Positions 1 through 64,000 of a stretch of DNA of 64,000 nucleotides are shown here, piece after piece. Numbering within the stretch: the first letter of the stretch is position 1; each line of letters begins with the position of its first letter. A program made the translations under genes and the position numbers. The notes under the pieces were generated by a model that saw nothing but the letters and a program-made list of their open reading frames with translations, did not search any database and was not told where the DNA came from. The stretch is from Actinomycetes bacterium. GTDB taxonomy: Bacteria > Actinomycetota > Acidimicrobiia > Acidimicrobiales > RAAP-2. The DNA is taken from NCBI GenBank assembly GCA_021791845.1, contig JAJYVT010000004.1, forward strand, positions 1 to 64,000, in the 5' to 3' direction.

Positions 1-536
1 TCGTGTGACGTCACCCGGCGGAGGGTCGCGGCCGCCTCGTCCAGCGCGACGAGCCAGCCCGCGGCCTTGTAGCCGAAGGTGGTCGGCAGGGCGGGCTGGA
101 GGAGCGTGCGGGCGGTCATGGGGGTTCCCCGGTACCGGCGGACGAGCGCCGCGCAGGCGTCGGTCGCTGCGTCCAGGTCCTCGAGCACCAGCGTGCACGC
201 CTGCCGGGCGACCAGCATGGCTGCGCTGTCCAGCGCGTCCTGGCTCGTGGCCCCGTGGTGCACCGGGACCGGCCCCTCCCCTCCGGCGGCCTCGACGGCC
301 CGCACGAGGGCGATCACCGGGTTCCCGCTGGCGCGCCCGTCCGCACCGAGCCGGGACGGTGTGAGCTCGGCCCGCCCCGCGGCCCGCGCCACCAGCTCGG
401 CGGAGCCCGGTGGGAGCATGCCCAGCTCCTCTTGGGCTGCCGCCAGCTCGCGCTCGAAGCGCACCAGCGCGTCGACCCAGGCCTCCGGCGCCGTGGCGGC
501 GAGAACGCGATCGGGCGTGAACAGGGCGTCGAACAT
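1..536 (-). CDS. pcaB: 3-carboxy-cis,cis-muconate cycloisomerase, 5' part only
   Basis: This gene should cyclise 3-carboxy-cis,cis-muconate to 4-carboxymuconolactone, the step after ring cleavage in the protocatechuate branch of the 3-oxoadipate pathway. The visible 178 residues begin MFDALFTPDRVLAATAPEAW and carry the GATSQD segment typical of the fumarase/aspartase superfamily members of this type. The start ATG lies 11 bases after the pcaG stop, so the two are probably translated from one message. The 3' part, including the signature loop and catalytic residues of the second half, lies beyond the window edge. Adenylosuccinate lyase is the alternative within the superfamily, but the context argues for pcaB. 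Confidence 0.9.
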   Translation of the reverse strand, partial: MFDALFTPDRVLAATAPEAWVDALVRFERELAAAQEELGMLPPGSAELVARAAGRAELTPSRLGADGRASGNPVIALVRAVEAAGGEGPVPVHHGATSQDALDSAAMLVARQACTLVLEDLDAATDACAALVRRYRGTPMTARTLLQPALPTTFGYKAAGWLVALDEAAATLRRVTSH

Positions 537-547
537 CGAGCCGGCGG

Positions 548-1192
548 TCAGCAGGCGAAGAACACGGTCTCGGCCGCCCCCTGCAGCCGGATGTCGAAGG
601 TGAGCCCACCGCCCTCCGCCACCGCCACCGCCACCAGGGTCGAGCGCCGCTCCGGCGGCACGGCGCCGAGCACCGGGTCGGCGCCGTTGGCCGCGGCCTC
701 GTCGGGGAAGTAGACCCGCGTCCGGACCGGGCGGAGGAGGCCGCGGGCGAACACCAGCAGCTCGACGTGCGGTGCCTGCGGCTCCCCGGTGCGCAGGGCG
801 ACGGGTGCCGGCTTCATCGTCGTGAAGCCGTACCGTCCGGCGGCGTCGGTCAGCGAACGGCCGAACCACGGCTGGTCGCCATCGGGTCCCGCGCCGGTGT
901 CGAAGCGGCCGTCGGGTCCGGACTGCCACAGCTCGAGCATGGCGTCGGGCACCGGGACGCCGTCGCCGTCGAGCACGGTCCCGGTGAGGACGACGGCGCC
1001 GGGCGTCGTGGCGGGGACGACGTCGCGGCGCTCGAGCGGCTCCATCCCCATGGCGAGAAAGGGCCCGATGGTCTGGGATGGCGTCGGGAGCAGCCCTCCG
1101 GCCGGCCCGGATGTCGCCGGCCCGGGAGCCGCCGGCCCGGGGGCGGCCGGCCCGGGAGCCGCCGTCCCGGCGGTCGCCGGCCCGGGGGTCAT
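548..1192 (-). CDS. pcaG: Protocatechuate 3,4-dioxygenase alpha subunit
   Basis: This is the non-iron-binding subunit of the intradiol dioxygenase that opens protocatechuate to 3-carboxy-cis,cis-muconate. The 214-residue product has a core with TPSQTIGPFLAMG near the start and the beta-sandwich segments LELWQSGPDGRFD and RVYFPDEAAAN. The ATG overlaps the pcaH stop by four bases (ATGA), so the subunits are translationally coupled and a 1:1 complex is expected. The first 30 or so residues are an odd Pro-Gly-Ala-rich run of repeated APGPA units encoded by imperfect tandem DNA repeats (about 1090-1190). This is absent from typical PcaG proteins as I know them and may be a disordered tether or a recent expansion. 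Confidence 0.93.
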   Translation of the reverse strand: MTPGPATAGTAAPGPAAPGPAAPGPATSGPAGGLLPTPSQTIGPFLAMGMEPLERRDVVPATTPGAVVLTGTVLDGDGVPVPDAMLELWQSGPDGRFDTGAGPDGDQPWFGRSLTDAAGRYGFTTMKPAPVALRTGEPQAPHVELLVFARGLLRPVRTRVYFPDEAAANGADPVLGAVPPERRSTLVAVAVAEGGGLTFDIRLQGAAETVFFAC

Positions 1193-1962
1193 CGACCCGC
1201 TCCGGTGGCGGCCCCGGCGGGCCCGATGGCCGGACCGCCGACCACGATGTCGAAGTGGTAGCCGAGGCATCGTTGGGGCTCGGTGAGCCGGAGGTCGAAC
1301 CGCGCCACCATGGCGGCCCGGGCGTCGGGGCTGGTGACCGAGCGGAAGATCGGGTCGTAGTCGAACAGTGGGTCGTCGGGGAAGTACATCTGGGTCACGA
1401 GCCGGTGGGTGAAGGCGCGGCCGAACACCGAGAAGTGGAGGTGGGCCGGCCGCCAGGCGTTGGGGTGGTTGCCCCACGGGTAGGCGCCGGGCCGGACGGT
1501 CACGAACCGGTAGTGGCCGTCGCCGTCGGTGAGGCACCGCCCGTAGCCGTCGAAGTTCGGGTCGAGCGGCGCCGGGTGGTCGTCCACGGCGTGCTGGTAC
1601 CTCCCGGCGGCGTTGGCCTGCCACAGCTCGATGAGCTGTCCGGCGACGGGGCGCCCCCAGGTGTCGAGCAGCCGGCCCTCGACGCTCATCCGCTGACCCA
1701 TCGGCTCGTCGGGGTGATGGCAGGTGAGGTCGTGGTCGGACGGGCCGACGGTGCGCTCGCCGAAGACCGGACCCGTGCCGTCGGCCGTGGACGGGGGGAG
1801 GACGAGCAGCGCCTGCAGCGGTGCCCGGCGCGTGGTCGACCGGTAGCCCGGGACGTCGTAGGGAGGGTCGAGCGTGCGCATGTCGAGCGCCGGGAGGCGG
1901 GCCGGGCGGTCGTCCGGGGCGCCGCCGGCGGCCGAGGCCTTCGCTTCAGCGTGCATCGTCAT
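1189..1962 (-). CDS. pcaH: Protocatechuate 3,4-dioxygenase beta subunit (iron-binding)
   Basis: This is the catalytic Fe(III) subunit of protocatechuate 3,4-dioxygenase. All four expected iron ligands are visible: Tyr122 (GRYQH), Tyr161 (PGAYPW), and His174 and His176 (AHLHF). The 257-residue length suits the family. An ATG four codons upstream (position 1974) is possible. I chose 1962 because GGAGG sits six bases before it, whereas the upstream ATG overlaps that ribosome-binding site. It is the third gene of the leftward catI-catJ-pcaH-pcaG-pcaB operon. Confidence 0.95.
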   Translation of the reverse strand: MTMHAEAKASAAGGAPDDRPARLPALDMRTLDPPYDVPGYRSTTRRAPLQALLVLPPSTADGTGPVFGERTVGPSDHDLTCHHPDEPMGQRMSVEGRLLDTWGRPVAGQLIELWQANAAGRYQHAVDDHPAPLDPNFDGYGRCLTDGDGHYRFVTVRPGAYPWGNHPNAWRPAHLHFSVFGRAFTHRLVTQMYFPDDPLFDYDPIFRSVTSPDARAAMVARFDLRLTEPQRCLGYHFDIVVGGPAIGPAGAATGAGR

Positions 1963-1998
1963 GTCGACCTCCACCGGTCGTCGTCCCAGCTCCGTTGG

Positions 1999-2811
1999 TC
2001 ACCGTGGCGGCGCCACCGACCGTACGCCGTCGTCCTGGCTTCCCACCAGCGTGCGCAGGACGGCGAGCTCCTGGGCGGTGGGGGCTGGCGTCGTCCCCAG
2101 CGACGGCGACACGGCCAGCGCCCAGCCGCAGGCGTCGCGGGCGTCCTCCACCGTCACCCCCGGATGGACGCTCGTGAGCACCAGCTCGCACGTCACCGGG
2201 TCGGGTCGCAGGGTGCCCAGGTCGGTCACGACCAGCGTCGGACCGGCGCCGGTGAGACCGAGGCGCTGGCGGTCCCCGGGCCCGGAGCCGAACCCGACGG
2301 TGGAGACGAAGTCGAGCGATGGCACGAACGTCCGCGTGCTCTGGCGCAGGACGACCATGACGCTCCGGCAGGATCCGCCGATCTCGGGTGCGCCCCCCGA
2401 GCCGGGCAGCCGGACCGCGGGGGAGTCGTAGTCGCCGATCACGGTGGTGTTGAGGTTGCCGTACCGGTCGATCTGGGCCGCTCCGAGCATGCCCACGTCG
2501 ATGCGGCCCCCCTGGAGCCAGTAGTTGAAGATCTCCGGCACCGAGACGACGGCGTCGGCGGTCTCGGCCAGCTCGCCGTCGCCGATGGACAGGGGGAGCC
2601 GGTTCGGCTTGGCGCCGATCGTCCCCGACTCGTACACGAGCACGAGCGAGGGCGCGTGGGTGGCGCGTGCCAGGTTGGCCGCCGTGCTGGGTAGTCCGAT
2701 GCCGACGAAGCAGGACCGCCCGTCTCCGAGCGCGCGCGCCGCGGCGACCGTCATCATCTCGTCGGTCGTGAACGGCAGGGTGCCGTCACCGTCGGGGCTG
2801 GGGGCAGGCAT
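1999..2811 (-). CDS. catJ: 3-oxoadipate CoA-transferase beta subunit (CatJ type)
   Basis: This is the beta subunit of the enzyme that moves CoA from succinyl-CoA to 3-oxoadipate, the penultimate step of the pathway. The 270-residue product has the CoA-transferase family I beta pattern: VGIGLPSTAANLAR, then the active-site glutamate region LVYESGTIGA, then GGAPEIGGS. Its closest remembered relatives are CatJ-type subunits (about 260 residues) rather than the shorter PcaJ type. It lies 32 bases after the alpha subunit. IpdB-type subunits are a related alternative, but the neighbours pcaH-pcaG-pcaB favour 3-oxoadipate. Confidence 0.87.
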   Translation of the reverse strand: MPAPSPDGDGTLPFTTDEMMTVAAARALGDGRSCFVGIGLPSTAANLARATHAPSLVLVYESGTIGAKPNRLPLSIGDGELAETADAVVSVPEIFNYWLQGGRIDVGMLGAAQIDRYGNLNTTVIGDYDSPAVRLPGSGGAPEIGGSCRSVMVVLRQSTRTFVPSLDFVSTVGFGSGPGDRQRLGLTGAGPTLVVTDLGTLRPDPVTCELVLTSVHPGVTVEDARDACGWALAVSPSLGTTPAPTAQELAVLRTLVGSQDDGVRSVAPPR

Positions 2812-2843
2812 CGGTGTGCCACCTCGCGGGGGCGCCGGGATGC

Positions 2844-3668
2844 TCACGATGGCGCCATGGCGAGCACGTGCTCGTCGATCCACGCCGTGAAGCGTTCCCG
2901 GCTGCGGCTGATGGCGTCCCAGCGCTCGTAGAACTGGTTGTCGCGTTCGGAGTACCCGGCGGCGTACGAGGGATGGCAGCCGCCCGGCACCAGCGAGACC
3001 GCGCTCACCACCCACGAGGGGAGGACGACGGCGCCGGGGCCGGGGCGCAGCTCGTCTACCACCTCCTCCACCGTGACGAGGCTGCGCCGGGCGGCCAGGA
3101 CCGCCTCCTTCTGGACTCCGGTGATGCCCCACAGGGCCACGTTGCCGCTCCGGTCGGCGTGCTGGGCGTGGATCACGGCGACGTCGGGGCGCACCGCCCG
3201 AACGGCGGTGAGGCGCTCGCCGGTGAACGGGCAGGTGACGGTGGCGACCGCGGTGCCGGTCCGGCCGTCGAGCCCGGTGCCGGCGTACCCGCGCAGCACG
3301 GCGAAGGGGAGTCCCGACGCGCCGGCGACGTAGGCATTGGTCAGCCCGGCGTGGCTGTGCTCTTCGAGCTCGAGCGGAGCCGGCCACCCGTGCTCGACGG
3401 CGTCACGGAACCGGTGCAAGGAGCCCACGCCCGGGTTGCCGGCCCACGAGAAGACGAGCCGCCGGGCGCAACCGGCGCCGATCAGCTGGTCGTAGACCAG
3501 GTCGGGGGTGAGCCGCACCAGGGTAAGGTCCCGCCGACCTTGGCGGATGACCTCGTGGGCGGCGGCAAAGGGGATGAGGTGCGTGAACCCTTCGAGGGAC
3601 ACGCAGTCGCCGTCGGAGACCAGCTCGGACACGGCGTCGGCCAGCGGGCGCAGCGCCGTCGTGCTCAT
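2844..3668 (-). CDS. catI: 3-oxoadipate CoA-transferase alpha subunit (CatI type)
   Basis: This is the alpha subunit partner of the following gene. The 274-residue protein contains LEGFTHLIPFAAAHEVIRQ, LTPDLVYDQLIGAGCA and AGNPGVGSLHRFRDA, all characteristic of CatI-type subunits. An open frame extends upstream to 3806, but those codons overlap the promoter and encode an unrelated Arg-rich stretch. I therefore take the ATG at 3668 (MSTTALRPLADAV), where family similarity begins. It is the first gene of the leftward aromatic operon. Distal enzymes pcaC, pcaD and the thiolase are not in view and may follow pcaB outside the window. Confidence 0.88.
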   Translation of the reverse strand: MSTTALRPLADAVSELVSDGDCVSLEGFTHLIPFAAAHEVIRQGRRDLTLVRLTPDLVYDQLIGAGCARRLVFSWAGNPGVGSLHRFRDAVEHGWPAPLELEEHSHAGLTNAYVAGASGLPFAVLRGYAGTGLDGRTGTAVATVTCPFTGERLTAVRAVRPDVAVIHAQHADRSGNVALWGITGVQKEAVLAARRSLVTVEEVVDELRPGPGAVVLPSWVVSAVSLVPGGCHPSYAAGYSERDNQFYERWDAISRSRERFTAWIDEHVLAMAPS

Positions 3669-3759
3669 GCCGGCCTGCCATCGGCGGGCGGCGCGACGCC
3701 CGGGCGCCCACGGCCTGGCCTGGCGGCGCTCCTGGTCACCCCTCGTCCCCCCCCGATCT

Positions 3760-3774
3760 GTGCGGCACTCGCAC
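3760..3774. promoter_or_regulatory. Inverted repeat in catI leader, putative operator
   Basis: GTGCG and CGCAC flank a five-base centre. The site lies about 12 bases downstream of the predicted catI transcription start. It shares the TGCG/CGCA core with the palindromes at 3902-3923 on the other side of this control region, which suggests one repressor or activator acting on both directions. Regulator identity is unknown; an IclR-family protein is usual for pca/pob genes but none is in the window. Confidence 0.4.
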
Positions 3775-3793
3775 TTTCGTTCAGCAAGAGAAC

Positions 3794-3822
3794 AGGCTAA
3801 GGACATCGACCCTGCGTGTCAA
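3794..3822 (-). promoter_or_regulatory. Promoter for the catIJ-pcaHGB operon
   Basis: On the minus strand TTGACA (3822-3817) is followed after 17 bases by TAGCCT (3799-3794), an excellent housekeeping-sigma match for an actinobacterium. It predicts a start near 3787 and an untranslated leader of about 120 bases before the catI ATG at 3668. The 356-base space between catI and the aldehyde dehydrogenase holds this promoter, the rightward promoter and three inverted repeats, and no gene that I can see. Confidence 0.6.
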
Positions 3823-3873
3823 CGAACTGGTCCCCCCGACCCCCGGGCGGGCGTCGAAGCCCCGGGGGCTGTG

Positions 3874-3902
3874 TTGACAGCGGCGGGCGCGCGGATCAGA
3901 GT
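3874..3902 (+). promoter_or_regulatory. Promoter for aldehyde dehydrogenase and pobA
   Basis: TTGACA (3874-3879) is separated by 17 bases from CAGAGT (3897-3902), predicting a start near 3909. The -10 box abuts the TGCGA/TCGCA palindromes, so a bound regulator would directly affect RNA polymerase. Confidence 0.5.
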
Positions 3903-3923
3903 GCGAGGACCGTCGCAGTGCGA
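3902..3923. promoter_or_regulatory. Overlapping TGCGA/TCGCA palindromes, putative operator
   Basis: TGCGA (3902-3906) and TCGCA (3913-3917) form an inverted repeat around six bases, and TCGCAGTGCGA (3913-3923) is itself a perfect palindrome with a one-base centre. They cover the end of the -10 box and the start point of the rightward promoter. Confidence 0.45.
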
Positions 3924-4024
3924 ATCATCGTGCGACGAGCGAACATCCGTTGTCGCAGGCCGACTGGAGGGGGTGACGGCTGTCGCCGTCCGGCGGCCGC
4001 GGCGTCCGGGACAGAGGAGGGGCC

Positions 4025-5488
4025 GTGGGACTGCTCGACGATCGGCGGTGGGAGGGCCAGATCTGGCGCGACGGGGCGTGGTGCGCCGGGCGAGGCGGGG
4101 CGCGCGAGGTGCTGGAGCCCGCCACCGGCAAGGTGCTCGGGACGATCGGCCTGGCGTCGGCCGACGACGTGGCGGACGCGGCCGAGGCGGCGGCGAAGGC
4201 CCAGCCGGACTGGGCGGCAGCCCCGTTCCACGAGCGCGCCGCCGTCCTGCGCCGTGCCGGGGACCTGCTCCACGCCAACGCGCCGGAGATCGAGGACTGG
4301 CTCGTACGGGAGGCGGGCTCGATCCGGCCCAAGGCGGCGTTCGAGATCGCCGTCTCGGCGGCCGAGTGCTACGAGGCGGCGGCGCTGCCGTCCCACCCGT
4401 ACGGCCAGCTGCTCGCGACGGCGGACCCCCGCCTTTCGATGGCGCGCCGCCGGCCGGTGGGGGTGGTGGGCGTGATCGCGCCGTTCAACGTCCCACTGAT
4501 CCTGTCCATGCGCTCGGTGGCGCCGGCACTCGCGCTGGGGAACGCGGTGGTCCTGAAGCCGGACCCCCGGACCGCGGTCGGCGGGGGCGCGGTGCTCGCC
4601 GCGCTGTTCGAGGCGGCGGGGCTGCCGGCCGGCGTGCTGCAGGTGCTCCCGGGAGACGCCGTCGCCGGTCAAGCCGTGGTGGAGGCGCCGGCGGTGCGGG
4701 TCGTGTCGTTCACCGGCTCGACGCGTGCGGGTCGAGCGGTGGGCGAGCTGGCGGCCCGCCACCTGAAGCGCGCCCATCTCGAGCTCGGCGGCAACTCGGC
4801 CATGGTCGTCCTCGAGGACGCCGACGTGGCCGCCGCCGCCGGTCTTGCGGCGTGGGGCTCCTTCTTCCACCAGGGCCAGATCTGCATGACGACGGGCCGC
4901 CACCTCGTCGCCCAGCCGTTGGTCGAGGAGTACGTCGCCGCACTGGCCGCCAAGGCCGAAGCCCTTCCGGTCGGGGACCCGGCAACCGACCAGGTCGCAC
5001 TGGGCCCGGTGATCGACGCGGTCCAGCGCGACCGCATCCACTCGATGGTGGAGTCCAGCGTGGGCGCGGGCGCGACGGTGGCGGCCGGCGGCCGCTACGA
5101 GGAGCTCTTCTACCGCCCGACGGTGCTCACCGGTGTCTCGGCGGACATGCCGGCCTACGCCGAGGAGGTGTTCGGCCCGGTCGCCCCCGTGCTGGCGTTC
5201 GACAGCCTCGACGAGGCGGTGGGGCTGGCGGCGGCCACGTCCTACGGGCTCTCGCTGTCGGTGGTGACGACCGATCCGCTGGGGGCGCTCGAGCTCTGCG
5301 AGCGCATCCCGAGCGGCGCCGTGCACATCAACGACCAGACCGTGAACGACGAGGCGCAGATCCCGTTCGGCGGTGTCGGCGACTCCGGCACGGGCGCCCG
5401 GTTCGGCGGGGCGGCGGCCAACATCGAGGCGTTCACCGACACCCAGTGGGTCACGATGCGGCGGACGCCCGCCGTCTACCCGTTCTAG
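4025..5488 (+). CDS. Benzaldehyde/vanillin-type aldehyde dehydrogenase
   Basis: This NAD(P)-dependent enzyme should oxidise an aromatic aldehyde to the acid. The 487-residue chain has the catalytic glutamate at 253 (ELGGNSA), the catalytic cysteine at 287 (GQICMTTGR) and the C-terminal FGGVGDSGTG segment. The closing MRRTPAVYPF and the GQICM context resemble benzaldehyde and vanillin dehydrogenases rather than acetaldehyde or semialdehyde enzymes. The GTG start follows a GAGGAGG ribosome-binding site. Its place before pobA, and the hydroxycinnamate genes at 22.6-25.1 kb that would make 4-hydroxybenzaldehyde or vanillin, suggest it links the two modules. That substrate assignment is inference. 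Confidence 0.8.
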   Translation: MGLLDDRRWEGQIWRDGAWCAGRGGAREVLEPATGKVLGTIGLASADDVADAAEAAAKAQPDWAAAPFHERAAVLRRAGDLLHANAPEIEDWLVREAGSIRPKAAFEIAVSAAECYEAAALPSHPYGQLLATADPRLSMARRRPVGVVGVIAPFNVPLILSMRSVAPALALGNAVVLKPDPRTAVGGGAVLAALFEAAGLPAGVLQVLPGDAVAGQAVVEAPAVRVVSFTGSTRAGRAVGELAARHLKRAHLELGGNSAMVVLEDADVAAAAGLAAWGSFFHQGQICMTTGRHLVAQPLVEEYVAALAAKAEALPVGDPATDQVALGPVIDAVQRDRIHSMVESSVGAGATVAAGGRYEELFYRPTVLTGVSADMPAYAEEVFGPVAPVLAFDSLDEAVGLAAATSYGLSLSVVTTDPLGALELCERIPSGAVHINDQTVNDEAQIPFGGVGDSGTGARFGGAAANIEAFTDTQWVTMRRTPAVYPF

Positions 5489-5550
5489 GCGCCCGCCCGT
5501 CGCATGGAGGGTGACGGCAACGGCGCGCCGGCGGCGGTCGGGGGCGGGGT

Positions 5551-6759
5551 GTGACGACGGTTCGAACGCAGGTGGGCATCGTGGGCGCCGGGCCGGCCGG
5601 ACTGCTGCTCTCCCACCTCCTGGCCCGGGCCGGCGTCGAGTCGGTGGTGCTCGAGCGCCGCAGCCGCGAGTACGTGGAGCAGCGGGTACGGGCCGGCGTG
5701 CTCGAGCACAGCACGGCTGCGCTGCTGGACGCCTGCGGCGTGGGCGGGCGCATGCGGCGGGAGGGCCTCGTCCACCACGGGATCGAGCTGCGCTTCGCCG
5801 GTGCGCGTCACCGGGTGCCGTTGACCGAGCTGGCCGGTGGCCGATCGATCGTCGTCTACGGCCAGCAGGAGGTGGTGAAGGACCTCATCGACGCCCGACT
5901 GGCGGCCGGGGGCCGCATCGAGTTCGACACCGAGGCGGTGGGCATCGAGGGCTGGGAGGGGACCGGCGGGGCGACGCCCGCCGTGCACTTCGTGGACGCC
6001 GCGGGCCGGGCAGGGACGCTCTCGTGCGACGTGGTGTGCGGCTGCGACGGCGCCCACGGGGCGTCCCGGGCCGCGGTGGCCGGCCGGGCGAGGGTCTTCA
6101 GCCATCGGCACCCGTTCGCCTGGCTCGGGATCCTGGCCGAGGCGCCCCCGGCGACCGAGGAGCTGATCTACTGCCGCCACGATCGCGGGTTCTCCCTCTA
6201 CTCGATGCGGTCGCCCACGCTGAGCCGGCTGTACCTCCAGGTCGAGCCGGGGACGCCGCTGGAGGACTGGCCGGACGAGCGCATCTGGGACGAACTGGCA
6301 GCCCGGCTGCACGTCGAGGGCTGGGAGATGAGCGTCGGGCCGATCGTCGAGCGCTCGGTGACCGACATGCAGAGCGTGGTGGTCGAGCCGATGCGGTTCG
6401 GATCCCTGTTCCTCGCCGGGGACGCCGCCCACGTCGTCCCCCCCACCGGTGCCAAGGGCATGAACCTGGCCGTGGCCGACGTCCGCCTCCTCGCCGAGGC
6501 GCTCGTGCCGCTCCTCCAGGCGGGTGACGGCTCCCTGGCCGACGAGTACTCGGCCCGCTGCCTGCGCCGGGTGTGGCGGGCGCAGGAGCTGTCCACCTGG
6601 ATGACGATGATGCTCCACCCCCTGACGGGGGAGGACTTCAACGGCCGGCTGCAGTTGGCCCGCCTGGACCACCTGGTGCACTCGGAGGGCGCGAGCCGGT
6701 GGCTGGCCGAGAATTACGTGGACCTGACCGGCGGCGCCGGCCTTGTTACAGGTGCTTGA
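5551..6759 (+). CDS. pobA: 4-hydroxybenzoate 3-monooxygenase
   Basis: This flavoprotein hydroxylates 4-hydroxybenzoate to protocatechuate, the substrate of pcaHG. The 402-residue length fits. The FAD-binding GAGPAG lies at residues 12-17, the RAGVLEH segment diagnostic of PobA at about 47-53, and the second FAD/ribityl motif DAAHVVPPTGAKG at about 291-303. It starts with GTG 62 bases after the aldehyde dehydrogenase stop and is probably co-transcribed with it. Other aromatic hydroxylases share the fold, but RAGVLEH together with the neighbours makes PobA very likely. Confidence 0.93.
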   Translation: MTTVRTQVGIVGAGPAGLLLSHLLARAGVESVVLERRSREYVEQRVRAGVLEHSTAALLDACGVGGRMRREGLVHHGIELRFAGARHRVPLTELAGGRSIVVYGQQEVVKDLIDARLAAGGRIEFDTEAVGIEGWEGTGGATPAVHFVDAAGRAGTLSCDVVCGCDGAHGASRAAVAGRARVFSHRHPFAWLGILAEAPPATEELIYCRHDRGFSLYSMRSPTLSRLYLQVEPGTPLEDWPDERIWDELAARLHVEGWEMSVGPIVERSVTDMQSVVVEPMRFGSLFLAGDAAHVVPPTGAKGMNLAVADVRLLAEALVPLLQAGDGSLADEYSARCLRRVWRAQELSTWMTMMLHPLTGEDFNGRLQLARLDHLVHSEGASRWLAENYVDLTGGAGLVTGA

Positions 6760-6823
6760 CACACCTGGGTCGGTCTGCGACGATGTGTTCACTATACGCA
6801 TAGGTGTTCGCCTGTCGAACACC
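6756..6823 (+). promoter_or_regulatory. Promoter and GGTGTTCG palindrome before the first ABC importer
   Basis: TTGACA (6756-6761, overlapping the pobA stop) and GACGAT (6779-6784) are 17 bases apart. Downstream, GGTGTTCG (6803-6810) and CGAACACC (6816-6823) form a perfect eight-base inverted repeat around CCTGT. A smaller repeat, CTAT/ATAG, lies at 6792-6803. The core TGTTCG-N5-CGAACA also occurs at 22544-22560 between a marR gene and the hydroxycinnamate genes, suggesting shared control. The leader of about 200 bases to the importer gene shows no other clear element. Confidence 0.5.
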
Positions 6824-6999
6824 GCCCGAGCGTGCCGGGACCGACCGGCCGCGGAGCACCGGAGCGTGCGGCCTGCGCGCCCACCGGTCGGGGTGGCGCC
6901 GGCAGGCGACGCGGGCAGCGGGCCGGCGTTCCGCCGGTCGCAGCGGCGCCCGGCACTGCGAGCAGGCCTCGGGGCCTGCGCCGATGCAAGGGGGGAGCA

Positions 7000-8427
7000 A
7001 TGCCAGACGAGGGACGGACCGGCCCGCATGGCGGCGGCGGGAACGCCGACGTGCCGGAGATCGAGCGGCCGGGCGGCATCGACCGGCGCAGCCTGCTCAA
7101 GCTCGTGGGGGCCGGGGCGCTCGGCGCCGGGGCGGCCGCGGTGCTCTCGTCGTCGGCCGGCGCCTCGTCGGTGCTGCGCTCGGCCCGCTCGAGCCGGCTG
7201 ACCTCGGCCAAGTCGGGGACCATCCACATCGGCTACATCACGCCCCGCACCGGCGCCCTGGCCGGCTTCGCTGAGTCGGACCCGTTCGTGCTGAAGAAGA
7301 TCCGGAGCACCTCCCAGTACCACAAGGGCATCACCGTCGGGGGCAAGCGGTACTCGGTCAAGATCACGGTCGCCGACAGCCAGTCGACAACCAACCGTGC
7401 CGCGCAGGTGGCGCAGCAGCTGGCGCTCAGCACAAAGGTCGACTTGATCCTCACGGCCAACGCCCCCGAGACCACCAACCCGGTGGCGTCGGCGGCGGAG
7501 CAGTACCACACCCCGTGCCTGGCCACGGTGGTCCCGTGGGAGTCGTGGTACGCGGGCCTCGGGGGCGACCCGCTCGAGCCGACGAAGACGTTCAAGTACT
7601 GCACCGTGTTCTTCTTCGGGATGAAGGAGTTTGCCGGGACGTTCCTGCCGATGTGGGAGCGCGTCCAGCGGGAGACCAAGGCCGACAAGGTGTTCGCCGG
7701 CATGTACCCAAACGACGCCGACGGCAACGCCTTCCGGGAGGGCTTCCCGCCGTTCGCCGAGAAGCTCGGCTACACGTTCGTGACAGGCGGGAGCTACACC
7801 GACGGCACGTCGACATACTCGTCGATGATCGGCAAGTTCAAGTCCGGCAACTGCACATTCTACTCGAACGCCCCGTTGCCGCCCACATTCAACACGATGT
7901 GGAAGCAGGCCATCACCGAGGGCTACAAGCCGAAGCTGGCGACCGTGGCCAAGGTGCTGCTCTTCCCCTCCACAGTCGCCGCGTTGGGCAAGCTGGCGGA
8001 GAACATCGCCACCGACGCGTGGTGGACGCCCTTCTCGCCGTACAAGTCGTCGCTGGACGGCACCACGACGCACGCGCTGGCCAAGGAGTGGCAGGACTCC
8101 TCGGGCAACCTGTGGTGGCAGTCGCTGGGCTCGTCGTACTCCCTCTTCGAGGTGGCGGTGGAGGCCTTCAAGGCGGTGGACACACCGCACGACCATGCCG
8201 CCGTGGCCGCAGCGCTCCACAAGGTCCACTACACGGGCATGTGCGGGCCGATCGACTTCGCCAACGGGCCGGCGCCGGGCGTCGGCATCATCCTGCCCGT
8301 CGGCGTCCAGTGGAAGCCGGGCAAGAAGATCTTCGGGAAGAAGTTCCCCTGGGAGCCCTTCGTGGTGGACAACGCCCTCAACAAGCACGTGAAGATCACC
8401 GGCGACCTGGTCGCCGGCACCTACTAG
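7000..8427 (+). CDS. ABC importer substrate-binding protein, Tat-exported, branched-chain/aromatic acid type
   Basis: This periplasmic-binding-protein type I (LivJ-like) protein of 475 residues should capture the substrate for the importer encoded downstream. The N-terminus has a twin-arginine motif (DRRSLLKL, about residues 28-35) followed by an alanine-rich hydrophobic stretch, so Tat export of a folded protein is likely. The ligand-binding domain begins at GTIHIGYITPRTGALAGF. The ATG at 7000 follows a GGGGGGAG ribosome-binding site; an upstream in-frame extension to 6832 runs into the operator and is rejected. Its position after pobA suggests uptake of an aromatic acid or related carboxylate, which is inference. 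Proteins of this family also bind amino acids and amides. Confidence 0.85.
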   Translation: MPDEGRTGPHGGGGNADVPEIERPGGIDRRSLLKLVGAGALGAGAAAVLSSSAGASSVLRSARSSRLTSAKSGTIHIGYITPRTGALAGFAESDPFVLKKIRSTSQYHKGITVGGKRYSVKITVADSQSTTNRAAQVAQQLALSTKVDLILTANAPETTNPVASAAEQYHTPCLATVVPWESWYAGLGGDPLEPTKTFKYCTVFFFGMKEFAGTFLPMWERVQRETKADKVFAGMYPNDADGNAFREGFPPFAEKLGYTFVTGGSYTDGTSTYSSMIGKFKSGNCTFYSNAPLPPTFNTMWKQAITEGYKPKLATVAKVLLFPSTVAALGKLAENIATDAWWTPFSPYKSSLDGTTTHALAKEWQDSSGNLWWQSLGSSYSLFEVAVEAFKAVDTPHDHAAVAAALHKVHYTGMCGPIDFANGPAPGVGIILPVGVQWKPGKKIFGKKFPWEPFVVDNALNKHVKITGDLVAGTY

Positions 8428-8443
8428 TCGCACAATTGGGGTC

Positions 8444-9196
8444 GTGGCGCTGCTCCAGCTCGACGCCGTCGGTAAGCGCTTCGGCCAGGTCGTCGTCGCA
8501 GAGAACGTGAGCCTCACCGTGGAGGCCGGCGCGCTCGTGGGCGTCGTCGGCCCCAACGGGGCGGGGAAGACGACCCTCTTCGGCATCGTCTCCGGCGACG
8601 TTCGTCCCGACAAGGGCAGGGTGCTCTTCGACGGGAGGGTGGTGAACCGCCTCGGGGCGGCCGCCCGCTGCCGCCTGGGCATCGGGCGGACCTACCAGGT
8701 GCCGCGCCCGTTCGGCGGCATGACCGTGTACGAGAACGTCCTGCTCGCGGCCCAGCACGGCGCGGGGCTCCGGGGGCGCGACAGCCTGGACCGCGCCGCC
8801 GACGCGCTGGAGCGCGCCCAGCTGGTGGCGGTGGCGAACCGTCCGGCCGAGACCCTCGGCCTCCTCCAGCGCAAGCGGCTGGAGATGGCGCGTGCGCTCG
8901 CCACGAGGCCGCGGCTGCTCTTGTTGGACGAAGTTGCCGGCGGCCTCACCGACCCCGAGGTGGCCGAGCTCACCGGCATCGTCCAGTCGGTGCAGGCCGA
9001 GGGCGTCGCCATCGTGTGGATCGAGCACGTCGTCCGGGCGCTGGTGGCGTGCGTCGACCGGCTGGTGTGCCTGGCGGGAGGCGGGATCGTGGCCGACGGC
9101 GAGGCCCATGCGGTGCTGGCCGACCCCGCCGTGCGCGAGGTCTACCTCGGGGCGGACATCGAGACGCCGACGGTCGGGTCCGAGGCGCCGGCATGA
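8444..9196 (+). CDS. Branched-chain-type ABC importer ATPase (LivG-like)
   Basis: This is one of two ATPases energising the importer. The 250-residue protein has Walker A GPNGAGKTT (residues 36-44) and Walker B LLLLDE. The signature region reads LGLLQRKRLEMARAL where LSxGQ is expected. LivG-type ATPases often have degenerate signatures (LSYGQQ), but this one loses the serine-glycine core, so ATP hydrolysis may depend on the partner LivF-like subunit. GTG start 16 bases after the binding-protein gene; its stop overlaps the next ATG. Confidence 0.87.
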   Translation: MALLQLDAVGKRFGQVVVAENVSLTVEAGALVGVVGPNGAGKTTLFGIVSGDVRPDKGRVLFDGRVVNRLGAAARCRLGIGRTYQVPRPFGGMTVYENVLLAAQHGAGLRGRDSLDRAADALERAQLVAVANRPAETLGLLQRKRLEMARALATRPRLLLLDEVAGGLTDPEVAELTGIVQSVQAEGVAIVWIEHVVRALVACVDRLVCLAGGGIVADGEAHAVLADPAVREVYLGADIETPTVGSEAPA

Positions 9197-10182
9197 GGCC
9201 GCGCTGGAGGAGCCAGCTGCCCGGGTCGGTGGTGGCGGCGGAAACCGCGGTCGGTGTCCCCGGAGCGACCGTGGCGACGGGCCCCGGCCCCGGCACTCCG
9301 TCGGGCGACCCGCTGCTCGAGGTGCGGGGCGTGACCGTGTACCACGGCCAGCTTCGTGCGGTCGACGGCGTGGACCTCTCCATCGGGGCAGGGGAGACGT
9401 ACGCCATCATCGGCGCCAACGGGGCGGGGAAGTCCACGCTGCTGCGGACCATCGCCGGGCTCCACCGACCGGCTGAGGGCCGGGTCCACCTCGAGGGCCG
9501 GGACATCACTTCGGAGACGCCGGAGCGTCGCCTCGCCGCTGGCATCGCCCTCGTGCCCGAGGGCCGCCGGCTGTTCCACTCGATGACGGTCGAGGAGAAC
9601 CTGCTGGTCGGCACGTACCACGCCCGTCCCGGTCCGTTCGGCCTGGCCGAGGTGTACAGCCTGTTCCCCTGGATGACGGCGCGCCGCCGCCAGCGCGCCG
9701 TCCAGCTGTCGGGCGGCGAGCAGCAGGCCGTCGCCATCGGGCGGGCCCTGCTGGCCAACCCGCGCGTGCTCCTCCTCGACGAGGTCTCGCTCGGGCTCGC
9801 TCCGATCGTGGTCCGCCGCATCTACGAGGTCCTGCCCACGCTCGTGGAGGGAGGGGTCACCGTGCTCCTCGTCGAGCAGGACGTGGGGCAGGCCCGCCGG
9901 GTCGCCACCCGGCTGCAATGCCTCCTCGAGGGAAGGACCTCCCTCGTCGGGCACCCCGACGAGCTGACGGCCGACGAGATCGAACGGGCGTACTTCGGCG
10001 TCGGGGGCCGTCCGGCACCCGCCCGGGACGACGCCGAGCCCGGGCCGCAGGTGGCCGCTGGCGGGACGCAGGCCGGACCGGGTGCCTCGGCGGTGGTCGA
10101 GGGCGCCTCAGTGGTGGTCGAGGGCGCTCCGGCCGTGGTCGAGGGCGCGCACGGGGGGAGGACCCGACCATGCAGTGGGTGA
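9193..10182 (+). CDS. Branched-chain-type ABC importer ATPase (LivF-like) with repeat tail
   Basis: This is the second ATPase of the importer, 329 residues against a usual 235-250. Walker A GANGAGKST lies at 74-82, a canonical LSGGEQQ signature at about 177, and LLLDE follows. The excess is an unusual 40-residue N-terminal extension before the ABC domain and a 55-residue C-terminal tail. The tail ends in three seven-residue units containing VVEGA, encoded by a 21-bp tandem repeat (10093-10148). The ATG overlaps the previous stop (ATGA), and the tail overlaps the start of the permease gene by 13 bases. The tail may simply be a read-through of expanded repeats. Confidence 0.87.
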   Translation: MRPRWRSQLPGSVVAAETAVGVPGATVATGPGPGTPSGDPLLEVRGVTVYHGQLRAVDGVDLSIGAGETYAIIGANGAGKSTLLRTIAGLHRPAEGRVHLEGRDITSETPERRLAAGIALVPEGRRLFHSMTVEENLLVGTYHARPGPFGLAEVYSLFPWMTARRRQRAVQLSGGEQQAVAIGRALLANPRVLLLDEVSLGLAPIVVRRIYEVLPTLVEGGVTVLLVEQDVGQARRVATRLQCLLEGRTSLVGHPDELTADEIERAYFGVGGRPAPARDDAEPGPQVAAGGTQAGPGASAVVEGASVVVEGAPAVVEGAHGGRTRPCSG

Positions 10183-11036
10183 ACGCCATCGTCCAGGGCA
10201 TGGTGACGGGAGGGTTCTACGCCCTCTTCGCCTGCGGCCTCTCGCTCCTCTTCGGGGTGATGGGCATCATCAACCTGGCCCACGGGGACCTGGCGATCAT
10301 CGCCGCCTACGTCGCCATCACGCTGGTCCCCGCCACCCACCTCCCCATGGTCTGGGGGTTCGTGGTGGTGGTCCCCATCTTTGCCGTCGGGGGCTACGTC
10401 CTCCAACGGACCCTGCTGCAGGCCAGCTTGGACCGCAGCCCGTTCACCACCCTCCTCGTGACGTTCGGGCTGTCGGTGATCATCGAGAACGTGCTGCTCG
10501 AGGTGTTCTCCGCCAACGGGCAGTCGATCAGCATCGGCACACTCATCACCAACTCGTTCGCCCTCAACAACGTGATCACGATCTCGTGGTTCTCGCTCAC
10601 CGTGCTGGGAGTGGCCGTGGCCGTCCTGGGCGCCCTGCAGCTCTTCCTCTCCCGCTCGCGCACCGGCCGGCTCATCCGCGCCGTCGCCGACGACCGGGAG
10701 GCGGCGCAGCTGTCGGGTGCCAACTACCGCCACCTGTTCGGCGTGGCCGCCGCCATCGCCTTCGCCACCGTTGCCCTGGCCGGTCTCTCCTACGGCATGC
10801 TGACGGAGTTCGCGCCCACGTCGGGTGTGACGACGCTTCTCTTCGCCTTCGAGGCGGTGGTCATCGGCGGGATCGGCTCGTTGTGGGGCACCCTCGTCGG
10901 CGGCATCGTCCTCGGCGTCGCCCAGCAGCTGGGGGCCCAGATCAACCCCGCCTACCAGATCCTCGCCGGCAATCTCGTGTTCCTCGCCGTCCTCGCCGTC
11001 CGGCCTCGCGGCCTGTTCGGGCTGCGCACCGCATGA
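10170..11036 (+). CDS. Branched-chain-type ABC importer permease (LivH-like)
   Basis: This is an inner-membrane permease of 288 residues with about eight hydrophobic segments. It opens with GMVTGGFYALFACGLSLLFG and has the MGIINLAHGD motif typical of LivH proteins. The EAVVIGGIGSLWGTLVGG loop is the likely ATPase-coupling region. Translation is coupled to both neighbours: its ATG lies inside the end of the ATPase gene and its stop overlaps the next ATG. Confidence 0.9.
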   Translation: MQWVNAIVQGMVTGGFYALFACGLSLLFGVMGIINLAHGDLAIIAAYVAITLVPATHLPMVWGFVVVVPIFAVGGYVLQRTLLQASLDRSPFTTLLVTFGLSVIIENVLLEVFSANGQSISIGTLITNSFALNNVITISWFSLTVLGVAVAVLGALQLFLSRSRTGRLIRAVADDREAAQLSGANYRHLFGVAAAIAFATVALAGLSYGMLTEFAPTSGVTTLLFAFEAVVIGGIGSLWGTLVGGIVLGVAQQLGAQINPAYQILAGNLVFLAVLAVRPRGLFGLRTA

Positions 11037-12115
11037 CCACCGTCGAGCAAGCCGTCGCCGCACCGCCGGCGGCCGGGGCGCTCCACGCCCGGGTGACCCG
11101 GGGCGGTCGGACCGCCCTCGCCGGGGGGGCGGGAGCGCTCGTCGTGGTGGCCGTGCTGGCGGTCATGCCGTTCGCCGTCTCGGCCGCCGACACGACCCTG
11201 CTCGTCAACTTCTTCATCCTCCTCACGATGGCGGTCATGTGGAACCTGCTGGCCGGCTATGCGGGCATGGTGTCCATCGGCCAGCAGGCGTTCGTGGGGC
11301 TGGGAGCGTACGGCGTGCTGGTGCTGGCGATGAACGGGGTCAACTCGTTTGCCGCCATCCCGATCGCCGCCATCGTCTGCGCGGCCATCGCCCTTCCCGT
11401 GTCGGTCCTCGTCTTCCGCTTGAGCGGGGGCTACTTCGCCATCGCCACCTGGGTGGTGGCCGACACGGCCCAGCTGGTGATCAGCAGCGTCACCTCGCTC
11501 GGCGGCGGGACCGGGCACCCCGTGCCCGGGCTGTCGCAGCTCAGTCCCCGCGCCTTTGCCGAGGCGACGTACTGGGCGGCGCTGATCGTGGTGGTGGTGG
11601 CCCTGGGCGTGGCCTACGCCCTCTTGCGCAGTCGGATCGGGCTGCTCATGGCGGCGGTCCGCGACGACGAGGTGAGCGCCCGCAGCGCCGGGGCACGGGT
11701 GATGGCCACCCGGCGCCTCGTCTACCTCGTGGCCGCCCTCGGCTGCGGGGCGGCCGGGGCCCTCTTGGCGGTGAGCCAGCTGCAGGTGCAACCCGGATCG
11801 GTGTTCAGCATCCAGTGGGCGGCCGAGATGATCTTCGTGAGCATGATCGGGGGGATGGGAACCCTCGAGGGGCCCATCGTCGGCACCATCCTCTTCTTCT
11901 TGCTCCAGCAGAACCTGGCCCAGCAGGGGGCGTGGTACCTCATCATCTTCGGCTCCCTCGCCGTGGTGGTGGCGATCTGGACGCCCAAGGGCCTCTGGGG
12001 GGCGTTGCGACAGCGGACCGGCCTCGAGCTGTTCCCCGTGGGGTACCGGCTGGTGACGCCGGACCGCGCCGATGCGCCCGCCCGTCCCTCGTCCCGGCGG
12101 CTGCGGCGCCGCTGA
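11033..12115 (+). CDS. Branched-chain-type ABC importer permease (LivM-like)
   Basis: This second permease has 360 residues and multiple membrane spans. Family hallmarks include WNLLAGYAGMVSIGQQAFVGLGAY, AVRDDEVSARSAG and SMIGGMGTLEGPIVG. The ATGA overlap couples it to the LivH-like gene. An Arg-Pro-rich cytoplasmic tail closes the protein. It completes the importer set in the order binding protein, LivG, LivF, LivH, LivM. Confidence 0.9.
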   Translation: MTTVEQAVAAPPAAGALHARVTRGGRTALAGGAGALVVVAVLAVMPFAVSAADTTLLVNFFILLTMAVMWNLLAGYAGMVSIGQQAFVGLGAYGVLVLAMNGVNSFAAIPIAAIVCAAIALPVSVLVFRLSGGYFAIATWVVADTAQLVISSVTSLGGGTGHPVPGLSQLSPRAFAEATYWAALIVVVVALGVAYALLRSRIGLLMAAVRDDEVSARSAGARVMATRRLVYLVAALGCGAAGALLAVSQLQVQPGSVFSIQWAAEMIFVSMIGGMGTLEGPIVGTILFFLLQQNLAQQGAWYLIIFGSLAVVVAIWTPKGLWGALRQRTGLELFPVGYRLVTPDRADAPARPSSRRLRRR

Positions 12116-12151
12116 ACGGGGCTACCCGACGGATCTGCAACGGTAGGGGGC

Positions 12152-13450
12152 GTGCACCGCCCGCCCGCCGACGTCGCCCCGGCCGACGACGCCTCCGCCC
12201 GCCGGCACGGGGCGCCGGCCGCCGTCGGGCCGGCCCGGTGGGGGCGGGGGGGAGGTCCCGCCCGGCCCGCCAGCGCCGTGGTCCTCACGATCGCCGTGGC
12301 GGCGGTGGCCTTCAACCTCCGGCCGGCCCTCACCTCGGTGTCACCCGTGCTCTCGGAGATCCAACGGTCGACCGGTCTGTCCGGGGCGGAGGCGGGCCTG
12401 CTCACGACGATCCCGGTGCTGGCCTTCGGGGCGTTCTCGCCCCTGGCGCCGTGGCTCGGGCGCCGCTTCGGCATGGAGGGCGCCCTCGTCGGCTCCCTGG
12501 TGCTCCTCGTCTCGGGCATCCTGGTCCGCTCGGTCCCGGCGCTCGGACCGCTGTTCCTGGGCACGCTCCTCGTGGGCGTGGCCATCGCCATCGGCAACGT
12601 GCTCGTGCCGGCACTGATCAAGCGCGACTTCCGCGACCCGCGCGCCGCCACCGGCGTCTACTCGGTCGCACTGTCGGCGGGTGCGGCCGTGGCCGCCGGC
12701 ATCGCCGTCCCGCTCGACCGTGCCGTGGGCGGGTGGCGCCCCGGGCTCGACCTCTGGGCCGCGCCGGTCCTCGTCTGCGTCGTGCTGTGGACGTTGCGGC
12801 TGCGCGACGCCCACGTGGACATCGGGTCGGCGCACGTGCGCTCCGGGCTCTGGCGCGACGGGCTCGCCTGGCAGGTCACCGCCTTCATGGGGCTGCAGTC
12901 GCTCGAGTTCTACACCATGGTGGCCTGGGTGCCGACGATCTTCCAGCAGCTGGGCACGGGTGCGACCGAGGCGGGGTGGCTGCTCTCGCTGGCCGGCGCC
13001 GCCAGCCTTCCCTCCGCCTTCTTCGTCCCGATGTTGGCTTCGACGCGTGTCCGCCAGCGCGTGGCCGTCGTGGCCATGGCTGCCCTCAACGTGCTGGCCC
13101 TCTCCGGTCTGCTCTGGCACCCGAGGGCCGTGGCGGTGCTCTGGATGATCCTGCTCGGCCTCAGCCAGGGCGCGGCCATCTCGCTCGCCCTCACCTTCAT
13201 CGTCGCCCGCGCTCCCGACCAGCACCTGGCGGCCGAGCTCTCGGGGATGTCCCAGACGGTGGGCTACCTCGTTGGCGGCGTCGGGCCGGTCGTGGTGGGG
13301 GCGCTGCGCGACGCCACCGGGAGCTGGGTGCTGCCGCTCGCGATCCTCGTCGCCGTGCTCGTGCCCGAGCTGGCCTGCGGGCTGGGGTCGACCCAGGGGC
13401 GAACCGTGGGCTCGGCCGGCGCCGGCTCACGGGCGGGGCCGTCGGCATAG
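12152..13450 (+). CDS. MFS transporter, CynX/NimT family
   Basis: This major-facilitator protein of 432 residues has about twelve hydrophobic segments. The segment FNLRPALTSVSPVLSEIQ after the first helix is characteristic of the CynX/NimT (cyanate/nitroimidazole) group. The first 40 residues are an Ala-Pro-Arg-rich, probably disordered lead. The GTG start lacks a clear ribosome-binding site. The protein follows the importer by 36 bases, so it could extrude or import a related small acid; the substrate is unknown. Confidence 0.8.
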   Translation: MHRPPADVAPADDASARRHGAPAAVGPARWGRGGGPARPASAVVLTIAVAAVAFNLRPALTSVSPVLSEIQRSTGLSGAEAGLLTTIPVLAFGAFSPLAPWLGRRFGMEGALVGSLVLLVSGILVRSVPALGPLFLGTLLVGVAIAIGNVLVPALIKRDFRDPRAATGVYSVALSAGAAVAAGIAVPLDRAVGGWRPGLDLWAAPVLVCVVLWTLRLRDAHVDIGSAHVRSGLWRDGLAWQVTAFMGLQSLEFYTMVAWVPTIFQQLGTGATEAGWLLSLAGAASLPSAFFVPMLASTRVRQRVAVVAMAALNVLALSGLLWHPRAVAVLWMILLGLSQGAAISLALTFIVARAPDQHLAAELSGMSQTVGYLVGGVGPVVVGALRDATGSWVLPLAILVAVLVPELACGLGSTQGRTVGSAGAGSRAGPSA

Positions 13451-13642
13451 CGCCGGGTCGCGGGTGTCGGCAGGCGGCGTGACGGGAATGACGTCAGCCG
13501 GAAAAAGTCACGCGATGACGAGACAAGGCGACTCCGGACCCGGCACACTGGGCCATGAGGCACCCGCGTGGGGACGGACGCCGCGGACGGACATGCGGCC
13601 CGGCTGCCGGAGGCAGGCCGGCATCGGGAAAGGGGAACGGCG

Positions 13643-13996
13643 ATGGAGGAGCACCCGATCGAGCGGTTCGATCCGTTGCTGCGCAACATGCTCGCGTGGC
13701 ACCTCGTCGAGGAGTCCCCTGAGGGCGTGTGGGCACTGCGCCCGGAGGTCGCACACCGGTTGAACCATCTCGTCCAGGTGTCGCGCCGGGATGACGCGTC
13801 CGAGATCGTCTACTTCGGCCATGCCTGCGCCGGCTGCCACACGAGCGGCATGACGCGGTTGCGGGAGGGGCGTTACCTCTGCGACGCCTGTCGGCGCGCC
13901 GCCGAGCTGGCGGCGGTTGCCACCCCGTTGCCGGCACCCGAGGAGCGCAAGGCGCGCCGGACCCACTTCCACCGGGCCCGCAGCATCGCCAGCTGA
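13643..13996 (+). CDS. Small protein with a Cys4 zinc-ribbon-like motif
   Basis: I do not recognise this 117-residue protein. It has two CxxC pairs (C62-x2-C65 and C80-x2-C83) 14 residues apart within HACAGCHTSGM...YLCDACRR, a likely zinc-binding knuckle. An amphipathic N-terminal half (MEEHPIERFDPLLRNMLAWH) precedes it. The ATG at 13643 follows AAAGGGGAACGGCG, a usable ribosome-binding site; an upstream in-frame start at 13568 lacks one. The gene stands alone between an MFS gene and a molybdenum hydroxylase gene. A regulator or a metallochaperone-like adaptor are guesses only. Confidence 0.65.
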   Translation: MEEHPIERFDPLLRNMLAWHLVEESPEGVWALRPEVAHRLNHLVQVSRRDDASEIVYFGHACAGCHTSGMTRLREGRYLCDACRRAAELAAVATPLPAPEERKARRTHFHRARSIAS

Positions 13997-14138
13997 CCCT
14001 CGGCGCCGGAGCGGCGGCCCTCGGTTCGAACGGGCGGCCCCCCCGCCCTGCCCGCGCCTCACCCGGCCGCCCCCGCACCCAGCCCGTCCGCCAAGCGCCC
14101 CTCCAACGCCGCCCACCATGCCGCCGGGACCTCCCCTG

Positions 14139-14153
14139 TAGTCTTCCCTCCCG
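14139..14153 (+). promoter_or_regulatory. -10 box placing the start at the coxL-like GTG
   Basis: TAGTCT (14139-14144) ends eight bases before the GTG at 14153 and no ribosome-binding site is present. The geometry predicts a leaderless message. No convincing -35 box is visible. Confidence 0.35.
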
Positions 14154-16435
14154 TGTCCTCGACCGTCAGCGTGCTGGGCCATCGCGTCGACCGGCGGGAG
14201 GACCCGGCGCTCCTCACCGGCTCGGCGGGCTTCATGGCCGACGTGGTGGTCCCCGGGATGCTGCACGCGGCGTTCGTCCGCTCGTACGCGGCGCACGGCG
14301 TGCTGCGCGACGTGGACCTCACGGCAGCCAAGGAGCTGCCCGGCGTGGTCGCCGCCTACGTCGCCGCCGACCTCGGACTTCCCGACATCCCCGAGTGGCC
14401 GCGTGCCGAGGGGCCCCCGCGGCCCGAGCTGGCCCGGCCGTGCCTCGCCCGTGACCGGGTGCGGTACGTGGGCGAGCCGGTGGCCGTGGTGGTCGCCCGC
14501 AGCGCGGCGGACGCCGCCGACGCCCTGGAGCAGGTCGTGGTGGACATCGAGCCGCTCCCGGCGGTGGTCGACCCGATGGCGGCGATGGAGCCCCATGCCC
14601 CCGTCCTCTTCGAGGCGTTCGGCTCCAACGTCGTGCTGGAGGTGCGCCCGGACGACCCCTCCCTGGGCGGGCGCGGCGTCTTGGAGGGTGCCGAGGTCGT
14701 CGCCCGCGCCCGCTTCGTCAACAACCGGGTGGCGCCGGTGCCCATGGAGCCCAACGGCATCCTGGCCCGGCCGGCACCGGACGGGCGCCTGGACTGCCTG
14801 GTCAGCTGCCAGGCGCCGTTCGCCGTCCGCGCCGGGATCGCCCGCGCCCTCGGCCGGGACGAGGCCTCGGTCCGGGTGCACACCCCGGCGGTTGGCGGCG
14901 GGTTCGGCGCCAAGGGTGGCGTCTACCCCGAGCACCTGGTGATCGCCGCGGTGGCCGACCGGCTCGGCGCTCCGGTGCGCCACGTCGAGACCCGGTCCGA
15001 GAACCTCGTGGCCATGAGCCACGGCCGGGGCCAGGTGCAGGAGATCGCCCTCGGCGCGCGCCGGGACGGCACCGTCGTCGGTCTGGAGGCCCGGACGGTC
15101 ACCGACGTGGGCGCCTACTGCTGGCGGGGTGCGATCCCCTTCCGGACGGCGCGCCTCATGGCCACCGGCCCCTACCGGATCCCGCGGCTGTCGCTGACGT
15201 CGCTCGGCGTCGTCACCACCACCACGCCGATCGGCCCCTACCGGGGAGCAGGCCGGCCGGAGGCTGCCGCCATGCTCGAGCGGGCGATGGACCTCCTGGC
15301 GGACGAGCTGGGCATGGACCCCGTCGAGGTGCGGCGGCGCAACCTCCTGCGCCCCGACGAGCTCCCGATCCGCACCCACACGGGAGCCCACTACGACAGC
15401 GGGGACTACGCCCGCGCCCTCGACCACGTGCTCGAGCTGGCCGGCCTCGACGATCTCCGGGCGGAGCAGGCGGCCCGGCGCGCCGGCCGCGGCCTCCGCC
15501 AGCTCGGCATCGGCGTCTCGACCTTCGTGGAGATCAGCGGGGCGGGAGCGGAGTACGGGGCGGTGGCACTGCAGGCGGACGGCACCGTGGTGCTCACGAC
15601 GGGTGCGTCTCCCCACGGCCAGGGGCACGAGACCACCCTGGCCCAGGTGGTGGCCGCCGTGTTCGACGTGCCCATGACCCAGGTGGTGGTGGTCCACTCC
15701 GACACGGACCGGGTGGCCCGGGGCACCGGGACGTTCGGGTCACGGACGGGCCAGCTGGCTGGGAGCGCCGCTCACCGCGCCGCGGAGGCGGTGGTCGAGC
15801 TGGCGCGCCGCCAGGCCGCCGACCTGCTGGAAGCAGCTCCCGAAGACGTCGTGGCCGTCCCCGGCGGCCTGTCGGTGGCCGGGGTGCCGGCGCGGGGCCT
15901 CACCTGGGGCGAGCTGGCGGCGGCGGCACCGGGCGGCGAGCTGCGGGCCGAGGACGACTTCGCCCAGGAGCACGGGACGTACCCGTTCGGCGCCCACCTG
16001 GCGGTCGTGGAGGTCGACGTCGAGACGGGGCGGGTGACGCTCGAGCGGCTCGTGGCGGTCGACGACTGCGGGACGGTCGTCAACCCCATGATCGTGGCCG
16101 GGCAGGTGCACGGCGGGCTGGCACAGGGCGCGGCACAGGCGCTCTTCGAGGAGGTCCGCTTCGACGCCACAGGCAACCCGTCGACGGCCACCCTCGCCGA
16201 CTACGGCATGCCCAGCGCAGCCGAGCTCCCGAGCTTCGAGCTGGGTGAGACGGTCACCCCGTCGCCCCGCAACCCGCTGGGTATGAAGGGGGTCGGCGAG
16301 TCGGGGTCGGTCGGGGCGACGGCGGCCATCCAGAACGCCGTGGTCGACGCGCTCCGGCCCTTCGGCGTGCGCCACGTCGACATGCCGCTCACCGCCGAGC
16401 GGGTGTGGCGGGCGATCCGGGACGCAACGTCGTAG
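14153..16435 (+). CDS. Xanthine dehydrogenase-family molybdopterin-binding large subunit (CoxL-like), orphan
   Basis: This 760-residue molybdenum hydroxylase large subunit has an N-terminal a/b hammerhead (LLTGSAGFMADV, about residues 22-33). The cofactor-binding region includes PAVGGGFGAKGG and the active-site base motif GMKGVGESGSVGAT (Glu at about 716). The segment at about 360-371 reads IGPYRGAGRPEA and lacks the cysteine loop VAYRCSFR of true form-I CO dehydrogenase. The substrate is therefore more likely an aldehyde, purine or N-heterocycle. No FAD or 2Fe-2S subunit gene adjoins it, which is unusual because the family works as a heterotrimer. It may borrow subunits encoded elsewhere. 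Confidence 0.85.
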   Translation: MSSTVSVLGHRVDRREDPALLTGSAGFMADVVVPGMLHAAFVRSYAAHGVLRDVDLTAAKELPGVVAAYVAADLGLPDIPEWPRAEGPPRPELARPCLARDRVRYVGEPVAVVVARSAADAADALEQVVVDIEPLPAVVDPMAAMEPHAPVLFEAFGSNVVLEVRPDDPSLGGRGVLEGAEVVARARFVNNRVAPVPMEPNGILARPAPDGRLDCLVSCQAPFAVRAGIARALGRDEASVRVHTPAVGGGFGAKGGVYPEHLVIAAVADRLGAPVRHVETRSENLVAMSHGRGQVQEIALGARRDGTVVGLEARTVTDVGAYCWRGAIPFRTARLMATGPYRIPRLSLTSLGVVTTTTPIGPYRGAGRPEAAAMLERAMDLLADELGMDPVEVRRRNLLRPDELPIRTHTGAHYDSGDYARALDHVLELAGLDDLRAEQAARRAGRGLRQLGIGVSTFVEISGAGAEYGAVALQADGTVVLTTGASPHGQGHETTLAQVVAAVFDVPMTQVVVVHSDTDRVARGTGTFGSRTGQLAGSAAHRAAEAVVELARRQAADLLEAAPEDVVAVPGGLSVAGVPARGLTWGELAAAAPGGELRAEDDFAQEHGTYPFGAHLAVVEVDVETGRVTLERLVAVDDCGTVVNPMIVAGQVHGGLAQGAAQALFEEVRFDATGNPSTATLADYGMPSAAELPSFELGETVTPSPRNPLGMKGVGESGSVGATAAIQNAVVDALRPFGVRHVDMPLTAERVWRAIRDATS

Positions 16436-16444
16436 CATCCGGCC

Positions 16445-16519
16445 ATGGTCTTCATCCTTCGCAAGCTGGTGCGCGTGCTCCGTATGCGACGGGAGCAGCG
16501 CCGCCGCTACGGGCGCTGA
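16445..16519 (+). CDS. Possible 24-residue basic peptide
   Basis: A short ATG-initiated frame encodes MVFILRKLVRVLRMRREQ followed by RRRYGR, ten bases after the coxL-like stop. It combines a hydrophobic start with a strongly basic end (eleven Arg or Lys of 24). No ribosome-binding site is evident. It is plausible but unproven. Confidence 0.25.
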   Translation: MVFILRKLVRVLRMRREQRRRYGR

Positions 16520-16554
16520 GCGCCCGCGGGGCCCGGCCCCGCTCGCCGGAGGCC

Positions 16555-17385
16555 TCAGGCAGGTGCGCCGGGCGGTTCCGAGCCGGCGGGTGTGCCCGCA
16601 CCAGATGCGGCTGGCGCCGTCACGACTGCAGGACCCGTCCCGGGAGCAGGGGGGGACGTCGCACCCGGAGCCGGTGCACCCGTGGCCGGTGCACCCGTGG
16701 CCGGCGTGGCGGCGGGCACGGGTGGCGGCGTGATCGGCGTTCCGGGGGGGACCGGACCCACCGCGGCCGCCAGCATGCCCGAGTTGGGGACCTTGAGCTC
16801 TCCGTCGACGGTCTGCAGGGTGACGTAGGTCAGGCTCATCTCGCGCACCCAGGCGTCGAAGATGCCCCCGAGCGCCCCCGAGCGGATACGGATGTGGTCG
16901 CCGACGCGGAACGGGCGGGCGGTGATGAGCACCAGGCCGGCGAAGATGTTGCCCAGGCTCTGCTGGGCGGCGATGCCGAGCACCACGCCGGCCAGGCCCA
17001 CGCCGACGAGCAGCTTGTCGATGTTGACCTTCAGCACCGTCAGGATCGAGAAGACCACAAAGAGGATCCCGACCGCTCCGGTGATGATGCGGATGGCACC
17101 TCCGGCGGCGGCGATGGATCGGGAGAAGATCCCCAGGCTGAACGCCCGGGCCAGGCGGGTCGTGGCCAGCCCGCCGAAAACGAGGATGGCGGCGGCGCTG
17201 CTCCAGGCGATGATCTTGGGGTCGACTGCGTTCGTCTTCGGCGAGACTGTGCCGAAGGTGGTGCCGGCCACGAGGGCGGCAAGGGCGATCGCCCCGGAGA
17301 CGGCGCCGATGACCCAGTGGCGGCGGTTGCCCCGCACGATCGCGTTCATGGCCTGCCGTGAGCTGATGGGGTGTCGTGAAGACAC
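16555..17385 (-). CDS. MscS-family mechanosensitive channel
   Basis: This small-conductance mechanosensitive channel homologue has 276 residues. Three hydrophobic helices precede the pore helix LLVGVGLAGVVLGIAAQQSLGN, then the beta domain FRVGDHIRI...GGIFDAWVREMSLTYVTL and VPNSGML. The C-terminal 70 residues are Pro-Ala-Gly-rich with short repeats and replace the usual alpha/beta domain, so cytosolic vestibule assembly may differ. I chose the GTG at 17385 because GGAGG lies eight bases before it. An ATG 12 codons downstream (17349) has a weak site. It is transcribed leftward after a marR gene. Confidence 0.82.
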   Translation of the reverse strand: MSSRHPISSRQAMNAIVRGNRRHWVIGAVSGAIALAALVAGTTFGTVSPKTNAVDPKIIAWSSAAAILVFGGLATTRLARAFSLGIFSRSIAAAGGAIRIITGAVGILFVVFSILTVLKVNIDKLLVGVGLAGVVLGIAAQQSLGNIFAGLVLITARPFRVGDHIRIRSGALGGIFDAWVREMSLTYVTLQTVDGELKVPNSGMLAAAVGPVPPGTPITPPPVPAATPATGAPATGAPAPGATSPPAPGTGPAVVTAPAASGAGTPAGSEPPGAPA

Positions 17386-17486
17386 GCTGGAATCCTCCGG
17401 ACGTCTCGGCGGGTCGGGACGGGGAGCCGCCAGGTGGCCTGCGGCAGCCCCTCGGGCGGACGAGGATCGGCGTTCGATCGTACCCG

Positions 17487-17957
17487 TCAACCGGACGAGG
17501 CGCGCTCGCCACCGGCGTCCGGCACCGGCGGCATCTCGGGCAGCGCGAGCCCTTCGGTGAGGGCGTGGAGCTCCGCCACGTGCAGCGTGGTCAGCCGCTC
17601 GAGCGCCGCGTCGCCCTTGGGCTCGAGCTCGACCCGGGCCAGCCGGCGGTCCCGGGCGTCGTCCCGCCTGCGCACGAGGCCCGCCGCCTCGGCCCGGTCC
17701 ACCAGGCCGACCGCAGAGTGGTGCCGGAGCTGGAGGTAGTCGGCGACGTCACGGATGGTCGGTCCGCTCGGGTCGGGATGGCCCCGGACGGCCAGGAGCA
17801 GCTGGTGCTGGGCAGGCGTCAGGCCAGCGGCCCGGGCCTGGGCGCCGCTCCAGGCGAGAAACCGGCGGAGCCGGGTCCGGAACACGAGGATGTTGCGGTA
17901 GTCCTCGTCGCTGAAGCGGCGTGCCGGCACCGGCGTCGACTGCTGCGGGGCGCTCAC
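17487..17957 (-). CDS. MarR-family regulator
   Basis: This 156-residue winged-helix regulator has LTPAQHQLLLAVRGHP, then IRDVADYLQLRHHSAVGLVDRAEAAGLV (recognition helix) and the wing RRRDDARDRRLARVEL. The GTG start is the only one before family similarity begins. About 250 bases separate it from the ABC exporter gene upstream. That gap is a low-complexity GCC/GGC-rich stretch with one candidate -10 (TACCCT) and no gene I can support. Confidence 0.8.
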   Translation of the reverse strand: MSAPQQSTPVPARRFSDEDYRNILVFRTRLRRFLAWSGAQARAAGLTPAQHQLLLAVRGHPDPSGPTIRDVADYLQLRHHSAVGLVDRAEAAGLVRRRDDARDRRLARVELEPKGDAALERLTTLHVAELHALTEGLALPEMPPVPDAGGERASSG

Positions 17958-18207
17958 GGCCGCCGGCCGCCGGTGTCTGCGTGCGTCGGGACCGAACCGT
18001 CGCTCGTCATCGTGGTTCTCGCCGTCGTGCCCCTCTCGCCGCCGTCGTGCTCGCCGTCGCGCTCTCGAAGGTGCCCGGGGTCGGGCTGGTGCACCACGGC
18101 GACCGCCACCGGAGCGAGGGTACCCCTGCGCAGCCGCCGCCGGGGGCCAGGCCGGCGGGTGCCGCCACGGCGACTCCGCCGGCTGCGCCGACTCCGCCGA
18201 CTGCGCA

Positions 18208-21200
18208 TCACCGGTGCGCCGAGCCGCCGCCCACCAGCTCGAAGGCTTCCCACATGGCGGCGTACCGGCCGCCCGCGGCCAGGAGCTCGTGGTGGGTGCC
18301 GGCTTCGGCGACCTCCCCGTCGTGCAGGACGATGATGCGGTCGGCCGCCCGCGCCGTCTGGAGGCGGTGGGCGATGAGCACGGTGGTGCGATCGCGGGCG
18401 ACGGCGTGGATGGCCGCCGACACGCGGGTCTCCGTCGGAAGGTCGAGGTTGGACGTGGCCTCGTCGAGGAGGAGGACCGCCGGGTCGACCAACTGCGCCC
18501 GGGCGAGGGCGAGCAGCTGGCGCTGGCCCGCCGACAGGGAGCGGCCGCGCTCGGCCAGCTGGTGGTGGTACCCGCCGGGCAGGGCGGCGATGAACTCGTG
18601 CGCGCCCACGGCCCGCGCCGCCTGCTCCACCTCGGCGTCGGTGGCCTCGGGCCGGCCGTAGGCGATGTTGTCCCGGACGGCACCGGAGAAGAGGAAGGCC
18701 TCCTGGGGCACGTAGCCGAGCTGCTGGCGGTAGCCGAGCAGGTCGATGCGGCGGAGGTCGTGCCCGTCGGCCCGTACCGCGCCGGCGTCGGGATCGTAGA
18801 AGCGGGCGAGCAGCTTCATGACGGTGGACTTGCCCGCGCCGGTCTCGCCCACCAGGGCCACCGTTTCACCGGGCCGGATGGCGAGGTCGACGGCCCGGAG
18901 CGCCTGCGGCGGCTCGGCGGCGGCGTCGCTGGAGACGAGGAGCGCCGGGTCGGCCGGCCCGCGGCGGCGTGCCGGCGTTCCGGCCGCTCCCGGCCGCCGG
19001 ACGGCGGTCGGGTACCGGAAGCCGACCCGGTCGAGGGCGAGCGCCCCGTCGAGGCGCCCGACCGCCACCGGGTCGGCCGGCTCGGGGGTGAGGGTCTCGG
19101 TCTGCATGAGCTCGGCGATGCGGCCGACCGACACCCGGGTCTGCTGCCAGGAGTCGAACACCTGGGACAGGCTCTGGATGGGGGAGAAGAACATGTCGAC
19201 GTAGAGGAAGAAGGCGATCAGGCCGCCGGCCGTCAGGTGGCCCGAGCTCACCAGCCCGGCCCCCACGCCCAGCACGATGACGTCCGCCACCCCGGCGAGG
19301 AACTGGATGAAGGGGAAGTAGGTGGCGACGAGCCGCTGGGCGGCCACCCGCGTGTCCAGGTAGTCCTTGCCCAGCCCGTGGAACCGTGCCTGCGTGTCGT
19401 GTTCGTGCACGAAGGTCTGGGACTCCCGTACGCCCGAGAGGCTCTCCTGGAAGTCGGCATTGACGATGGCGATCCGCTCCCGTGCCCGGTCGTAGAGGAC
19501 GGCGGCGCGCCGCCGGAAGGCGACGGTGGCGAACACGAGGGGGACGACCACCGAGAGCGTGCACAGCCCCAGCTCGGGGTTGATGACGACGAGGGCGACG
19601 CCGACGCCCACGAACGTGACCATGGCCACGAGGGCGGAGAGCACCCCGTTCTCGATGAGCGTCTCGAACTGGTCCACGTCGGTGGTCATGCGGGTCATGA
19701 TCCGGCCCGCCATCTCCCGCTCGTAGTAGTCGAGCGAGAGCCGCTGCAGCTGGGCCCAGATGCGGATCCGGAGCGACAGCATGATCTGCTGCGCCACCCT
19801 TCCGGTCACGAACGTCTCACCGATCTCGTCGACCAGGTCGACGAGGGTGATGGCGAGGTAGACGGCAGAGGCGAGGAGGAGCACCGCCACCGAGCCCGCC
19901 CGGACGCCGCTGTCGATGCCGATCTTCACGAGGATCGGCCCGGCCAGCGTGGCCAGCCCGTCCACCACCACGAAGAGCAGGCCCAAGAGCAGCGGCCAGC
20001 GGAACGCTTTGAACAACGTGGGCAGGCCGAACGCCCGGTCGCGGCGGGTGTCGCGTGCCATGTCCACACGGGCCTCGTCGCGCACCGGGCGGAGCGCGGC
20101 GACCCGGGCCAGGAGCTCGGGCGTCGCCACCAGGCTGATGCGCCACCCGCCGCCGCCGCCCAAGCCGGGCCCGATGCTGGGTGGTCCGGCCCGGAGCGCC
20201 GCCGACCGGGGGTCTGCGGCCGCCGGATCGGCGCCCCACGCCGACGCCGTGACGCCGCCGCCACCCGTCGGCGGAGGTGCGAGCCCGGCGAGGGCCTCGA
20301 TGCGGTCTCCGACACGCTGGGCGTCCTCGTCCTCGAGGCCGGACAGGAGCGAGCGGTACAGCGGGCTGCGTGCCACGAGGTCGTCGTGGGCGCCTTCCTC
20401 CACGATGCGGCCGCCGTCGAGGACCACGATCCGGTCGGCCAGGTGGAGGGTGGAGCGCCGGTGGGCCACGAGGATGGTGGTCCGCCCGGTCATCACCTCG
20501 CGCAGGGCGTCGTGGATCTGCTCTTCCGTGCGGGCGTCGATGGCGCTGGTGGCGTCGTCGAGGATGAGGACCCGCGGGTCGTAGAGGATGGCGCGGGCCA
20601 GGGCGATCCGCTGGCGCTGGCCCCCCGAGAGCGTGAGGCCGCGCTCGCCGACCACCGTGTCGTAGCCCCGGGGGAGCGCGGCGATGAACTCGTCGGCCCG
20701 CGCCGCACGGGCGGCGGCCCGGATCGCCTCGTCGCTCGCCCCCGGCCGGCCGTAGGCGATGTTGGCCCGCACGGAGTCGGAGAAGAGGAAGCTGTCTTCG
20801 AAGACGATGCCGACCTGGCGGCGGAGCGAGGCGAGGGCCACGCGTCGGACGTCGACGCCGTCCACCGTCACCGTGCCCGCCGTCGGGTCGTAGAACCGTG
20901 AGACGAGCATGGTGAGGGTGGACTTCCCGCTTCCGCTCGGTCCGACGATCGCCACCCGCTCGCCCGCTGCGATGTGCAGGTGGACGCCGGTGAGGACGGG
21001 TTCGCCGTCTCCGTAGGCGAAGTGGACGTCGGTGAAGTCGATCCTGCCGTCGAGCGTGGGGAGCGCCACGGGGTCGGGCGGGTCGGCGATGGCCGGTTCC
21101 ATGTCGATCAGCTGGAAGATCCGGTCGAGCCCGGCGCGCGCCTGTTGGCCGATGGTGAGGACGCCGGCCAGCTGCCGCGCCGGCGCCATCAGCGAGACGA

Positions 21201-22062
21201 TGTAGGTGGAGAAGGCGAGGAAGGTGCCGAGGGAGATCTGGTGGCGCAGGGCCATCCAGCCGCCGAGGGCGAGGATCGCCACCTGGCCCAGGCTCGGGAT
21301 GGACTCGAGCAGCGGCTGGTACCGGGCCTGGAGGCGCACCGCCCGCATCTGGGAGCCGTAGAGCACCTTGGCCGCGTCGGCGATGCGACGGACCTCGCGC
21401 TGTTCCTGCCCGAAGGCCTTCACCACCCGCACGCCGTTCAGGTCCTCGTCCACGATGGACACGAGCTCGCCCTCGCGTTGCTGGGCGTCCCAGGTGGCGG
21501 GAAAGATGCGCCACCGCATGCGGTAGGACACCAGCAGGAGCGCGGGTGCGATCACCACGCTCACCGTGCCGAGCAGCGGCGAGAGGTACAGCATCACGCC
21601 GAGGGACAGCACCATGAGCAGCACGTTGCCGCTCATGATGGGAACGAAGTTGAGCAGCCCCTGCACGAGCGTCGAGTCCGAGTTGGCCCGTGCCACCAGC
21701 TGGCCGGTCGGCATGCGCGACAGGTTCTCGGCGTCCATCGCCTGGAGATGGTCGTGCATGGCGTTGCGCAGGTCGTACTGGACGGCGAGGGCCACCTGTC
21801 CACCCCGGTAGCGGCGGATGTGGGCGGCGGCAAAGGTGACCCCGGCAAGGGCGCCCATGAGCACCAGCCACGGCCACAGCGGCGACGTGTGGTGGATGAC
21901 CACTGTGTCCACGATCTGGCGCGCGACGAGGGGCACGATCGTCTGGCAGAGGGCGCCGACGATCGCCGCACCGGTGGAAAGGAAGACGGCGCGGCGGTGG
22001 CGCAGCATGTACCCCCAGAGCCGGCGCACCCATCCGGCCCGAGGCGCTGCCCGGGCGGTCAC
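18208..22062 (-). CDS. Fused double ABC exporter (TMD-NBD-TMD-NBD), multidrug type
   Basis: This single 1284-residue polypeptide contains two complete ABC half-exporters. The first half has six hydrophobic helices, Walker A GPSGSGKST (about 374), LSGGQ (about 477) and LILDDATSAID. The second has Walker A GETGAGKST (about 1074), LSAGQ (about 1177) and LLLDEATSNLD. The first nucleotide site has Asp in place of the catalytic Glu and VFEDS in place of a Q-loop VFQ. This matches heterodimeric exporters with one degenerate site, but bacteria usually encode the halves separately. The GTG overlaps the marR stop (GTGA), fixing the start. MarR coupling suggests ligand-induced efflux of an aromatic or drug-like compound. 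Confidence 0.88.
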   Translation of the reverse strand: MTARAAPRAGWVRRLWGYMLRHRRAVFLSTGAAIVGALCQTIVPLVARQIVDTVVIHHTSPLWPWLVLMGALAGVTFAAAHIRRYRGGQVALAVQYDLRNAMHDHLQAMDAENLSRMPTGQLVARANSDSTLVQGLLNFVPIMSGNVLLMVLSLGVMLYLSPLLGTVSVVIAPALLLVSYRMRWRIFPATWDAQQREGELVSIVDEDLNGVRVVKAFGQEQREVRRIADAAKVLYGSQMRAVRLQARYQPLLESIPSLGQVAILALGGWMALRHQISLGTFLAFSTYIVSLMAPARQLAGVLTIGQQARAGLDRIFQLIDMEPAIADPPDPVALPTLDGRIDFTDVHFAYGDGEPVLTGVHLHIAAGERVAIVGPSGSGKSTLTMLVSRFYDPTAGTVTVDGVDVRRVALASLRRQVGIVFEDSFLFSDSVRANIAYGRPGASDEAIRAAARAARADEFIAALPRGYDTVVGERGLTLSGGQRQRIALARAILYDPRVLILDDATSAIDARTEEQIHDALREVMTGRTTILVAHRRSTLHLADRIVVLDGGRIVEEGAHDDLVARSPLYRSLLSGLEDEDAQRVGDRIEALAGLAPPPTGGGGVTASAWGADPAAADPRSAALRAGPPSIGPGLGGGGGWRISLVATPELLARVAALRPVRDEARVDMARDTRRDRAFGLPTLFKAFRWPLLLGLLFVVVDGLATLAGPILVKIGIDSGVRAGSVAVLLLASAVYLAITLVDLVDEIGETFVTGRVAQQIMLSLRIRIWAQLQRLSLDYYEREMAGRIMTRMTTDVDQFETLIENGVLSALVAMVTFVGVGVALVVINPELGLCTLSVVVPLVFATVAFRRRAAVLYDRARERIAIVNADFQESLSGVRESQTFVHEHDTQARFHGLGKDYLDTRVAAQRLVATYFPFIQFLAGVADVIVLGVGAGLVSSGHLTAGGLIAFFLYVDMFFSPIQSLSQVFDSWQQTRVSVGRIAELMQTETLTPEPADPVAVGRLDGALALDRVGFRYPTAVRRPGAAGTPARRRGPADPALLVSSDAAAEPPQALRAVDLAIRPGETVALVGETGAGKSTVMKLLARFYDPDAGAVRADGHDLRRIDLLGYRQQLGYVPQEAFLFSGAVRDNIAYGRPEATDAEVEQAARAVGAHEFIAALPGGYHHQLAERGRSLSAGQRQLLALARAQLVDPAVLLLDEATSNLDLPTETRVSAAIHAVARDRTTVLIAHRLQTARAADRIIVLHDGEVAEAGTHHELLAAGGRYAAMWEAFELVGGGSAHR

Positions 22063-22520
22063 GCCGGGCCCGTCCGCCCGGCATGGCGCTCGCGGTGTAA
22101 CGCCTCCAGGGCGGGGCCGAGGGCCGCCAGGGCGCTCGTCACGGAGGGGTTCTCGGCGCGAGCGACGACATCGGACAGGGCGCGCACCATGCAGGCCTCC
22201 ACCCGGGCGAGCTCGTCCCGGCCGCCAGGCGTCAGCACCAGGTCGATCGCCCGCTGGTCCCCGGGCGACCCTCGTCGCTCGAGCAGCCCCTCCCGGCACA
22301 GGGCGTCCACCGCGGCGCTGATGGCCGGGCGGCCGAGGCCGAGCCGTTCGGCCACCCGGGAGGCGCGCTCGTCGCCGGCTGCGATGGCCGAGAGGACCCG
22401 GTACTGGGCCATGCCGAGAGGCCCCGACGCCTTCTCGAGGAGCCGGGCGAGGCGGGCCAGGGTCCGCACCGCGTCCACGCCGTCGGGCAGGTTCGGTGGC
22501 GGCGCGGTCGTTGCGGGCAT
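22059..22520 (-). CDS. MarR-family regulator coupled to the ABC exporter
   Basis: This 153-residue regulator has a winged helix: MAQYRVLSAIAAGD, then RVAERLGLGRPAISAAVDALCREGLLERRG and the wing GDQRAIDLVLTPGG. It is co-transcribed with, and overlaps, the fused exporter gene. The TGTTCG-N5-CGAACA palindrome (22544-22560) covers its own -35 region and lies upstream of the divergent hydroxycinnamate genes, so it is the natural candidate to bind there. That pairing is inference. Confidence 0.85.
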   Translation of the reverse strand: MPATTAPPPNLPDGVDAVRTLARLARLLEKASGPLGMAQYRVLSAIAAGDERASRVAERLGLGRPAISAAVDALCREGLLERRGSPGDQRAIDLVLTPGGRDELARVEACMVRALSDVVARAENPSVTSALAALGPALEALHRERHAGRTGPA

Positions 22521-22529
22521 CGGGCAGGG

Positions 22530-22609
22530 AGCATAGCCGACACTGTTCGGGTATCGAACAATCCGAGGATGCCAAGGTCATTGACATCAGACGGGCGGGG
22601 CCGGAGACT
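22530..22609. promoter_or_regulatory. Divergent promoters and TGTTCG palindrome, marR / hydroxycinnamate genes
   Basis: Leftward, TTCGAT (22558-22553) and TATGCT (22535-22530) are 17 bases apart, ending nine bases before the marR ATG. Rightward, TTGACA (22581-22586) and GAGACT (22604-22609) are 17 bases apart and predict a start at 22616, exactly the GTG of the hydratase gene, implying a leaderless message. TGTTCG (22544-22549) and CGAACA (22555-22560) form an inverted repeat that covers the marR -35 box. Confidence 0.55.
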
Positions 22610-22615
22610 GGTCCG

Positions 22616-23497
22616 GTGGACGGCACCGACGAGGACGGCACCGGCGCGGACGAGCGCCCGCCGCTCGAGGTGTGGGAGTCGCCCGAGGGCACCGTCCGGG
22701 TCGAGATCGGGTCCGACATCGGGTGGCTCCTGTTCAACCGCCCGGAGAAGCGCAACGCCATGAACCCGGCCCTCAACGCCGAGATGGCCCAGGCCCTCGA
22801 CCTCCTGGAGGGGCACGAGGGCGCCCGGGTGGTGGTGCTCACCGGCGCCGGCGAGGCCTGGTCGGCCGGGATGGACCTGAAGGAGTACTTCCGGGACGTG
22901 GAGGCGTCGCCTCCGCACGTCGAGATCGCCGCCCGGCGCACGAGCGCCGAGTGGCAGTGGCGCCGGCTGATCCACTTCGCCAAGCCCACGATCGCCATGG
23001 TGAACGGCTGGTGCTTCGGCGGGGCGTTCACGCCGCTCGTCTGCTGCGACCTCGCCATCGCCGCCGAGGACGCGGTGTTCGGGCTGTCGGAGGTCAACTG
23101 GGGGATCCCGCCGGGAGGCCTCGTCAGCCGGGCGTTGGCAGAGACCGTGCCCACTCGGGACGCGCTGTGGTTCATCATGACCGGCGAGACCTTCGACGGG
23201 CGGCGGGCGGCGGCCATGCGGCTGGTCAACGAGGCGGTCCCGGCCGACCGGCTGCGGGCGAGGACCGAAGAGGTGGCCCGGCTGCTGGCGCGTCACTCCA
23301 CCCGCGTGCTGCGCGGGGCGAAGGTCGGCTTCAAGAAGGCGCGGCTCATGTCGTGGGACGAGGCGGAGGACTACCTCTACGCCAAGTTGGACCAGACGGT
23401 GCTCGGTGACCCGGAGCAGACCAAGCAGGAGGGGCTCCGGCAGTTCCTCGACCGGAAGACGTACCGGCCGGGGCTCGGGTCCTTCGACCGACGCTGA
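22616..23497 (+). CDS. p-Hydroxycinnamoyl-CoA hydratase/lyase (feruloyl-CoA hydratase/lyase)
   Basis: This crotonase-family enzyme should convert feruloyl-, caffeoyl- or coumaroyl-CoA to the benzaldehyde plus acetyl-CoA. The 293-residue chain has SAGMDLKEYFR, the oxyanion region NGWCFGGAFTPLVCCDLAIA, and FGLSEVNWGIPPGG carrying the catalytic Glu (about 159). DYLYAKLDQ and the FLDRKTYRPGL tail follow. These segments match hydroxycinnamoyl-CoA hydratase-lyase rather than ordinary enoyl-CoA hydratases. The GTG at 22616 coincides with the predicted transcription start; upstream in-frame codons overlap the operator. It sits 17 bases before the CoA ligase. Confidence 0.88.
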   Translation: MDGTDEDGTGADERPPLEVWESPEGTVRVEIGSDIGWLLFNRPEKRNAMNPALNAEMAQALDLLEGHEGARVVVLTGAGEAWSAGMDLKEYFRDVEASPPHVEIAARRTSAEWQWRRLIHFAKPTIAMVNGWCFGGAFTPLVCCDLAIAAEDAVFGLSEVNWGIPPGGLVSRALAETVPTRDALWFIMTGETFDGRRAAAMRLVNEAVPADRLRARTEEVARLLARHSTRVLRGAKVGFKKARLMSWDEAEDYLYAKLDQTVLGDPEQTKQEGLRQFLDRKTYRPGLGSFDRR

Positions 23498-23514
23498 TCG
23501 CCGGACCCTCGGCG

Positions 23515-25089
23515 GTGCCCGCCTCCAGGATCTACCGCAGCCCCTTTCCCGACCCCGACGTCCCCGCGCAGGACCTCGTGGCTTTCACCCTGGGGCGAGC
23601 CGACCGGTGGCCCGACCGCATCGCGCTCGTCGATGGCACCAGTGGCGACTCCGTCACGCACGGGCAGTTGGTGGCGGCGGTGGACCGGGCCCGCCGCCGG
23701 CTGACGGCGCTGGGCGTCGGGCCGGGGACCCGGGTGGGGCTGTCCGCCGCCAACCAGCCGGCGTGGGTGGTTGCGTTCTACGGCGTGCTGGCCGCCGGCG
23801 CGACGGTGGTGCCGCTCAACCCGGCGCTCACCTCCACGGAGGTCCGCCACCTGCTCGGGCTGGTCCGGCCGGCGGCCGTGATCGCCGACCCTCAGGGCCT
23901 GCCGGCGGTGACGGCGGCGGTCGAGGCGGGCGTGCCCCCGGCGGTCCTGGCACTGCACGAGGTGGCGGGCGGGCCGCGGCCGCAAGGTGCCGACGGGGCG
24001 GAGGTGGCCGGGGACCCGGAGGCGCCCCTCGGTGCGGCGGGGCCCCGGGACGTGGCGGTGGTCGCCTTCTCCAGCGGCACGACCGGCGGGGCCAAGGGTG
24101 TCCAGCTGACCCACGGCAACCTGGTTGCGAACCTGGTGCAGCACGAGCCCGTGTACCACGTCGGCCCGGACGACGTGGTGCTGGCCGCCATGCCCCTCTT
24201 CCACATCTACGGTCTCTCGATCGTGCTCGGCTACGCGCTGTCCCACGGCGCCACGGTCGTCACGATGCCGCGTTTCGACCTCGACGCCTACTGCCGGCTG
24301 GTGCGCGAGCACGGCGTCACCTGGCTCCACCTCGTGCCCCCGATCGTCCTCGGCCTCACCAGGCGGGCCGGACGCGACGACCTCTCCTCCGTTCGCCACG
24401 CCGTGAGCGGCGCCGCTCCCCTGGACGCGGGCGTGGCGGCGAGGGCGGGCGCCCTTCTCGGTTGCACCGTGGGCCAGGGCTACGGCATGACCGAGGCCAG
24501 CCCGGGCGTGACGTGGGTGCCCGACGACGGCTCGGTGCCGTGTGGCCAGGGGTCGGTCGGGCTGCTGGTGCCGGGCACCGAGGCGCGCCTGGTCGACCCG
24601 GCCACGGGACGGGACACCGAAGGGCAGGGCGAGCTGTGGGTCCGAGGGCCCCAAGTCATGGCCGGGTACCTGGACGATCCGGCGGCCACGGCGGCGGTGC
24701 TGACCGAGGACGGTTGGCTGCGGACCGGTGACGTGCTGCGCGTGGACGCCGACGGCGTGTGGTGGGTCGTCGACCGGATCAAGGAGCTCATCAAGTACAA
24801 GGGATGGCACGTGGCGCCGGCCGAGCTGGAGGCCGTGCTGCTCGAGCACCCGTCGGTGGCCGACGCCGCCGTGGCCGGCGTGGCGGACCCGGAGGCGGGC
24901 GAGGTCCCCGTGGCATGGGTCGTGGCGCGCACCCCGGTCGACCCGGCCGACCTGCTGGCCTGGGTGGCCGCCCGGGTCGCGCCGTACAAGAAGGTGCGTC
25001 GTGTCCACGTCGTGGACCGCATCCCCCGGTCGCCGGCGGGAAAGGTGCTGCGCCGCATGCTGGCCGAGCCGCCCGGCCAGCCCGGTTGA
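23515..25089 (+). CDS. 4-Coumarate/feruloyl-CoA ligase-like AMP-forming synthetase
   Basis: This adenylate-forming enzyme should activate a hydroxycinnamic acid to its CoA ester for the preceding hydratase-lyase. The 524-residue protein has the P-loop FSSGTTGGAKGVQLTHGN, YGMTEASPG, the hinge GWLRTGDV...DRIKELIKYKG and the catalytic lysine region PRSPAGKVLRRML. The layout and length match plant-type 4-coumarate:CoA ligases. The GTG start lies 17 bases after the hydratase-lyase stop. Medium-chain acyl-CoA ligase is the alternative; the neighbour decides. Confidence 0.85.
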   Translation: MPASRIYRSPFPDPDVPAQDLVAFTLGRADRWPDRIALVDGTSGDSVTHGQLVAAVDRARRRLTALGVGPGTRVGLSAANQPAWVVAFYGVLAAGATVVPLNPALTSTEVRHLLGLVRPAAVIADPQGLPAVTAAVEAGVPPAVLALHEVAGGPRPQGADGAEVAGDPEAPLGAAGPRDVAVVAFSSGTTGGAKGVQLTHGNLVANLVQHEPVYHVGPDDVVLAAMPLFHIYGLSIVLGYALSHGATVVTMPRFDLDAYCRLVREHGVTWLHLVPPIVLGLTRRAGRDDLSSVRHAVSGAAPLDAGVAARAGALLGCTVGQGYGMTEASPGVTWVPDDGSVPCGQGSVGLLVPGTEARLVDPATGRDTEGQGELWVRGPQVMAGYLDDPAATAAVLTEDGWLRTGDVLRVDADGVWWVVDRIKELIKYKGWHVAPAELEAVLLEHPSVADAAVAGVADPEAGEVPVAWVVARTPVDPADLLAWVAARVAPYKKVRRVHVVDRIPRSPAGKVLRRMLAEPPGQPG

Positions 25090-25123
25090 GGATCGCCGGC
25101 CGGGTTTGAGGATCGCCGGCCGG
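25086..25123. repeat. 18-bp tandem duplication at the ligase stop codon
   Basis: Two copies of TTGAGGATCGCCGGCCGG (25086-25103 and 25106-25123) are spaced 20 bases apart. The first copy contains the TGA stop of the ligase gene. The GGCCGGCG content could pair as a weak hairpin between the convergent ligase and marR genes. Confidence 0.8.
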
Positions 25124-25155
25124 CGCGCCGGTCCGGGCCGCTCGACCCGGCGCGC

Positions 25156-25662
25156 TCAGCCCCCGGAGGGTGCCGCCGCCTCGCCGCGCCGGAGCGCCGG
25201 CTCGCGGCGCGGGGTCATCGCCGTCGTGCAGGCGTCGAGCAGGGCCCGCAGGCGGTCCGCCTCGGCGCCGGAGAGCTGGCGGAGCATCCGGGCCTCCAGG
25301 TCGTCCATGGCGGCGTCGCAGGCGACCAGAAGGGTGCGCCCGGCGGGGGTGAGCGAGATGCGCAGCACGCGGCGGTTCCCGGCGTCGGGTGCGCGTCGTA
25401 CGAGACCCTTGCGCTCGAGGCTGGCCAGCATCTCCCCGCCGGCCTGGCGGCTCACGAAGGACCGGCGGGCCAGCTGCGCTCCCGACATCCCGGGATGGCG
25501 GTCGAGGACGCTCAACGCCGTGTACTGCGGCACGGTGACGCCGAGATCGCTCACGATGTCGTCCATGGCGGCGCGCACCGCCAGCTCGAGCCGCTTGATG
25601 AGGTAGGTCAGCCGCGGCGGCGCCGGACCGTGGCTCGGCGCGCCGGACGACGGGACGACCAC
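25156..25662 (-). CDS. MarR-family regulator next to the hydroxycinnamate genes
   Basis: This 168-residue winged-helix protein has LTYLIKRLELAVRAAM, VPQYTALSVLDRHPGMSGAQ, the recognition helix RRSFVSRQAGGEMLASLERK and the wing GNRRVLRISLT. It lies convergent to the CoA ligase gene. MarR-type repressors that sense hydroxycinnamoyl-CoA are known for such modules, so it may control the ligase and hydratase-lyase. The GTG at 25662 is the first start in a frame that otherwise extends upstream without a ribosome-binding site, so the N-terminus is uncertain. Confidence 0.78.
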   Translation of the reverse strand: MVVPSSGAPSHGPAPPRLTYLIKRLELAVRAAMDDIVSDLGVTVPQYTALSVLDRHPGMSGAQLARRSFVSRQAGGEMLASLERKGLVRRAPDAGNRRVLRISLTPAGRTLLVACDAAMDDLEARMLRQLSGAEADRLRALLDACTTAMTPRREPALRRGEAAAPSGG

Positions 25663-25742
25663 GGCATGAGGGTACCAGCGCGGCCGGCGCGCCGGGCGGC
25701 CGCCGGTAGCGTGGACCGGCCCCGATTCGAGAGGAGCACCCG

Positions 25743-26708
<966 letters not shown>

Positions 26709-26777
26709 TCACACGCACTCGGGACGACGGACCTCCGGCTCGCCAGGGGATCGGTGCCGAGGGGATCGGTGTTTCGT

Positions 26778-26797
26778 GCGGGCGATTGCGCTAACGT
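26778..26797 (+). promoter_or_regulatory. Degenerate LacI operator and -10 box before lacI
   Basis: GCGGGCGATTGC (26778-26789) keeps nine of twelve positions of the island consensus GCAAYCGRTTGC, with one intact half-site. The -10-like TAACGT follows at 26792-26797. The position would allow weak autoregulation. Confidence 0.4.
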
Positions 26798-26822
26798 CCG
26801 GGCACCGATCCATGGAGGCGCC

Positions 26823-27872
26823 GTGACCCACGACGCGAGGGACGTGGTAACGCTGCGGGAGGTGGCTCGGGCCGCCGGCGTCCACCCGGGCACCGCGTCC
26901 CGGGCGCTCAACGAGGCCACCCGCTCTCTCGTGCGGCCCGAGACGGTCGAGCGCGTGGTGGCCGCGGCCAGCGCCCTCGGCTACCGGCCGAACTACCTCG
27001 CCCGCAGCTTCAAGACCCGCCAGACCCGCTCGGTGGGCGTGGTGATCCCCGACATCAACAACCCGCTCTTCCCGCCCATGGTGCTGGGCATCGAGGACCG
27101 CCTGACGACCGAGGGCTACGTGACGTTGCTGGCCAACACCCAGAACGAGGCGCAGCGCCGGGAGCGCATCTTCGCCGAGATGCTCGAGCGCCACGTCGAC
27201 GGCCTGATCGTGGCCACGGCGCAGCGCGAGGACCCGGAGCTCGTGGAGCTGGCCCAGGACGGCATCGCCGTCGTGCTGCTGAACCGGGTGGTGGAGGACC
27301 GGTCGTTCTCGTCGGTCTCGGCGGACGACGGCGCCGGGGTCCGCGCCGTGGTCGACCACCTGGTGGGCCTGGGCCACGAGCGCATCGCGCACGTGGCGGG
27401 TCCCCAGTCGATGTCGACGGGCCTGGCCCGGTACCAGGGGTTCCTCTCCAGCATGCAGGCGGCGGGACGGCGGGCGGAGCCCGAGCTCGTGGCGGCGGCC
27501 ACGAGCTTCACCATCAACGAGGGGGAGCGGTGCGCCACCGTGCTCTTGGAGAGCGGCGGCGCACCGACGGCCATCTTCGCCGCCAACGACATGCTGGCGC
27601 TCGGGTGCTACTCCGCGCTGGAGCGGGCGGGGCTGCGTTGCCCGGAGGACGTCTCGGTGGTGGGGTTCAACGACATGCCGTTCATCGACCGCCTGAACCC
27701 GCCGCTCACCACCGTCCGGATCCCGCACTACGAGCTGGGCGCGCAGGCGGCCCAGCTCCTGGTCGACCAGCTGCACCAGCCGCACGAGCCCCTGCGGGTG
27801 CTGCTGCTCGTCCCGTCCCTCGTGGTGCGGGGCTCGACGGCCCCGGCCAGGGCGGCGGTCCGGGTCGGCTGA
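26823..27872 (+). CDS. LacI-family transcriptional regulator, master regulator candidate of the island
   Basis: This 349-residue repressor has an N-terminal helix-turn-helix TLREVARAAGVHPGTASRALN (about residues 11-31 split around the turn), a hinge LGYRPNYLARSFKTR, and a periplasmic-binding-like ligand domain beginning RSVGVVIPDINNPLF. The GTG follows GGAGG by five bases. LacI proteins bind palindromes with a central CG, and the repeated GCAAYCGRTTGC sites downstream (28.0-51.3 kb) fit this well. The regulator-site pairing is inference. The inducer should be the island's substrate or an intermediate. Confidence 0.9.
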   Translation: MTHDARDVVTLREVARAAGVHPGTASRALNEATRSLVRPETVERVVAAASALGYRPNYLARSFKTRQTRSVGVVIPDINNPLFPPMVLGIEDRLTTEGYVTLLANTQNEAQRRERIFAEMLERHVDGLIVATAQREDPELVELAQDGIAVVLLNRVVEDRSFSSVSADDGAGVRAVVDHLVGLGHERIAHVAGPQSMSTGLARYQGFLSSMQAAGRRAEPELVAAATSFTINEGERCATVLLESGGAPTAIFAANDMLALGCYSALERAGLRCPEDVSVVGFNDMPFIDRLNPPLTTVRIPHYELGAQAAQLLVDQLHQPHEPLRVLLLVPSLVVRGSTAPARAAVRVG

Positions 27873-27888
27873 CGGCCGGCCGGCCCTC

Positions 27889-27921
27889 GTCGGCCACCGG
27901 TCGGCCACCGGTCGGCCACCC
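27889..27921. repeat. 11-bp unit repeated three times after lacI
   Basis: GTCGGCCACCG occurs at 27889, 27900 and, with its last base changed, 27911. The rest of the 164-base gap to the next gene is GCC/GG-rich and holds only the promoter described next. Confidence 0.75.
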
Positions 27922-28000
27922 GGTCGGGACGCCACCGGGCCGCCACCGGACCGCAGCCGTCCACCCTGGTCCCGCAGGCGCCGGCCCCGCGTCCGACTCC

Positions 28001-28050
28001 TTGACATGTGGCCCCATCCCTCCGATACTGGGCGCTATGCAATCGGTTGC
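28001..28050 (+). promoter_or_regulatory. LacI-operated leaderless promoter (site A)
   Basis: TTGACA (28001-28006) and GATACT (28024-28029) are 17 bases apart, placing the start at about 28037, which is the A of the ATG. The palindrome GCAATCGGTTGC (28039-28050) covers +3 to +14 and doubles as codons 1-5 of the gene. A bound repressor would block RNA polymerase at the start point. Confidence 0.65.
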
Positions 28051-28990
28051 CGAACAGGGTGGAGCGGACCAGTCGCTCGGGTGGATCGGCGCCGGCCGGA
28101 TGGGGACGGCGATGGCCTCGCTCGTCCTCAAGGCCGGGTACGACCTGACCGTCTTCAACCGCACGCGGGCCAAGACCGAACCGCTCCTGGCTCTGGGGGC
28201 CAAGGCGGCCGACACCGTCGCCGACCTCGGCCCCTGCGACGTGGTGTTCGTGACGGTGGCGTCCTCGGACGACCTCCTGGCCGTGCTGGGCGGCGAGGGG
28301 GGGCTGCTTGGCTCGGGCCAGCTGCCCGGCATCGTGGTCGACTGCTCGACCGTCTCGGCCGAGGCGTCGGCCCAGGCCCGTGCCATGGCGGAGGCCAAGG
28401 GCGTCGGCTTCCTCGCCGCCCCGGTCAGCGGCAACCCCAAGGTGGTGACGGCGGGTCGGATGACGATGGTGGTCTCGGGCCCCCGGGCCGCCTTCGACGC
28501 GGTCGAGCCGTACCTGCGCCTCGTGGCCCAGGAGGCCACCTACGTGGGCGAGGGCGAGCTGTCGCGCCTCGTGAAGCTCTGCCACAACCTCTTCCTCGGG
28601 GTGATGATCCAGTCCCTGGCCGAGGTCACGGTCCTGGCGGAGAAGGGCGGCGTCCGCCGGGCCGACCTCCTCAACTTCATCAACAACTCGGTGCTCGGCT
28701 CGCCGTTCAGCCGCTACAAGACCCCCAACCTCGTCAACCTCGCCTTCGAGCCCAGCTTCACGACGCGCCTGCTGCGCAAGGACTTCGACCTCGGCCTGGG
28801 AGCGGCGCGCTCGCTCGAGGTGCCCATGCCGGTGGCCGCCAGCGTGCACCAGCGCCTCGGGGAGGCGATCGGGCACGGGATGGGCGAGATGGACTTTGCC
28901 GCCCTGGTCGAGCTGGAGGCCAAGGGCGCGGGGATGGAGCTCGTCTCCGAGAGCGTCGACGTCGACGACGGGCTGCACCCGCTCGACTGA
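28037..28990 (+). CDS. 3-Hydroxyisobutyrate dehydrogenase-family NAD(P)-dependent oxidoreductase
   Basis: This beta-hydroxyacid dehydrogenase homologue of 317 residues has the Rossmann motif GWIGAGRMG at about 15-23, the substrate loop APVSGNPKVVTAGRM, and the catalytic lysine within RLVKLCHNLFLG (about 180). It could oxidise a 3-hydroxyacid, reduce a semialdehyde or act on an imine; the sequence does not decide. The ATG coincides with the predicted transcription start and carries no ribosome-binding site, so the message is probably leaderless. It is the first structural gene downstream of lacI. Confidence 0.83.
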   Translation: MQSVAEQGGADQSLGWIGAGRMGTAMASLVLKAGYDLTVFNRTRAKTEPLLALGAKAADTVADLGPCDVVFVTVASSDDLLAVLGGEGGLLGSGQLPGIVVDCSTVSAEASAQARAMAEAKGVGFLAAPVSGNPKVVTAGRMTMVVSGPRAAFDAVEPYLRLVAQEATYVGEGELSRLVKLCHNLFLGVMIQSLAEVTVLAEKGGVRRADLLNFINNSVLGSPFSRYKTPNLVNLAFEPSFTTRLLRKDFDLGLGAARSLEVPMPVAASVHQRLGEAIGHGMGEMDFAALVELEAKGAGMELVSESVDVDDGLHPLD

Positions 28991-29064
28991 CCGGGCGGCT
29001 GCCCCGAGGAACGGAGGACCAGGCCGCCCGGCCCGCCCCGCCGCGTCGTCGGGGCCGCGGCGGG
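28991..29064. terminator. Two hairpins between convergent genes, bidirectional terminator candidate
   Basis: CCGGGCGGC (28991-28999) pairs with GCCGCCCGG (29023-29031), and CCCGCCGCG (29037-29045) pairs with CGCGGCGGG (29056-29064) around a ten-base loop. Both stems are nine perfect pairs. No U-tract follows, as is common in GC-rich actinobacteria. Confidence 0.5.
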
Positions 29065-29069
29065 AACGG

Positions 29070-29990
29070 TCAGGCGCCGTCCCAGCCGCGGGGCTCCTCG
29101 TCGAGGACGCCGAGCGCCGCGAGGCCGGCCCCGAGCCGCTCGGTGGCGTCGGGGTCGGGATCGAGCAGCGGGAGGCGCACGCCTCCCACCGGGCGGTCGA
29201 GCATGGTCATGGCCGCCTTCACCGAGGCCGGGTAGCCCGTCTCGCGCAGGAGGTGCCACAGCGCGGACATGCGGTGCTGCAGGGGGCGGGCGGTGGCCAC
29301 GTCGCCCGCCCGGCACGCTGCTTCGAGCCGGCGGACGAGCCGGGGGGCGATCGCGCTGGAGGGGGAGAAGCAGCCGCTGCCACCCACCGGCATCGAGGGG
29401 AGCAGGTACTCCACGCCCGTGAGCATGGAGAAGTCCTCGCGGGCGGCGGTCCCGCGGCGGGCGCACTCGGTGAAGGACTGCATGTCGTACGAGGCGTCCT
29501 TCACCCCGACGAAGTTCGGGCACGCCCCGACGAGGGTCTCGATCAGCTCGGGCGTCACCGCCACGCCGAGGCGCGGCGGGAAGTTGTAGGCCAGCACGTC
29601 GATCCCCACGCTGTCGCAGACCGCCCGGTAGTGGGCTTCGAGCGACGTCGGGCCCGGGCGCCAGTGGTAGGGCGTGACGACGACGACGGCGGCGGCGCCG
29701 GCGGCCTCGGCGTGCCGGGCGAGGTCCACGACCTCGGGCGTGCCCGGCATGCTGGCGTGCACCAGCACGGGCACCTCTCCGGCGGCCGCGCCGACGGCAA
29801 CCTCCACCGCCGCCTTGCGCTCCGTGACGGACAGGCTGGGCGACTCGCCGGTGTGGAGCGGTAGGGCGACGGCGTCCACGCCCTGGGCCACGAGGAACCG
29901 GACACAGCGGTGCAGGCGGTCCGGGTCGAGCGGGCCGCCGGGTGCGAACGGGGTGACCGGCGCCCCGATGACGCCCCTCCAACGGCTCAC
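29070..29990 (-). CDS. DapA/NanA-family Schiff-base aldolase or lyase (first copy)
   Basis: This 306-residue class I aldolase-type TIM barrel opens with VIGAPVTPFAPGG. The Schiff-base lysine is about 164 in GVKDASYD and the catalytic tyrosine about 135 in LAYNFPPR. The substrate-binding TGES segment suggests a 2-keto acid aldolase or dehydratase rather than a true dihydrodipicolinate synthase, since no lysine genes are near. The GTG lies four bases after the cupin stop. It is the last gene of the leftward five-gene operon starting at 34093. Confidence 0.85.
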   Translation of the reverse strand: MSRWRGVIGAPVTPFAPGGPLDPDRLHRCVRFLVAQGVDAVALPLHTGESPSLSVTERKAAVEVAVGAAAGEVPVLVHASMPGTPEVVDLARHAEAAGAAAVVVVTPYHWRPGPTSLEAHYRAVCDSVGIDVLAYNFPPRLGVAVTPELIETLVGACPNFVGVKDASYDMQSFTECARRGTAAREDFSMLTGVEYLLPSMPVGGSGCFSPSSAIAPRLVRRLEAACRAGDVATARPLQHRMSALWHLLRETGYPASVKAAMTMLDRPVGGVRLPLLDPDPDATERLGAGLAALGVLDEEPRGWDGA

Positions 29991-29994
29991 CGGC

Positions 29995-30336
29995 TCACCG
30001 AGCAGGGTCGGGCGCCTCGGCGACCAGGACCACCAGCCCCGCGTCGCCCGCCTCGAGCTCGAACGGCCCGGGCTCGATCCAGGCCATCGACTCGGGCGCC
30101 AGCTCGTGACGCTCGCCTGCCACGGCCATCGCCCCGCCGCCGGCCACGACGTACGCCATGACCTCGGCGCCGCCGGCGTCCAGTGCGGCAGTCCGGCCAG
30201 GCTCGAGCGCCACGCGCCGCATGCGCATCGGCACCGGCGCGCCGAAGACCGCCGGGCCGGCGACGAGCGTCTCGGTCACGCCGTCGGCCACCTGGACGGG
30301 CAGGTCTGCAGTGTCTTTCACGACGGGCACGGGCAC
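29995..30336 (-). CDS. Small cupin-fold protein
   Basis: This 113-residue single-domain protein has cupin-like strands (LEPGRTAALDAGGAEVMAYVVAGGGAM, then APESMAWIEPGPFELEAG). The usual cupin metal ligands HxH are not visible: the first motif has DAGGAE in place of G(x)5HxH. It may therefore be a non-metal lyase, isomerase or ligand-binding cupin. The GTG follows the alcohol dehydrogenase stop by one base. Confidence 0.7.
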   Translation of the reverse strand: MPVPVVKDTADLPVQVADGVTETLVAGPAVFGAPVPMRMRRVALEPGRTAALDAGGAEVMAYVVAGGGAMAVAGERHELAPESMAWIEPGPFELEAGDAGLVVLVAEAPDPAR

Positions 30337-30337
30337 C

Positions 30338-31450
30338 TCACTTGGTCGGGAGGACGATGGGACGGATGGAGGTCCGGGCGGAAAGGGCCTCGAAGGCGGC
30401 GTGCACGTCGTCGAGGACGAACCGGTCGGCGGTCAGCGGCTCGGTCCGGACGGCGCCCGAGGCCAGCAGCTCGAGCATGGCCGGGTAGGCGTTCGGGCTG
30501 GACCGGACGCCGTAGAGGGTGAGCTCGTCGAGCGCGAAGGCGTCGACGGGGACGTCCGCCCGGGCGCCCCCGGTGAGCCCGAGGACGGCGACGCTCCCGC
30601 CGCGCCGGGTGGCCCCGACCGCCTGGGCCAGCACGGCGGGGTTGCCCGAGCAGTCGAACACCACGTCCACACCCCGGCCACCGCTGGCGGCGCGTACGGC
30701 GTCCACCGGGCTCTCGTGCTCGTAGTCGACGACGTCGGAGGCGCCGAGGTCGGCCGCGGTCCGCAGGCGGTCGCCCCGGCCGACGACCACCACCGTGGTC
30801 GCGCCGGATGCCCGGGCCACCTGCAGCATCAGGAGGCCGAGCAGGCCCGGCCCGTAGACGGCCACGCTGGCGCCGGCGGTGAGCCCGACCCGGCGGGCGG
30901 CATGGACGGTGAGGGCGCCCTGGTTGACCAGCGCCGCTGCCGCCGCGCCGACGCCGTCGGGGATGCGGTGGAGGGCGACGGCCGGCCGCACGGCGTACTC
31001 GGCCAGGGCGCCGGGTGCCGTGTGGCCGTAGAGCTTGAACCCCGGCTCGCGCACCCGCTCGCAGAGGTTGTAGCGCCCCGAGCGGCACATGGCGCATGCC
31101 GAGCAGCCGGCGTGGTTCTCGGCGACCACCCGGTCGCCGACCGCGAGGCCGGACCGCTCCGTCCCCGGGCCGAGGCCGGCGACCACGCCCGACCATTCGT
31201 GCCCGATGACGAAGGGGAGCGACGGGGGCCAGACCCCGGCGAAGTCGCCGCGCACGATCTTGAGATCGGTCCCGCAGATGCCGCAGGCCAGCACCCGGCA
31301 GAGCACCTCGCCCGGCCCGGGCTCGGGGGTCGGCAGCTGCCCGACGTCGAGGCGGCCGTACTGGCGCAGGAGCGCGGCGGTCATCATGTCGGGGACCGCC
31401 GCCTCGCTCGTGGGGGCGTCGTCGCCCCGGCCGGCCTTGGCGCCGCTCAT
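30338..31450 (-). CDS. Zinc-dependent alcohol dehydrogenase (medium-chain)
   Basis: This 370-residue MDR-family dehydrogenase has catalytic zinc ligands in ACGICGTD (Cys56) and GHEWSG (His84-Glu85). Its structural zinc site is a complete Cys quartet (116, 119, 122, 130). The NAD-binding region is VAVYGPGLLGLLMLQ. It resembles threonine, sorbitol or galactitol dehydrogenase-type enzymes that oxidise a secondary alcohol. Its ATG overlaps the creatininase-family stop by four bases. Confidence 0.87.
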   Translation of the reverse strand: MSGAKAGRGDDAPTSEAAVPDMMTAALLRQYGRLDVGQLPTPEPGPGEVLCRVLACGICGTDLKIVRGDFAGVWPPSLPFVIGHEWSGVVAGLGPGTERSGLAVGDRVVAENHAGCSACAMCRSGRYNLCERVREPGFKLYGHTAPGALAEYAVRPAVALHRIPDGVGAAAAALVNQGALTVHAARRVGLTAGASVAVYGPGLLGLLMLQVARASGATTVVVVGRGDRLRTAADLGASDVVDYEHESPVDAVRAASGGRGVDVVFDCSGNPAVLAQAVGATRRGGSVAVLGLTGGARADVPVDAFALDELTLYGVRSSPNAYPAMLELLASGAVRTEPLTADRFVLDDVHAAFEALSARTSIRPIVLPTK

Positions 31451-32301
31451 CTGGGGCTCGCGCCGTCGCCGTGCCCGGGCGCGCCGTCGGCGCCGGCGCC
31501 GGCGCCCGGGCCGGTGAGGGCGTGCACGGCGACGTGGCCCGTCGCCTCCAGGGCGGCGAAGATCTCGCCCGCCCTGGCGACCACGTGGTCCGCCACCTCC
31601 TCGGCGATCTGCTCCGCCCGCGCCGCGTCAGCCAGCTCGGGTCGGCCGTACCACCCCGTGGGGGCCACCACGTGGAAGTCGGCCATCACCGGGTAGACGT
31701 CGGGCCGGCGGAAGAGACCGTGGGCCGTCTCGCCCGCCGCCCGGTCGCTGGCCTCGGTGGCGTGCTCCAGGTGCACGAGCCCCGCCTCGTAGGCGAGCAC
31801 GGCCGCCGTCTCCATCGACCCGGCATGGGTGAACTCCATCTCCTCGGGGTGCTTGCCGTGGGTGATCACGTGGGTCTCAGCGATCACGATGCGCAGCCCG
31901 AACCGGCGCTGGGCCTCGTCGGCCGCCCCACGGAGGGTGGCCGAGTTACCCTCGTGCCAGTTGACGACCACGATGCGCTCGACCCCGGCGCGAGCGAGGC
32001 TCTCGGCCACGTCCACCAGCACGGCCCGCATGGTGTCCGGTCGCAGCGTCAGCGTCCCGGGCCATCCCAGGTGGTAGTGGGCGACGCCCACGGGACCCAG
32101 GGTGACGGCGGCGGTGTCCAATCGATCGGCCACGCGCTCGGCGATCGACATGGCGGCGAAGGCGTCGGTGCCGAGGGGGAGGTGGCCGCCGTGCTGCTCG
32201 ACGCTGCCGGCCACGAGCACGGCCGTGCGGCTGGATGCCAGGAGCCGGGCGGCGGCCGGCTGGCTCATGCGCTCGAGCTGTCGGTCGGGATGGCGAGGCA
32301 T
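31447..32301 (-). CDS. Creatininase-family amidohydrolase
   Basis: This 284-residue member of the creatininase/MftE family hydrolyses a cyclic amide or a related bond. The metal-site pattern GSVEQHGGHLPLGTDAF supplies Glu35, His37 and Asp46, and NWHEGN replaces the usual NGHGGN. The ATG follows GGAGG and lies one base past the TPP-enzyme stop. Members act on creatinine, formamides, 3-oxo-lactams or peptides, so the substrate cannot be assigned. An M24 protein of the creatinase fold occurs in the same regulon at 51422. Confidence 0.83.
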   Translation of the reverse strand: MPRHPDRQLERMSQPAAARLLASSRTAVLVAGSVEQHGGHLPLGTDAFAAMSIAERVADRLDTAAVTLGPVGVAHYHLGWPGTLTLRPDTMRAVLVDVAESLARAGVERIVVVNWHEGNSATLRGAADEAQRRFGLRIVIAETHVITHGKHPEEMEFTHAGSMETAAVLAYEAGLVHLEHATEASDRAAGETAHGLFRRPDVYPVMADFHVVAPTGWYGRPELADAARAEQIAEEVADHVVARAGEIFAALEATGHVAVHALTGPGAGAGADGAPGHGDGASPR

Positions 32302-32302
32302 G

Positions 32303-34093
32303 TCAACCTCCGTAGGTCGTGGGTCCGGCGGTGCCGCCGAAGACGGCGTCGCGGTGGCCGGCGATGGGGGTGTCCCACGTCTCGGTGACGACGTCGACGA
32401 GGCTGGGTCCGGGCACCCGGAGGGCGTCCGCCAGCTGGGGCGCCAGCGCCGCCGGGTCGGTGACCCGTGCCGCCTCCCAACCCAGCGCCGAGGCCACGGC
32501 GGCGTAGGGGACGTCGGAGAAGTCCGGCTCCTCCCAGTCCCGGCCGAAGGTGATCCGCCGGTACCAGCGGATCCATCCGAGCGACCGGTTGTTGAGCACC
32601 ACGACCGTGACGGGCAGGCCGAGCTCCGACACGGTCGGCAGCTCTCCCAGGGCGTAGGCGAGCGCTCCGTCGCCGGTGAGGACCACGATCCGGCGGCCGG
32701 GAAGGGCGGTGGCGGCGCCGATGGCGGCGGGCAGGGCGTAGCCGAGGCCGGCGAAGCCCCGCGGCGCCAGGACCCGGCGCCCCGGGACCCGCTGCTCCAG
32801 GTACACCGTGCCCCAGCCGCTGGCCAAGCTGGCGTCGCACACCACGACGTCGGTCGGCCCCAGGACGGCGTCGAGCTCGCCCATCACCCGGGCCGGGGCG
32901 ACCGGGACGGCGTCCGAGCCGCGCTCGCGGTCACGCCGCTCCCGCCAGGCGCCGACGTGTGCCGCCACCCGGGCCGCCCAGGTACCGTGCCCGGCCGAGA
33001 CCGCCGCGGTGTCGCCGCCCTCGGCGAGCGCACGGAGCAGCGACTCCAGCCCCAGGCGGGCGTCACCGACCAGTCCGGCGGCAACGGGGAACGCCCGGCC
33101 GATCTCGGCCGGGTCCACGTCCAGCTGCACCACCCGCTGGTCGGCGCGGGGGAGCGTCCAGCCGTAGGTGGCGCCGCCCGACGCCTTGGCGCCCACCACG
33201 AGGACGACGTCCGCCTCCTCGAGCGTGGCGCGGGCTGCCGTCGTCCCCATGGTGCCGACGGTGCCGACGGCGAGGGGGTGGTCCTCGGCGACGACCCCCT
33301 TTGCCGACATGGTGGTGGCGATCGCCGCCTGCAGCCGCTCCGCGATCTCCACCAGCGCGGGGCCGGCGTCGGCGTGCAGCGTCCCCCCGCCGGCCAGGAT
33401 GCACGGCCGTTCCGCCGCGGCCAGGGCGGCCGCGCCCGCTGCCACGTCGGCCGGGTCCGGGGCGGTCCGGATCGACGGCCACCGGCCGAACCGGGCGCCA
33501 CCGCCGTCGCGCCAGGGGGGCGCGGGGCCGTCCAGCACGTCCTGGGGCACGACCAGCGCCACCGGCCCGGGGCGCCCGCCGGTCGCCTCACGAAAGGCAC
33601 GCCGGACGAGCGCCGGCATCGAGCCGGCGTCGGGCACCGAGGCGCTCCACTTGGTCACGGGCGCCAGGAGCGCCAGCTGGTCGATCGCCTGCGACGCCGC
33701 GCCGCGGTCACGGTGCGGGGCCACCGCCTGGGGCAGGTCGCTGACGAGCGCCACCACCGGGACCGAGGCGCCGAGCGCTTCGCCCAGGCCCGACGGGAGC
33801 TTGGCCGCGCCGGGCCCGACCGTGGCGTCGCACACGCCGACCCGTCCGGAGACCCGGGCGTAGCCGTCCGCGGCGTAGGCGCCGGAGCGCTCGTCCCGCA
33901 CGAGGACGTGGCGCATGGCCGGCGCCCGGTCGGCGAGCGCGTCGTACAGCGCCAGCGTCTGACCCCCGGGGACCCCGAAGACGTGCGTCACCCCGTGCTC
34001 GGCCAGGAGGTCGACGAGAAGCATGCCCCCATGCCGCCGGGTCGGCGCCGCCCGGGCCGCCCCGGCGCGCTTGGGCGCAACCGATTGCGACAC
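32303..34093 (-). CDS. Acetolactate synthase-like thiamine-diphosphate enzyme
   Basis: This 596-residue TPP enzyme has the three-domain layout of acetolactate synthase, benzoylformate decarboxylase and glyoxylate carboligase. The catalytic glutamate is at about 68 (RDERSGAYAADGYAR), and the TPP motif runs from TGDGALAYA to VVLNN in the C-terminal domain. It should decarboxylate or ligate a 2-keto acid. I chose the GTG at 34093 because it sits exactly where the promoter predicts the start. The ATG at 34024 begins the conserved domain and is an alternative. It is the first gene of the leftward LacI-controlled operon. Confidence 0.83.
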   Translation of the reverse strand: MSQSVAPKRAGAARAAPTRRHGGMLLVDLLAEHGVTHVFGVPGGQTLALYDALADRAPAMRHVLVRDERSGAYAADGYARVSGRVGVCDATVGPGAAKLPSGLGEALGASVPVVALVSDLPQAVAPHRDRGAASQAIDQLALLAPVTKWSASVPDAGSMPALVRRAFREATGGRPGPVALVVPQDVLDGPAPPWRDGGGARFGRWPSIRTAPDPADVAAGAAALAAAERPCILAGGGTLHADAGPALVEIAERLQAAIATTMSAKGVVAEDHPLAVGTVGTMGTTAARATLEEADVVLVVGAKASGGATYGWTLPRADQRVVQLDVDPAEIGRAFPVAAGLVGDARLGLESLLRALAEGGDTAAVSAGHGTWAARVAAHVGAWRERRDRERGSDAVPVAPARVMGELDAVLGPTDVVVCDASLASGWGTVYLEQRVPGRRVLAPRGFAGLGYALPAAIGAATALPGRRIVVLTGDGALAYALGELPTVSELGLPVTVVVLNNRSLGWIRWYRRITFGRDWEEPDFSDVPYAAVASALGWEAARVTDPAALAPQLADALRVPGPSLVDVVTETWDTPIAGHRDAVFGGTAGPTTYGG

Positions 34094-34129
34094 GGTGCCA
34101 CAGTGCCGCGCCGCCGGACGGCATGTCAA
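34077..34129 (-). promoter_or_regulatory. LacI-operated promoter of the leftward operon (site B)
   Basis: On the minus strand TTGACA (34129-34124) is 18 bases from CACTGT (34105-34100), which ends six bases before the GTG at 34093. The palindrome GCAACCGATTGC (34077-34088) lies at about +6 to +17. The TTGACA-to-start-codon distance is 30 bases, identical to site A. Confidence 0.6.
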
Positions 34130-34182
34130 GCAGCGTGCGGGTCCGGAACGCCGCGCCTCTGCGAGTCGCCGGGTGCGGGGAC

Positions 34183-34203
34183 TACGCTGCGGCAACCGAT
34201 TGC
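34183..34203 (+). promoter_or_regulatory. LacI operator and -10 box for the hydrolase gene (site C)
   Basis: TACGCT (34183-34188) is followed by GCAACCGATTGC (34192-34203), which covers the predicted start near 34195. A leader of about 38 bases with GGGGGGC precedes the GTG at 34233. Together with site B it gives this divergent pair two operators 115 bases apart, a spacing that would also allow looping. Confidence 0.55.
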
Positions 34204-34232
34204 ACGTGCAGGACGGCCGGAAGGGGGGCAGC

Positions 34233-35315
34233 GTGCCCGACGAAGCCATCGCCAGCGCCATCGCCAACTGGGGGCCGCGCTTCACGGCCCAGGGGGTCGA
34301 CCCGAACGACTTCGCTCGGGTGACGGCGCCCCTCGAGCGCTGGGAGGACTGGCTGGACGCCTGGGCCGCCAACGGGGACGCCCACGCCGAGCTGGCCCGG
34401 GCGGCCGAGGCCGAGGGGCACCGTCGCACGGCGGGGGAGTCCTGGGTGCGCGCCGCGCTCAGCTACCACTTCGCCAAGTTCGTGTGGCTTCTCGACCTCG
34501 AGCGGCATCGGGCCACGTCCGAGCAGGCCGTGGCCGCTTCACGGGCCGGGCTGGCGCTCCTCGACCCGACCTTCGAGCGAGTGGAGATCCCCTTCGAGGG
34601 CACCACCATGGTGGGCAACCTGCGCCGCCCCGCCGGCGTGGACCGACCTCCCCTCGTCCTGCTGTTCCCCGGCCTCGACTCCACGAAGGAGGAGTTCTTC
34701 CACGTGGAGGAGGTGTTCCTGCGCCGGGGCATGGCCACGTTCTCGATGGACGGGCCGGGGCAGGGGGAGACGGGGTACACCACGGTGATCCACCCGGACT
34801 ACGACGTGGCGGTGGCGGCGGTCCTGGACGTGCTGTGCGCCCGCGACGACCTCGACGGCCGGCGGGTGGGGGCGCTCGGGGTCAGCCTGGGCGGCTACTA
34901 CGGCGTGCGCGCCGCCGCCTTCGAGCCCCGGCTGGTGGCGGTGGTGGTGTCCGGCGGCGCCTACGACTACGGCGAGATCATCCCCAAACGGCCGGTCAAC
35001 TCGCGGGCGGCCTTCATGCATCACAGCGGGGCCACCACCGAGGAGGAGACCTTCGCCAACGCCCGTCGGCTCTCGTTGGCCGGCGTGGCGGAGAAGGTGC
35101 GGCAGCCGCTGCTGGTCGTCTTCGGCAAGCTGGACCGTCTCGTGCCGTGGGAGCAAGCGGCGCGGGTGGCCGACGAAGCGCCCGACTCCACGCTGTGGAT
35201 GTTCGACCAGGGCAACCACGTCTGCATGAACATGACGTACCGCTGGCGGCCCCAGGCCGCCGACTGGCTGGGCGCCCACCTCGGCGCCGACCCCGGCGCG
35301 GTCCGCGGCGTCTGA
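34233..35315 (+). CDS. Alpha/beta hydrolase, 2,6-dihydroxypseudooxynicotine hydrolase-like (paralogue 1)
   Basis: This 360-residue protein has an N-terminal helical domain (about 1-110, RWEDWLDAWAANGDAHAE, then WVRAALSYHFAKFVW) fused to an alpha/beta hydrolase. Visible catalytic residues are Ser218 (GVSLGGYYG), Asp301 (GKLDRLV), His329 (GNHVC) and Glu248. These nearly match the Ser-Asp-His-Glu set I recall for the nicotine-pathway C-C hydrolase, which cleaves a ketone side chain from a dihydroxypyridine. DGPGQGE and PGLDSTKEE are shared with two paralogues at 44089 and 46197. It is a likely C-C or ester hydrolase; the substrate is unknown. The GTG has a GGGGGGC ribosome-binding site. Confidence 0.83.
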   Translation: MPDEAIASAIANWGPRFTAQGVDPNDFARVTAPLERWEDWLDAWAANGDAHAELARAAEAEGHRRTAGESWVRAALSYHFAKFVWLLDLERHRATSEQAVAASRAGLALLDPTFERVEIPFEGTTMVGNLRRPAGVDRPPLVLLFPGLDSTKEEFFHVEEVFLRRGMATFSMDGPGQGETGYTTVIHPDYDVAVAAVLDVLCARDDLDGRRVGALGVSLGGYYGVRAAAFEPRLVAVVVSGGAYDYGEIIPKRPVNSRAAFMHHSGATTEEETFANARRLSLAGVAEKVRQPLLVVFGKLDRLVPWEQAARVADEAPDSTLWMFDQGNHVCMNMTYRWRPQAADWLGAHLGADPGAVRGV

Positions 35316-35345
35316 CGAGCGCCGGCGGCCGACGGCCTGGGGCGG

Positions 35346-37076
35346 TCAGCCCACGCCGGCGAGCTCGACCACGGGCAGGAGGACGGACGACGGCGCCCTG
35401 CCGCCGGTGTGGACGGAGAGCGTGACGTCACGGGTCGCCCGGCGGTCGCCGGCGTCGTCGTGGCGGAACGGCCCGGAGCCGGCGAAGGGACCGGTGGACC
35501 CGGGCCGGGCGAAATCGGACCCTCCGAGGGTGAGGGCGAGGCGGGAGCCGGCGGGGAGCCGGACGCACGTCGGCCACAGCTCCACGGCGACGTCGTAGGC
35601 GACGCCGGGCCGGACGGGGAGGCGCCGTTCGTGGCGGTGCCAGGGGCGGTGGGGCGACGAGCGCGCCGGATCGAGCTCTCGGTGCGACAGCCGGAGCCAG
35701 CCCTGGGACAGCGGGGCCTGCGGGTCGTTGGCGCCCCGGAACGTCACCTCCTCGCCGTCGGGCAGGAAGGCGCGCAGCGTGCAGAAGACGTCGGCGTCCT
35801 CTCCCGAGCTGGCGACGTGGAGCTCGGCCGCGGCCGGGCCGACCAACGTGCACGGTCGGGCCAGCGGCTCCGAGAAGAAGGTCGCGCCCGGGCCCCGGGG
35901 GGGGACGTGCACCGCCGCCGACGGCTCCGGCGCGCCGTCCTGGGGAGGGTGCAGCGCCTCCGGCGCCCCGAGGTGCCAGCGCTCCCACCGGGTGCCGGGG
36001 AGCGGCCAGTCGGACGAGCCGGCGCGGCGGTCGGCGCCGACGGGGTCGCGCACGACGAAGGTCACCCGGTCGCGGGCCTCCCAGTCGTTGGCGCGGCCGT
36101 GCAGGAAGCGGTCGAAGAAGGCGCGCTGCAGCGCACGTCCTTCGGGAAGGTAGAACGCCTCCTCGTGGCGGCCGGTGTGGACGTCCAGCCACCGCTCGGG
36201 CGAGGACACCGACGAGAAGCCTTCGAAGTTCCCGCGGCTGTGGAGCCCGAGCCCGCCCCAGTTGGCGGCCGACAGGACCGGGACCTCGATGCGCTCCGTT
36301 GCCGCGCTGCGCGCCCGGTGCCAGGCGTCGTCCAGCTCGTGGGCGCGGATGCCGGCCAGGTAGTCGGTGCGGCGGGCGGCCAGCTCCTCGGCGGTGAGCG
36401 TGCCGGGCCCTGCGGCGCGGCCGTCGGGCACCCACGGGCTGGCGGGGCCCTTCTCCCCGAGCCCGTGCTGCATGGAGAGGACCTGGCGCGGGTACCAGCC
36501 GTCGAAGAACCCGTTCGACAGGATCCCGCCGTGGTGGGTCATGTCGCGGTAGTGGTCCGCCGCACCCTCCCACGGGATGATGGCGGCCAGGTGCGGAGGG
36601 CGGAGGGCGGCGACCTGCCATTGCGAGATGGCGTAGTAGGACACCCCGGCGAGGCCGACCCGCCCGGTGCACCAGGGCTGTGCCGCCGCCCACTCGACGG
36701 CCACGGCGAAGTCCCGCTGCTCGCGCCGGCCGAGGAGGTCCATCGTGCCGGGAGAGCGCCCGGCGCCCCGTGAGTCGACGCGCACGACGGCGTAGCCGAA
36801 GGGGACCCACTGCTCGGGGTCCACGGTCTCCCAGCACAGGTGGGCGCCGCTCGAGCCGTCGAGGACCTCGGGGCGCTCGGTGGTCAGCCGCTGGTAGCGC
36901 TCGGCGAAGACCCCGTCGCGGAACGGGAGCCCCTTCCCGTAGGGGCCGGCGGACAGGATCGCCGGGAACGGGCCGCCCGCGACCGGCCGGAAGACGTCGG
37001 CCCGCAGGGTCACGCCGTCGTCCATGGGGACGGGGACGTCCCGCTCGACCACGAGCTGGTCCTGGTCTCGTGCCAC
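35346..37076 (-). CDS. CocE/NonD-family serine hydrolase
   Basis: This 576-residue member of the X-Pro dipeptidyl-peptidase/cocaine esterase family has an N-terminal alpha/beta hydrolase with nucleophile motif GVSYYAISQW. The C-terminal jelly-roll (from about 380) contains STGPFAGSGPFRHDDAG. It hydrolyses an ester or amide bond. The GTG follows GAGGAG by six bases; in-frame codons upstream to 37277 overlap the promoter and site D and are rejected. It is divergent from the cupin gene, and operator D lies between them. Confidence 0.85.
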   Translation of the reverse strand: MARDQDQLVVERDVPVPMDDGVTLRADVFRPVAGGPFPAILSAGPYGKGLPFRDGVFAERYQRLTTERPEVLDGSSGAHLCWETVDPEQWVPFGYAVVRVDSRGAGRSPGTMDLLGRREQRDFAVAVEWAAAQPWCTGRVGLAGVSYYAISQWQVAALRPPHLAAIIPWEGAADHYRDMTHHGGILSNGFFDGWYPRQVLSMQHGLGEKGPASPWVPDGRAAGPGTLTAEELAARRTDYLAGIRAHELDDAWHRARSAATERIEVPVLSAANWGGLGLHSRGNFEGFSSVSSPERWLDVHTGRHEEAFYLPEGRALQRAFFDRFLHGRANDWEARDRVTFVVRDPVGADRRAGSSDWPLPGTRWERWHLGAPEALHPPQDGAPEPSAAVHVPPRGPGATFFSEPLARPCTLVGPAAAELHVASSGEDADVFCTLRAFLPDGEEVTFRGANDPQAPLSQGWLRLSHRELDPARSSPHRPWHRHERRLPVRPGVAYDVAVELWPTCVRLPAGSRLALTLGGSDFARPGSTGPFAGSGPFRHDDAGDRRATRDVTLSVHTGGRAPSSVLLPVVELAGVG

Positions 37077-37134
37077 GCGTCGCTCCTCTCGGTCGGCGTG
37101 CTGCCGCGGGATCGAACAACTGCCCGCGTAGCCA

Positions 37135-37182
37135 TTGACCGCCGGTGTCGTCTCTCTGTAATGTAGCGATGCAATCGAATGC
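37135..37182. promoter_or_regulatory. LacI operator and promoter between CocE and cupin genes (site D)
   Basis: Rightward TTGACC (37135-37140) and TAATGT (37159-37164) are 18 bases apart, with a start near 37171. GCAATCGAATGC (37171-37182) starts there and differs from the consensus at one position. On the minus strand a -10-like TACATT would place the same palindrome in a leftward promoter spacer, so one site could control both directions. Confidence 0.55.
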
Positions 37183-37221
37183 AGGCATTCCGGTGCCGTA
37201 GTTGCCGTGGGGGGCGACGTG

Positions 37222-37629
37222 ATGTCGAAGGTGTTCACCGCCGAGGATCTGCCGCACTTCGCTTCAACCCGCGACACCCGCGACCGGCTGGACCTCGTGA
37301 CCGAGGACGTCCCGGTGGGTGCCCGGCACCTCCGGGCGGACCGGATCGTCTACCACCCCGGGGACACGGCGGCGGCCCACTACCACGTCGACTGCTACCA
37401 CGTCTTCTGGGTGACGGAAGGGTCCGGGATCCTGCATACGGGAAGCGGCACCGAGGCGCGCGCCACGCGGCTCTCTCCCGGCATGAGCGTCCTCGTCGAG
37501 CCGGGGGAGGTCCACTGGTTCGAGAACGACGGCACGGACGAGTTCTCGTTCGTGGAGCTGTGGGCGCCGCCGCCGGCCGAGACGGTGTGGACCGTGGACG
37601 GCGACCGGTGCACGTGGGGGCCGGCATGA
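37222..37629 (+). CDS. Metal-binding cupin protein
   Basis: This 135-residue cupin has motif 1 AAAHYHVDCYHVFWVTEG (HxH plus a later His) and motif 2 VEPGEVHWFEND, so a metal site is likely. The chosen ATG follows GGGGGGCG; a GTG 15 bases earlier is possible but overlaps that site. Likely roles are a small dioxygenase, isomerase or sensor. The stop overlaps an ATG (37626) in frame with the next gene. Confidence 0.8.
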   Translation: MSKVFTAEDLPHFASTRDTRDRLDLVTEDVPVGARHLRADRIVYHPGDTAAAHYHVDCYHVFWVTEGSGILHTGSGTEARATRLSPGMSVLVEPGEVHWFENDGTDEFSFVELWAPPPAETVWTVDGDRCTWGPA

Positions 37630-37661
37630 GCCGGGTGACCGGCCCGGAGCGAAACGGCATT

Positions 37662-37680
37662 CCGCCGGACCAACCGGCGG
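37662..37680 (+). promoter_or_regulatory. Hairpin before the second binding-protein gene
   Basis: CCGCCGG (37662-37668) pairs with CCGGCGG (37674-37680) around ACCAA. It ends 17 bases before the ATG and just before the ribosome-binding site, so it could modulate translation or stabilise the message. Confidence 0.35.
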
Positions 37681-37697
37681 TGCGAGGGAGGGAGCAC

Positions 37698-38993
37698 ATG
37701 AGACCAAGGCACCTGTTGGGTGGCCGAGGCACGGGGGGGCGTTGGCGACCGGTCGCGAGCCTCGCGACCGCCGTGCTCGCCGTGGCACTGAGCGCGCCGG
37801 CCCTGGGGGCCGGCTCGGCCGGCGCCGCACCCGCCGCCAAGCACAAGGCCCTGCACGGCACGGTGACGATCGGCGCCTCGGTGTCGCTGTCGGGCGACTT
37901 CTCGGCGACAGGCGAGACCACCAAGGAGGGCTACGAGGTCTTCCAGAAGTGGATCAACGAGCACGGGGGGATCCTCGGCCACAAGGTGGTGTTCAAGTTC
38001 CTCTCGGACGGCTCAAGCCCGACCCAGGTGACCACGAACTACCAGAAGCTGATCACGGTCACACACGTGAACTTCGTGGTCGGGCCGTACTCCACGCTCC
38101 TCACCAAGCCGGCGTCCGTTGTCGCCCACCGCTACGGGATGGCGCTGGTCGAGGGCATCGGCGGCGGGCCATCCGTGTTCGAGGCGGGCCTCACAAACGT
38201 GTTCGACGTGAGCGCGTCGGCGCTGTACCAAGGGGTCTCCCTGGCCAAGTGGCTGGTGAAGAACTACAAGCCGCAACCGGTCGCCTACGCCGCCATCACA
38301 ACACCGTTCAGCGAGCCGATCGCCGCGGGCATCCAGAAGATCCTCGACGCGCACGGGTTCAAGACCGCGGTCTTCAAGGTCTACCCGCTCGAGACGACCG
38401 ACTTCTCCCCGATCGCCTCGGCCATCGAGGCCAGCGGGGCCAAGATCTTCATCGCCGGCACCCAGCCGCCGGACGGCTACGCCCTCCTCGAGGACTTCGC
38501 CAGCGCCGGGTACCAGCTGACAATCGCCTTCGAGGCGTCCGGCCCTGACCAGGGACAGTCGTTCGTGAAGGCGATCGGCAAGCAGAACACCACAGGCGTG
38601 ATGTGGCCCAACACCTGGTACCCCGGTGCCCAGGAGGGCAAGGTCAACGCCCAGATGGAGAAGATCGCCGAGCAGATGTTCCACGTGAAGAGGGCGGGGC
38701 TGAGCGCCAACATCGCCGAGGCGTTCTCCGCCGCCCAGGTCCTGGCCGAGGCGGTCAACCACATCAAGTCCCTGTCCAACAAGAAGCTGATCTCCTACCT
38801 GCACTCGAAGTCGGCCCACTTCTCGAGCGTCCAGGGGGCGGTCTGCTTCCTCAAGACAGGGCAGAACAAGTGCGCCCAGCCGTTCGTCTTCCAGTGGCAG
38901 GACGGGAACCAGGTGGCGGTGCTGCCGACGACAAAGCCCGGCGTCACCAAGATCCTGAACCCCAAGCCCAAGTGGGGTCAGAGCAAGTACTGA
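37698..38993 (+). CDS. ABC importer substrate-binding protein (second set), Sec-exported
   Basis: This LivJ-like binding protein of 431 residues has a basic start (MRPRHLLGGRGTGGRWRP), a hydrophobic stretch ending ALSAPALGAG, and a ligand domain from GTVTIGASVSLSGDFSATG. It should bind the island's substrate. GGGAGGGAG lies just before the ATG at 37698. An in-frame ATG at 37626 overlaps the cupin stop and would add 24 residues ahead of the signal peptide, so I reject it. Unlike the first set, no twin-arginine motif is present. A 15-bp hairpin follows the stop. Confidence 0.87.
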   Translation: MRPRHLLGGRGTGGRWRPVASLATAVLAVALSAPALGAGSAGAAPAAKHKALHGTVTIGASVSLSGDFSATGETTKEGYEVFQKWINEHGGILGHKVVFKFLSDGSSPTQVTTNYQKLITVTHVNFVVGPYSTLLTKPASVVAHRYGMALVEGIGGGPSVFEAGLTNVFDVSASALYQGVSLAKWLVKNYKPQPVAYAAITTPFSEPIAAGIQKILDAHGFKTAVFKVYPLETTDFSPIASAIEASGAKIFIAGTQPPDGYALLEDFASAGYQLTIAFEASGPDQGQSFVKAIGKQNTTGVMWPNTWYPGAQEGKVNAQMEKIAEQMFHVKRAGLSANIAEAFSAAQVLAEAVNHIKSLSNKKLISYLHSKSAHFSSVQGAVCFLKTGQNKCAQPFVFQWQDGNQVAVLPTTKPGVTKILNPKPKWGQSKY

Positions 38994-39028
38994 GCCGGCG
39001 AGACGACGTCGGCGGCAGGTGTCCACGG

Positions 39029-39063
39029 CGAGGGCCGGGCAGTGTCGGACTGCCCGGCCCTCG
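39029..39063 (+). terminator. 15-bp stem hairpin between binding protein and permease
   Basis: The arms at 39029-39043 and 39049-39063 are perfectly complementary over 15 bases around the loop GTCGG. Placed after the binding-protein gene and before the permeases, it probably lowers downstream expression or protects the upstream message. There is no U-tract. Confidence 0.6.
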
Positions 39064-39121
39064 CCACCGGACAGCAGGTGGGACATGAGGCGCGACGCGC
39101 GTGACAGCGGGAACCGGGTGC

Positions 39122-39137
39122 GGCCCTCATGAGGGCC
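39122..39137 (+). promoter_or_regulatory. Perfect 16-bp palindrome before the LivH-like gene
   Basis: GGCCCTCATGAGGGCC is fully self-complementary with no spacer and lies 31 bases before the permease ATG. It could be an operator for a small dimeric regulator or a processing site. It does not resemble the LacI sites. Confidence 0.35.
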
Positions 39138-39168
39138 GGCGGGGAAAGGACCAGAAGCGAGTCATGAG

Positions 39169-40041
39169 ATGCTAGTGCTCCAGGGGATCGTCGACGGGAT
39201 CCTGGCCGGTGGCCTGTACGCGCTGATGGGGTCGGGGCTGACCCTCGTGTTCGGCGTGATGGAGGTGATCAATTTCGCCCAGGGGATCATCGTGGTCCTC
39301 GGGGCGTACCTCACCTACGTCTTCTCCACCCACATCGGGGTCGACCCGTTGGTGACCCTGTTGATCACGATCCCGATCATGTTCGCCCTCGGCTACGGGG
39401 TGTACGCCCTCCTGCTCCGGCCCATCAAGCGCGACCGGGTGATCATGTCGCTGCTCGTCATGTACGCGGTGGCGGTGGTGATCGAGGGCTGCCTGGACAT
39501 CATCTTCGGCGGCACACTCGTCCAGGTCCACGCCGCCTACAGCACAAGCTCGATCCACGTGGCCGGCCTCGAGTTCTCCGACCTGTACCTGCTCGCCTTC
39601 GGTCTCAGCGCGGTGCTCCTGGCGGTCCTGTACGTGATCTTGTACCGGACCAAGTTCGGGCGGAGCCTGCGGGCGACGACGCAGAACCCGACAGCGGCCA
39701 AGCTCGTCGGCATCGACGTGGACCGGGTCTCGGCGACGACCCTCGGCATCGGCGTGGGCCTGGGCGCCGCCGGCGGGATGCTCTTCGGCATGACCGAGTC
39801 GTTCAACGCCTCCAGCTCGTACGACTTGATCTCGCGGCTCCTCGTGATCGTGATCCTGGGCGGCTTCGGCAGCGTCTGGGGAGCGATGGTCGCCGCCATC
39901 ATCATGCTGGTGGTGGAGGACGTGGTGGCCGTCGTGTGGTCCCCGGTGTGGGGCCAGACCGTCTTCTACCTGGTGCTGGCGGCGGTCCTCATGTTCCGGC
40001 CGCAGGGCCTCTTCGGCCGGCTCGCGGTGAGGGCGCAGTGA
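39169..40041 (+). CDS. Branched-chain-type ABC importer permease (LivH-like, second set)
   Basis: This 290-residue permease has about eight membrane spans and the family opening GIVDGILAGGLYALMGSGLTLVFG. MEVINFAQG corresponds to the conserved NxAxG segment, and LLVIVILGGFGSVWGAMVAA is the coupling loop. The weak ribosome-binding region is AAAGGACCAGAAGCGAG. Its stop overlaps the next ATG (TGATG). Confidence 0.9.
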   Translation: MLVLQGIVDGILAGGLYALMGSGLTLVFGVMEVINFAQGIIVVLGAYLTYVFSTHIGVDPLVTLLITIPIMFALGYGVYALLLRPIKRDRVIMSLLVMYAVAVVIEGCLDIIFGGTLVQVHAAYSTSSIHVAGLEFSDLYLLAFGLSAVLLAVLYVILYRTKFGRSLRATTQNPTAAKLVGIDVDRVSATTLGIGVGLGAAGGMLFGMTESFNASSSYDLISRLLVIVILGGFGSVWGAMVAAIIMLVVEDVVAVVWSPVWGQTVFYLVLAAVLMFRPQGLFGRLAVRAQ

Positions 40042-41195
40042 TGGCGGTCATCCAGGCCACGCCCGAGCTCCTCAGCCCGACCGAGATCGACCGGGCGTTC
40101 CGGGACCCCTACGCCCTGTCGGCGCGTACCCGGGGCATCTCGTGGACCGTGCTCCTCGCCGTCCTGGTGATGTTCCCCCTCGTGTTCACGAACCCGGCGG
40201 TCACGTCGGTGGCCGTGTTCACCATGTTCTTCCTCCTGGCCACCGTCGCCTGGAACATGTTCTCCGGCTACTCCGGTTACATCTCCATCGGGCACGCCGT
40301 CTACTACGGCTTCGGGCAGTACGCGGTGGCGTTGCTGATCCTGCACCTGAGCATCACCTCGGGGGTGAGCGAGCTGGCGCTGCTCCCGATCGCCGGGGTG
40401 GTGGCCGCGGCTGTGGCCGTGCCCGTCGGGCTGCTCGTCCTGCGGGTCCGGCGCCACACCTTCATCGTGCTCACCATCGCGGTGATGTTCATCTTCCAGT
40501 TGCTGGCCTTCAACTTCCCGTCCATCACCGGCGGGTCCGCCGGCATGAACGTGGCGCCCCCCACGTGGTCGGGGAACGACTTCAACCTGCCCTTCTATTA
40601 CATCGCCCTCGGGACGGCGATCATCGCCCTCGCGCTGTCGTGGGGGATCCGCCGGTCGAAGTTCGGGCTGGGGCTCCTCGCCATCCGCGACGACGAGGAC
40701 CGGGCGAAGGGCCTCGGCATCAGGGTGACCCGGACGAAGCTGATCGCCCTGGTGATCTCGGCGTTCTTCGTGGGCATCGCCGGAGGCCTGTACGCCATCT
40801 TCGTGGGCCAGGTGTTCCCCCAGTTCGCCTTCACACCGTTCTACGACCTGTACCTGGCCGTCTTCTCGTTCGTGGGCGGGCTGGGCACCCTGTCGGGCCC
40901 GGTGCTGGGGGCGCTGGTCCTCGGACCGCTGCAGCAGTACTTCGAGCTCCAGTTCGGGGCGACGACACTGTACTTGATCATCTACGGCGTGCTCTTCATC
41001 GTGATCCTGTTGCTCCTTCCCCGGGGCGTCGTGCCGAGCATCGCGGACCGCTACCACTCCCTGTTGGCGGCCCACTGGCGCAGGGCGGAGGAGCGGAGGA
41101 GCAGGAGCGGACCGGCAACGCCGAGCGCGGTCACGACCGGCGAGGCACGGACGGAGTCGGTGCCGGCGGTCCCGACGGTGCGGGAGGGCGCGTGA
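40041..41195 (+). CDS. Branched-chain-type ABC importer permease (LivM-like, second set)
   Basis: This 384-residue permease has WNMFSGYSGYISIGHAVYYG, AIRDDEDRAKGLG and FVGGLGTLSGPVLG as family hallmarks. A charged cytosolic tail (WRRAEERRSRSG) closes it. It overlaps the preceding stop by one base and the next GTG by four, so the whole set is translationally coupled. Confidence 0.9.
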   Translation: MAVIQATPELLSPTEIDRAFRDPYALSARTRGISWTVLLAVLVMFPLVFTNPAVTSVAVFTMFFLLATVAWNMFSGYSGYISIGHAVYYGFGQYAVALLILHLSITSGVSELALLPIAGVVAAAVAVPVGLLVLRVRRHTFIVLTIAVMFIFQLLAFNFPSITGGSAGMNVAPPTWSGNDFNLPFYYIALGTAIIALALSWGIRRSKFGLGLLAIRDDEDRAKGLGIRVTRTKLIALVISAFFVGIAGGLYAIFVGQVFPQFAFTPFYDLYLAVFSFVGGLGTLSGPVLGALVLGPLQQYFELQFGATTLYLIIYGVLFIVILLLLPRGVVPSIADRYHSLLAAHWRRAEERRSRSGPATPSAVTTGEARTESVPAVPTVREGA

Positions 41196-41965
41196 GCCTC
41201 ATCGACGTACGGGAAGTGATCAAGCACTACGGGGGCATCCGCGCCCTCGACGGGTGCACAATGGCGTTCGAGGAAGGTGCGATCAACGGGCTGATCGGTC
41301 CCAACGGGTCGGGGAAGACCACCCTTTTCAACGTCCTCACCGGGTACGAGCGTCCGGACGGTGGCGCGGTGCACCTCCAGGGGGAGGACATCACCGCCTT
41401 CACGCCGGACAAGGTGTTCGCCCGGGGCGTGGGCCGGACCTTCCAGCTCACGCGGGTCTTCCAGCGGCTGACGGTGGTGGAGAACCTGCACGTCGCGGCC
41501 CAGCGCACCGGTGGGTTCCGGGCCGAGCTGTCCCGCTGGTCCTCGGGGTCCGAACGGGCGAGAGCCAAGGAGGTCCTGGACTTCGTGGGCCTCACGCGCC
41601 TGGCGGCGGAGGTTGCCGGCAACCTCTCCTACGGCCAGCAGAAGCTGCTCGAGTTCGCGGCGATCATGATCGCCGAGCCCCGGGTGATCCTCCTGGACGA
41701 GCCGGCCGGGGGGGTCAATCCCACCCTGCTGTCGCATCTGGCCAGCAGGATCCAGGCGCTGAACGCCGAGGGCACCACGTTCGTGGTGGTCGAGCACGAC
41801 ATGGAGTTCGTGATGGGGCTGTGCCACCGTGTCTGCGTGATGCACCAGGGCCGCGCGCTCTGTGCGGGGAACCCCGAGGAGGTGCGGGCCGACCCGATGG
41901 TGCTGGAGGCCTACCTCGGGACCGACATGCGCCCCATGGAGCATGCCGACGTGGAGGTGCGCTGA
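41192..41965 (+). CDS. Branched-chain-type ABC importer ATPase (LivG-like, second set)
   Basis: This 257-residue ATPase has Walker A GPNGSGKTT (about 36-44), the signature NLSYGQQKLLEFA and Walker B VILLDEPAGG. The LSYGQ signature is the normal LivG form, unlike the degenerate one in the first importer set. It starts with GTG in a GTGA overlap. Confidence 0.9.
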   Translation: MSLIDVREVIKHYGGIRALDGCTMAFEEGAINGLIGPNGSGKTTLFNVLTGYERPDGGAVHLQGEDITAFTPDKVFARGVGRTFQLTRVFQRLTVVENLHVAAQRTGGFRAELSRWSSGSERARAKEVLDFVGLTRLAAEVAGNLSYGQQKLLEFAAIMIAEPRVILLDEPAGGVNPTLLSHLASRIQALNAEGTTFVVVEHDMEFVMGLCHRVCVMHQGRALCAGNPEEVRADPMVLEAYLGTDMRPMEHADVEVR

Positions 41966-42741
41966 TGCTGGTGTTCGAGGGCGTCTTCGCCGGCTACGGC
42001 GGCGGCGACATCCTGCGGGGCGTCGACCTGGTGGTCGAGGAAGGGTCGCTCACCTGCGTGGTCGGACCGAACGGGGCCGGCAAGTCCACGTTGATGAAGC
42101 TCGTGAGCGGCCTGCTCCACCCGAGGGTGGGCCGGCTCGAGTTCAAGGGCCGGTCGATCGCCCGTGCGACCCCGCGCCAGATCGTGAAGCAGGGGATCGT
42201 CCAGGTCATGCAGGCCCGGAACCTCTTCCCCGAGCTCACGGTGCGCGAGAACGTCGAGCTGGGCGCCTTCCTCGTCTCCGACGGCGAGGTCGTCCGGCGG
42301 CGCTACGCCGAGGTGTGCGAGATGTTCCCGATCGTCGGCGAGCGGGCGAAGGACCGCGCCGGCTCGCTGTCGGGCGGCCAGCAACGGATGGTGGAGTTCG
42401 CCCGGGCGCTCATGACCGACCCGGTCCTCGTGACGCTCGACGAGCCGTCGATGGGGCTCGAGCCCCGGGCGGCCAAGATCATCTACGACAGCATCGTGAG
42501 CATGCACCGGGCCGGCCGGTCGATCCTGCTCGTCGAGCAGAACGTCCGGGCCGGTCTCGAGCGGGCCACCCACGGCGTGGTGATGGAGGCCGGCCGGGTC
42601 CGCCTCGAGGGGACCGGCGCCGACGTGCTCGCCAACCCCCAGATGCGGGCCCTCTACCTCGGGGGGACGATCGAGGAGGGACGGGTCGCGAGCTCCACGG
42701 GGGTGGGGGCGGGGGCCGCAGCGCCGCCGGGCGCGCCCTAG
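41965..42741 (+). CDS. Branched-chain-type ABC importer ATPase (LivF-like, second set)
   Basis: This 258-residue ATPase has Walker A GPNGAGKST (about 36-44), signature SLSGGQQRMVEFA and Walker B VTLDEPSMGLEP. It completes the second importer in the order binding protein, LivH, LivM, LivG, LivF, different from the first set. A short Gly-Ala-Pro tail ends the protein. Confidence 0.9.
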   Translation: MLVFEGVFAGYGGGDILRGVDLVVEEGSLTCVVGPNGAGKSTLMKLVSGLLHPRVGRLEFKGRSIARATPRQIVKQGIVQVMQARNLFPELTVRENVELGAFLVSDGEVVRRRYAEVCEMFPIVGERAKDRAGSLSGGQQRMVEFARALMTDPVLVTLDEPSMGLEPRAAKIIYDSIVSMHRAGRSILLVEQNVRAGLERATHGVVMEAGRVRLEGTGADVLANPQMRALYLGGTIEEGRVASSTGVGAGAAAPPGAP

Positions 42742-42779
42742 CGGCGGACGCTCCCGGCACGGACGCGGCGGCGGCGCGC

Positions 42780-44096
42780 ATGGACTTCCGGCTCTCGCCC
42801 GACGACGAGGCTCTCGTGGCGGCAACGCGCGACTACGCCCGGCGGGTGCTGGCGCCCGCCGCCGACCGGTTCGAGTCGTTCACCACGGCCGACGAGTTCC
42901 CCTGGGACCTGATGGAGGAGGGGACGGCCCTGGGGCTCAGGGCCCTCCCCCTCGACCCCGAGCTCGGCGGGCGCGGTGCCGACATGGTGCTGCAGGCAAT
43001 CGTCGCGGCCGAGCTCGCGGCGGGGGACGTGGGCGCCGCCTACTTCTTCCGCCACTACTGGCGCTTCGCGCGCCTGATCCCCCGGCTGCCGTCCCGCGTG
43101 CGCGATCTGGTGGTGACCGGGATCACGACCGACGACCGCTTCGTGCCCGCCAGCGCCAGCACCGAGGAGGGAGCGGGGAGCGACAACGCGCTGCCCTACG
43201 ACGCCCCGGGGCACGGGGCGATGCTCGCCGCCCGCCAGGTGGACGGCGGGGACTGGGTGCTCGACGGCACGAAGACGATGATCACCAACGGCGGCATCGC
43301 GTCGCTCTACTTCGTGCTCGGGCGGACCGACCCGGGACGGGGCATCCGGACCGGGGCCACCATGTTCGCCGTCCCGGCGCAGACGCCCGGGGTCCACGTG
43401 GGGCCGCTCTACCGCAAGCTCGGCCAGCGCGGCTCGCCGCAGGCGGACGTGACCTTCTCGGAGTGCCGCGTCCCCGCCGACTTCGCGGTGAGCGCGGTGG
43501 GGGAGGGTTACGCGTCGGCCGAGCGGGGGCTCGTGGCCGCCAACGTGACCAACGCCGCCCTGTCCCTCGGTGTGGCCGAGGCGGCGTACGAGGAGGCGCT
43601 GGACTGGAGCATCGACCGGGTCCAGGGCGGTGTGCCGATCCATCGCCACCAACTGGTCGCCCACGACCTCGGGTGGATGCGCTCCCATCTGGACGCGGCC
43701 CGCTCCTTTCTCCTGCAGGCGGCTTGGCGGTACAGCCACGACCAGCCCTTCGACCCCGGGTGGTCCTGGGGGGTGCGGGTCTTCTGCGCCGACGCGGCGA
43801 TCGAGGTCACCCGCCGGGCCATGCTCCTCTTCGGCGGGCGGGGCATGATGGCCGGCTATCGGGTGGAGAAGCTGGTCCGCGACGCGTTGACCCTCACCCA
43901 CGGGAACGGGACGAGCGCCATCTTGACGGCCCGGCTGGGCACCCACCAGGCGGACGCCCGAATCGCAGCGCGCGCCGCCGGCTCCGGCGGGCGCCCGAGC
44001 CCGGAGGCCGCGACATCGGAGACGCGAGCTGAGCTGGCAGCGCAGGTGGCAGCGGGGTTGACGGCAGCGGTGACAGCGGAGGTGCACCATGGATGA
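42780..44096 (+). CDS. Acyl-CoA dehydrogenase-family flavoprotein
   Basis: This 438-residue protein has the three-part acyl-CoA dehydrogenase layout: N-terminal helices (MDFRLSPDDEALVAATRDYA), a middle beta domain with FAD contact ASASTEEGAGSDN, and a C-terminal helical domain with LLFGGRGMMAGYRVEKLVRD. It should introduce a double bond into an acyl-CoA or act as a related oxidase. An Ala-rich tail of about 40 residues follows the fold. It starts 38 bases after the importer and overlaps the next gene by eight bases. Confidence 0.83.
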   Translation: MDFRLSPDDEALVAATRDYARRVLAPAADRFESFTTADEFPWDLMEEGTALGLRALPLDPELGGRGADMVLQAIVAAELAAGDVGAAYFFRHYWRFARLIPRLPSRVRDLVVTGITTDDRFVPASASTEEGAGSDNALPYDAPGHGAMLAARQVDGGDWVLDGTKTMITNGGIASLYFVLGRTDPGRGIRTGATMFAVPAQTPGVHVGPLYRKLGQRGSPQADVTFSECRVPADFAVSAVGEGYASAERGLVAANVTNAALSLGVAEAAYEEALDWSIDRVQGGVPIHRHQLVAHDLGWMRSHLDAARSFLLQAAWRYSHDQPFDPGWSWGVRVFCADAAIEVTRRAMLLFGGRGMMAGYRVEKLVRDALTLTHGNGTSAILTARLGTHQADARIAARAAGSGGRPSPEAATSETRAELAAQVAAGLTAAVTAEVHHG

Positions 44097-45189
44097 CCGG
44101 TTGGAGTCGATGTACCGCAGGTTCACGTGGCGGATCCTGTCCAACTACGTGACCCCGTTCGAGTTCGACCGCCAGCAGCGGACGATCGGGGACTACGAGC
44201 AGTGGTGCGGCTCGTGGCTTGCGCTGGCGGCGGAGCACGGACAGCGGGGCGATGCCGCCGCGGCCGACGGGCGCCGGGTCACGGCCGCCGACGAGTACGT
44301 GCGCGCCGGGCTGTGCTGCCACTGGGCCAGCTTCATGTTCTGCCACGACCTCGACGCCTACCGGGGCGCCCTGGCGCAGATGGCGGACTACTGGCGCAAG
44401 GCGGCCCCGCTCGTCGACCCGCCCATGGACCTGGTGGACGTGGACTTCGAGGGCGTCGCCCTCCACGGCTACGTCCGCGTCCCTGTCCGCACGGACGGCG
44501 CCCGGCCGCCCGTGGCGGTGCTCCTTCCCGGGGCGGACTCGACCAAGGAGGAGCTGTACAACCTGGCGGAGCACCTGCTGGCGCGCGGGGTGGCCATCGC
44601 CGCCTTCGACGGCCCCGGGCAAGGATCGGTGAGCTTCGAGATGAAGCTCCGGCCCGACTACGAGCGGGCCGTCCAGGCGATCCTGGACGCGCTGGCGGCC
44701 CGGGGCGACCTGGACCCGTCCCGGATGGCGGTGGGCGGCATCTCCTACGGCGGGCTCTTCGCCATGCGCACGGCGGCGGTGGACGACCGGGTGCGCGCCG
44801 TGTTCTCCATCTCCAGCTGGTACACGCCGGCCGGACGGTTCGCCACCATGGAGCCGCTCTCCCAGGTGGGCCAGTACCAGCACCTGGGAGAGGACCCGGC
44901 CGCCGTGATGGAGTCGATCACCCTGGCCGGGGTGCTGGACCGGGTGACGGTGCCGGTGCTGCAGGTGTTCGGGGGGGACGACCCGGCGTCCCCGCCGTCG
45001 CACGGCGAGCGGGTGGCGGCGGAGATCGCCGGTCCGCTCACGACGGTCGTCATCCCCGACGGGGTCCACATCGTGAACAACGTGTGGCCGCAGGCCCGGG
45101 CGCTGGTGGGTGACTGGGTGGCCGAGACGCTCTCGGCCACGCCCGTCGTCACGAGCCCGGGCACCTCGGCGAGCGAGGAGGAGCGATGA
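44089..45189 (+). CDS. Alpha/beta hydrolase, 2,6-dihydroxypseudooxynicotine hydrolase-like (paralogue 2)
   Basis: This 366-residue protein shares the helical N-domain plus hydrolase layout of the genes at 34233 and 46197. Catalytic candidates are Ser219 (GISYGGLFA), Asp297 or Asp298 (GGDDPAS) and His327 (DGVHIVNN). The glutamate that follows the nucleophile domain in paralogue 1 is not present here (SISSWYTPAGRF), so substrate or mechanism may differ. LPGADSTKEELYNL and DGPGQGS are conserved. It is coupled to the acyl-CoA dehydrogenase gene upstream and the DapA-type gene downstream. Confidence 0.82.
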   Translation: MDDRLESMYRRFTWRILSNYVTPFEFDRQQRTIGDYEQWCGSWLALAAEHGQRGDAAAADGRRVTAADEYVRAGLCCHWASFMFCHDLDAYRGALAQMADYWRKAAPLVDPPMDLVDVDFEGVALHGYVRVPVRTDGARPPVAVLLPGADSTKEELYNLAEHLLARGVAIAAFDGPGQGSVSFEMKLRPDYERAVQAILDALAARGDLDPSRMAVGGISYGGLFAMRTAAVDDRVRAVFSISSWYTPAGRFATMEPLSQVGQYQHLGEDPAAVMESITLAGVLDRVTVPVLQVFGGDDPASPPSHGERVAAEIAGPLTTVVIPDGVHIVNNVWPQARALVGDWVAETLSATPVVTSPGTSASEEER

Positions 45190-46148
45190 ACTACGCCAAG
45201 GCGGAGGCCAAGCAGGCGGCCCGTGCCACCTTCGAGGGACTGTGGGCGGCCACGACCACGCCGTTCGACGCCGAAGGGAGGATGGACCTGGACGCGCTGA
45301 CCGGCGACGTCGCCCACCTCGTCGACGACCTCGAGGTGGAGGGCATCTTCTGCACCGGGGTGATGAGCGAGTTCTGGGCGCTGTCCGTGTCGGAGCGGCG
45401 GCGGCAGGTCCAGGCCGTGACCGCCGCCGCCCGCGGCCACTGCCCGGTGATCGCCCACACCGGGCACCACTCGCTCACCGAGACCGTCGATCTCACCCGG
45501 CAGGCCGAGGCCGCCGGCGCCGACTTCGCCGTGGTCGTGCGTCCGTACTATCCGGTGGGGAGCGATGCGGGCATCTACGCCTTCTACGCCGAGCTGTGCC
45601 GAGCCACCGACATCGGCGTGTGGATCTTCGACACGAGCTACGCCGGCCCACCGCTGGCGTTGGACCTGGTCGACCGCCTGGCCGACATCGAGAGCATCTG
45701 CGGCATCAAGGTGGGCCACCCCCAGTCCCACTACCTCGACGTCCTCCGGCGGGTCGGCGACCGGATCCTCGTCTGCTCGCCGAACGAGTCGGAATGGCTG
45801 GCCAACATGCGGGACCACGGCCAGCGGGTCTTCATGTCGTCGGCCGCCCCGTACCTCTACCAGACGGCCCGCTGGCGGCCGATGCGGGACTACACCCGTG
45901 CCGCCCTGGCGGACGACATGGAGAAGGCGACGGAGATCGCCGCCACCCTGGCACCGGTGCGCGCCGTCGCGGACCGCTGGCTGCACGGCCGGTGGAACCG
46001 GGAGCGGGCGAACCCGCTGCCGTGGCTGAAGGCGTGGGCGGGCCTGCTCGGCATGTCCGGAGGACCGGTGCGCCCGCCGCTGGCGCAGGTGCCGGCCGAG
46101 GACGTGGCGGCCCTGGCCGCAGACCTGGAGGCCGTGGGGCTCGCGTGA
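45186..46148 (+). CDS. DapA/NanA-family Schiff-base aldolase or lyase (second copy)
   Basis: This 320-residue TIM-barrel aldolase opens WAATTTPFDAEG. The Schiff-base lysine is 175 (GIKVGHP) and a tyrosine lies at about 152 (FDTSYAGPP). The TGVMSEFWALS segment replaces the usual TGE loop, so the substrate probably differs from copy 1. Its ATG overlaps the hydrolase stop by four bases, so the two may act in sequence. Confidence 0.83.
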   Translation: MNYAKAEAKQAARATFEGLWAATTTPFDAEGRMDLDALTGDVAHLVDDLEVEGIFCTGVMSEFWALSVSERRRQVQAVTAAARGHCPVIAHTGHHSLTETVDLTRQAEAAGADFAVVVRPYYPVGSDAGIYAFYAELCRATDIGVWIFDTSYAGPPLALDLVDRLADIESICGIKVGHPQSHYLDVLRRVGDRILVCSPNESEWLANMRDHGQRVFMSSAAPYLYQTARWRPMRDYTRAALADDMEKATEIAATLAPVRAVADRWLHGRWNRERANPLPWLKAWAGLLGMSGGPVRPPLAQVPAEDVAALAADLEAVGLA

Positions 46149-46155
46149 GGGGGAC

Positions 46156-46184
46156 GCAGGGCCGGACCGGCTGACCGGCCCTGC
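46156..46184. terminator. 10-bp stem hairpin between convergent genes
   Basis: GCAGGGCCGG (46156-46165) pairs with CCGGCCCTGC (46175-46184) around a nine-base loop, in the 48-base gap between the DapA-type gene and the convergent hydrolase gene. It is symmetrical, so it could stop transcription from either side. Confidence 0.55.
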
Positions 46185-46196
46185 CGACCGGCCCGG

Positions 46197-47291
46197 TCAG
46201 CCGGCGGCCGGCGGCGTGGCCCCGAGGTGGGCGCCCATCCAGTCGGCGAAGGTGGCGCGCGACTCGAACGCCCGGTTGGCCACTCCGTGGTTCCCGTCCT
46301 CGTACATGAGGAGCTCGGCGCCGGGGGCCTCTGCCGCCATCCGGTCGGCGTGGACCCGGCCCACCAGGCGGTCCTGTGCCCCGTGGACGACCAGCATCGG
46401 ATTGGTGATGCGCGCCGCCGCCTCCTCCAAGGTCAGGGTGCCGGCGTAGGCCCGGGCAGCGGCGTCGTCGACCGACCGCGACCGGTGGCGGAAGGTGTCA
46501 CGCGTCATCGGGGGCAGGTGGTCCCACTCGAGGTCGAACCGGTAGGGGCCGGCCAGCGCCACGCCCGCCACGAGGCGCGGCTCGAACGCCATGGCGCGGG
46601 CGGCGTAGTAGCCGCCGAGGCTCACGCCGAAGAAGCCCACTCGGCTGCCGTCGACCTCCGGCACCGTCTGGCAGAAGTTGACGGCGGCGGTGGCGACCTT
46701 CTCGTAGGCCGGCTCGATGGGCAGCTCGAACTCGCTCTCACCCTGGCCCGGGCCGTCGACCGCGAGCGTGGCCATGCCCCGTGCGAGGAAGTACTCGGCG
46801 GTGGCCTGGAGCTCCTCCTTCACCGAGTCCAGGCCTGGTGCCATCACCACCACCGGCGGCGGGCCGGCCGTGGTGGCGGGCACCCGGAGGTAGGCGGGGA
46901 GCGCGGTGCCGCCGTAGGGGACCGCCACACGCTGGGCCGGCGGGCGCATGGTGTCGAGCCCCCGGGCGTAGTCGGCGACGGCCCGGTCGCTCGCCGCCCG
47001 AAGCTGGTCCGGGTCCATCACGAAGACGAACTTGGCCCAGTGCCAGCACATCCCGGCACGGCGCCACGCCTCGGCCGCGGTTGCGTGCCGGCCCTCCTCG
47101 TCCGCCCGGGTGGCGATCGCCTCGTACCCCTCCGCCGTCCGTCCCCACTCCCGGCACCAGTCCTCCCAGCGGGTGATGCGGGCCAGCGTCCGTTCGAAGT
47201 CCAGGTAGTCCGTGCCGTTGTTCACGAACCTGGGTCCCCAGTGCGCCGCCGCCGTGGCGACCCTGGGGTCCACGTCCCCCTGCTCGGCCAT
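46197..47291 (-). CDS. Alpha/beta hydrolase, 2,6-dihydroxypseudooxynicotine hydrolase-like (paralogue 3)
   Basis: This 364-residue third paralogue opens with an N-domain whose segment ITRWEDWCREWG aligns with paralogue 1. The hydrolase domain has nucleophile Ser224 (GVSLGGYYA), an acid in AQDRLVG and a histidine in DGNHGVAN. FDLEWD offers a glutamate near the paralogue-1 Glu248 position. PGLDSVKEEL and DGPGQGE are conserved. GGGAGGG lies just before the ATG. It is transcribed alone leftward from operator E. Confidence 0.83.
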   Translation of the reverse strand: MAEQGDVDPRVATAAAHWGPRFVNNGTDYLDFERTLARITRWEDWCREWGRTAEGYEAIATRADEEGRHATAAEAWRRAGMCWHWAKFVFVMDPDQLRAASDRAVADYARGLDTMRPPAQRVAVPYGGTALPAYLRVPATTAGPPPVVVMAPGLDSVKEELQATAEYFLARGMATLAVDGPGQGESEFELPIEPAYEKVATAAVNFCQTVPEVDGSRVGFFGVSLGGYYAARAMAFEPRLVAGVALAGPYRFDLEWDHLPPMTRDTFRHRSRSVDDAAARAYAGTLTLEEAAARITNPMLVVHGAQDRLVGRVHADRMAAEAPGAELLMYEDGNHGVANRAFESRATFADWMGAHLGATPPAAG

Positions 47292-47336
47292 GTGCCCTCC
47301 CGCCCTCGTGTGCCTGCCACGTGCGCCGAATCGGGG

Positions 47337-47384
47337 TCGACTCGATGCAACCGATTGCGTAGCATGGCGGCACCCAAGTGTCAA
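47337..47384. promoter_or_regulatory. LacI operator within overlapping divergent promoters (site E)
   Basis: GCAACCGATTGC occupies 47347-47358. Leftward, TTGACA (47384-47379) and TACGCA (47361-47356) are 17 bases apart. Rightward, TCGACT (47337-47342) and TAGCAT (47360-47365) are 17 bases apart. The palindrome lies in the rightward spacer and over the leftward start, so one bound dimer should shut both. Confidence 0.6.
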
Positions 47385-47415
47385 CGGGCGCGGGCGGCGC
47401 TGGAAGGGGGACGCG

Positions 47416-49089
47416 GTGGAGGACGTGGACGTCGTGGTGGCGGGGGCCGGGCACAACAGCCTGATCACCGCCTGCTACCTGGCGAAGGCCGGCTACCGCT
47501 GCCTCGTGCTCGAGGCGAACGCCATCCCGGGCGGCGGCGCGGTCACCGAGGAGCTGCTCGGACCCGGCTACGCCGTGGACAGCTGCGCCACCGGGCACAC
47601 GCTCATGTGCACCAACCCGCTGCTGGCCGACGACGAGCTCGGGCTGATGGCCGCGGGCTCCCTCACCTACGTGGACCCGGATCCCGTGGCCCACGTGGCC
47701 TTCCCCGACGGCGGCCACTTCACGATGACGCTCGACCGGAACGAGACGGCGGCGGAGTTCGGCCGGTTCTCGGCGGCCGACGCCCGGGCGTACGAGCGCC
47801 TGCTCGACGACTACGCCGAGGTGGCGCCTGTCTTCGCCCGGGCGCAGCACACGCCGGCGGGCATGGGACCCCCCCTGGACCAGCTGCTGGCCGAGCACCC
47901 CCGCGGAAGGGTGTGGCAGCGCCGGCGGATGCTGAGCGCCTGGGACGTGGTCCGCACCGAGTTCGAGAGCCGCGAGGCCCGGGCGTTCCTCATGTGGATG
48001 GCGTTCCAGACCAACCAGGCCCTCGACATCCCGGGGACGGGGCTCCTTGCCTCCAGCATCGTCGCCGGCCGGCAGCGCCGCAGCTGGTCGGTGCTGCAAG
48101 GCGGTTCGGGACGCCTCGTCGACGCGCTGGTGGGCTATCTCGAGGCGCACGGCGGCGAGGTGCGCTGCGGGCAGCCGGTCCGCCGCCTCCTCGTGGAGGG
48201 CGGCCGGTGCGCCGGGGTGGAGACCGAGTCGGGGGAGCAGTACCGCGCCCGCCGGGCGGTCGTGTCCACCATCCACGTGGTGCACCTGATGGACATGGCG
48301 CCCCCGGGGACGTGGCCCGAGGAGCTCGAGTACGCCGTGCGCACCTACGACGTGGGCATCCCGGGGTTCGGCATCTACCTCCTCACCGACGTGGCGCCGG
48401 CGTTCCAGACCCCCGCCGGCCCGGTGTCCGCCGTGTCCGCCGGCACCGTCGGGTGGCCGGAGGACCTGCTGCAGCTCGGCTTCGACCTGCGGCACGGGCG
48501 CTACGTCGAGGACGTCCCGTGGCTCCTCGTGGCCACCCCAACGCTGGTCGACCCGGACCGGGCCCCGCCGGGGCACCACACGGTCAAGGTGTTGAGCCAG
48601 CAGGTCTACGACCTGCCTGGGGGACCGGAGGGCTGGCCGGCCGCCAAGGAGGCGCAGGCCCGCCGTCAGCTCGAGCACCTCCGGCGCTCCGCCCCGGGTT
48701 TCACCGACGACCACGTCCTGGCCATGCTGGTGAAGGCCCCTCCGGACTTCGAAGCCTCCAACCGCCACATGGTCCATGGCGCCTTCCACGGGGGGGACCG
48801 GGGCGTGGCCCAGAGCGGGCCGGGCCGGCCGGCGCCCGGGTGGGCCGGCCACCGGATGCCGCTCGCTGGCCTCTACCAGACGGGTGCGACGACCAACCCG
48901 GGGGGTTCCATCACCGGCGTCCCGGGGCGCAACGCCGCCCGGGTCGTCCTCACCGACCTCGGGATCGACCCCGACGCCGTGCTGCGCCCGGTGCACGCGG
49001 GGGACGGCACGGTGCCGCACGGGGTCACCGGCCTCACGACGGCGGGCGCCGTCGGCGAGACCGCCCGGGCCGCTGGCGGCGCCGCGTGA
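47416..49089 (+). CDS. FAD-dependent oxidoreductase, phytoene-desaturase-like
   Basis: This 557-residue flavoprotein has an N-terminal dinucleotide fold VVVAGAGHNSLITACYLAKAG ending in LEAN (about 5-35). GGSGRLVDALVGYLEAHGGEV is typical of phytoene desaturase/retinol saturase relatives, and LYQTGATTNPGGSITGVPGRN is a C-terminal FAD-closing motif. It could dehydrogenate or saturate a ring or side chain. The GTG follows GGAAGGGGG. Its stop overlaps the amidohydrolase start (GTGA). Confidence 0.83.
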   Translation: MEDVDVVVAGAGHNSLITACYLAKAGYRCLVLEANAIPGGGAVTEELLGPGYAVDSCATGHTLMCTNPLLADDELGLMAAGSLTYVDPDPVAHVAFPDGGHFTMTLDRNETAAEFGRFSAADARAYERLLDDYAEVAPVFARAQHTPAGMGPPLDQLLAEHPRGRVWQRRRMLSAWDVVRTEFESREARAFLMWMAFQTNQALDIPGTGLLASSIVAGRQRRSWSVLQGGSGRLVDALVGYLEAHGGEVRCGQPVRRLLVEGGRCAGVETESGEQYRARRAVVSTIHVVHLMDMAPPGTWPEELEYAVRTYDVGIPGFGIYLLTDVAPAFQTPAGPVSAVSAGTVGWPEDLLQLGFDLRHGRYVEDVPWLLVATPTLVDPDRAPPGHHTVKVLSQQVYDLPGGPEGWPAAKEAQARRQLEHLRRSAPGFTDDHVLAMLVKAPPDFEASNRHMVHGAFHGGDRGVAQSGPGRPAPGWAGHRMPLAGLYQTGATTNPGGSITGVPGRNAARVVLTDLGIDPDAVLRPVHAGDGTVPHGVTGLTTAGAVGETARAAGGAA

Positions 49090-50087
49090 GCGCCCCCGGG
49101 CCCCTGGGCGTGGTCGACGCCCACGCCCACATCGCGGTGGAGGACCTGTTCACCACCGAGGGGGTGCTCGACCCGTCGTTCGCCGCGCTGCGAGACGTCG
49201 ACGGCCGGCGCCGCGTCTTCCTCCGCGGGCGCGAGCTCGCCTCGGTGGTGGGCGAGTTCCTGGACCCCCACCGCATGCTGGCCGAGGCCCGCGCCGAGGG
49301 CGTGGACCACCTCCTCCTCTCGCCGTGGGTCCACATGGCTCCGATGGGCATCCCGCTGGCCGAGGCCCGCCGGCGTTGCGAGGTGCAGCACGAAGTGCTG
49401 GCGCGGCTCGTGGCCGCCGATCCCGAGCACCTGAGCGCCGTGGGCGCGGTCCCCATCGACCATCCGGCCGACGCGGTCGCGGTGCTGCGCGAGGCGTGCG
49501 CCGCCGGGTTGTCGGGGGTCGAACTGGCCGCCAACGCCGGCAACTACCTCGGCGAGGAGGGGCTCGAGCCCTTCTGGGAGGAGGCAGAGTCGCTCCAGGC
49601 GATCGTCTTCGTCCACCCCAGCACGAGGGGGATCACGCTCCCCGCGCTCGACGACTACTACCTGTGGAACACCGTCGGCAACCCGGCGGAGACGGCGATC
49701 GCCGGCGCCCACCTGGCCCTCGGGGGCGTGCTGGAGCGCCACCCCGGGCTCCGGGTCGTGCTCGCCCACGGCGGCGGCGTCCTGCCCGCCGTGTGCGGCC
49801 GGCTCCGGCACGCCCAGTCGGCGGTGGCGGCCGCGGCCGGCCGGCTGGCCCGACCGGTGGAGGAGTCGCTGGCCCGCTTCTACTTCGACACCGTCACCCA
49901 CGACGGGCGCCAGCTCCGGCGCCTGATCGAGGACTTCGGCCCCGAGCGGGTGCTGCTCGGCTCCGACCGGCCCTTCGACATGGGCGACCCCCACGCCGTG
50001 TCCGTGGTTCGCAGCCTCGGCCTCGACCCGGCGGTCGAGCGTGCCGTCCTGGGAGGGAACGCCGCCCGGCTCATCGCCCGGCGCTGA
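49086..50087 (+). CDS. Amidohydrolase 2 family metal enzyme (ACMSD-like)
   Basis: This 333-residue TIM-barrel metal enzyme has the HxH motif at 13-15 (DAHAHI), further histidines in FVHPST and LAHGGG, and the metal Asp in GSDRPFDMG. This is the pattern of 2-amino-3-carboxymuconate-6-semialdehyde decarboxylase, resorcylate decarboxylase and related hydrolases. It could decarboxylate or hydrolyse a ring-derived acid. The last nine codons and the stop are part of a 28-bp tandem repeat. Confidence 0.82.
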   Translation: MSAPGPLGVVDAHAHIAVEDLFTTEGVLDPSFAALRDVDGRRRVFLRGRELASVVGEFLDPHRMLAEARAEGVDHLLLSPWVHMAPMGIPLAEARRRCEVQHEVLARLVAADPEHLSAVGAVPIDHPADAVAVLREACAAGLSGVELAANAGNYLGEEGLEPFWEEAESLQAIVFVHPSTRGITLPALDDYYLWNTVGNPAETAIAGAHLALGGVLERHPGLRVVLAHGGGVLPAVCGRLRHAQSAVAAAAGRLARPVEESLARFYFDTVTHDGRQLRRLIEDFGPERVLLGSDRPFDMGDPHAVSVVRSLGLDPAVERAVLGGNAARLIARR

Positions 50088-50208
50088 CGCCGCCCGGCTC
50101 ATCGCCCGGCGCTGACGCCGCCCGGCTCATCGCCCGGCGCTGACGCCGCCCGGCTCATCGCCCGGCGCTGACGCCGCCCGGCTCATCGCCCGGCGCTGAC
50201 GCCGCCCG
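50060..50208. repeat. 28-bp tandem repeat, five copies, containing a stop codon
   Basis: Five full units start at 50060, 50088, 50116, 50144 and 50172, plus nine bases of a sixth, with no mismatch that I can see. Unit 1 encodes the amidohydrolase C-terminus and ends with its TGA; later units are copies of that end. Each unit has two GCCCGGC words five bases apart. The array fills the gap to the convergent aldo/keto reductase gene, whose stop abuts it at 50209. Confidence 0.95.
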
Positions 50209-51198
50209 CTACCGGTTGACGAGCGTCATGTCCCCGTAGCGCTCGCCGGAGGCGGCGCCGAGCGGGAAGGCCTCCGACAGGGCGGCGACGTCCTCGTCGG
50301 CCAGGACGAGCTCGGCCGCGGCCAGGTTCTCCTCCAGGTGGGAGACGCTCGACGTGCCGGGGATGGGGACGACGTCCGAGCCCTGGGCGAGCACCCAGGT
50401 GAGCGCCAGCTGCGACGGCGTGCAGCCGTGGCGGTGGGCGAGGTCGGCCATGCGGTCTTGGAGCGCGACGTTGCGGGCCAGGTGCTCGGACGAGAACCGG
50501 GGGTGGTTGCGGCGCACGTCGCGTGCTGCCAGCTCGGACGGATCGCGGAAGCGTCCGCCGAGAAAGCCGCGGCCGAGCGGGCTGTAGGCGACGAACCCGA
50601 TGCCCAGCTCGCGCACGGTGGCCAGCACCTCGGCCTCGGGATCGCGGCTCCACAGGCTGTACTCGGTCTGCAGCGCGGTCAGGGGATGGACGGCGTGGGC
50701 TCGGCGGATGGTGGCCGGGGCCGCCTCGGACAGCCCGAGGTGACGGACCTTTCCGGCGTCCACGAGGGCGCCCATGGCGCCGACGGTCTCCTCGATGGGC
50801 ACCGTCGGGTCGACGCGGTGCAGGTAGTAGAGGTCGATGTGGTCCACGCCGAGACGCCGCAGCGAGGCGTCGCAGGCCTCGGGCACGTACTCGGGCCGGC
50901 CGTTCACGCCTTGGAACGTGCCGTCCTCACGGCGCACGTTGCCGAACTTGGTGGCCAGGACCACCTGGTCGCGGCGCCCGGCCACGGCCCGTCCCACCAG
51001 CTCCTCGTTGGTGTACGGCCCGTAGGCGTCGGCGGTGTCGAGGAAGGTGCAGCCGAGGTCCAGGGCCCGCCGGACGAGGGCGACGCCCGACTCGTCGTCG
51101 ACGGGGGTCCCGTACATGGGGGAGAGGGCCATGCACCCGAGCCCGACGGAGGAGACCTCCAGGGTGCGTGTGCCACTGCCCAGGGTCCTCGTCTCCAC
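50209..51198 (-). CDS. Aldo/keto reductase
   Basis: This 329-residue NADPH-dependent reductase has a tetrad suggested by Asp and Tyr in [11 protein letters not shown], Lys in ATKFGN and His in YYLHRVDP. The C-terminal cofactor loop has [14 protein letters not shown]. It resembles YakC/pyridoxal-reductase-like AKRs. The GTG follows GGAGG by six bases. It shares operator F with the divergent M24 gene and is distinct from the reductase at 25743. Confidence 0.86.
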
Positions 51199-51262
51199 CG
51201 CCGTCCTCCTCGCGTCGTGGCGGCGGCCCGGCCGGGCCGGCGGCGCCGTCCGATGATCGGTC

Positions 51263-51326
51263 ACGGTACTCCGGACAGGTCCGGCGCGCAATCGATTGCC
51301 ACCGGGGAGAACGGCGCTGCGATAAG
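51263..51326. promoter_or_regulatory. Perfect LacI operator between divergent promoters (site F)
   Basis: GCAATCGATTGC (51288-51299) is perfectly self-complementary. Leftward, TTGCGC (51291-51286) and TACCGT (51268-51263) are 17 bases apart. Rightward, TTGCCA (51296-51301) and GATAAG (51321-51326) are 19 bases apart. Both -35 boxes lie partly in the operator, so one dimer would block both. Confidence 0.6.
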
Positions 51327-51421
51327 TTCGGGGAGCCAAGCGCGCCGGGCCCCGGGGCCGGCGCGGCGGCACTGGTTGGACGCAGCGAGGGGCCAGAGCC
51401 CCGCGGAGATCGGGGGACGAG

Positions 51422-52684
51422 ATGGAAGGCACGCAGGAGGTCCGGACGTACGCGACGGCGCCCGCGCCCGGTGCCATGGCGGTCGACTTCGAGGAGCGGG
51501 TCGACTTCCGGCGCCTGCACGGGTACCGCCTCGGCCGGGTCCGGGCGGCACTCGAGCGCTCGGAGCTCGGGGCCGTGCTCTGCTTCGACGTGAACAACAT
51601 CCGCTACATCACGAGCACGGCCATCGGGGAGTGGACCCGTGACAAGCTGACCCGCTACACCGTGCTGGCCCGCGGGGCGGAGCCGGTCCTGTGGGACTTC
51701 GGCTCCGCCGCGGTGCACCACCGCCTGCACTGCCCGTGGATCGCCCCGGAGAACTCCCGGGCCGCCCACACCACCATGCGCGGCGCCGTCGGCCCGGAGG
51801 CCGGGATCAGCGAGCGCGGGATCGCCGAGATCGTCGACGTGCTGCGGGAGGCCGGTGTCGCCGACATGCCCGTCGGCATCGACATCATCGACGCCCCCCT
51901 CATGTTCGCCCTCCAGCGGGCCGGGATCGAAGTGCGCGACGGCCAGCAGGTGATGCACGACGCCCGGCAGGTCAAGTCGCCGGACGAGATCATGCTCCTC
52001 TCCCGGGCTGCCGCCATGGTGGACGGCGCCTATCAGCGCGTTGCCGAGGCCCTGAAGCCCGGCGTGCGGGAGAACGACATCGTGGCCCTGGTGAACGAGA
52101 CGCTCTACACCATGGGCTCCGACGACGTGGAGTCGGTCAACGCCGTGAGCGGCGAGCGGTGCGTGCCCCACCCGCACAACTTCTCCGACCGTATGATCCG
52201 GCCCGGGGAGCAGGCCTTCTTCGACATCATGCACGCCTTCAACGGCTACCGGACCTGCTACTACCGGTGCTTCTCGGTCGGCTACTCCACGCCCGCCCAG
52301 CGCGACGCCTACAAGCGGGCGCGCGAGTGGATGGACACGGGGATCGACATGATCAAGCCCGGCGTCACCACCGACCAGATCGCCCGTCTCTGGCCGACCG
52401 CCCAGGACATCGGCCTCGCCAGCGAGCAGGAGGCGTTCGGCCTCGAGTTCGGCCACGGGCTGGGACTGGCGCTGCACGAGCGCCCCATCATCAGCCGGCT
52501 GAACTCGCTCGACCACCCGATGGAGATCCAGGAGGGGATGGTGTTCGCCCTCGAGACCTACTGCCCGGCCACCGACGGCCGCTCGGCCGCCCGCATCGAA
52601 GAGGAGATCGTGGTCACCTCGTCCGGGCCGCAGGTGATCACCCTCTTCCCGGCGCAGGAGCTGTTCGTCACCAACCCGTACTAG
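51422..52684 (+). CDS. M24-family protein (creatinase/Xaa-Pro aminopeptidase fold)
   Basis: This 420-residue protein has a creatinase-like N-domain and a pita-bread C-domain. Candidate active-site residues are Asp268 (FFDIMHAF), His345 (EFGHGLG), His352 (LHERP), Glu378 (ALETYCP) and a glutamate in RIEEEIVV. The second metal aspartate of true peptidases, expected about 11 residues after Asp268, is missing ([10 protein letters not shown]). This points to a creatinase-like hydrolase or lyase rather than a dinuclear peptidase. The ATG follows GGGGGACGAG. It heads a rightward operon with the E1, dehydrogenase and methyltransferase genes. Confidence 0.82.
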
Positions 52685-52698
52685 GAGGGGCTCGACCG

Positions 52699-53712
52699 AT
52701 GACCGACGTGCTGCACCCCGCGGTGGCGGGACCCCAGGCGATCGACCTTCGCCTGCGCATCTACCGGATGATGGTGGAGATGCGCGACTTCGAAAAGCGT
52801 GCCTACGACCTCTTCCTCCAGGGACTGGTGAAGGGGACGAGCCACCTCGGACTGGGCCAGGAAGCCGTGGCCGCGGGCTTCGGGGCGGCCATGCGGCCGG
52901 AGGACTACACCTTCGCCACCTACCGGGGCCACAACCACACCTTGGCCCGGGGGGTGCCCATGGCTCCGGTGATGGCCGAGCTCATGGGGCGGGAGGCCGG
53001 GCTCATGGCCGGCAAAGGCGGCTCCATGCACCTCACCAGCGTGGCGCACCGGATGATGGGCTCCTACGCCATCGTCGGGGCGCACCTGACGATCGCCAAC
53101 GGCGCCGCCTGGTCGTCGAAGCTGCGGGGGACCTCCGAGGTGACGGTCTGCTTCTTCGGCGACGGCACCACCAACATCGGCGCCTTCCACGAGGCGCTCA
53201 ACCTGGCGGCCGTCTGGCAGCTCCCGGTGGTCTTCGTGTGCGAGAACAACCGCTGGATGGAGTACACCCCCATCGGCTCGGTGACCGCCGTGCAGCATCC
53301 GGCGGGCGACCGGGCACCCGCCTACGGGCTCGCCCCGGTGGTGATCGACGGGAACGACGCCGACGCCACTTACGCCGCGGCCGCCGCCGCCATCGAGCGG
53401 GCCCGAGGCGGCGGCGGCCCGTCGCTCATCGAGGCCGAGACGTACCGCCATGGCGGCCACTCGCGCGCCGACCCGGGCAAGTACCGGCCCGAGAGCGAGG
53501 TGGCCAGCTGGCTGGCCAGGGACCCGCTGCCCCTGTACCGCCGGCGACTGCTCGACGCCGGGGTCTCCGAGCAGGTCCTGGCGTCGGTGGAGGAGGCCTC
53601 GCGCCAGGCCGTGGACGAGGCGACGGAGCTGGCCGCCGCCAGCCCCCCGCCCGATCTGTCGCTGGTCGAAAAGGACGTGTTCGCAGACGGAGGTTCGGCA
53701 TGGCGGAGATGA
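52699..53712 (+). CDS. 2-Oxoacid (pyruvate/acetoin-type) dehydrogenase E1 alpha subunit
   Basis: This 337-residue alpha subunit of a TPP-dependent dehydrogenase carries the TPP motif from GDGTTNIGAFHEALN (about 154) to CENN, and an upstream RGHNHTLARGV histidine segment. The ETYRHGGHSRADPG loop near the C-terminus matches acetoin and branched-chain type E1 alpha. GGAGGGG lies 11 bases before the ATG. No E2 or E3 gene adjoins, so it must use a shared complex or a different acceptor. Confidence 0.87.
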   Translation: MTDVLHPAVAGPQAIDLRLRIYRMMVEMRDFEKRAYDLFLQGLVKGTSHLGLGQEAVAAGFGAAMRPEDYTFATYRGHNHTLARGVPMAPVMAELMGREAGLMAGKGGSMHLTSVAHRMMGSYAIVGAHLTIANGAAWSSKLRGTSEVTVCFFGDGTTNIGAFHEALNLAAVWQLPVVFVCENNRWMEYTPIGSVTAVQHPAGDRAPAYGLAPVVIDGNDADATYAAAAAAIERARGGGGPSLIEAETYRHGGHSRADPGKYRPESEVASWLARDPLPLYRRRLLDAGVSEQVLASVEEASRQAVDEATELAAASPPPDLSLVEKDVFADGGSAWRR

Positions 53713-54674
53713 CGTACCGGGACGCCGTGGCCTACGGCATCGCCCAGGAGATGCGCCGGGACCCATCGGTGGTGTTCCTGGGTGAGGACGTCGGCGCCGC
53801 GGGTGGCGTGTTCAAGGCGACCGTCGGCGTCCTCGACGCCTTCGGCCCGACCCGGGTGTTCGACACGCCGATCTCCGAGCAGGCGATCCTCGGGGCGGCC
53901 ATGGGGGCGGCGATGACGGGGCTGCGGCCCATCGCCGAGATCATGTTCTCCGACTTCTTCGCCGTGTGCTGGGACATCGTGGCCAACGAGATGGCCAAGA
54001 CCCGCTACATGACCAACGGGCAGGTCACCCTGCCTTTGGTGGTGCGCTCGGGGAACGGCGGGGGATCGCGCTTTGGCGCCCAGCACTCCCAGAGCGTGGA
54101 GAACTGGGCCATGGCGGTCCCGGGTCTGAAGGTGGTCGCACCGTCCAACCCGAAGGACGTGGTCGGCCTCCTGGCCGCCGCCGTCCGGGACACAGACCCG
54201 GTCGTCTTCTTCGAGCAGAAGTCGCTCTACCCGACCAAGGGCGAGGTGCCCGACGGGGAGATCGTGGACGAGCTGGGCCGGGCCACGGTCCTGCGCCGTG
54301 GCGGTGCGGCAACCGTGGTCGCCCTGGCCGCCATGGTGCCCAGGGCGATGGCCGCGGCCGACCAGCTGGCGACCGAGGGGATCGACGTCACCGTGATCGA
54401 CCTCCGGTGCCTCGTGCCGCTGGACGTGACGACCGTGGCCACCTCGGTGGCGGAGACCGGCCACCTGGTGACCGTGGAGGAGAACCCCCGCCTGTGCGGC
54501 TGGGGGGCCGAGCTCGCCTCGATCATCGCCGAGGAGAACCTGTTCGACCTGGACGGGCCGATCGTGCGGGTGACGACGCCGCACGTCCCCCTGCCGGCGG
54601 CCGACGCCCTGGAGGACGCGGCGATGCCGGACGTGGCCCGGATCGTCGACGGCGTACGGAGGTCGGTGCTGTGA
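53700..54674 (+). CDS. 2-Oxoacid dehydrogenase E1 beta subunit
   Basis: This 324-residue beta subunit pairs with the preceding gene. Segments include FLGEDVGAAGGVFKATVG (TPP-binding glutamate), FDTPISEQAILGAAMGAAM and HSQSVENWAMAVPGLKVVAPSNP. It overlaps the alpha gene by 13 bases and the next GTG by four, indicating strict co-translation. Confidence 0.88.
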   Translation: MAEMTYRDAVAYGIAQEMRRDPSVVFLGEDVGAAGGVFKATVGVLDAFGPTRVFDTPISEQAILGAAMGAAMTGLRPIAEIMFSDFFAVCWDIVANEMAKTRYMTNGQVTLPLVVRSGNGGGSRFGAQHSQSVENWAMAVPGLKVVAPSNPKDVVGLLAAAVRDTDPVVFFEQKSLYPTKGEVPDGEIVDELGRATVLRRGGAATVVALAAMVPRAMAAADQLATEGIDVTVIDLRCLVPLDVTTVATSVAETGHLVTVEENPRLCGWGAELASIIAEENLFDLDGPIVRVTTPHVPLPAADALEDAAMPDVARIVDGVRRSVL

Positions 54675-56158
54675 CGGCCACGGCGGCCAACCACGACACC
54701 GCCCGCGAGGCGGCCGAGCTCTTGCGGTGGGTGCCCAGCGGCGCCCTCATCGGGGGCACCTGGCTCGAGCCGACGGCCGGGCGCGCCATCGACGTCCTGG
54801 ACCCGGCGACCGAGGAGCGGATCGTCTCGGTTCCCGACGGAACGGTCGAGGACGCCCTGGGGGCGGTGGACGCGGCGTCGGAGGCGCTCGCCCAGTGGCG
54901 GCGCACGTCGCCGCGGCACCGATCCGAGGTGCTCCGGCGTGCGTTCGAGCTCATGACCGAGCGGGCCGAGGACCTCGCCCGCCTCATGACCCTCGAGAAC
55001 GGCAAGGCCCTGCCCGACGCCCGGGCAGAGGCGGCGTACGCGGCCGAGTTCTTCCGATGGTACGCCGAGGAGGCCGTCCGCAACGTGGGCGAGCTCATGA
55101 CTGCCCCGTCGGGCGCCAACCGGATCCTCGTCACCCGCCAGCCCATCGGGGTGGCGCTCCTCATCACGCCGTGGAACTTCCCGGCCGCCATGCTGACCCG
55201 CAAGATCGGGCCCGCACTGGCCGCCGGGTGCACCGTCGTGTGCAAGCCGGCCAGCGAGACGCCGCTCACGGCCCTTGCCGTGGGGCGGGTCCTCGAGGAG
55301 GCGGGGGTGCCACCGGGCGTCGTCAACATCGTGCCGTCGCGCCGCTCGGGCGAGGTGGCGCGGGCCCTCCTGGCCGACGACCGGGTCCGCAAGCTCTCCT
55401 TCACGGGCTCGACGGAGGTCGGGCGCACGTTGCTGGCGGCGGCGGCGGAAACGGTCGTCAGCTGCTCGATGGAGCTGGGTGGCAACGCCCCCTTCGTGGT
55501 GTTCGCCGACGCCGATCTCGAGGCGGCCGTGGACGGTGCGATGGTGGCCAAGATGCGCAACGGCGGGGAGGCCTGCACGGCGGCCAACCGCTTCTACGTG
55601 GAGGCGCCGGTCGCCGACCGCTTCGCCGAGCTGCTGGCGGCCCGCATGGGATCGCTGCGGATGGGCCGGGGCCTGGACGACGGAGTCCAGCTCGGCCCCC
55701 TGGTCAACGCGTCGAGCAGGGACAAGGTGCGTGAGCTGGTGGACGACGCCCGTGCCGACGGGGCCGAGGCCGTCGTCGGCGGGGACGACCCCGGCGGCAC
55801 GGGCTTCTTCTACCCGGCGACGGTGCTGGCCGGCGTCCCCCCGGCGGCGGCGCTGCTGCGGACCGAGATCTTCGGCCCGGTGGCGCCGATCGTCTCGTTC
55901 GCCGACGAGAGCGAGGCGGTGGCCCTGGCCAACGACACCGAGTACGGACTGGCCTCCTACGTGTACACCGGCGACCTCGCCCGCGGCCTCCGGGTGGCCG
56001 AGGCGATCGAGACCGGGATGGTGGGGCTCAATCGCGGGCTCGTCTCGGATCCGGCGGCGCCGTTCGGCGGGGTGAAGCAGAGCGGGCTCGGGCGCGAGGG
56101 CGGCCACGACGGGATGCTCGAGTACCTGGAGCAGAAGTACATCGCCTGTACCTGGTGA
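54671..56158 (+). CDS. Succinate-semialdehyde-type aldehyde dehydrogenase
   Basis: This 495-residue NAD(P)-dependent dehydrogenase has the catalytic Glu268 (MELGGNAP) and Cys302 (GEACTAANR). TPWNFPAAMLTRKIGPALAAGC and the C-terminal GVKQSGLGREGG match succinate/glutarate-semialdehyde dehydrogenases. It would oxidise a four- or five-carbon semialdehyde released by the pathway. GTGA overlap with the E1 beta gene. A methyltransferase gene follows after 13 bases. Confidence 0.87.
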   Translation: MTATAANHDTAREAAELLRWVPSGALIGGTWLEPTAGRAIDVLDPATEERIVSVPDGTVEDALGAVDAASEALAQWRRTSPRHRSEVLRRAFELMTERAEDLARLMTLENGKALPDARAEAAYAAEFFRWYAEEAVRNVGELMTAPSGANRILVTRQPIGVALLITPWNFPAAMLTRKIGPALAAGCTVVCKPASETPLTALAVGRVLEEAGVPPGVVNIVPSRRSGEVARALLADDRVRKLSFTGSTEVGRTLLAAAAETVVSCSMELGGNAPFVVFADADLEAAVDGAMVAKMRNGGEACTAANRFYVEAPVADRFAELLAARMGSLRMGRGLDDGVQLGPLVNASSRDKVRELVDDARADGAEAVVGGDDPGGTGFFYPATVLAGVPPAAALLRTEIFGPVAPIVSFADESEAVALANDTEYGLASYVYTGDLARGLRVAEAIETGMVGLNRGLVSDPAAPFGGVKQSGLGREGGHDGMLEYLEQKYIACTW

Positions 56159-56171
56159 TGAGGGAGGGGCA

Positions 56172-56981
56172 GTGACCGAGCCCCGGCCCTACGACCAGAT
56201 CGAGGAGGAGTTCGGGCACATCCTGGACGAGAGCCTGGACCCCCGCGGCCCGGAGCAGCTCTACGAGATCGTGGGCTCGCTCGCCCTGCTGCCCGACGCC
56301 CGGGTGCTCGACCTCGGCTGCGGGCGGGGCACGCACGCGCTGGCACTGGCCCGACGGTTCGGGACGGCGGTGCTCGGGGTGGACCCGGACCGAGCGGCGC
56401 TCACCGAGGCCCGCGACCGCCTGGAGGCGGCCTGCCGCACCGAGCCGGAGCTGGCGTCGCGGGTGCGGTTCACCCGGGGCAGCGCCGAGGCCGTCCCGGC
56501 GGAGGACGGGGCGGTGGACGTGGTCTGGTGCCGCGACGTCCTGTGCCTCGTGGCGGACCTCGAGCGCGCCTATTCCGAGTGCGCCCGGGTCCTGCGCCCC
56601 GGCGGCCACGCCGTCGTCTACCAGATGTTCGCCACCGACCGCCTCGAGCGGCGCGAGGCCGCCGAGCTCTACCGGGCGTTGGACTGCGTCGCCACCAGCA
56701 TGCGGCCGGACCGGACCGAGCAGGCGATCGCCGCCGCCGGCCTACGGATCGACGACTGCGTGGTGCTCGGGTCCGAATGGGGCGAGCACGTCGAGGAACG
56801 GACCAACAAGGCCGGGCGCCTGCTCCTGCACGCCAGCCGGCTCCTGCGGGCGCCTGAGCGCTACGCCGAGCGGTTCGGGCCGCGGAACGTGGAGATCGGG
56901 TTGGGTGACTGCCTCTGGCACGTCTACCGGCTCCTGGGGAAGCTCAGCGGCCGCGTGTACCTGCTCCGCAAGCCGGGTTGA
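56172..56981 (+). CDS. Class I SAM-dependent methyltransferase
   Basis: This 269-residue methyltransferase has motif I VLDLGCGRGTH (about 45-55), an acidic end of strand 2 (VLGVDPD), and VDVVWCRDVLCLVADLERAY for strand 4. The C-terminal helical part is longer than in UbiE-type enzymes. It closes the operon that starts at the M24 gene, so it may methylate a pathway intermediate or a carrier. The GTG follows GGGAGGGG. Confidence 0.82.
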   Translation: MTEPRPYDQIEEEFGHILDESLDPRGPEQLYEIVGSLALLPDARVLDLGCGRGTHALALARRFGTAVLGVDPDRAALTEARDRLEAACRTEPELASRVRFTRGSAEAVPAEDGAVDVVWCRDVLCLVADLERAYSECARVLRPGGHAVVYQMFATDRLERREAAELYRALDCVATSMRPDRTEQAIAAAGLRIDDCVVLGSEWGEHVEERTNKAGRLLLHASRLLRAPERYAERFGPRNVEIGLGDCLWHVYRLLGKLSGRVYLLRKPG

Positions 56982-56989
56982 CCGGCGTC

Positions 56990-57253
56990 TCACGGACCGC
57001 CGTCGGTTGCATCCCCGGGCCGGGGGCCGTCGGGCGGCCGAAGAGCGTCACCCTCCGGCGACGGGCCGGGGCGCGGCTGCTCGGTGGGCCGTCCCTCGCC
57101 GAACTTCGGGCGGCGCATCCACACGTAGATGCCGATGTAGAGAGCGGTGAAGAGTGCGGCGAGCCCGCCCCACAGGAGCCACTCGCCGAGCACGTCGCTT
57201 GCCACGACCGCGTGGGCGGCCACCGGCGTCGGGAGCATGGCGGCGAGCACCAC
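56990..57253 (-). CDS. Small single-span membrane protein
   Basis: I do not recognise this 87-residue protein. It has a hydrophobic N-terminus, then LLWGGLAALFTALYIGIYVW as a membrane span, then a basic motif RRPKFGEG and a Pro-Gly-Asp-rich cytosolic tail. The GTG at 57253 follows GGGAGG by five bases. It is convergent with the methyltransferase gene, eight bases away. The 198 bases upstream contain three short GACGGTGGACGG-like tandem copies and no gene. Confidence 0.6.
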   Translation of the reverse strand: MVLAAMLPTPVAAHAVVASDVLGEWLLWGGLAALFTALYIGIYVWMRRPKFGEGRPTEQPRPGPSPEGDALRPPDGPRPGDATDGGP

Positions 57254-57451
57254 GTGCACCTCCCTCTCGGTGGCTCGACCCCGACGGGATGGTACCGGCG
57301 TGCCGCCCCGGGTCGGGTCCTCGCCCCGGTGGATCGTGCCGGTCGCGCCGCCGGCGGGCGGCGGCCGGCGACGGTGGACGGCGACGGTGGACGGCGACGG
57401 GCGAACGAGGGGCTTGCCGCAGTCGCAGCGACCGGCTATCCATTGCATCGG

Positions 57452-58651
57452 ATGGGAGGGGTTGCGTTGCGGATCGGCCGTGCGGGGTGGAGCGGGCGTG
57501 GGGGGTGGAGGAGCCGGGTGCTCCTCGCGGCCGCGGCGTGCGTCCTTCCAGGAGCGTGGACGATCGGCGCCCAACCCGCTGCCGGCGCGTCGGGACCCCC
57601 ACAGGCGACGACGTCGCAGGCGACGGACCCGCAGGCGACGGCGGCCACGGGGCCCGTGCTGGATGGGCACAGCTACAGCCTGCTGACGACGTCCGGGCAG
57701 CTCGTGGGCCTCGGCGCCGCCGTCTCCGGCCACGCGCCGACGCCCCCGCTCGCCCCCCTCGTCGGCGTGGCCGCCACGCCGGACGGCGAGGGCGCATGGG
57801 GCGTCGAGGCGAACGGCGGCATCGAGACGTTCGGTGACGCGACGGGCTTCGGCTCGATGGCAGGTCACCCCTTGACCGAGCCGGTGGTGGGCATGGCGGC
57901 CACCCCCACAGGCGGGGGGTACTGGGAGGTGGCGTCCGACGGCGGCATCTTCACCTTCGGCAACGCCGCCTTCTACGGCTCGATGGGCGGGTCGCATCTG
58001 AACGAGCCGATCGTGGGCATGGCGGCCACCCCCACAGGCGGGGGGTACTGGGAGGTGGCGTCCGACGGCGGCATCTTCACCTTCGGCAACGCCCCCTTCT
58101 ACGGGTCCGGGGCCTCGCTGGGACAGGCCTTCGCCGGCATGGCGGTGGAGGTCGGCGGCTACCGGAACCCGCTGCGGGCGGTGAGCGGTCTCGCTCCCGA
58201 GCGGATCGACCAGGGCGTGGACTACGGCGGCGGCGGGCCGATCTACGCCATCGGCGACGGCGTGGTGTTGAACACGACCAATGCGGGATGGCCCGGTGGC
58301 GGCTTCATCACCTACCAGCTCGCCGACGGTCCCGCCGCCGGCGACATCGTCTACGTGGCGGAGAACGTCGTGCCGTCGGTGACGGTGGGGCAGACGGTCT
58401 CGTCCTCGACCGTGCTCGGCACGCTCGTCAACGCCTACCCCAACCTGGAGACCGGATGGGCGGCCCCGCCCGGGAACGGGGAGTCGTTGGCCCGTGCCTC
58501 GGGTCAGTGGTCCACAGCGGCCGAGGCCGGGACACTCCCGACCGCCTACGGAGCCAACTTCTCCGCCCTGTTGGCGGCGCTCGGGGCGCCGCCGGGCATC
58601 AGCTTCGGGCCGGTGCAGGGCACGGTCCCGGCCGGCTGGCCCGCCTGGTAG
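57452..58651 (+). CDS. Secreted repeat protein with degenerate M23-like domain
   Basis: This 399-residue protein has an Arg-rich N-region and hydrophobic stretch (VLLAAAACVLPGAW) forming a signal peptide. Three repeats of about 42 residues (GGYWEVASDGGIFTFGNA type) follow at about 110-230. The C-terminal domain (about 235-330) resembles M23 peptidases (GVDYGGGGPIYAIGDGVV), but the zinc-binding HxGxD reads DQGVD and the second HxH is absent, so it is probably inactive. I use the ATG at 57452. A TTG at 57467 has a better ribosome-binding site (GGGAGGGG, six bases) and may be the true start. Confidence 0.72.
   Translation: MGGVALRIGRAGWSGRGGWRSRVLLAAAACVLPGAWTIGAQPAAGASGPPQATTSQATDPQATAATGPVLDGHSYSLLTTSGQLVGLGAAVSGHAPTPPLAPLVGVAATPDGEGAWGVEANGGIETFGDATGFGSMAGHPLTEPVVGMAATPTGGGYWEVASDGGIFTFGNAAFYGSMGGSHLNEPIVGMAATPTGGGYWEVASDGGIFTFGNAPFYGSGASLGQAFAGMAVEVGGYRNPLRAVSGLAPERIDQGVDYGGGGPIYAIGDGVVLNTTNAGWPGGGFITYQLADGPAAGDIVYVAENVVPSVTVGQTVSSSTVLGTLVNAYPNLETGWAAPPGNGESLARASGQWSTAAEAGTLPTAYGANFSALLAALGAPPGISFGPVQGTVPAGWPAW
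57887..58095 (+). repeat. 126-bp direct repeats inside the secreted protein gene
   Basis: A block of about 80 bases from 57887 recurs almost identically from 58013, a period of 126 bases or 42 codons. A third, diverged unit precedes them. The high nucleotide identity suggests recent duplication or ongoing conversion. Confidence 0.85.
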
Positions 58652-58704
58652 GCGCCGCCGCGCCGGCGGCGCCGGGGCCCGGACGGTTGGGGCAGGCTTG
58701 CACC

Positions 58705-59004
58705 ATGTACGTGGCTGCACTGCGGGTGACCATCCGGATCCCGCACGCCGGCTCCCTCAAGGACAAGCGCTCGGTTGTGCGCCACCTGGTCGAGGCGTCC
58801 AGGCAGCGCTTCGGCGTTTCCGCCTCGGAGGTGGACGCACAGGACCGCAGGCAGGTCGCCGTGCTGGGGTTCGCCGTGGTCGCGCCGTCGGCGGAGCACG
58901 CCGAGGCGCTCCTCACCCGCACGGAGCGGTTCGTGTGGTCCCATCCCGGCATCGACGTGGTGGAGGTCAGCCGCCACTGGGTGGACGTGGAAGCCGAGCG
59001 CTGA
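58705..59004 (+). CDS. DUF503 (YlxP-like) protein
   Basis: This 99-residue small protein has the family pattern LRVTIRIPHAGSLKDKRSVVRHLVEASRQRFGVSASEV and ends VEVSRHWVDV. YlxP relatives usually lie near infB/rbfA and are linked to ribosome-associated processes; here the gene stands alone. The ATG lacks a strong ribosome-binding site. Confidence 0.88.
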   Translation: MYVAALRVTIRIPHAGSLKDKRSVVRHLVEASRQRFGVSASEVDAQDRRQVAVLGFAVVAPSAEHAEALLTRTERFVWSHPGIDVVEVSRHWVDVEAER

Positions 59005-59060
59005 CTCGACCCCCGGCGACCCGGCGCGCCGAGGTCCGTGACGTGGGACCCCTTCCGCTG

Positions 59061-61310
59061 CTACCCGGCGGGTGGCGCGGTCGTGGTCGTGGTGGTGGTG
59101 CTCGACGAGGTGGTCGTCGTGGTCGACGGCGGCGGTGTCGGTGTCGTGGTGGTGGTCGTGGTGGTCGTGGTCGACGGGGGCGGTGTCGTGGTGGTGGTCG
59201 TGGTGGTCGTGGTCGAGGAGCTGGTGGTGGTCGTGGTCGAGGAGCTGGTGGTGGTCGTGGTCGAGGAGCTGGTGGTCGTGGTCGACGGCGCATCGGGGTG
59301 GGCCACGAGCCCGAACGGGCCGTTGTCGCCGGGGCCGGGCGGGGGCGTGGCGAACGGGTTCGACGGCCGGCCGGGATTGCTCGCCCCGATCGCCACCACG
59401 ACGGCGAACACGGCGGCGGCGGCGACGGCGCCCAGCGAGCCGAAGGCGAGCGGCCGGGCCAGGGCGGCGAACCGCTCGCGCCGGACCTCGGTGCGCCGGC
59501 GGCGCTCGAGCTCGGGCGTGAGGTGCCCGCGTTGCTCGAGCCACGACATGAAGGGCGCAGACGCGTAGACGGCGCCTTGCCAGCAGACGAGCCCGACCAG
59601 GAGCCAGGTGGCGCTGGCCACGGCGGCGAGGGCACCAGCCAGGCCCCAGAGGACGACCGTCAGGAAGAGCTCCGTACGGGCCGAGACGAGCGCTGCCCAC
59701 AGGCTCCGGCGGTCCTCGACCTTGGGCGTGCGGAGGAAGACGCCCTCCTTGCGAACGAGGCCCTGGACGCAGGCGATCGCCACGGTCCACGAAAGCGACA
59801 GCCAGTTGGCGAAGGCGAACAACGCCCGCCGGTAGGAGATGTGCGTTCGTTGGCGCAAGGCCCAGACCGCCCGGAGGAGGCCGATGGCCAGCAGCGTGCC
59901 CGGAAGCAGGATGGTGGGCCCGATGAGGGGACGGATGGCCACCGACGAGCCGGACAGCAACAGTGCGGCCACGACCGTGAGCACGACCGTGAACCCGAGC
60001 AGGACGAGGTCGTTCGTCCACTGGAGACCGCCGATGAGGTAGTCGAGGCGTTGCTCGACGGAGAGTCGGTTGCCCGGGTCCCGGTCCCAGGGCATGAGGT
60101 TCCGCCAGTGACGGCGCAGGATCTGCATGCCGCCGAAGCACCAGCGGAACCGCTGGCTCTTCAGCGACGAGAAGGTGAGCGGCATGATGCCCTGCCCGTA
60201 GCTGCGAGCGATGAACAACCCGGAGTAGCCGGCCATGAGGAGGCGGAGCGACGTCTCGGCGTCCTCGGTGATGCACCACTCGTCCCAGCCGCCCAGGCCC
60301 TCGAGCGCCGTGCGCCGGAGGAGGCCCATGGTCCCGGCAAAGATGATGGAGTTGCGCTCGTTGCGTGACCGCATGGCCGACGCGAAGAAGTAGCGGTAGG
60401 CGTCGTAGCAGGCCGTCAGGTACCGGTTGCCTTCGTACTCCCGGTAGTCCTGCGGCGTCTGGAGGAAGGCCAGCCCGGGATCGGCGAAGTACCCCACGGT
60501 GTCGTCCAGCCAGCGCTGGTCCACGAGGTAGTCGGAGTCGACGACGGCGATGATCTCGGCCCGCGGGTTGGTGTAGCGCTCCAGGGCCAGGTTGAGGGCA
60601 CCGGACTTGTACCCCGGCCAGGGGTCCACGTGGACGAACGTCACCCGCTCCCTCCCGGCGCAATAGGCCTCCACGGGACGCCACACCTCGGGATCGTGGG
60701 TGTTGTTGTCGACCACCACGACCTCGAAGTCGGGATAGGCCAGGGCCTCGACGGCCTTGATCGTCTGGATGAGCATGTCCGGCGGCTCGTTGTAGGCGGC
60801 GATGTGCACGGAGACCATCGGCCGGTACGAAGGTTCGGCCACAGGGAACGCCCGCGAGTGCTGGACCCTGCAGATCACGTCGCAGGTCTCGAAGGCGAAG
60901 GTGACGGCGATGGTGAGCGCCGCCAACTCGAGGAGGAAGAGGATGGCGGAGGCGATCGAGCCGAGCACCGAGAAGTTGCTGGCCACCGTGACGTCGGCTG
61001 CGAACCCCAGGTACGCGAGGGCGGCGGCGAGGAAGCTGGCCAGGAAGTACTGTCCGAACGGGTTCCACGTCCGGCGCAGCGCCGCCACCGCCAGCGTGGA
61101 GACGAACACGAAGGCCTCGCTCGCCTCGACGGGGACCGACGGCAGCGTCCACCACAGTGCGGCGAGGTAGCCCGCGGCGAAGGCCCCGGTGGCGCCGAGG
61201 ACCGCACCGAGCACCCACGACGCGAACCGGACGCGCGACCCGAGGAGGAACAGCAGGAGCCCGCCGATGCCGAGATTGAGGCTGCAGACCAAGAAGACGC
61301 TGAACAGCAA
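59061..61310 (-). CDS. Membrane glycosyltransferase family 2 with Thr-rich tail
   Basis: This 749-residue processive-type glycosyltransferase has five or so N-terminal membrane helices, a GT2 domain from VSVHIAAYNEPPDML with AVVDSDY (about 257), ITEDAETS (about 347) and SQRFRW (about 387), then more helices. This is the BcsA/cellulose- or hyaluronan-like layout without a PilZ domain. The last 70 residues are a Thr-Ser-Pro run, probably extracytoplasmic and possibly glycosylated. The start is TTG at 61310, the first start after an in-frame stop at 61326. It probably makes an exported polysaccharide or glycolipid. Confidence 0.85.
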   Translation of the reverse strand: MLFSVFLVCSLNLGIGGLLLFLLGSRVRFASWVLGAVLGATGAFAAGYLAALWWTLPSVPVEASEAFVFVSTLAVAALRRTWNPFGQYFLASFLAAALAYLGFAADVTVASNFSVLGSIASAILFLLELAALTIAVTFAFETCDVICRVQHSRAFPVAEPSYRPMVSVHIAAYNEPPDMLIQTIKAVEALAYPDFEVVVVDNNTHDPEVWRPVEAYCAGRERVTFVHVDPWPGYKSGALNLALERYTNPRAEIIAVVDSDYLVDQRWLDDTVGYFADPGLAFLQTPQDYREYEGNRYLTACYDAYRYFFASAMRSRNERNSIIFAGTMGLLRRTALEGLGGWDEWCITEDAETSLRLLMAGYSGLFIARSYGQGIMPLTFSSLKSQRFRWCFGGMQILRRHWRNLMPWDRDPGNRLSVEQRLDYLIGGLQWTNDLVLLGFTVVLTVVAALLLSGSSVAIRPLIGPTILLPGTLLAIGLLRAVWALRQRTHISYRRALFAFANWLSLSWTVAIACVQGLVRKEGVFLRTPKVEDRRSLWAALVSARTELFLTVVLWGLAGALAAVASATWLLVGLVCWQGAVYASAPFMSWLEQRGHLTPELERRRRTEVRRERFAALARPLAFGSLGAVAAAAVFAVVVAIGASNPGRPSNPFATPPPGPGDNGPFGLVAHPDAPSTTTTSSSTTTTTSSSTTTTTSSSTTTTTTTTTTPPPSTTTTTTTTTTPTPPPSTTTTTSSSTTTTTTTAPPAG
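59088..59283. repeat. Low-complexity GTC/GTG repeats encoding the Thr-rich tail
   Basis: Nearly 200 bases of ACC/ACG/ACT-type codons (read leftward) encode Thr runs broken by SSS and PPP blocks. Near-identical 24-base units around 59216-59280 suggest slippage-driven length variation. Confidence 0.85.
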
Positions 61311-61640
61311 CGGGGGCGCGCCCTCTCAGGCGGTCCGGCCCGCACGGGCCGGTGCCATCCCCACCCGACCGGACTCCACGTTGTGCATCACGACGGTCTT
61401 CTCCTCGTTGGCGCCGACGGCAACGCTGGCCACGATGTACCCGCAATGGCCGGTTCATAACGGAGGGCGGCGCCGGGCTCGGGTGGCAGAGCACTTCCCC
61501 AGTGCCCGCCGGAGGAGCACAATCGGAAGAGCTGGGCGACCTCGTCGGACCGGAGCCGGGCCGCTTCGTCACGGGACGGCGGCGGGCTGGCGCCTCCGTC
61601 GCCCGCCGAGAGATGACAGAGATGACGAGGAGGTCGACTG
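61311..61640. other. 330-base intergenic region before the Rieske gene
   Basis: This divergent region has no convincing promoter for either neighbour. A 35-codon leftward frame (GTG at 61433 to TGA at 61326, encoding VASVAVGANEEKTVVMHN and more) ends 15 bases before the glycosyltransferase start and could be a leader peptide. I rate that below even odds. Confidence 0.4.
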
Positions 61641-62024
61641 GTGGGTACCGAGGTTCGGCTCGGATCGCTCTCCGAGTTTCGTGATGGCGGGCTGACCGGT
61701 GTCGAGACCGGGGGACATCGGTTGATCGTCGGTCGCAAGGGCGACGAGGTGCACGTTGCCCGCAACCGATGCCCGCATCTGGGGTTTTCCCTCACCCGCG
61801 GCCCCGGCGGCCTGCGGTACGAGGACGGCGTGGTGCAGTGCCCATGGCACAACTCGCGCTTCGACGTCGGCACCGGGGAGAACCTCGACTGGGTCTCGGG
61901 CTTTGCGGGACGGACGGTGCCGCGCTGGTCGCGGTCGTTGATCGCACTGGGGCGCAAGCCCCATGGGCTGGACACGCTGTCGGCCACCGTCCGCGACGGG
62001 ACCGTCTACGTCATCGTCGAGTAG
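61641..62024 (+). CDS. Rieske [2Fe-2S] ferredoxin-like protein
   Basis: This 127-residue protein is a single Rieske domain. The cluster ligands are Cys44-x-His46 (CPHLG) and Cys67-x2-His70 (CPWHNSRFD). It resembles Rieske ferredoxins or the small electron-transfer partner of ring-hydroxylating enzymes. The GTG follows GAGGAGG by seven bases. No oxygenase gene adjoins, so its partner is unknown. Confidence 0.88.
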   Translation: MGTEVRLGSLSEFRDGGLTGVETGGHRLIVGRKGDEVHVARNRCPHLGFSLTRGPGGLRYEDGVVQCPWHNSRFDVGTGENLDWVSGFAGRTVPRWSRSLIALGRKPHGLDTLSATVRDGTVYVIVE

Positions 62025-62308
62025 TCGGTCTTCGGTCCGTCGAGGTAGCCCCGGATCGCGGTGGCGTACTCGGGGAAGTAGCGGGGGATCACGTCCAAGG
62101 CGAACCGATCGAGGATCGAGCCCGCCGGCTCGCGGTCGAGCAGGAAGGCGAACGACGCGCGGACGAGCTCGGCGTCGCCAACGGCGCGGCAGCCCACGGT
62201 GGCGGCGAACCCGGGAGGCACGGTGACCCGGTGGTCCGTACGGGCGCCGCCGTGCTCGACGTGGACCGCCCACGAGCCGTCCGCACGTGGGGCGACCCGG
62301 ACCTCCAT
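62006..62308 (-). CDS. Conserved-looking hypothetical protein
   Basis: I do not recognise this 100-residue protein. It begins MEVRVAPRADGSWAVHVEHGG and has a helical C-terminal half (ASFAFLLDREPAGSILDRFA) with an aromatic end. The ATG follows a GGGG run. Its 3' end overlaps the convergent Rieske gene by 19 bases. Codon use matches its neighbours, supporting a real gene. Confidence 0.6.
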   Translation of the reverse strand: MEVRVAPRADGSWAVHVEHGGARTDHRVTVPPGFAATVGCRAVGDAELVRASFAFLLDREPAGSILDRFALDVIPRYFPEYATAIRGYLDGPKTDYSTMT

Positions 62309-62434
62309 GTGCCCCACGCTACCGGCGCTCCTCGGCCACGCCGTCTCCCTCGAGCAGTTGTGGTCGCGCTCTCGCCGGTTGCCGTTTTGCCCCCGACAAC
62401 CTCGGGTACGGGCGGCCCGAACCGAGGAGGCGCC

Positions 62435-63101
62435 ATGTTCCTGCACAACAAGCGACTGATGTACACCGTCCGGGTCGACCAGGCCAACCCCCAGTTCGCC
62501 CGGTTGCTGCTGGAACAGTTCGGAGGTCCGAACGGGGAGCTCGGCGCGGCGATGCGGTACTTCACGCAGGCCTGGAACGAGCCCGACGAGGCGCGGCGTG
62601 GGATGCTGGCGGACATCGCCACCGAGGAGCTCTCCCACCTGGAGATGGTCGGCCAAGCGCTGGTCCTGCTCATGAAGGGGTCGCCCGCATCGGAGGTGGA
62701 CAAGGTCGAGGGCGCCTACCTCGGCGACCTGCTCGACGGGAAGTACGAGGATTACATCGAGCTTTCGACGACCGCGCCGGCGTCGGTGCTCTCGGGCGGT
62801 GCACCCGGCCTCTTCGACTCCGGCGGCAACCGCCGGGTTGCGCGACACGCTCAACTTCCTCATGACCCGGGAGATCGCCCACCAGCAGATGTTCGAGGCT
62901 GCGCTCGCCTCCCTCGAAGAGAACTTCCCTCCGGGTACGCTGGCCGGTGACGAACGCCTGGGCCATGTCTACGTCCACGACTCGGACGGGTCCGGCGACC
63001 AGTCCCCCTCCGACGGCGCCAGCGGCTTCGAGCTGGTCCAGCGGCACAAGCCGGACTGGGGGTTCGAGCTCCACCGCGACCCGCTGCAGCGGGCGGCATG
63101 A
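62435..63101 (+). pseudogene. Manganese catalase broken by an internal deletion and frameshift
   Basis: The 5' part (MFLHNKRLMYTVRVDQAN onward) has manganese ligands Glu35 and EELSH (Glu65, His68) of the dimanganese catalase family. After LFDSGGN at 62829 the frame breaks. Family similarity resumes in another frame with RDTLNFLMTREIAHQQMFE, which holds the last ligand histidine. About 40-45 residues that normally lie between, including the third-helix glutamate ligand, are missing. Catalytic activity is therefore not expected. The junction is a perfect seven-base hairpin (CCGGCGG-CAA-CCGCCGG, 62820-62836). GAGGAGG precedes the ATG. A sequencing or assembly error is the alternative. Confidence 0.85.
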
Positions 63102-63127
63102 CAGACCATCCTCTGACCCCGGCCGAA

Positions 63128-63168
63128 CGACGTGGCCGCCCGGCCGACGTGGCCGCCCGGCCGACGTG
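63128..63168. repeat. 17-bp tandem duplication downstream of the catalase remnant
   Basis: CGACGTGGCCGCCCGGC occurs at 63128 and 63145, followed by seven bases of a third copy. The remainder of the 169-base gap to the ABC gene shows nothing I can name. Confidence 0.8.
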
Positions 63169-63270
63169 ACGGGCTGACCACCGCACCATCCGGCCGGTGC
63201 GCCGGAGGCGGTCCGTCCATGGGCCGTTCGACCCTGGGGACGGCGCTGTCCACGCGACCACGGTGGGTCC

Positions 63271-64000
63271 ATGACGGCGACGTCCCCCACCGCCGCGCCC
63301 CTGGGCGCGCCCCCGCCGGTGCCTGGCGGCGGTGGACCGGCCGTCGAGGCAGCCCGCTTGACCAAGCGGTACGGCGACATCGAGGCGGTCCGGGACGTCT
63401 CCTTTGACGTCGGGCGGGGTGAGATCTTCGCCCTCCTCGGACCGAACGGGGCGGGCAAGAGCACCACCGTCAAGATGCTCTGCACCCTGGCTCGCCCGAC
63501 CGGGGGGAGGGCAGCGGTCGACGGCTTCGACGTGGCCCGCCAGCCCAAGGCGGTGCGGCGGCGCATCGGTCTCGTCTTCCAGGAGCAGACGCTGGACGAC
63601 CAGCTGACGGCGGAGGAGAACCTCCGCTTCCACGCCGTGCTGTACCGGGTGCCCAAAGCCGAGGTCGACGCCCGGATCGCCCGGGTGCTCGACCTGGTGG
63701 CCCTGACGGACCGCCGCCAGGCCCTGGTGTCCACGTTCTCCGGCGGCATGGCGCGGCGGCTCGAGATCGCCCGGAGCATGTTGCACACGCCGGCGGTGCT
63801 GTTCCTGGACGAGCCCACGGTCGGGCTCGATCCCCAGACCCGTGCGCTCATGTGGGAGGACGTCACCCGGCTGCGCAGGGAAGAGGGCGTGACCATCCTG
63901 CTCACCACCCACTACATGGACGAGGCGGAGTACGCCGACCGGATCGCCATCATCGACCACGGGGCGATCGTCGCCCTGGACACGCCGGAGGCGTTGAAGG
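63271..64000 (+). CDS. DrrA-type ABC transporter ATPase, 3' end cut by the window
   Basis: The visible 243 residues are an ABC-2 exporter ATPase: Walker A GPNGAGKST (about 60), Q-loop VFQEQTLDD, signature FSGGMARRLEIAR, Walker B LFLDEPTVGLDP and the H-loop LLTTHYMDEAE. The VFQEQ and THYMDEAE segments match daunorubicin-resistance-type ATPases. The permease gene should lie just outside. The N-terminus is a Pro-Gly-rich lead of about 25 residues. Confidence 0.88.
   Translation, partial: MTATSPTAAPLGAPPPVPGGGGPAVEAARLTKRYGDIEAVRDVSFDVGRGEIFALLGPNGAGKSTTVKMLCTLARPTGGRAAVDGFDVARQPKAVRRRIGLVFQEQTLDDQLTAEENLRFHAVLYRVPKAEVDARIARVLDLVALTDRRQALVSTFSGGMARRLEIARSMLHTPAVLFLDEPTVGLDPQTRALMWEDVTRLRREEGVTILLTTHYMDEAEYADRIAIIDHGAIVALDTPEALK

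Follow-up and report, generated by a model that had tools for sequence, protein, structure and literature searches.

Manganese catalases of the Pfam family PF05067 hold their metal with five ligands, three Glu and two His. We take the Glu ligands to be residues 35, 66 and 148 in L. plantarum numbering. The two His ligands, His69 and His181, are tabulated as active-site residues in PMC11796326. The L. plantarum enzyme (PDB 1JKU) and Anabaena Alr3090 (PDB 6J42) belong to the same family as the gene described here. Both align with its nearest intact relative and possess the helix that this gene lacks. That relative is locus L025 (Actinomycetes bacterium TL1-5.bin92, JAJZZB010000060.1), which has 83% identity to the gene in the first 132 residues and 67% in the last 89; the tail QTIL is common to both. 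L025 differs in being a single open frame of 263 amino acids with all five ligand columns, and its neighbouring DNA shows no similarity to the window, by which we mean the whole stretch of 64,000 nucleotides that was analysed (positions 1-64000 of contig 70 of the assembly).

Bacterial pseudogenes formed by short-homology deletion are the other point of comparison. They carry one frameshifting deletion between conserved flanks. The locus in the window differs from them in that its junction is also spanned by a short palindrome. Among the papers listed in a literature search, titles and abstract openings show no manganese catalase pseudogene of this kind. Here, we describe a PF05067 manganese catalase gene that is very probably a pseudogene, produced by a 119-bp deletion that probably took place between CGC triplets, in a genome where a katG-like gene may act as a backup.

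Two pieces of one manganese catalase gene

The region 62435-63101 contains two pieces of a single manganese catalase gene in different reading frames. Both pieces exceed the curated Pfam cut-off of 27 bits for PF05067 in a profile search. The first covers profile positions 1-127 (118.4 bits, E 3.7e-34) and the second covers positions 167-227 (31.7 bits). These matches bear out the identification as a manganese catalase that had been made from the letters alone (hereafter the sequence-only reading). On the NCBIfam model NF052557, the pieces score 78 and 21.8 bits and intact L025 scores 134.7 bits. Since neither the pieces nor L025 reaches the equivalog cut-off of 350, the gene falls in a subgroup outside that equivalog. 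The third-position G+C content of the two pieces (0.92 and 0.91) is within the range of the long high-GC3 open reading frames of the window. The features of the gene are as follows, with ligand positions (L. plantarum numbering) set by alignment to 1JKU.

62435, plus strand: ATG that opens the catalase frame
62435-62830, plus strand: N-terminal 132 codons of the manganese catalase
62435-62950, plus strand: open frame from the start codon, 171 amino acids, the last approximately 39 out of frame
62537-62539, plus strand: codon of ligand Glu35
62627-62629, plus strand: codon of ligand Glu66
62636-62638, plus strand: codon of ligand His69
62820-62836, plus strand: perfect 7-bp stem with a CAA loop, across the junction
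62831-62833, plus strand: CGC at the deletion junction, placement ambiguous by approximately 3 bases
62832-63098, plus strand: the last 89 catalase codons (C-terminal piece), in the other frame
62880-62882, plus strand: codon of ligand His181, within the C-terminal piece
63099-63101, plus strand: early in-frame stop (TGA), five codons ahead of the ancestral one
63102-63116, plus strand: still legible end of the C-terminal tail (QTIL), followed by the ancestral TGA stop

The missing 119 bases and the lost ligands

A scan of species-representative genomes for relatives of the first piece yielded 62 loci. Eleven of these, L025-L035, were aligned with the window; every one of them has a single open frame, 262-302 amino acids long. 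All 11 have exactly 119 extra bases at the junction. This number is not divisible by three, hence the change of frame between the pieces. The lost stretch contains the AAEARAK helix, in which the ligand Glu at residue 156 of L025 aligns with residue 148 of 1JKU. The fourth metal ligand (Glu148) is therefore deleted from the DNA, while the codon of the fifth, His181, remains but is out of frame. The product read from the start codon ends at 62950 after 171 residues. It keeps three of the five ligands and loses two, so that the three Glu and two His ligands no longer stand in one reading frame. This product is predicted from its sequence to be inactive and could hardly be a working catalase.

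The frameshifting internal deletion had been recognized in the sequence-only reading, which expected a missing segment of roughly 120-135 bases, not a multiple of three. The latter part was right, and the size falls just under the expected range. The loss of one ligand glutamate had also been proposed. The Glu is indeed gone, but two ligands are lost from the product once the out-of-frame His181 is counted.

Could the two frames still be joined into a short, catalase-like protein by recoding, so that the gene is not a pseudogene at all? Coding constraint is kept in both segments, as this would require. We reject recoding because the DNA lacks the helix that bears the ligand, and no change of reading frame can restore it; moreover, 20 of the 103 alignment columns that are invariant in the 10 other relatives have been deleted, and a further TGA lies downstream. 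Recoding is thus highly improbable. We regard it as equally far-fetched that the 171-residue remnant, or the separate pieces, is still expressed and retained in a non-catalase role, such as that of a helical fragment that binds metal.

A second lesion near the C-terminus

The 3' end of the gene reads GCA TGA CAG ACC ATC CTC TGA, that is, Ala, stop, QTIL and stop. The corresponding tails are AADQTIL-stop in L025 and AARQEVL-stop in L032. The simplest origin of the first TGA would be a change from CGA. This premature stop costs the protein no more than five residues and by itself may do next to no harm. It is a lesion independent of the deletion, which favours a true pseudogene. Comparison with relatives, which the sequence-only reading had recommended, confirmed the gap and also brought out this lesion, which that reading had missed.

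The same TGA is met when the own assembly is searched with the L025 protein. That search, with E values up to 10, matched only residues 1-146 and 171-263, reading through the one TGA, and found neither a second catalase copy nor the missing segment. The draft assembly comprises 3.55 Mb in 160 contigs and is 90.84% complete and 3.26% contaminated. These figures and the nearest relatives of the gene suggest a metagenome-derived actinobacterial genome, probably of an uncultured organism. The gene thus carries disabling lesions relative to its intact relatives, and an assembly that is approximately 91% complete contains no intact copy.

The hairpin at the junction

The palindrome at the junction is exact, as had been noticed in the letters: CCGGCGG (62820-62826), CAA (62827-62829) and CCGCCGG (62830-62836). 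It had been read as the trace that replication slippage would leave. According to the model of such deletions in PMC4134008, the polymerase halts at a hairpin with a direct repeat on either side, and hairpin and one repeat are lost together. What should be left is a single direct repeat without the hairpin. At this locus the stem is still present, with one arm on each flank of the junction, which indicates that the hairpin in its compact form was created by the joining itself. The two ends of the lost segment have only CGC in common in L025, the nearest intact relative. Near these ends, the left arm CCGGCGG is found in none of the 11 relatives. The full right arm CCGCCGG is likewise found in none, and six of its seven bases are present in L032 only. 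The reading of the stem as a signature of slippage is therefore not supported.

Several points can still be made for a hairpin-driven event, which would leave the gene a pseudogene and change only the mechanism. The 7-bp stem across the junction is perfect, and a 7-nt stem with a loop of 3-8 nt occurs in only 51 of the 1599 forty-base tiles. Before the deletion, an inverted repeat made up of all or most of the two arms may have bracketed the segment now lost. Counted over the 64-kb window, stems with perfect 7-nt arms and a 3-nt loop begin at 19 sites. The junction stem folds with -10 kcal/mol (z -2.08), and 7 of 200 shuffled sequences fold as well or better. By these counts, such a stem would be met infrequently at any one place, but in DNA of 73% G+C it is nothing remarkable. 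The retained stem, the scant homology at the ends and the absence of both full arms near them in the 11 relatives make hairpin-driven slippage quite unlikely. An ordinary short-homology deletion is the most likely mechanism, with the stem as a chance feature or a minor contributor. This mechanism is reconstructed from L025 as a stand-in for the ancestor's bases, and the shared CGC, a match of three bases, is near what chance would give in such DNA.

Age of the damage

The substitutions that separate the gene from L025 are concentrated in the third codon position on both sides of the junction. In the left piece, they number 14, 13 and 55 at the first, second and third positions (of 133, 132 and 132), and in the right piece 18, 16 and 36 (of 87 each). 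Pairs of intact relatives, such as L025-L026 (32, 18, 59 and 27, 21, 32), resemble this pattern. Among the 103 columns that are invariant in the 10 other relatives, the gene differs at 9 of the 83 that remain after the deletion, and L025 differs at 8 of all 103. Lineage-specific changes were counted with six of the 10 other relatives as outgroups (L028, L030, L034 and L035 were left out). These amount to 2, 4 and 9 in the left piece and 4, 3 and 5 in the right piece of the gene, numbers too few for dating, and to 5, 4 and 10 and 4, 4 and 3 in L025.

The codon-position bias kept on both sides implies that the damage is recent, or that it is not real. Constraint would have acted on the gene until recently, in agreement with the conserved flanks and recent event of the sequence-only reading; a gene that is intact in the living cell, with a false junction in the assembly, would also account for these data. 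Such a junction could have been made during assembly or library making, for example by polymerase jumping in G+C-rich DNA. The lack of decay beyond that between intact relatives is what this explanation predicts, the assembly is a draft in many contigs, and a stem is present at the junction. For a short-read assembler to collapse the segment, the two ends would have to share a repeat of much more than three bases, and the ends in L025 offer no long direct repeat, only CGC. Elsewhere in the assembly nothing matches the missing segment, and the in-frame TGA is a separate lesion. We consider an artefact of the draft assembly unlikely, and an ordinary recent pseudogene the most likely state of the locus.

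The proposed course of events can be outlined as follows. A single deletion of 119 bp, probably by short homology between CGC triplets, would have taken out the helix that bears the fourth ligand and put what follows out of frame. A second, milder lesion would be the early stop close to the C-terminus, presumably a nonsense change from CGA to TGA. The loss of the catalase would be tolerable through a katG-like gene elsewhere in the genome. The candidate is an open frame of 746 amino acids on contig 146 with two PF00141 matches. We take this layout to be that of katG. No match to the PF00199 catalase family was obtained in the own genome.

Genomic neighbourhood and distribution

The genes before the catalase are the following.

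59061-61310, minus strand: family 2 glycosyltransferase, its C-terminal tail made of long Thr/Ser runs
61641-62024, same strand as the catalase: stand-alone Rieske [2Fe-2S] protein of 127 amino acids, upstream of the catalase
62006-62308, minus strand: open reading frame of 100 codons between the Rieske gene and the catalase

Close orthologues of the glycosyltransferase are present in two of the 12 other genomes of the genus (G003 and G002; 78% and 72%), which places the contig in the genus. In both, DNA similarity stops at the start codon of the glycosyltransferase, and the G002 contig has only 600 more bases. The 100-codon frame has no Pfam or NCBIfam match. A homologue with 48% identity is found in one of the 12 other genomes of the genus (G001) in a different neighbourhood, and the 15 kb around it contain no match to the catalase, Rieske, ABC or glycosyltransferase proteins. 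When the minus-strand frame, the Rieske protein and the ABC protein were searched in the loci of the 11 relatives and in L104-L107, nothing better than E 0.017 was obtained. Similarity between the window and the two nearest catalase loci is confined to the gene and, at most, approximately 30 bases ahead of it. A nucleotide search of 61 genomes, including the own genome, found no orthologous locus; outside the locus, only short matches of at most approximately 75 bases were seen. Just behind the ancestral catalase stop, at 63130-63168, a 17-base unit (acgtggccgcccggccg) occurs twice in tandem and is followed by the start of a third copy.

The catalase gene itself is patchily distributed. PF05067 exceeds its cut-off in only one of 150 genomes of the family, the own genome. 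Two others, from another genus of the family, have weak matches below the cut-off to profile positions 146-198 (G091, contig 34:20808-20966; G094, contig 43:113453-113611), and these matches sit inside open frames of 673 amino acids. At the level of the order, the first piece is matched in four of 397 genomes, namely the own genome, G465, G198 and G346, the last with a fragment of 33 residues. G465 and G198 are taken as the same records as L025 and L026. The G346 match (L090, 1504-1599, minus strand) is another manganese catalase remnant, which corresponds to the first 32 codons with 69% identity. The 3.1-kb L090 locus holds no further catalase match with E below 1. This remnant is perhaps an independent loss. 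The patchy pattern fits a lateral origin of the gene. It is also compatible with old vertical descent and many losses within the order, to which the two nearest intact copies also belong.

Significance

Gene callers may annotate one or two catalase fragments at this locus, and the genome should not be counted as a carrier of manganese catalase. Beyond annotation, the finding has little importance. It offers a small, clean case of breakage in an enzyme gene of patchy distribution, for which a katG-like gene may serve as backup.
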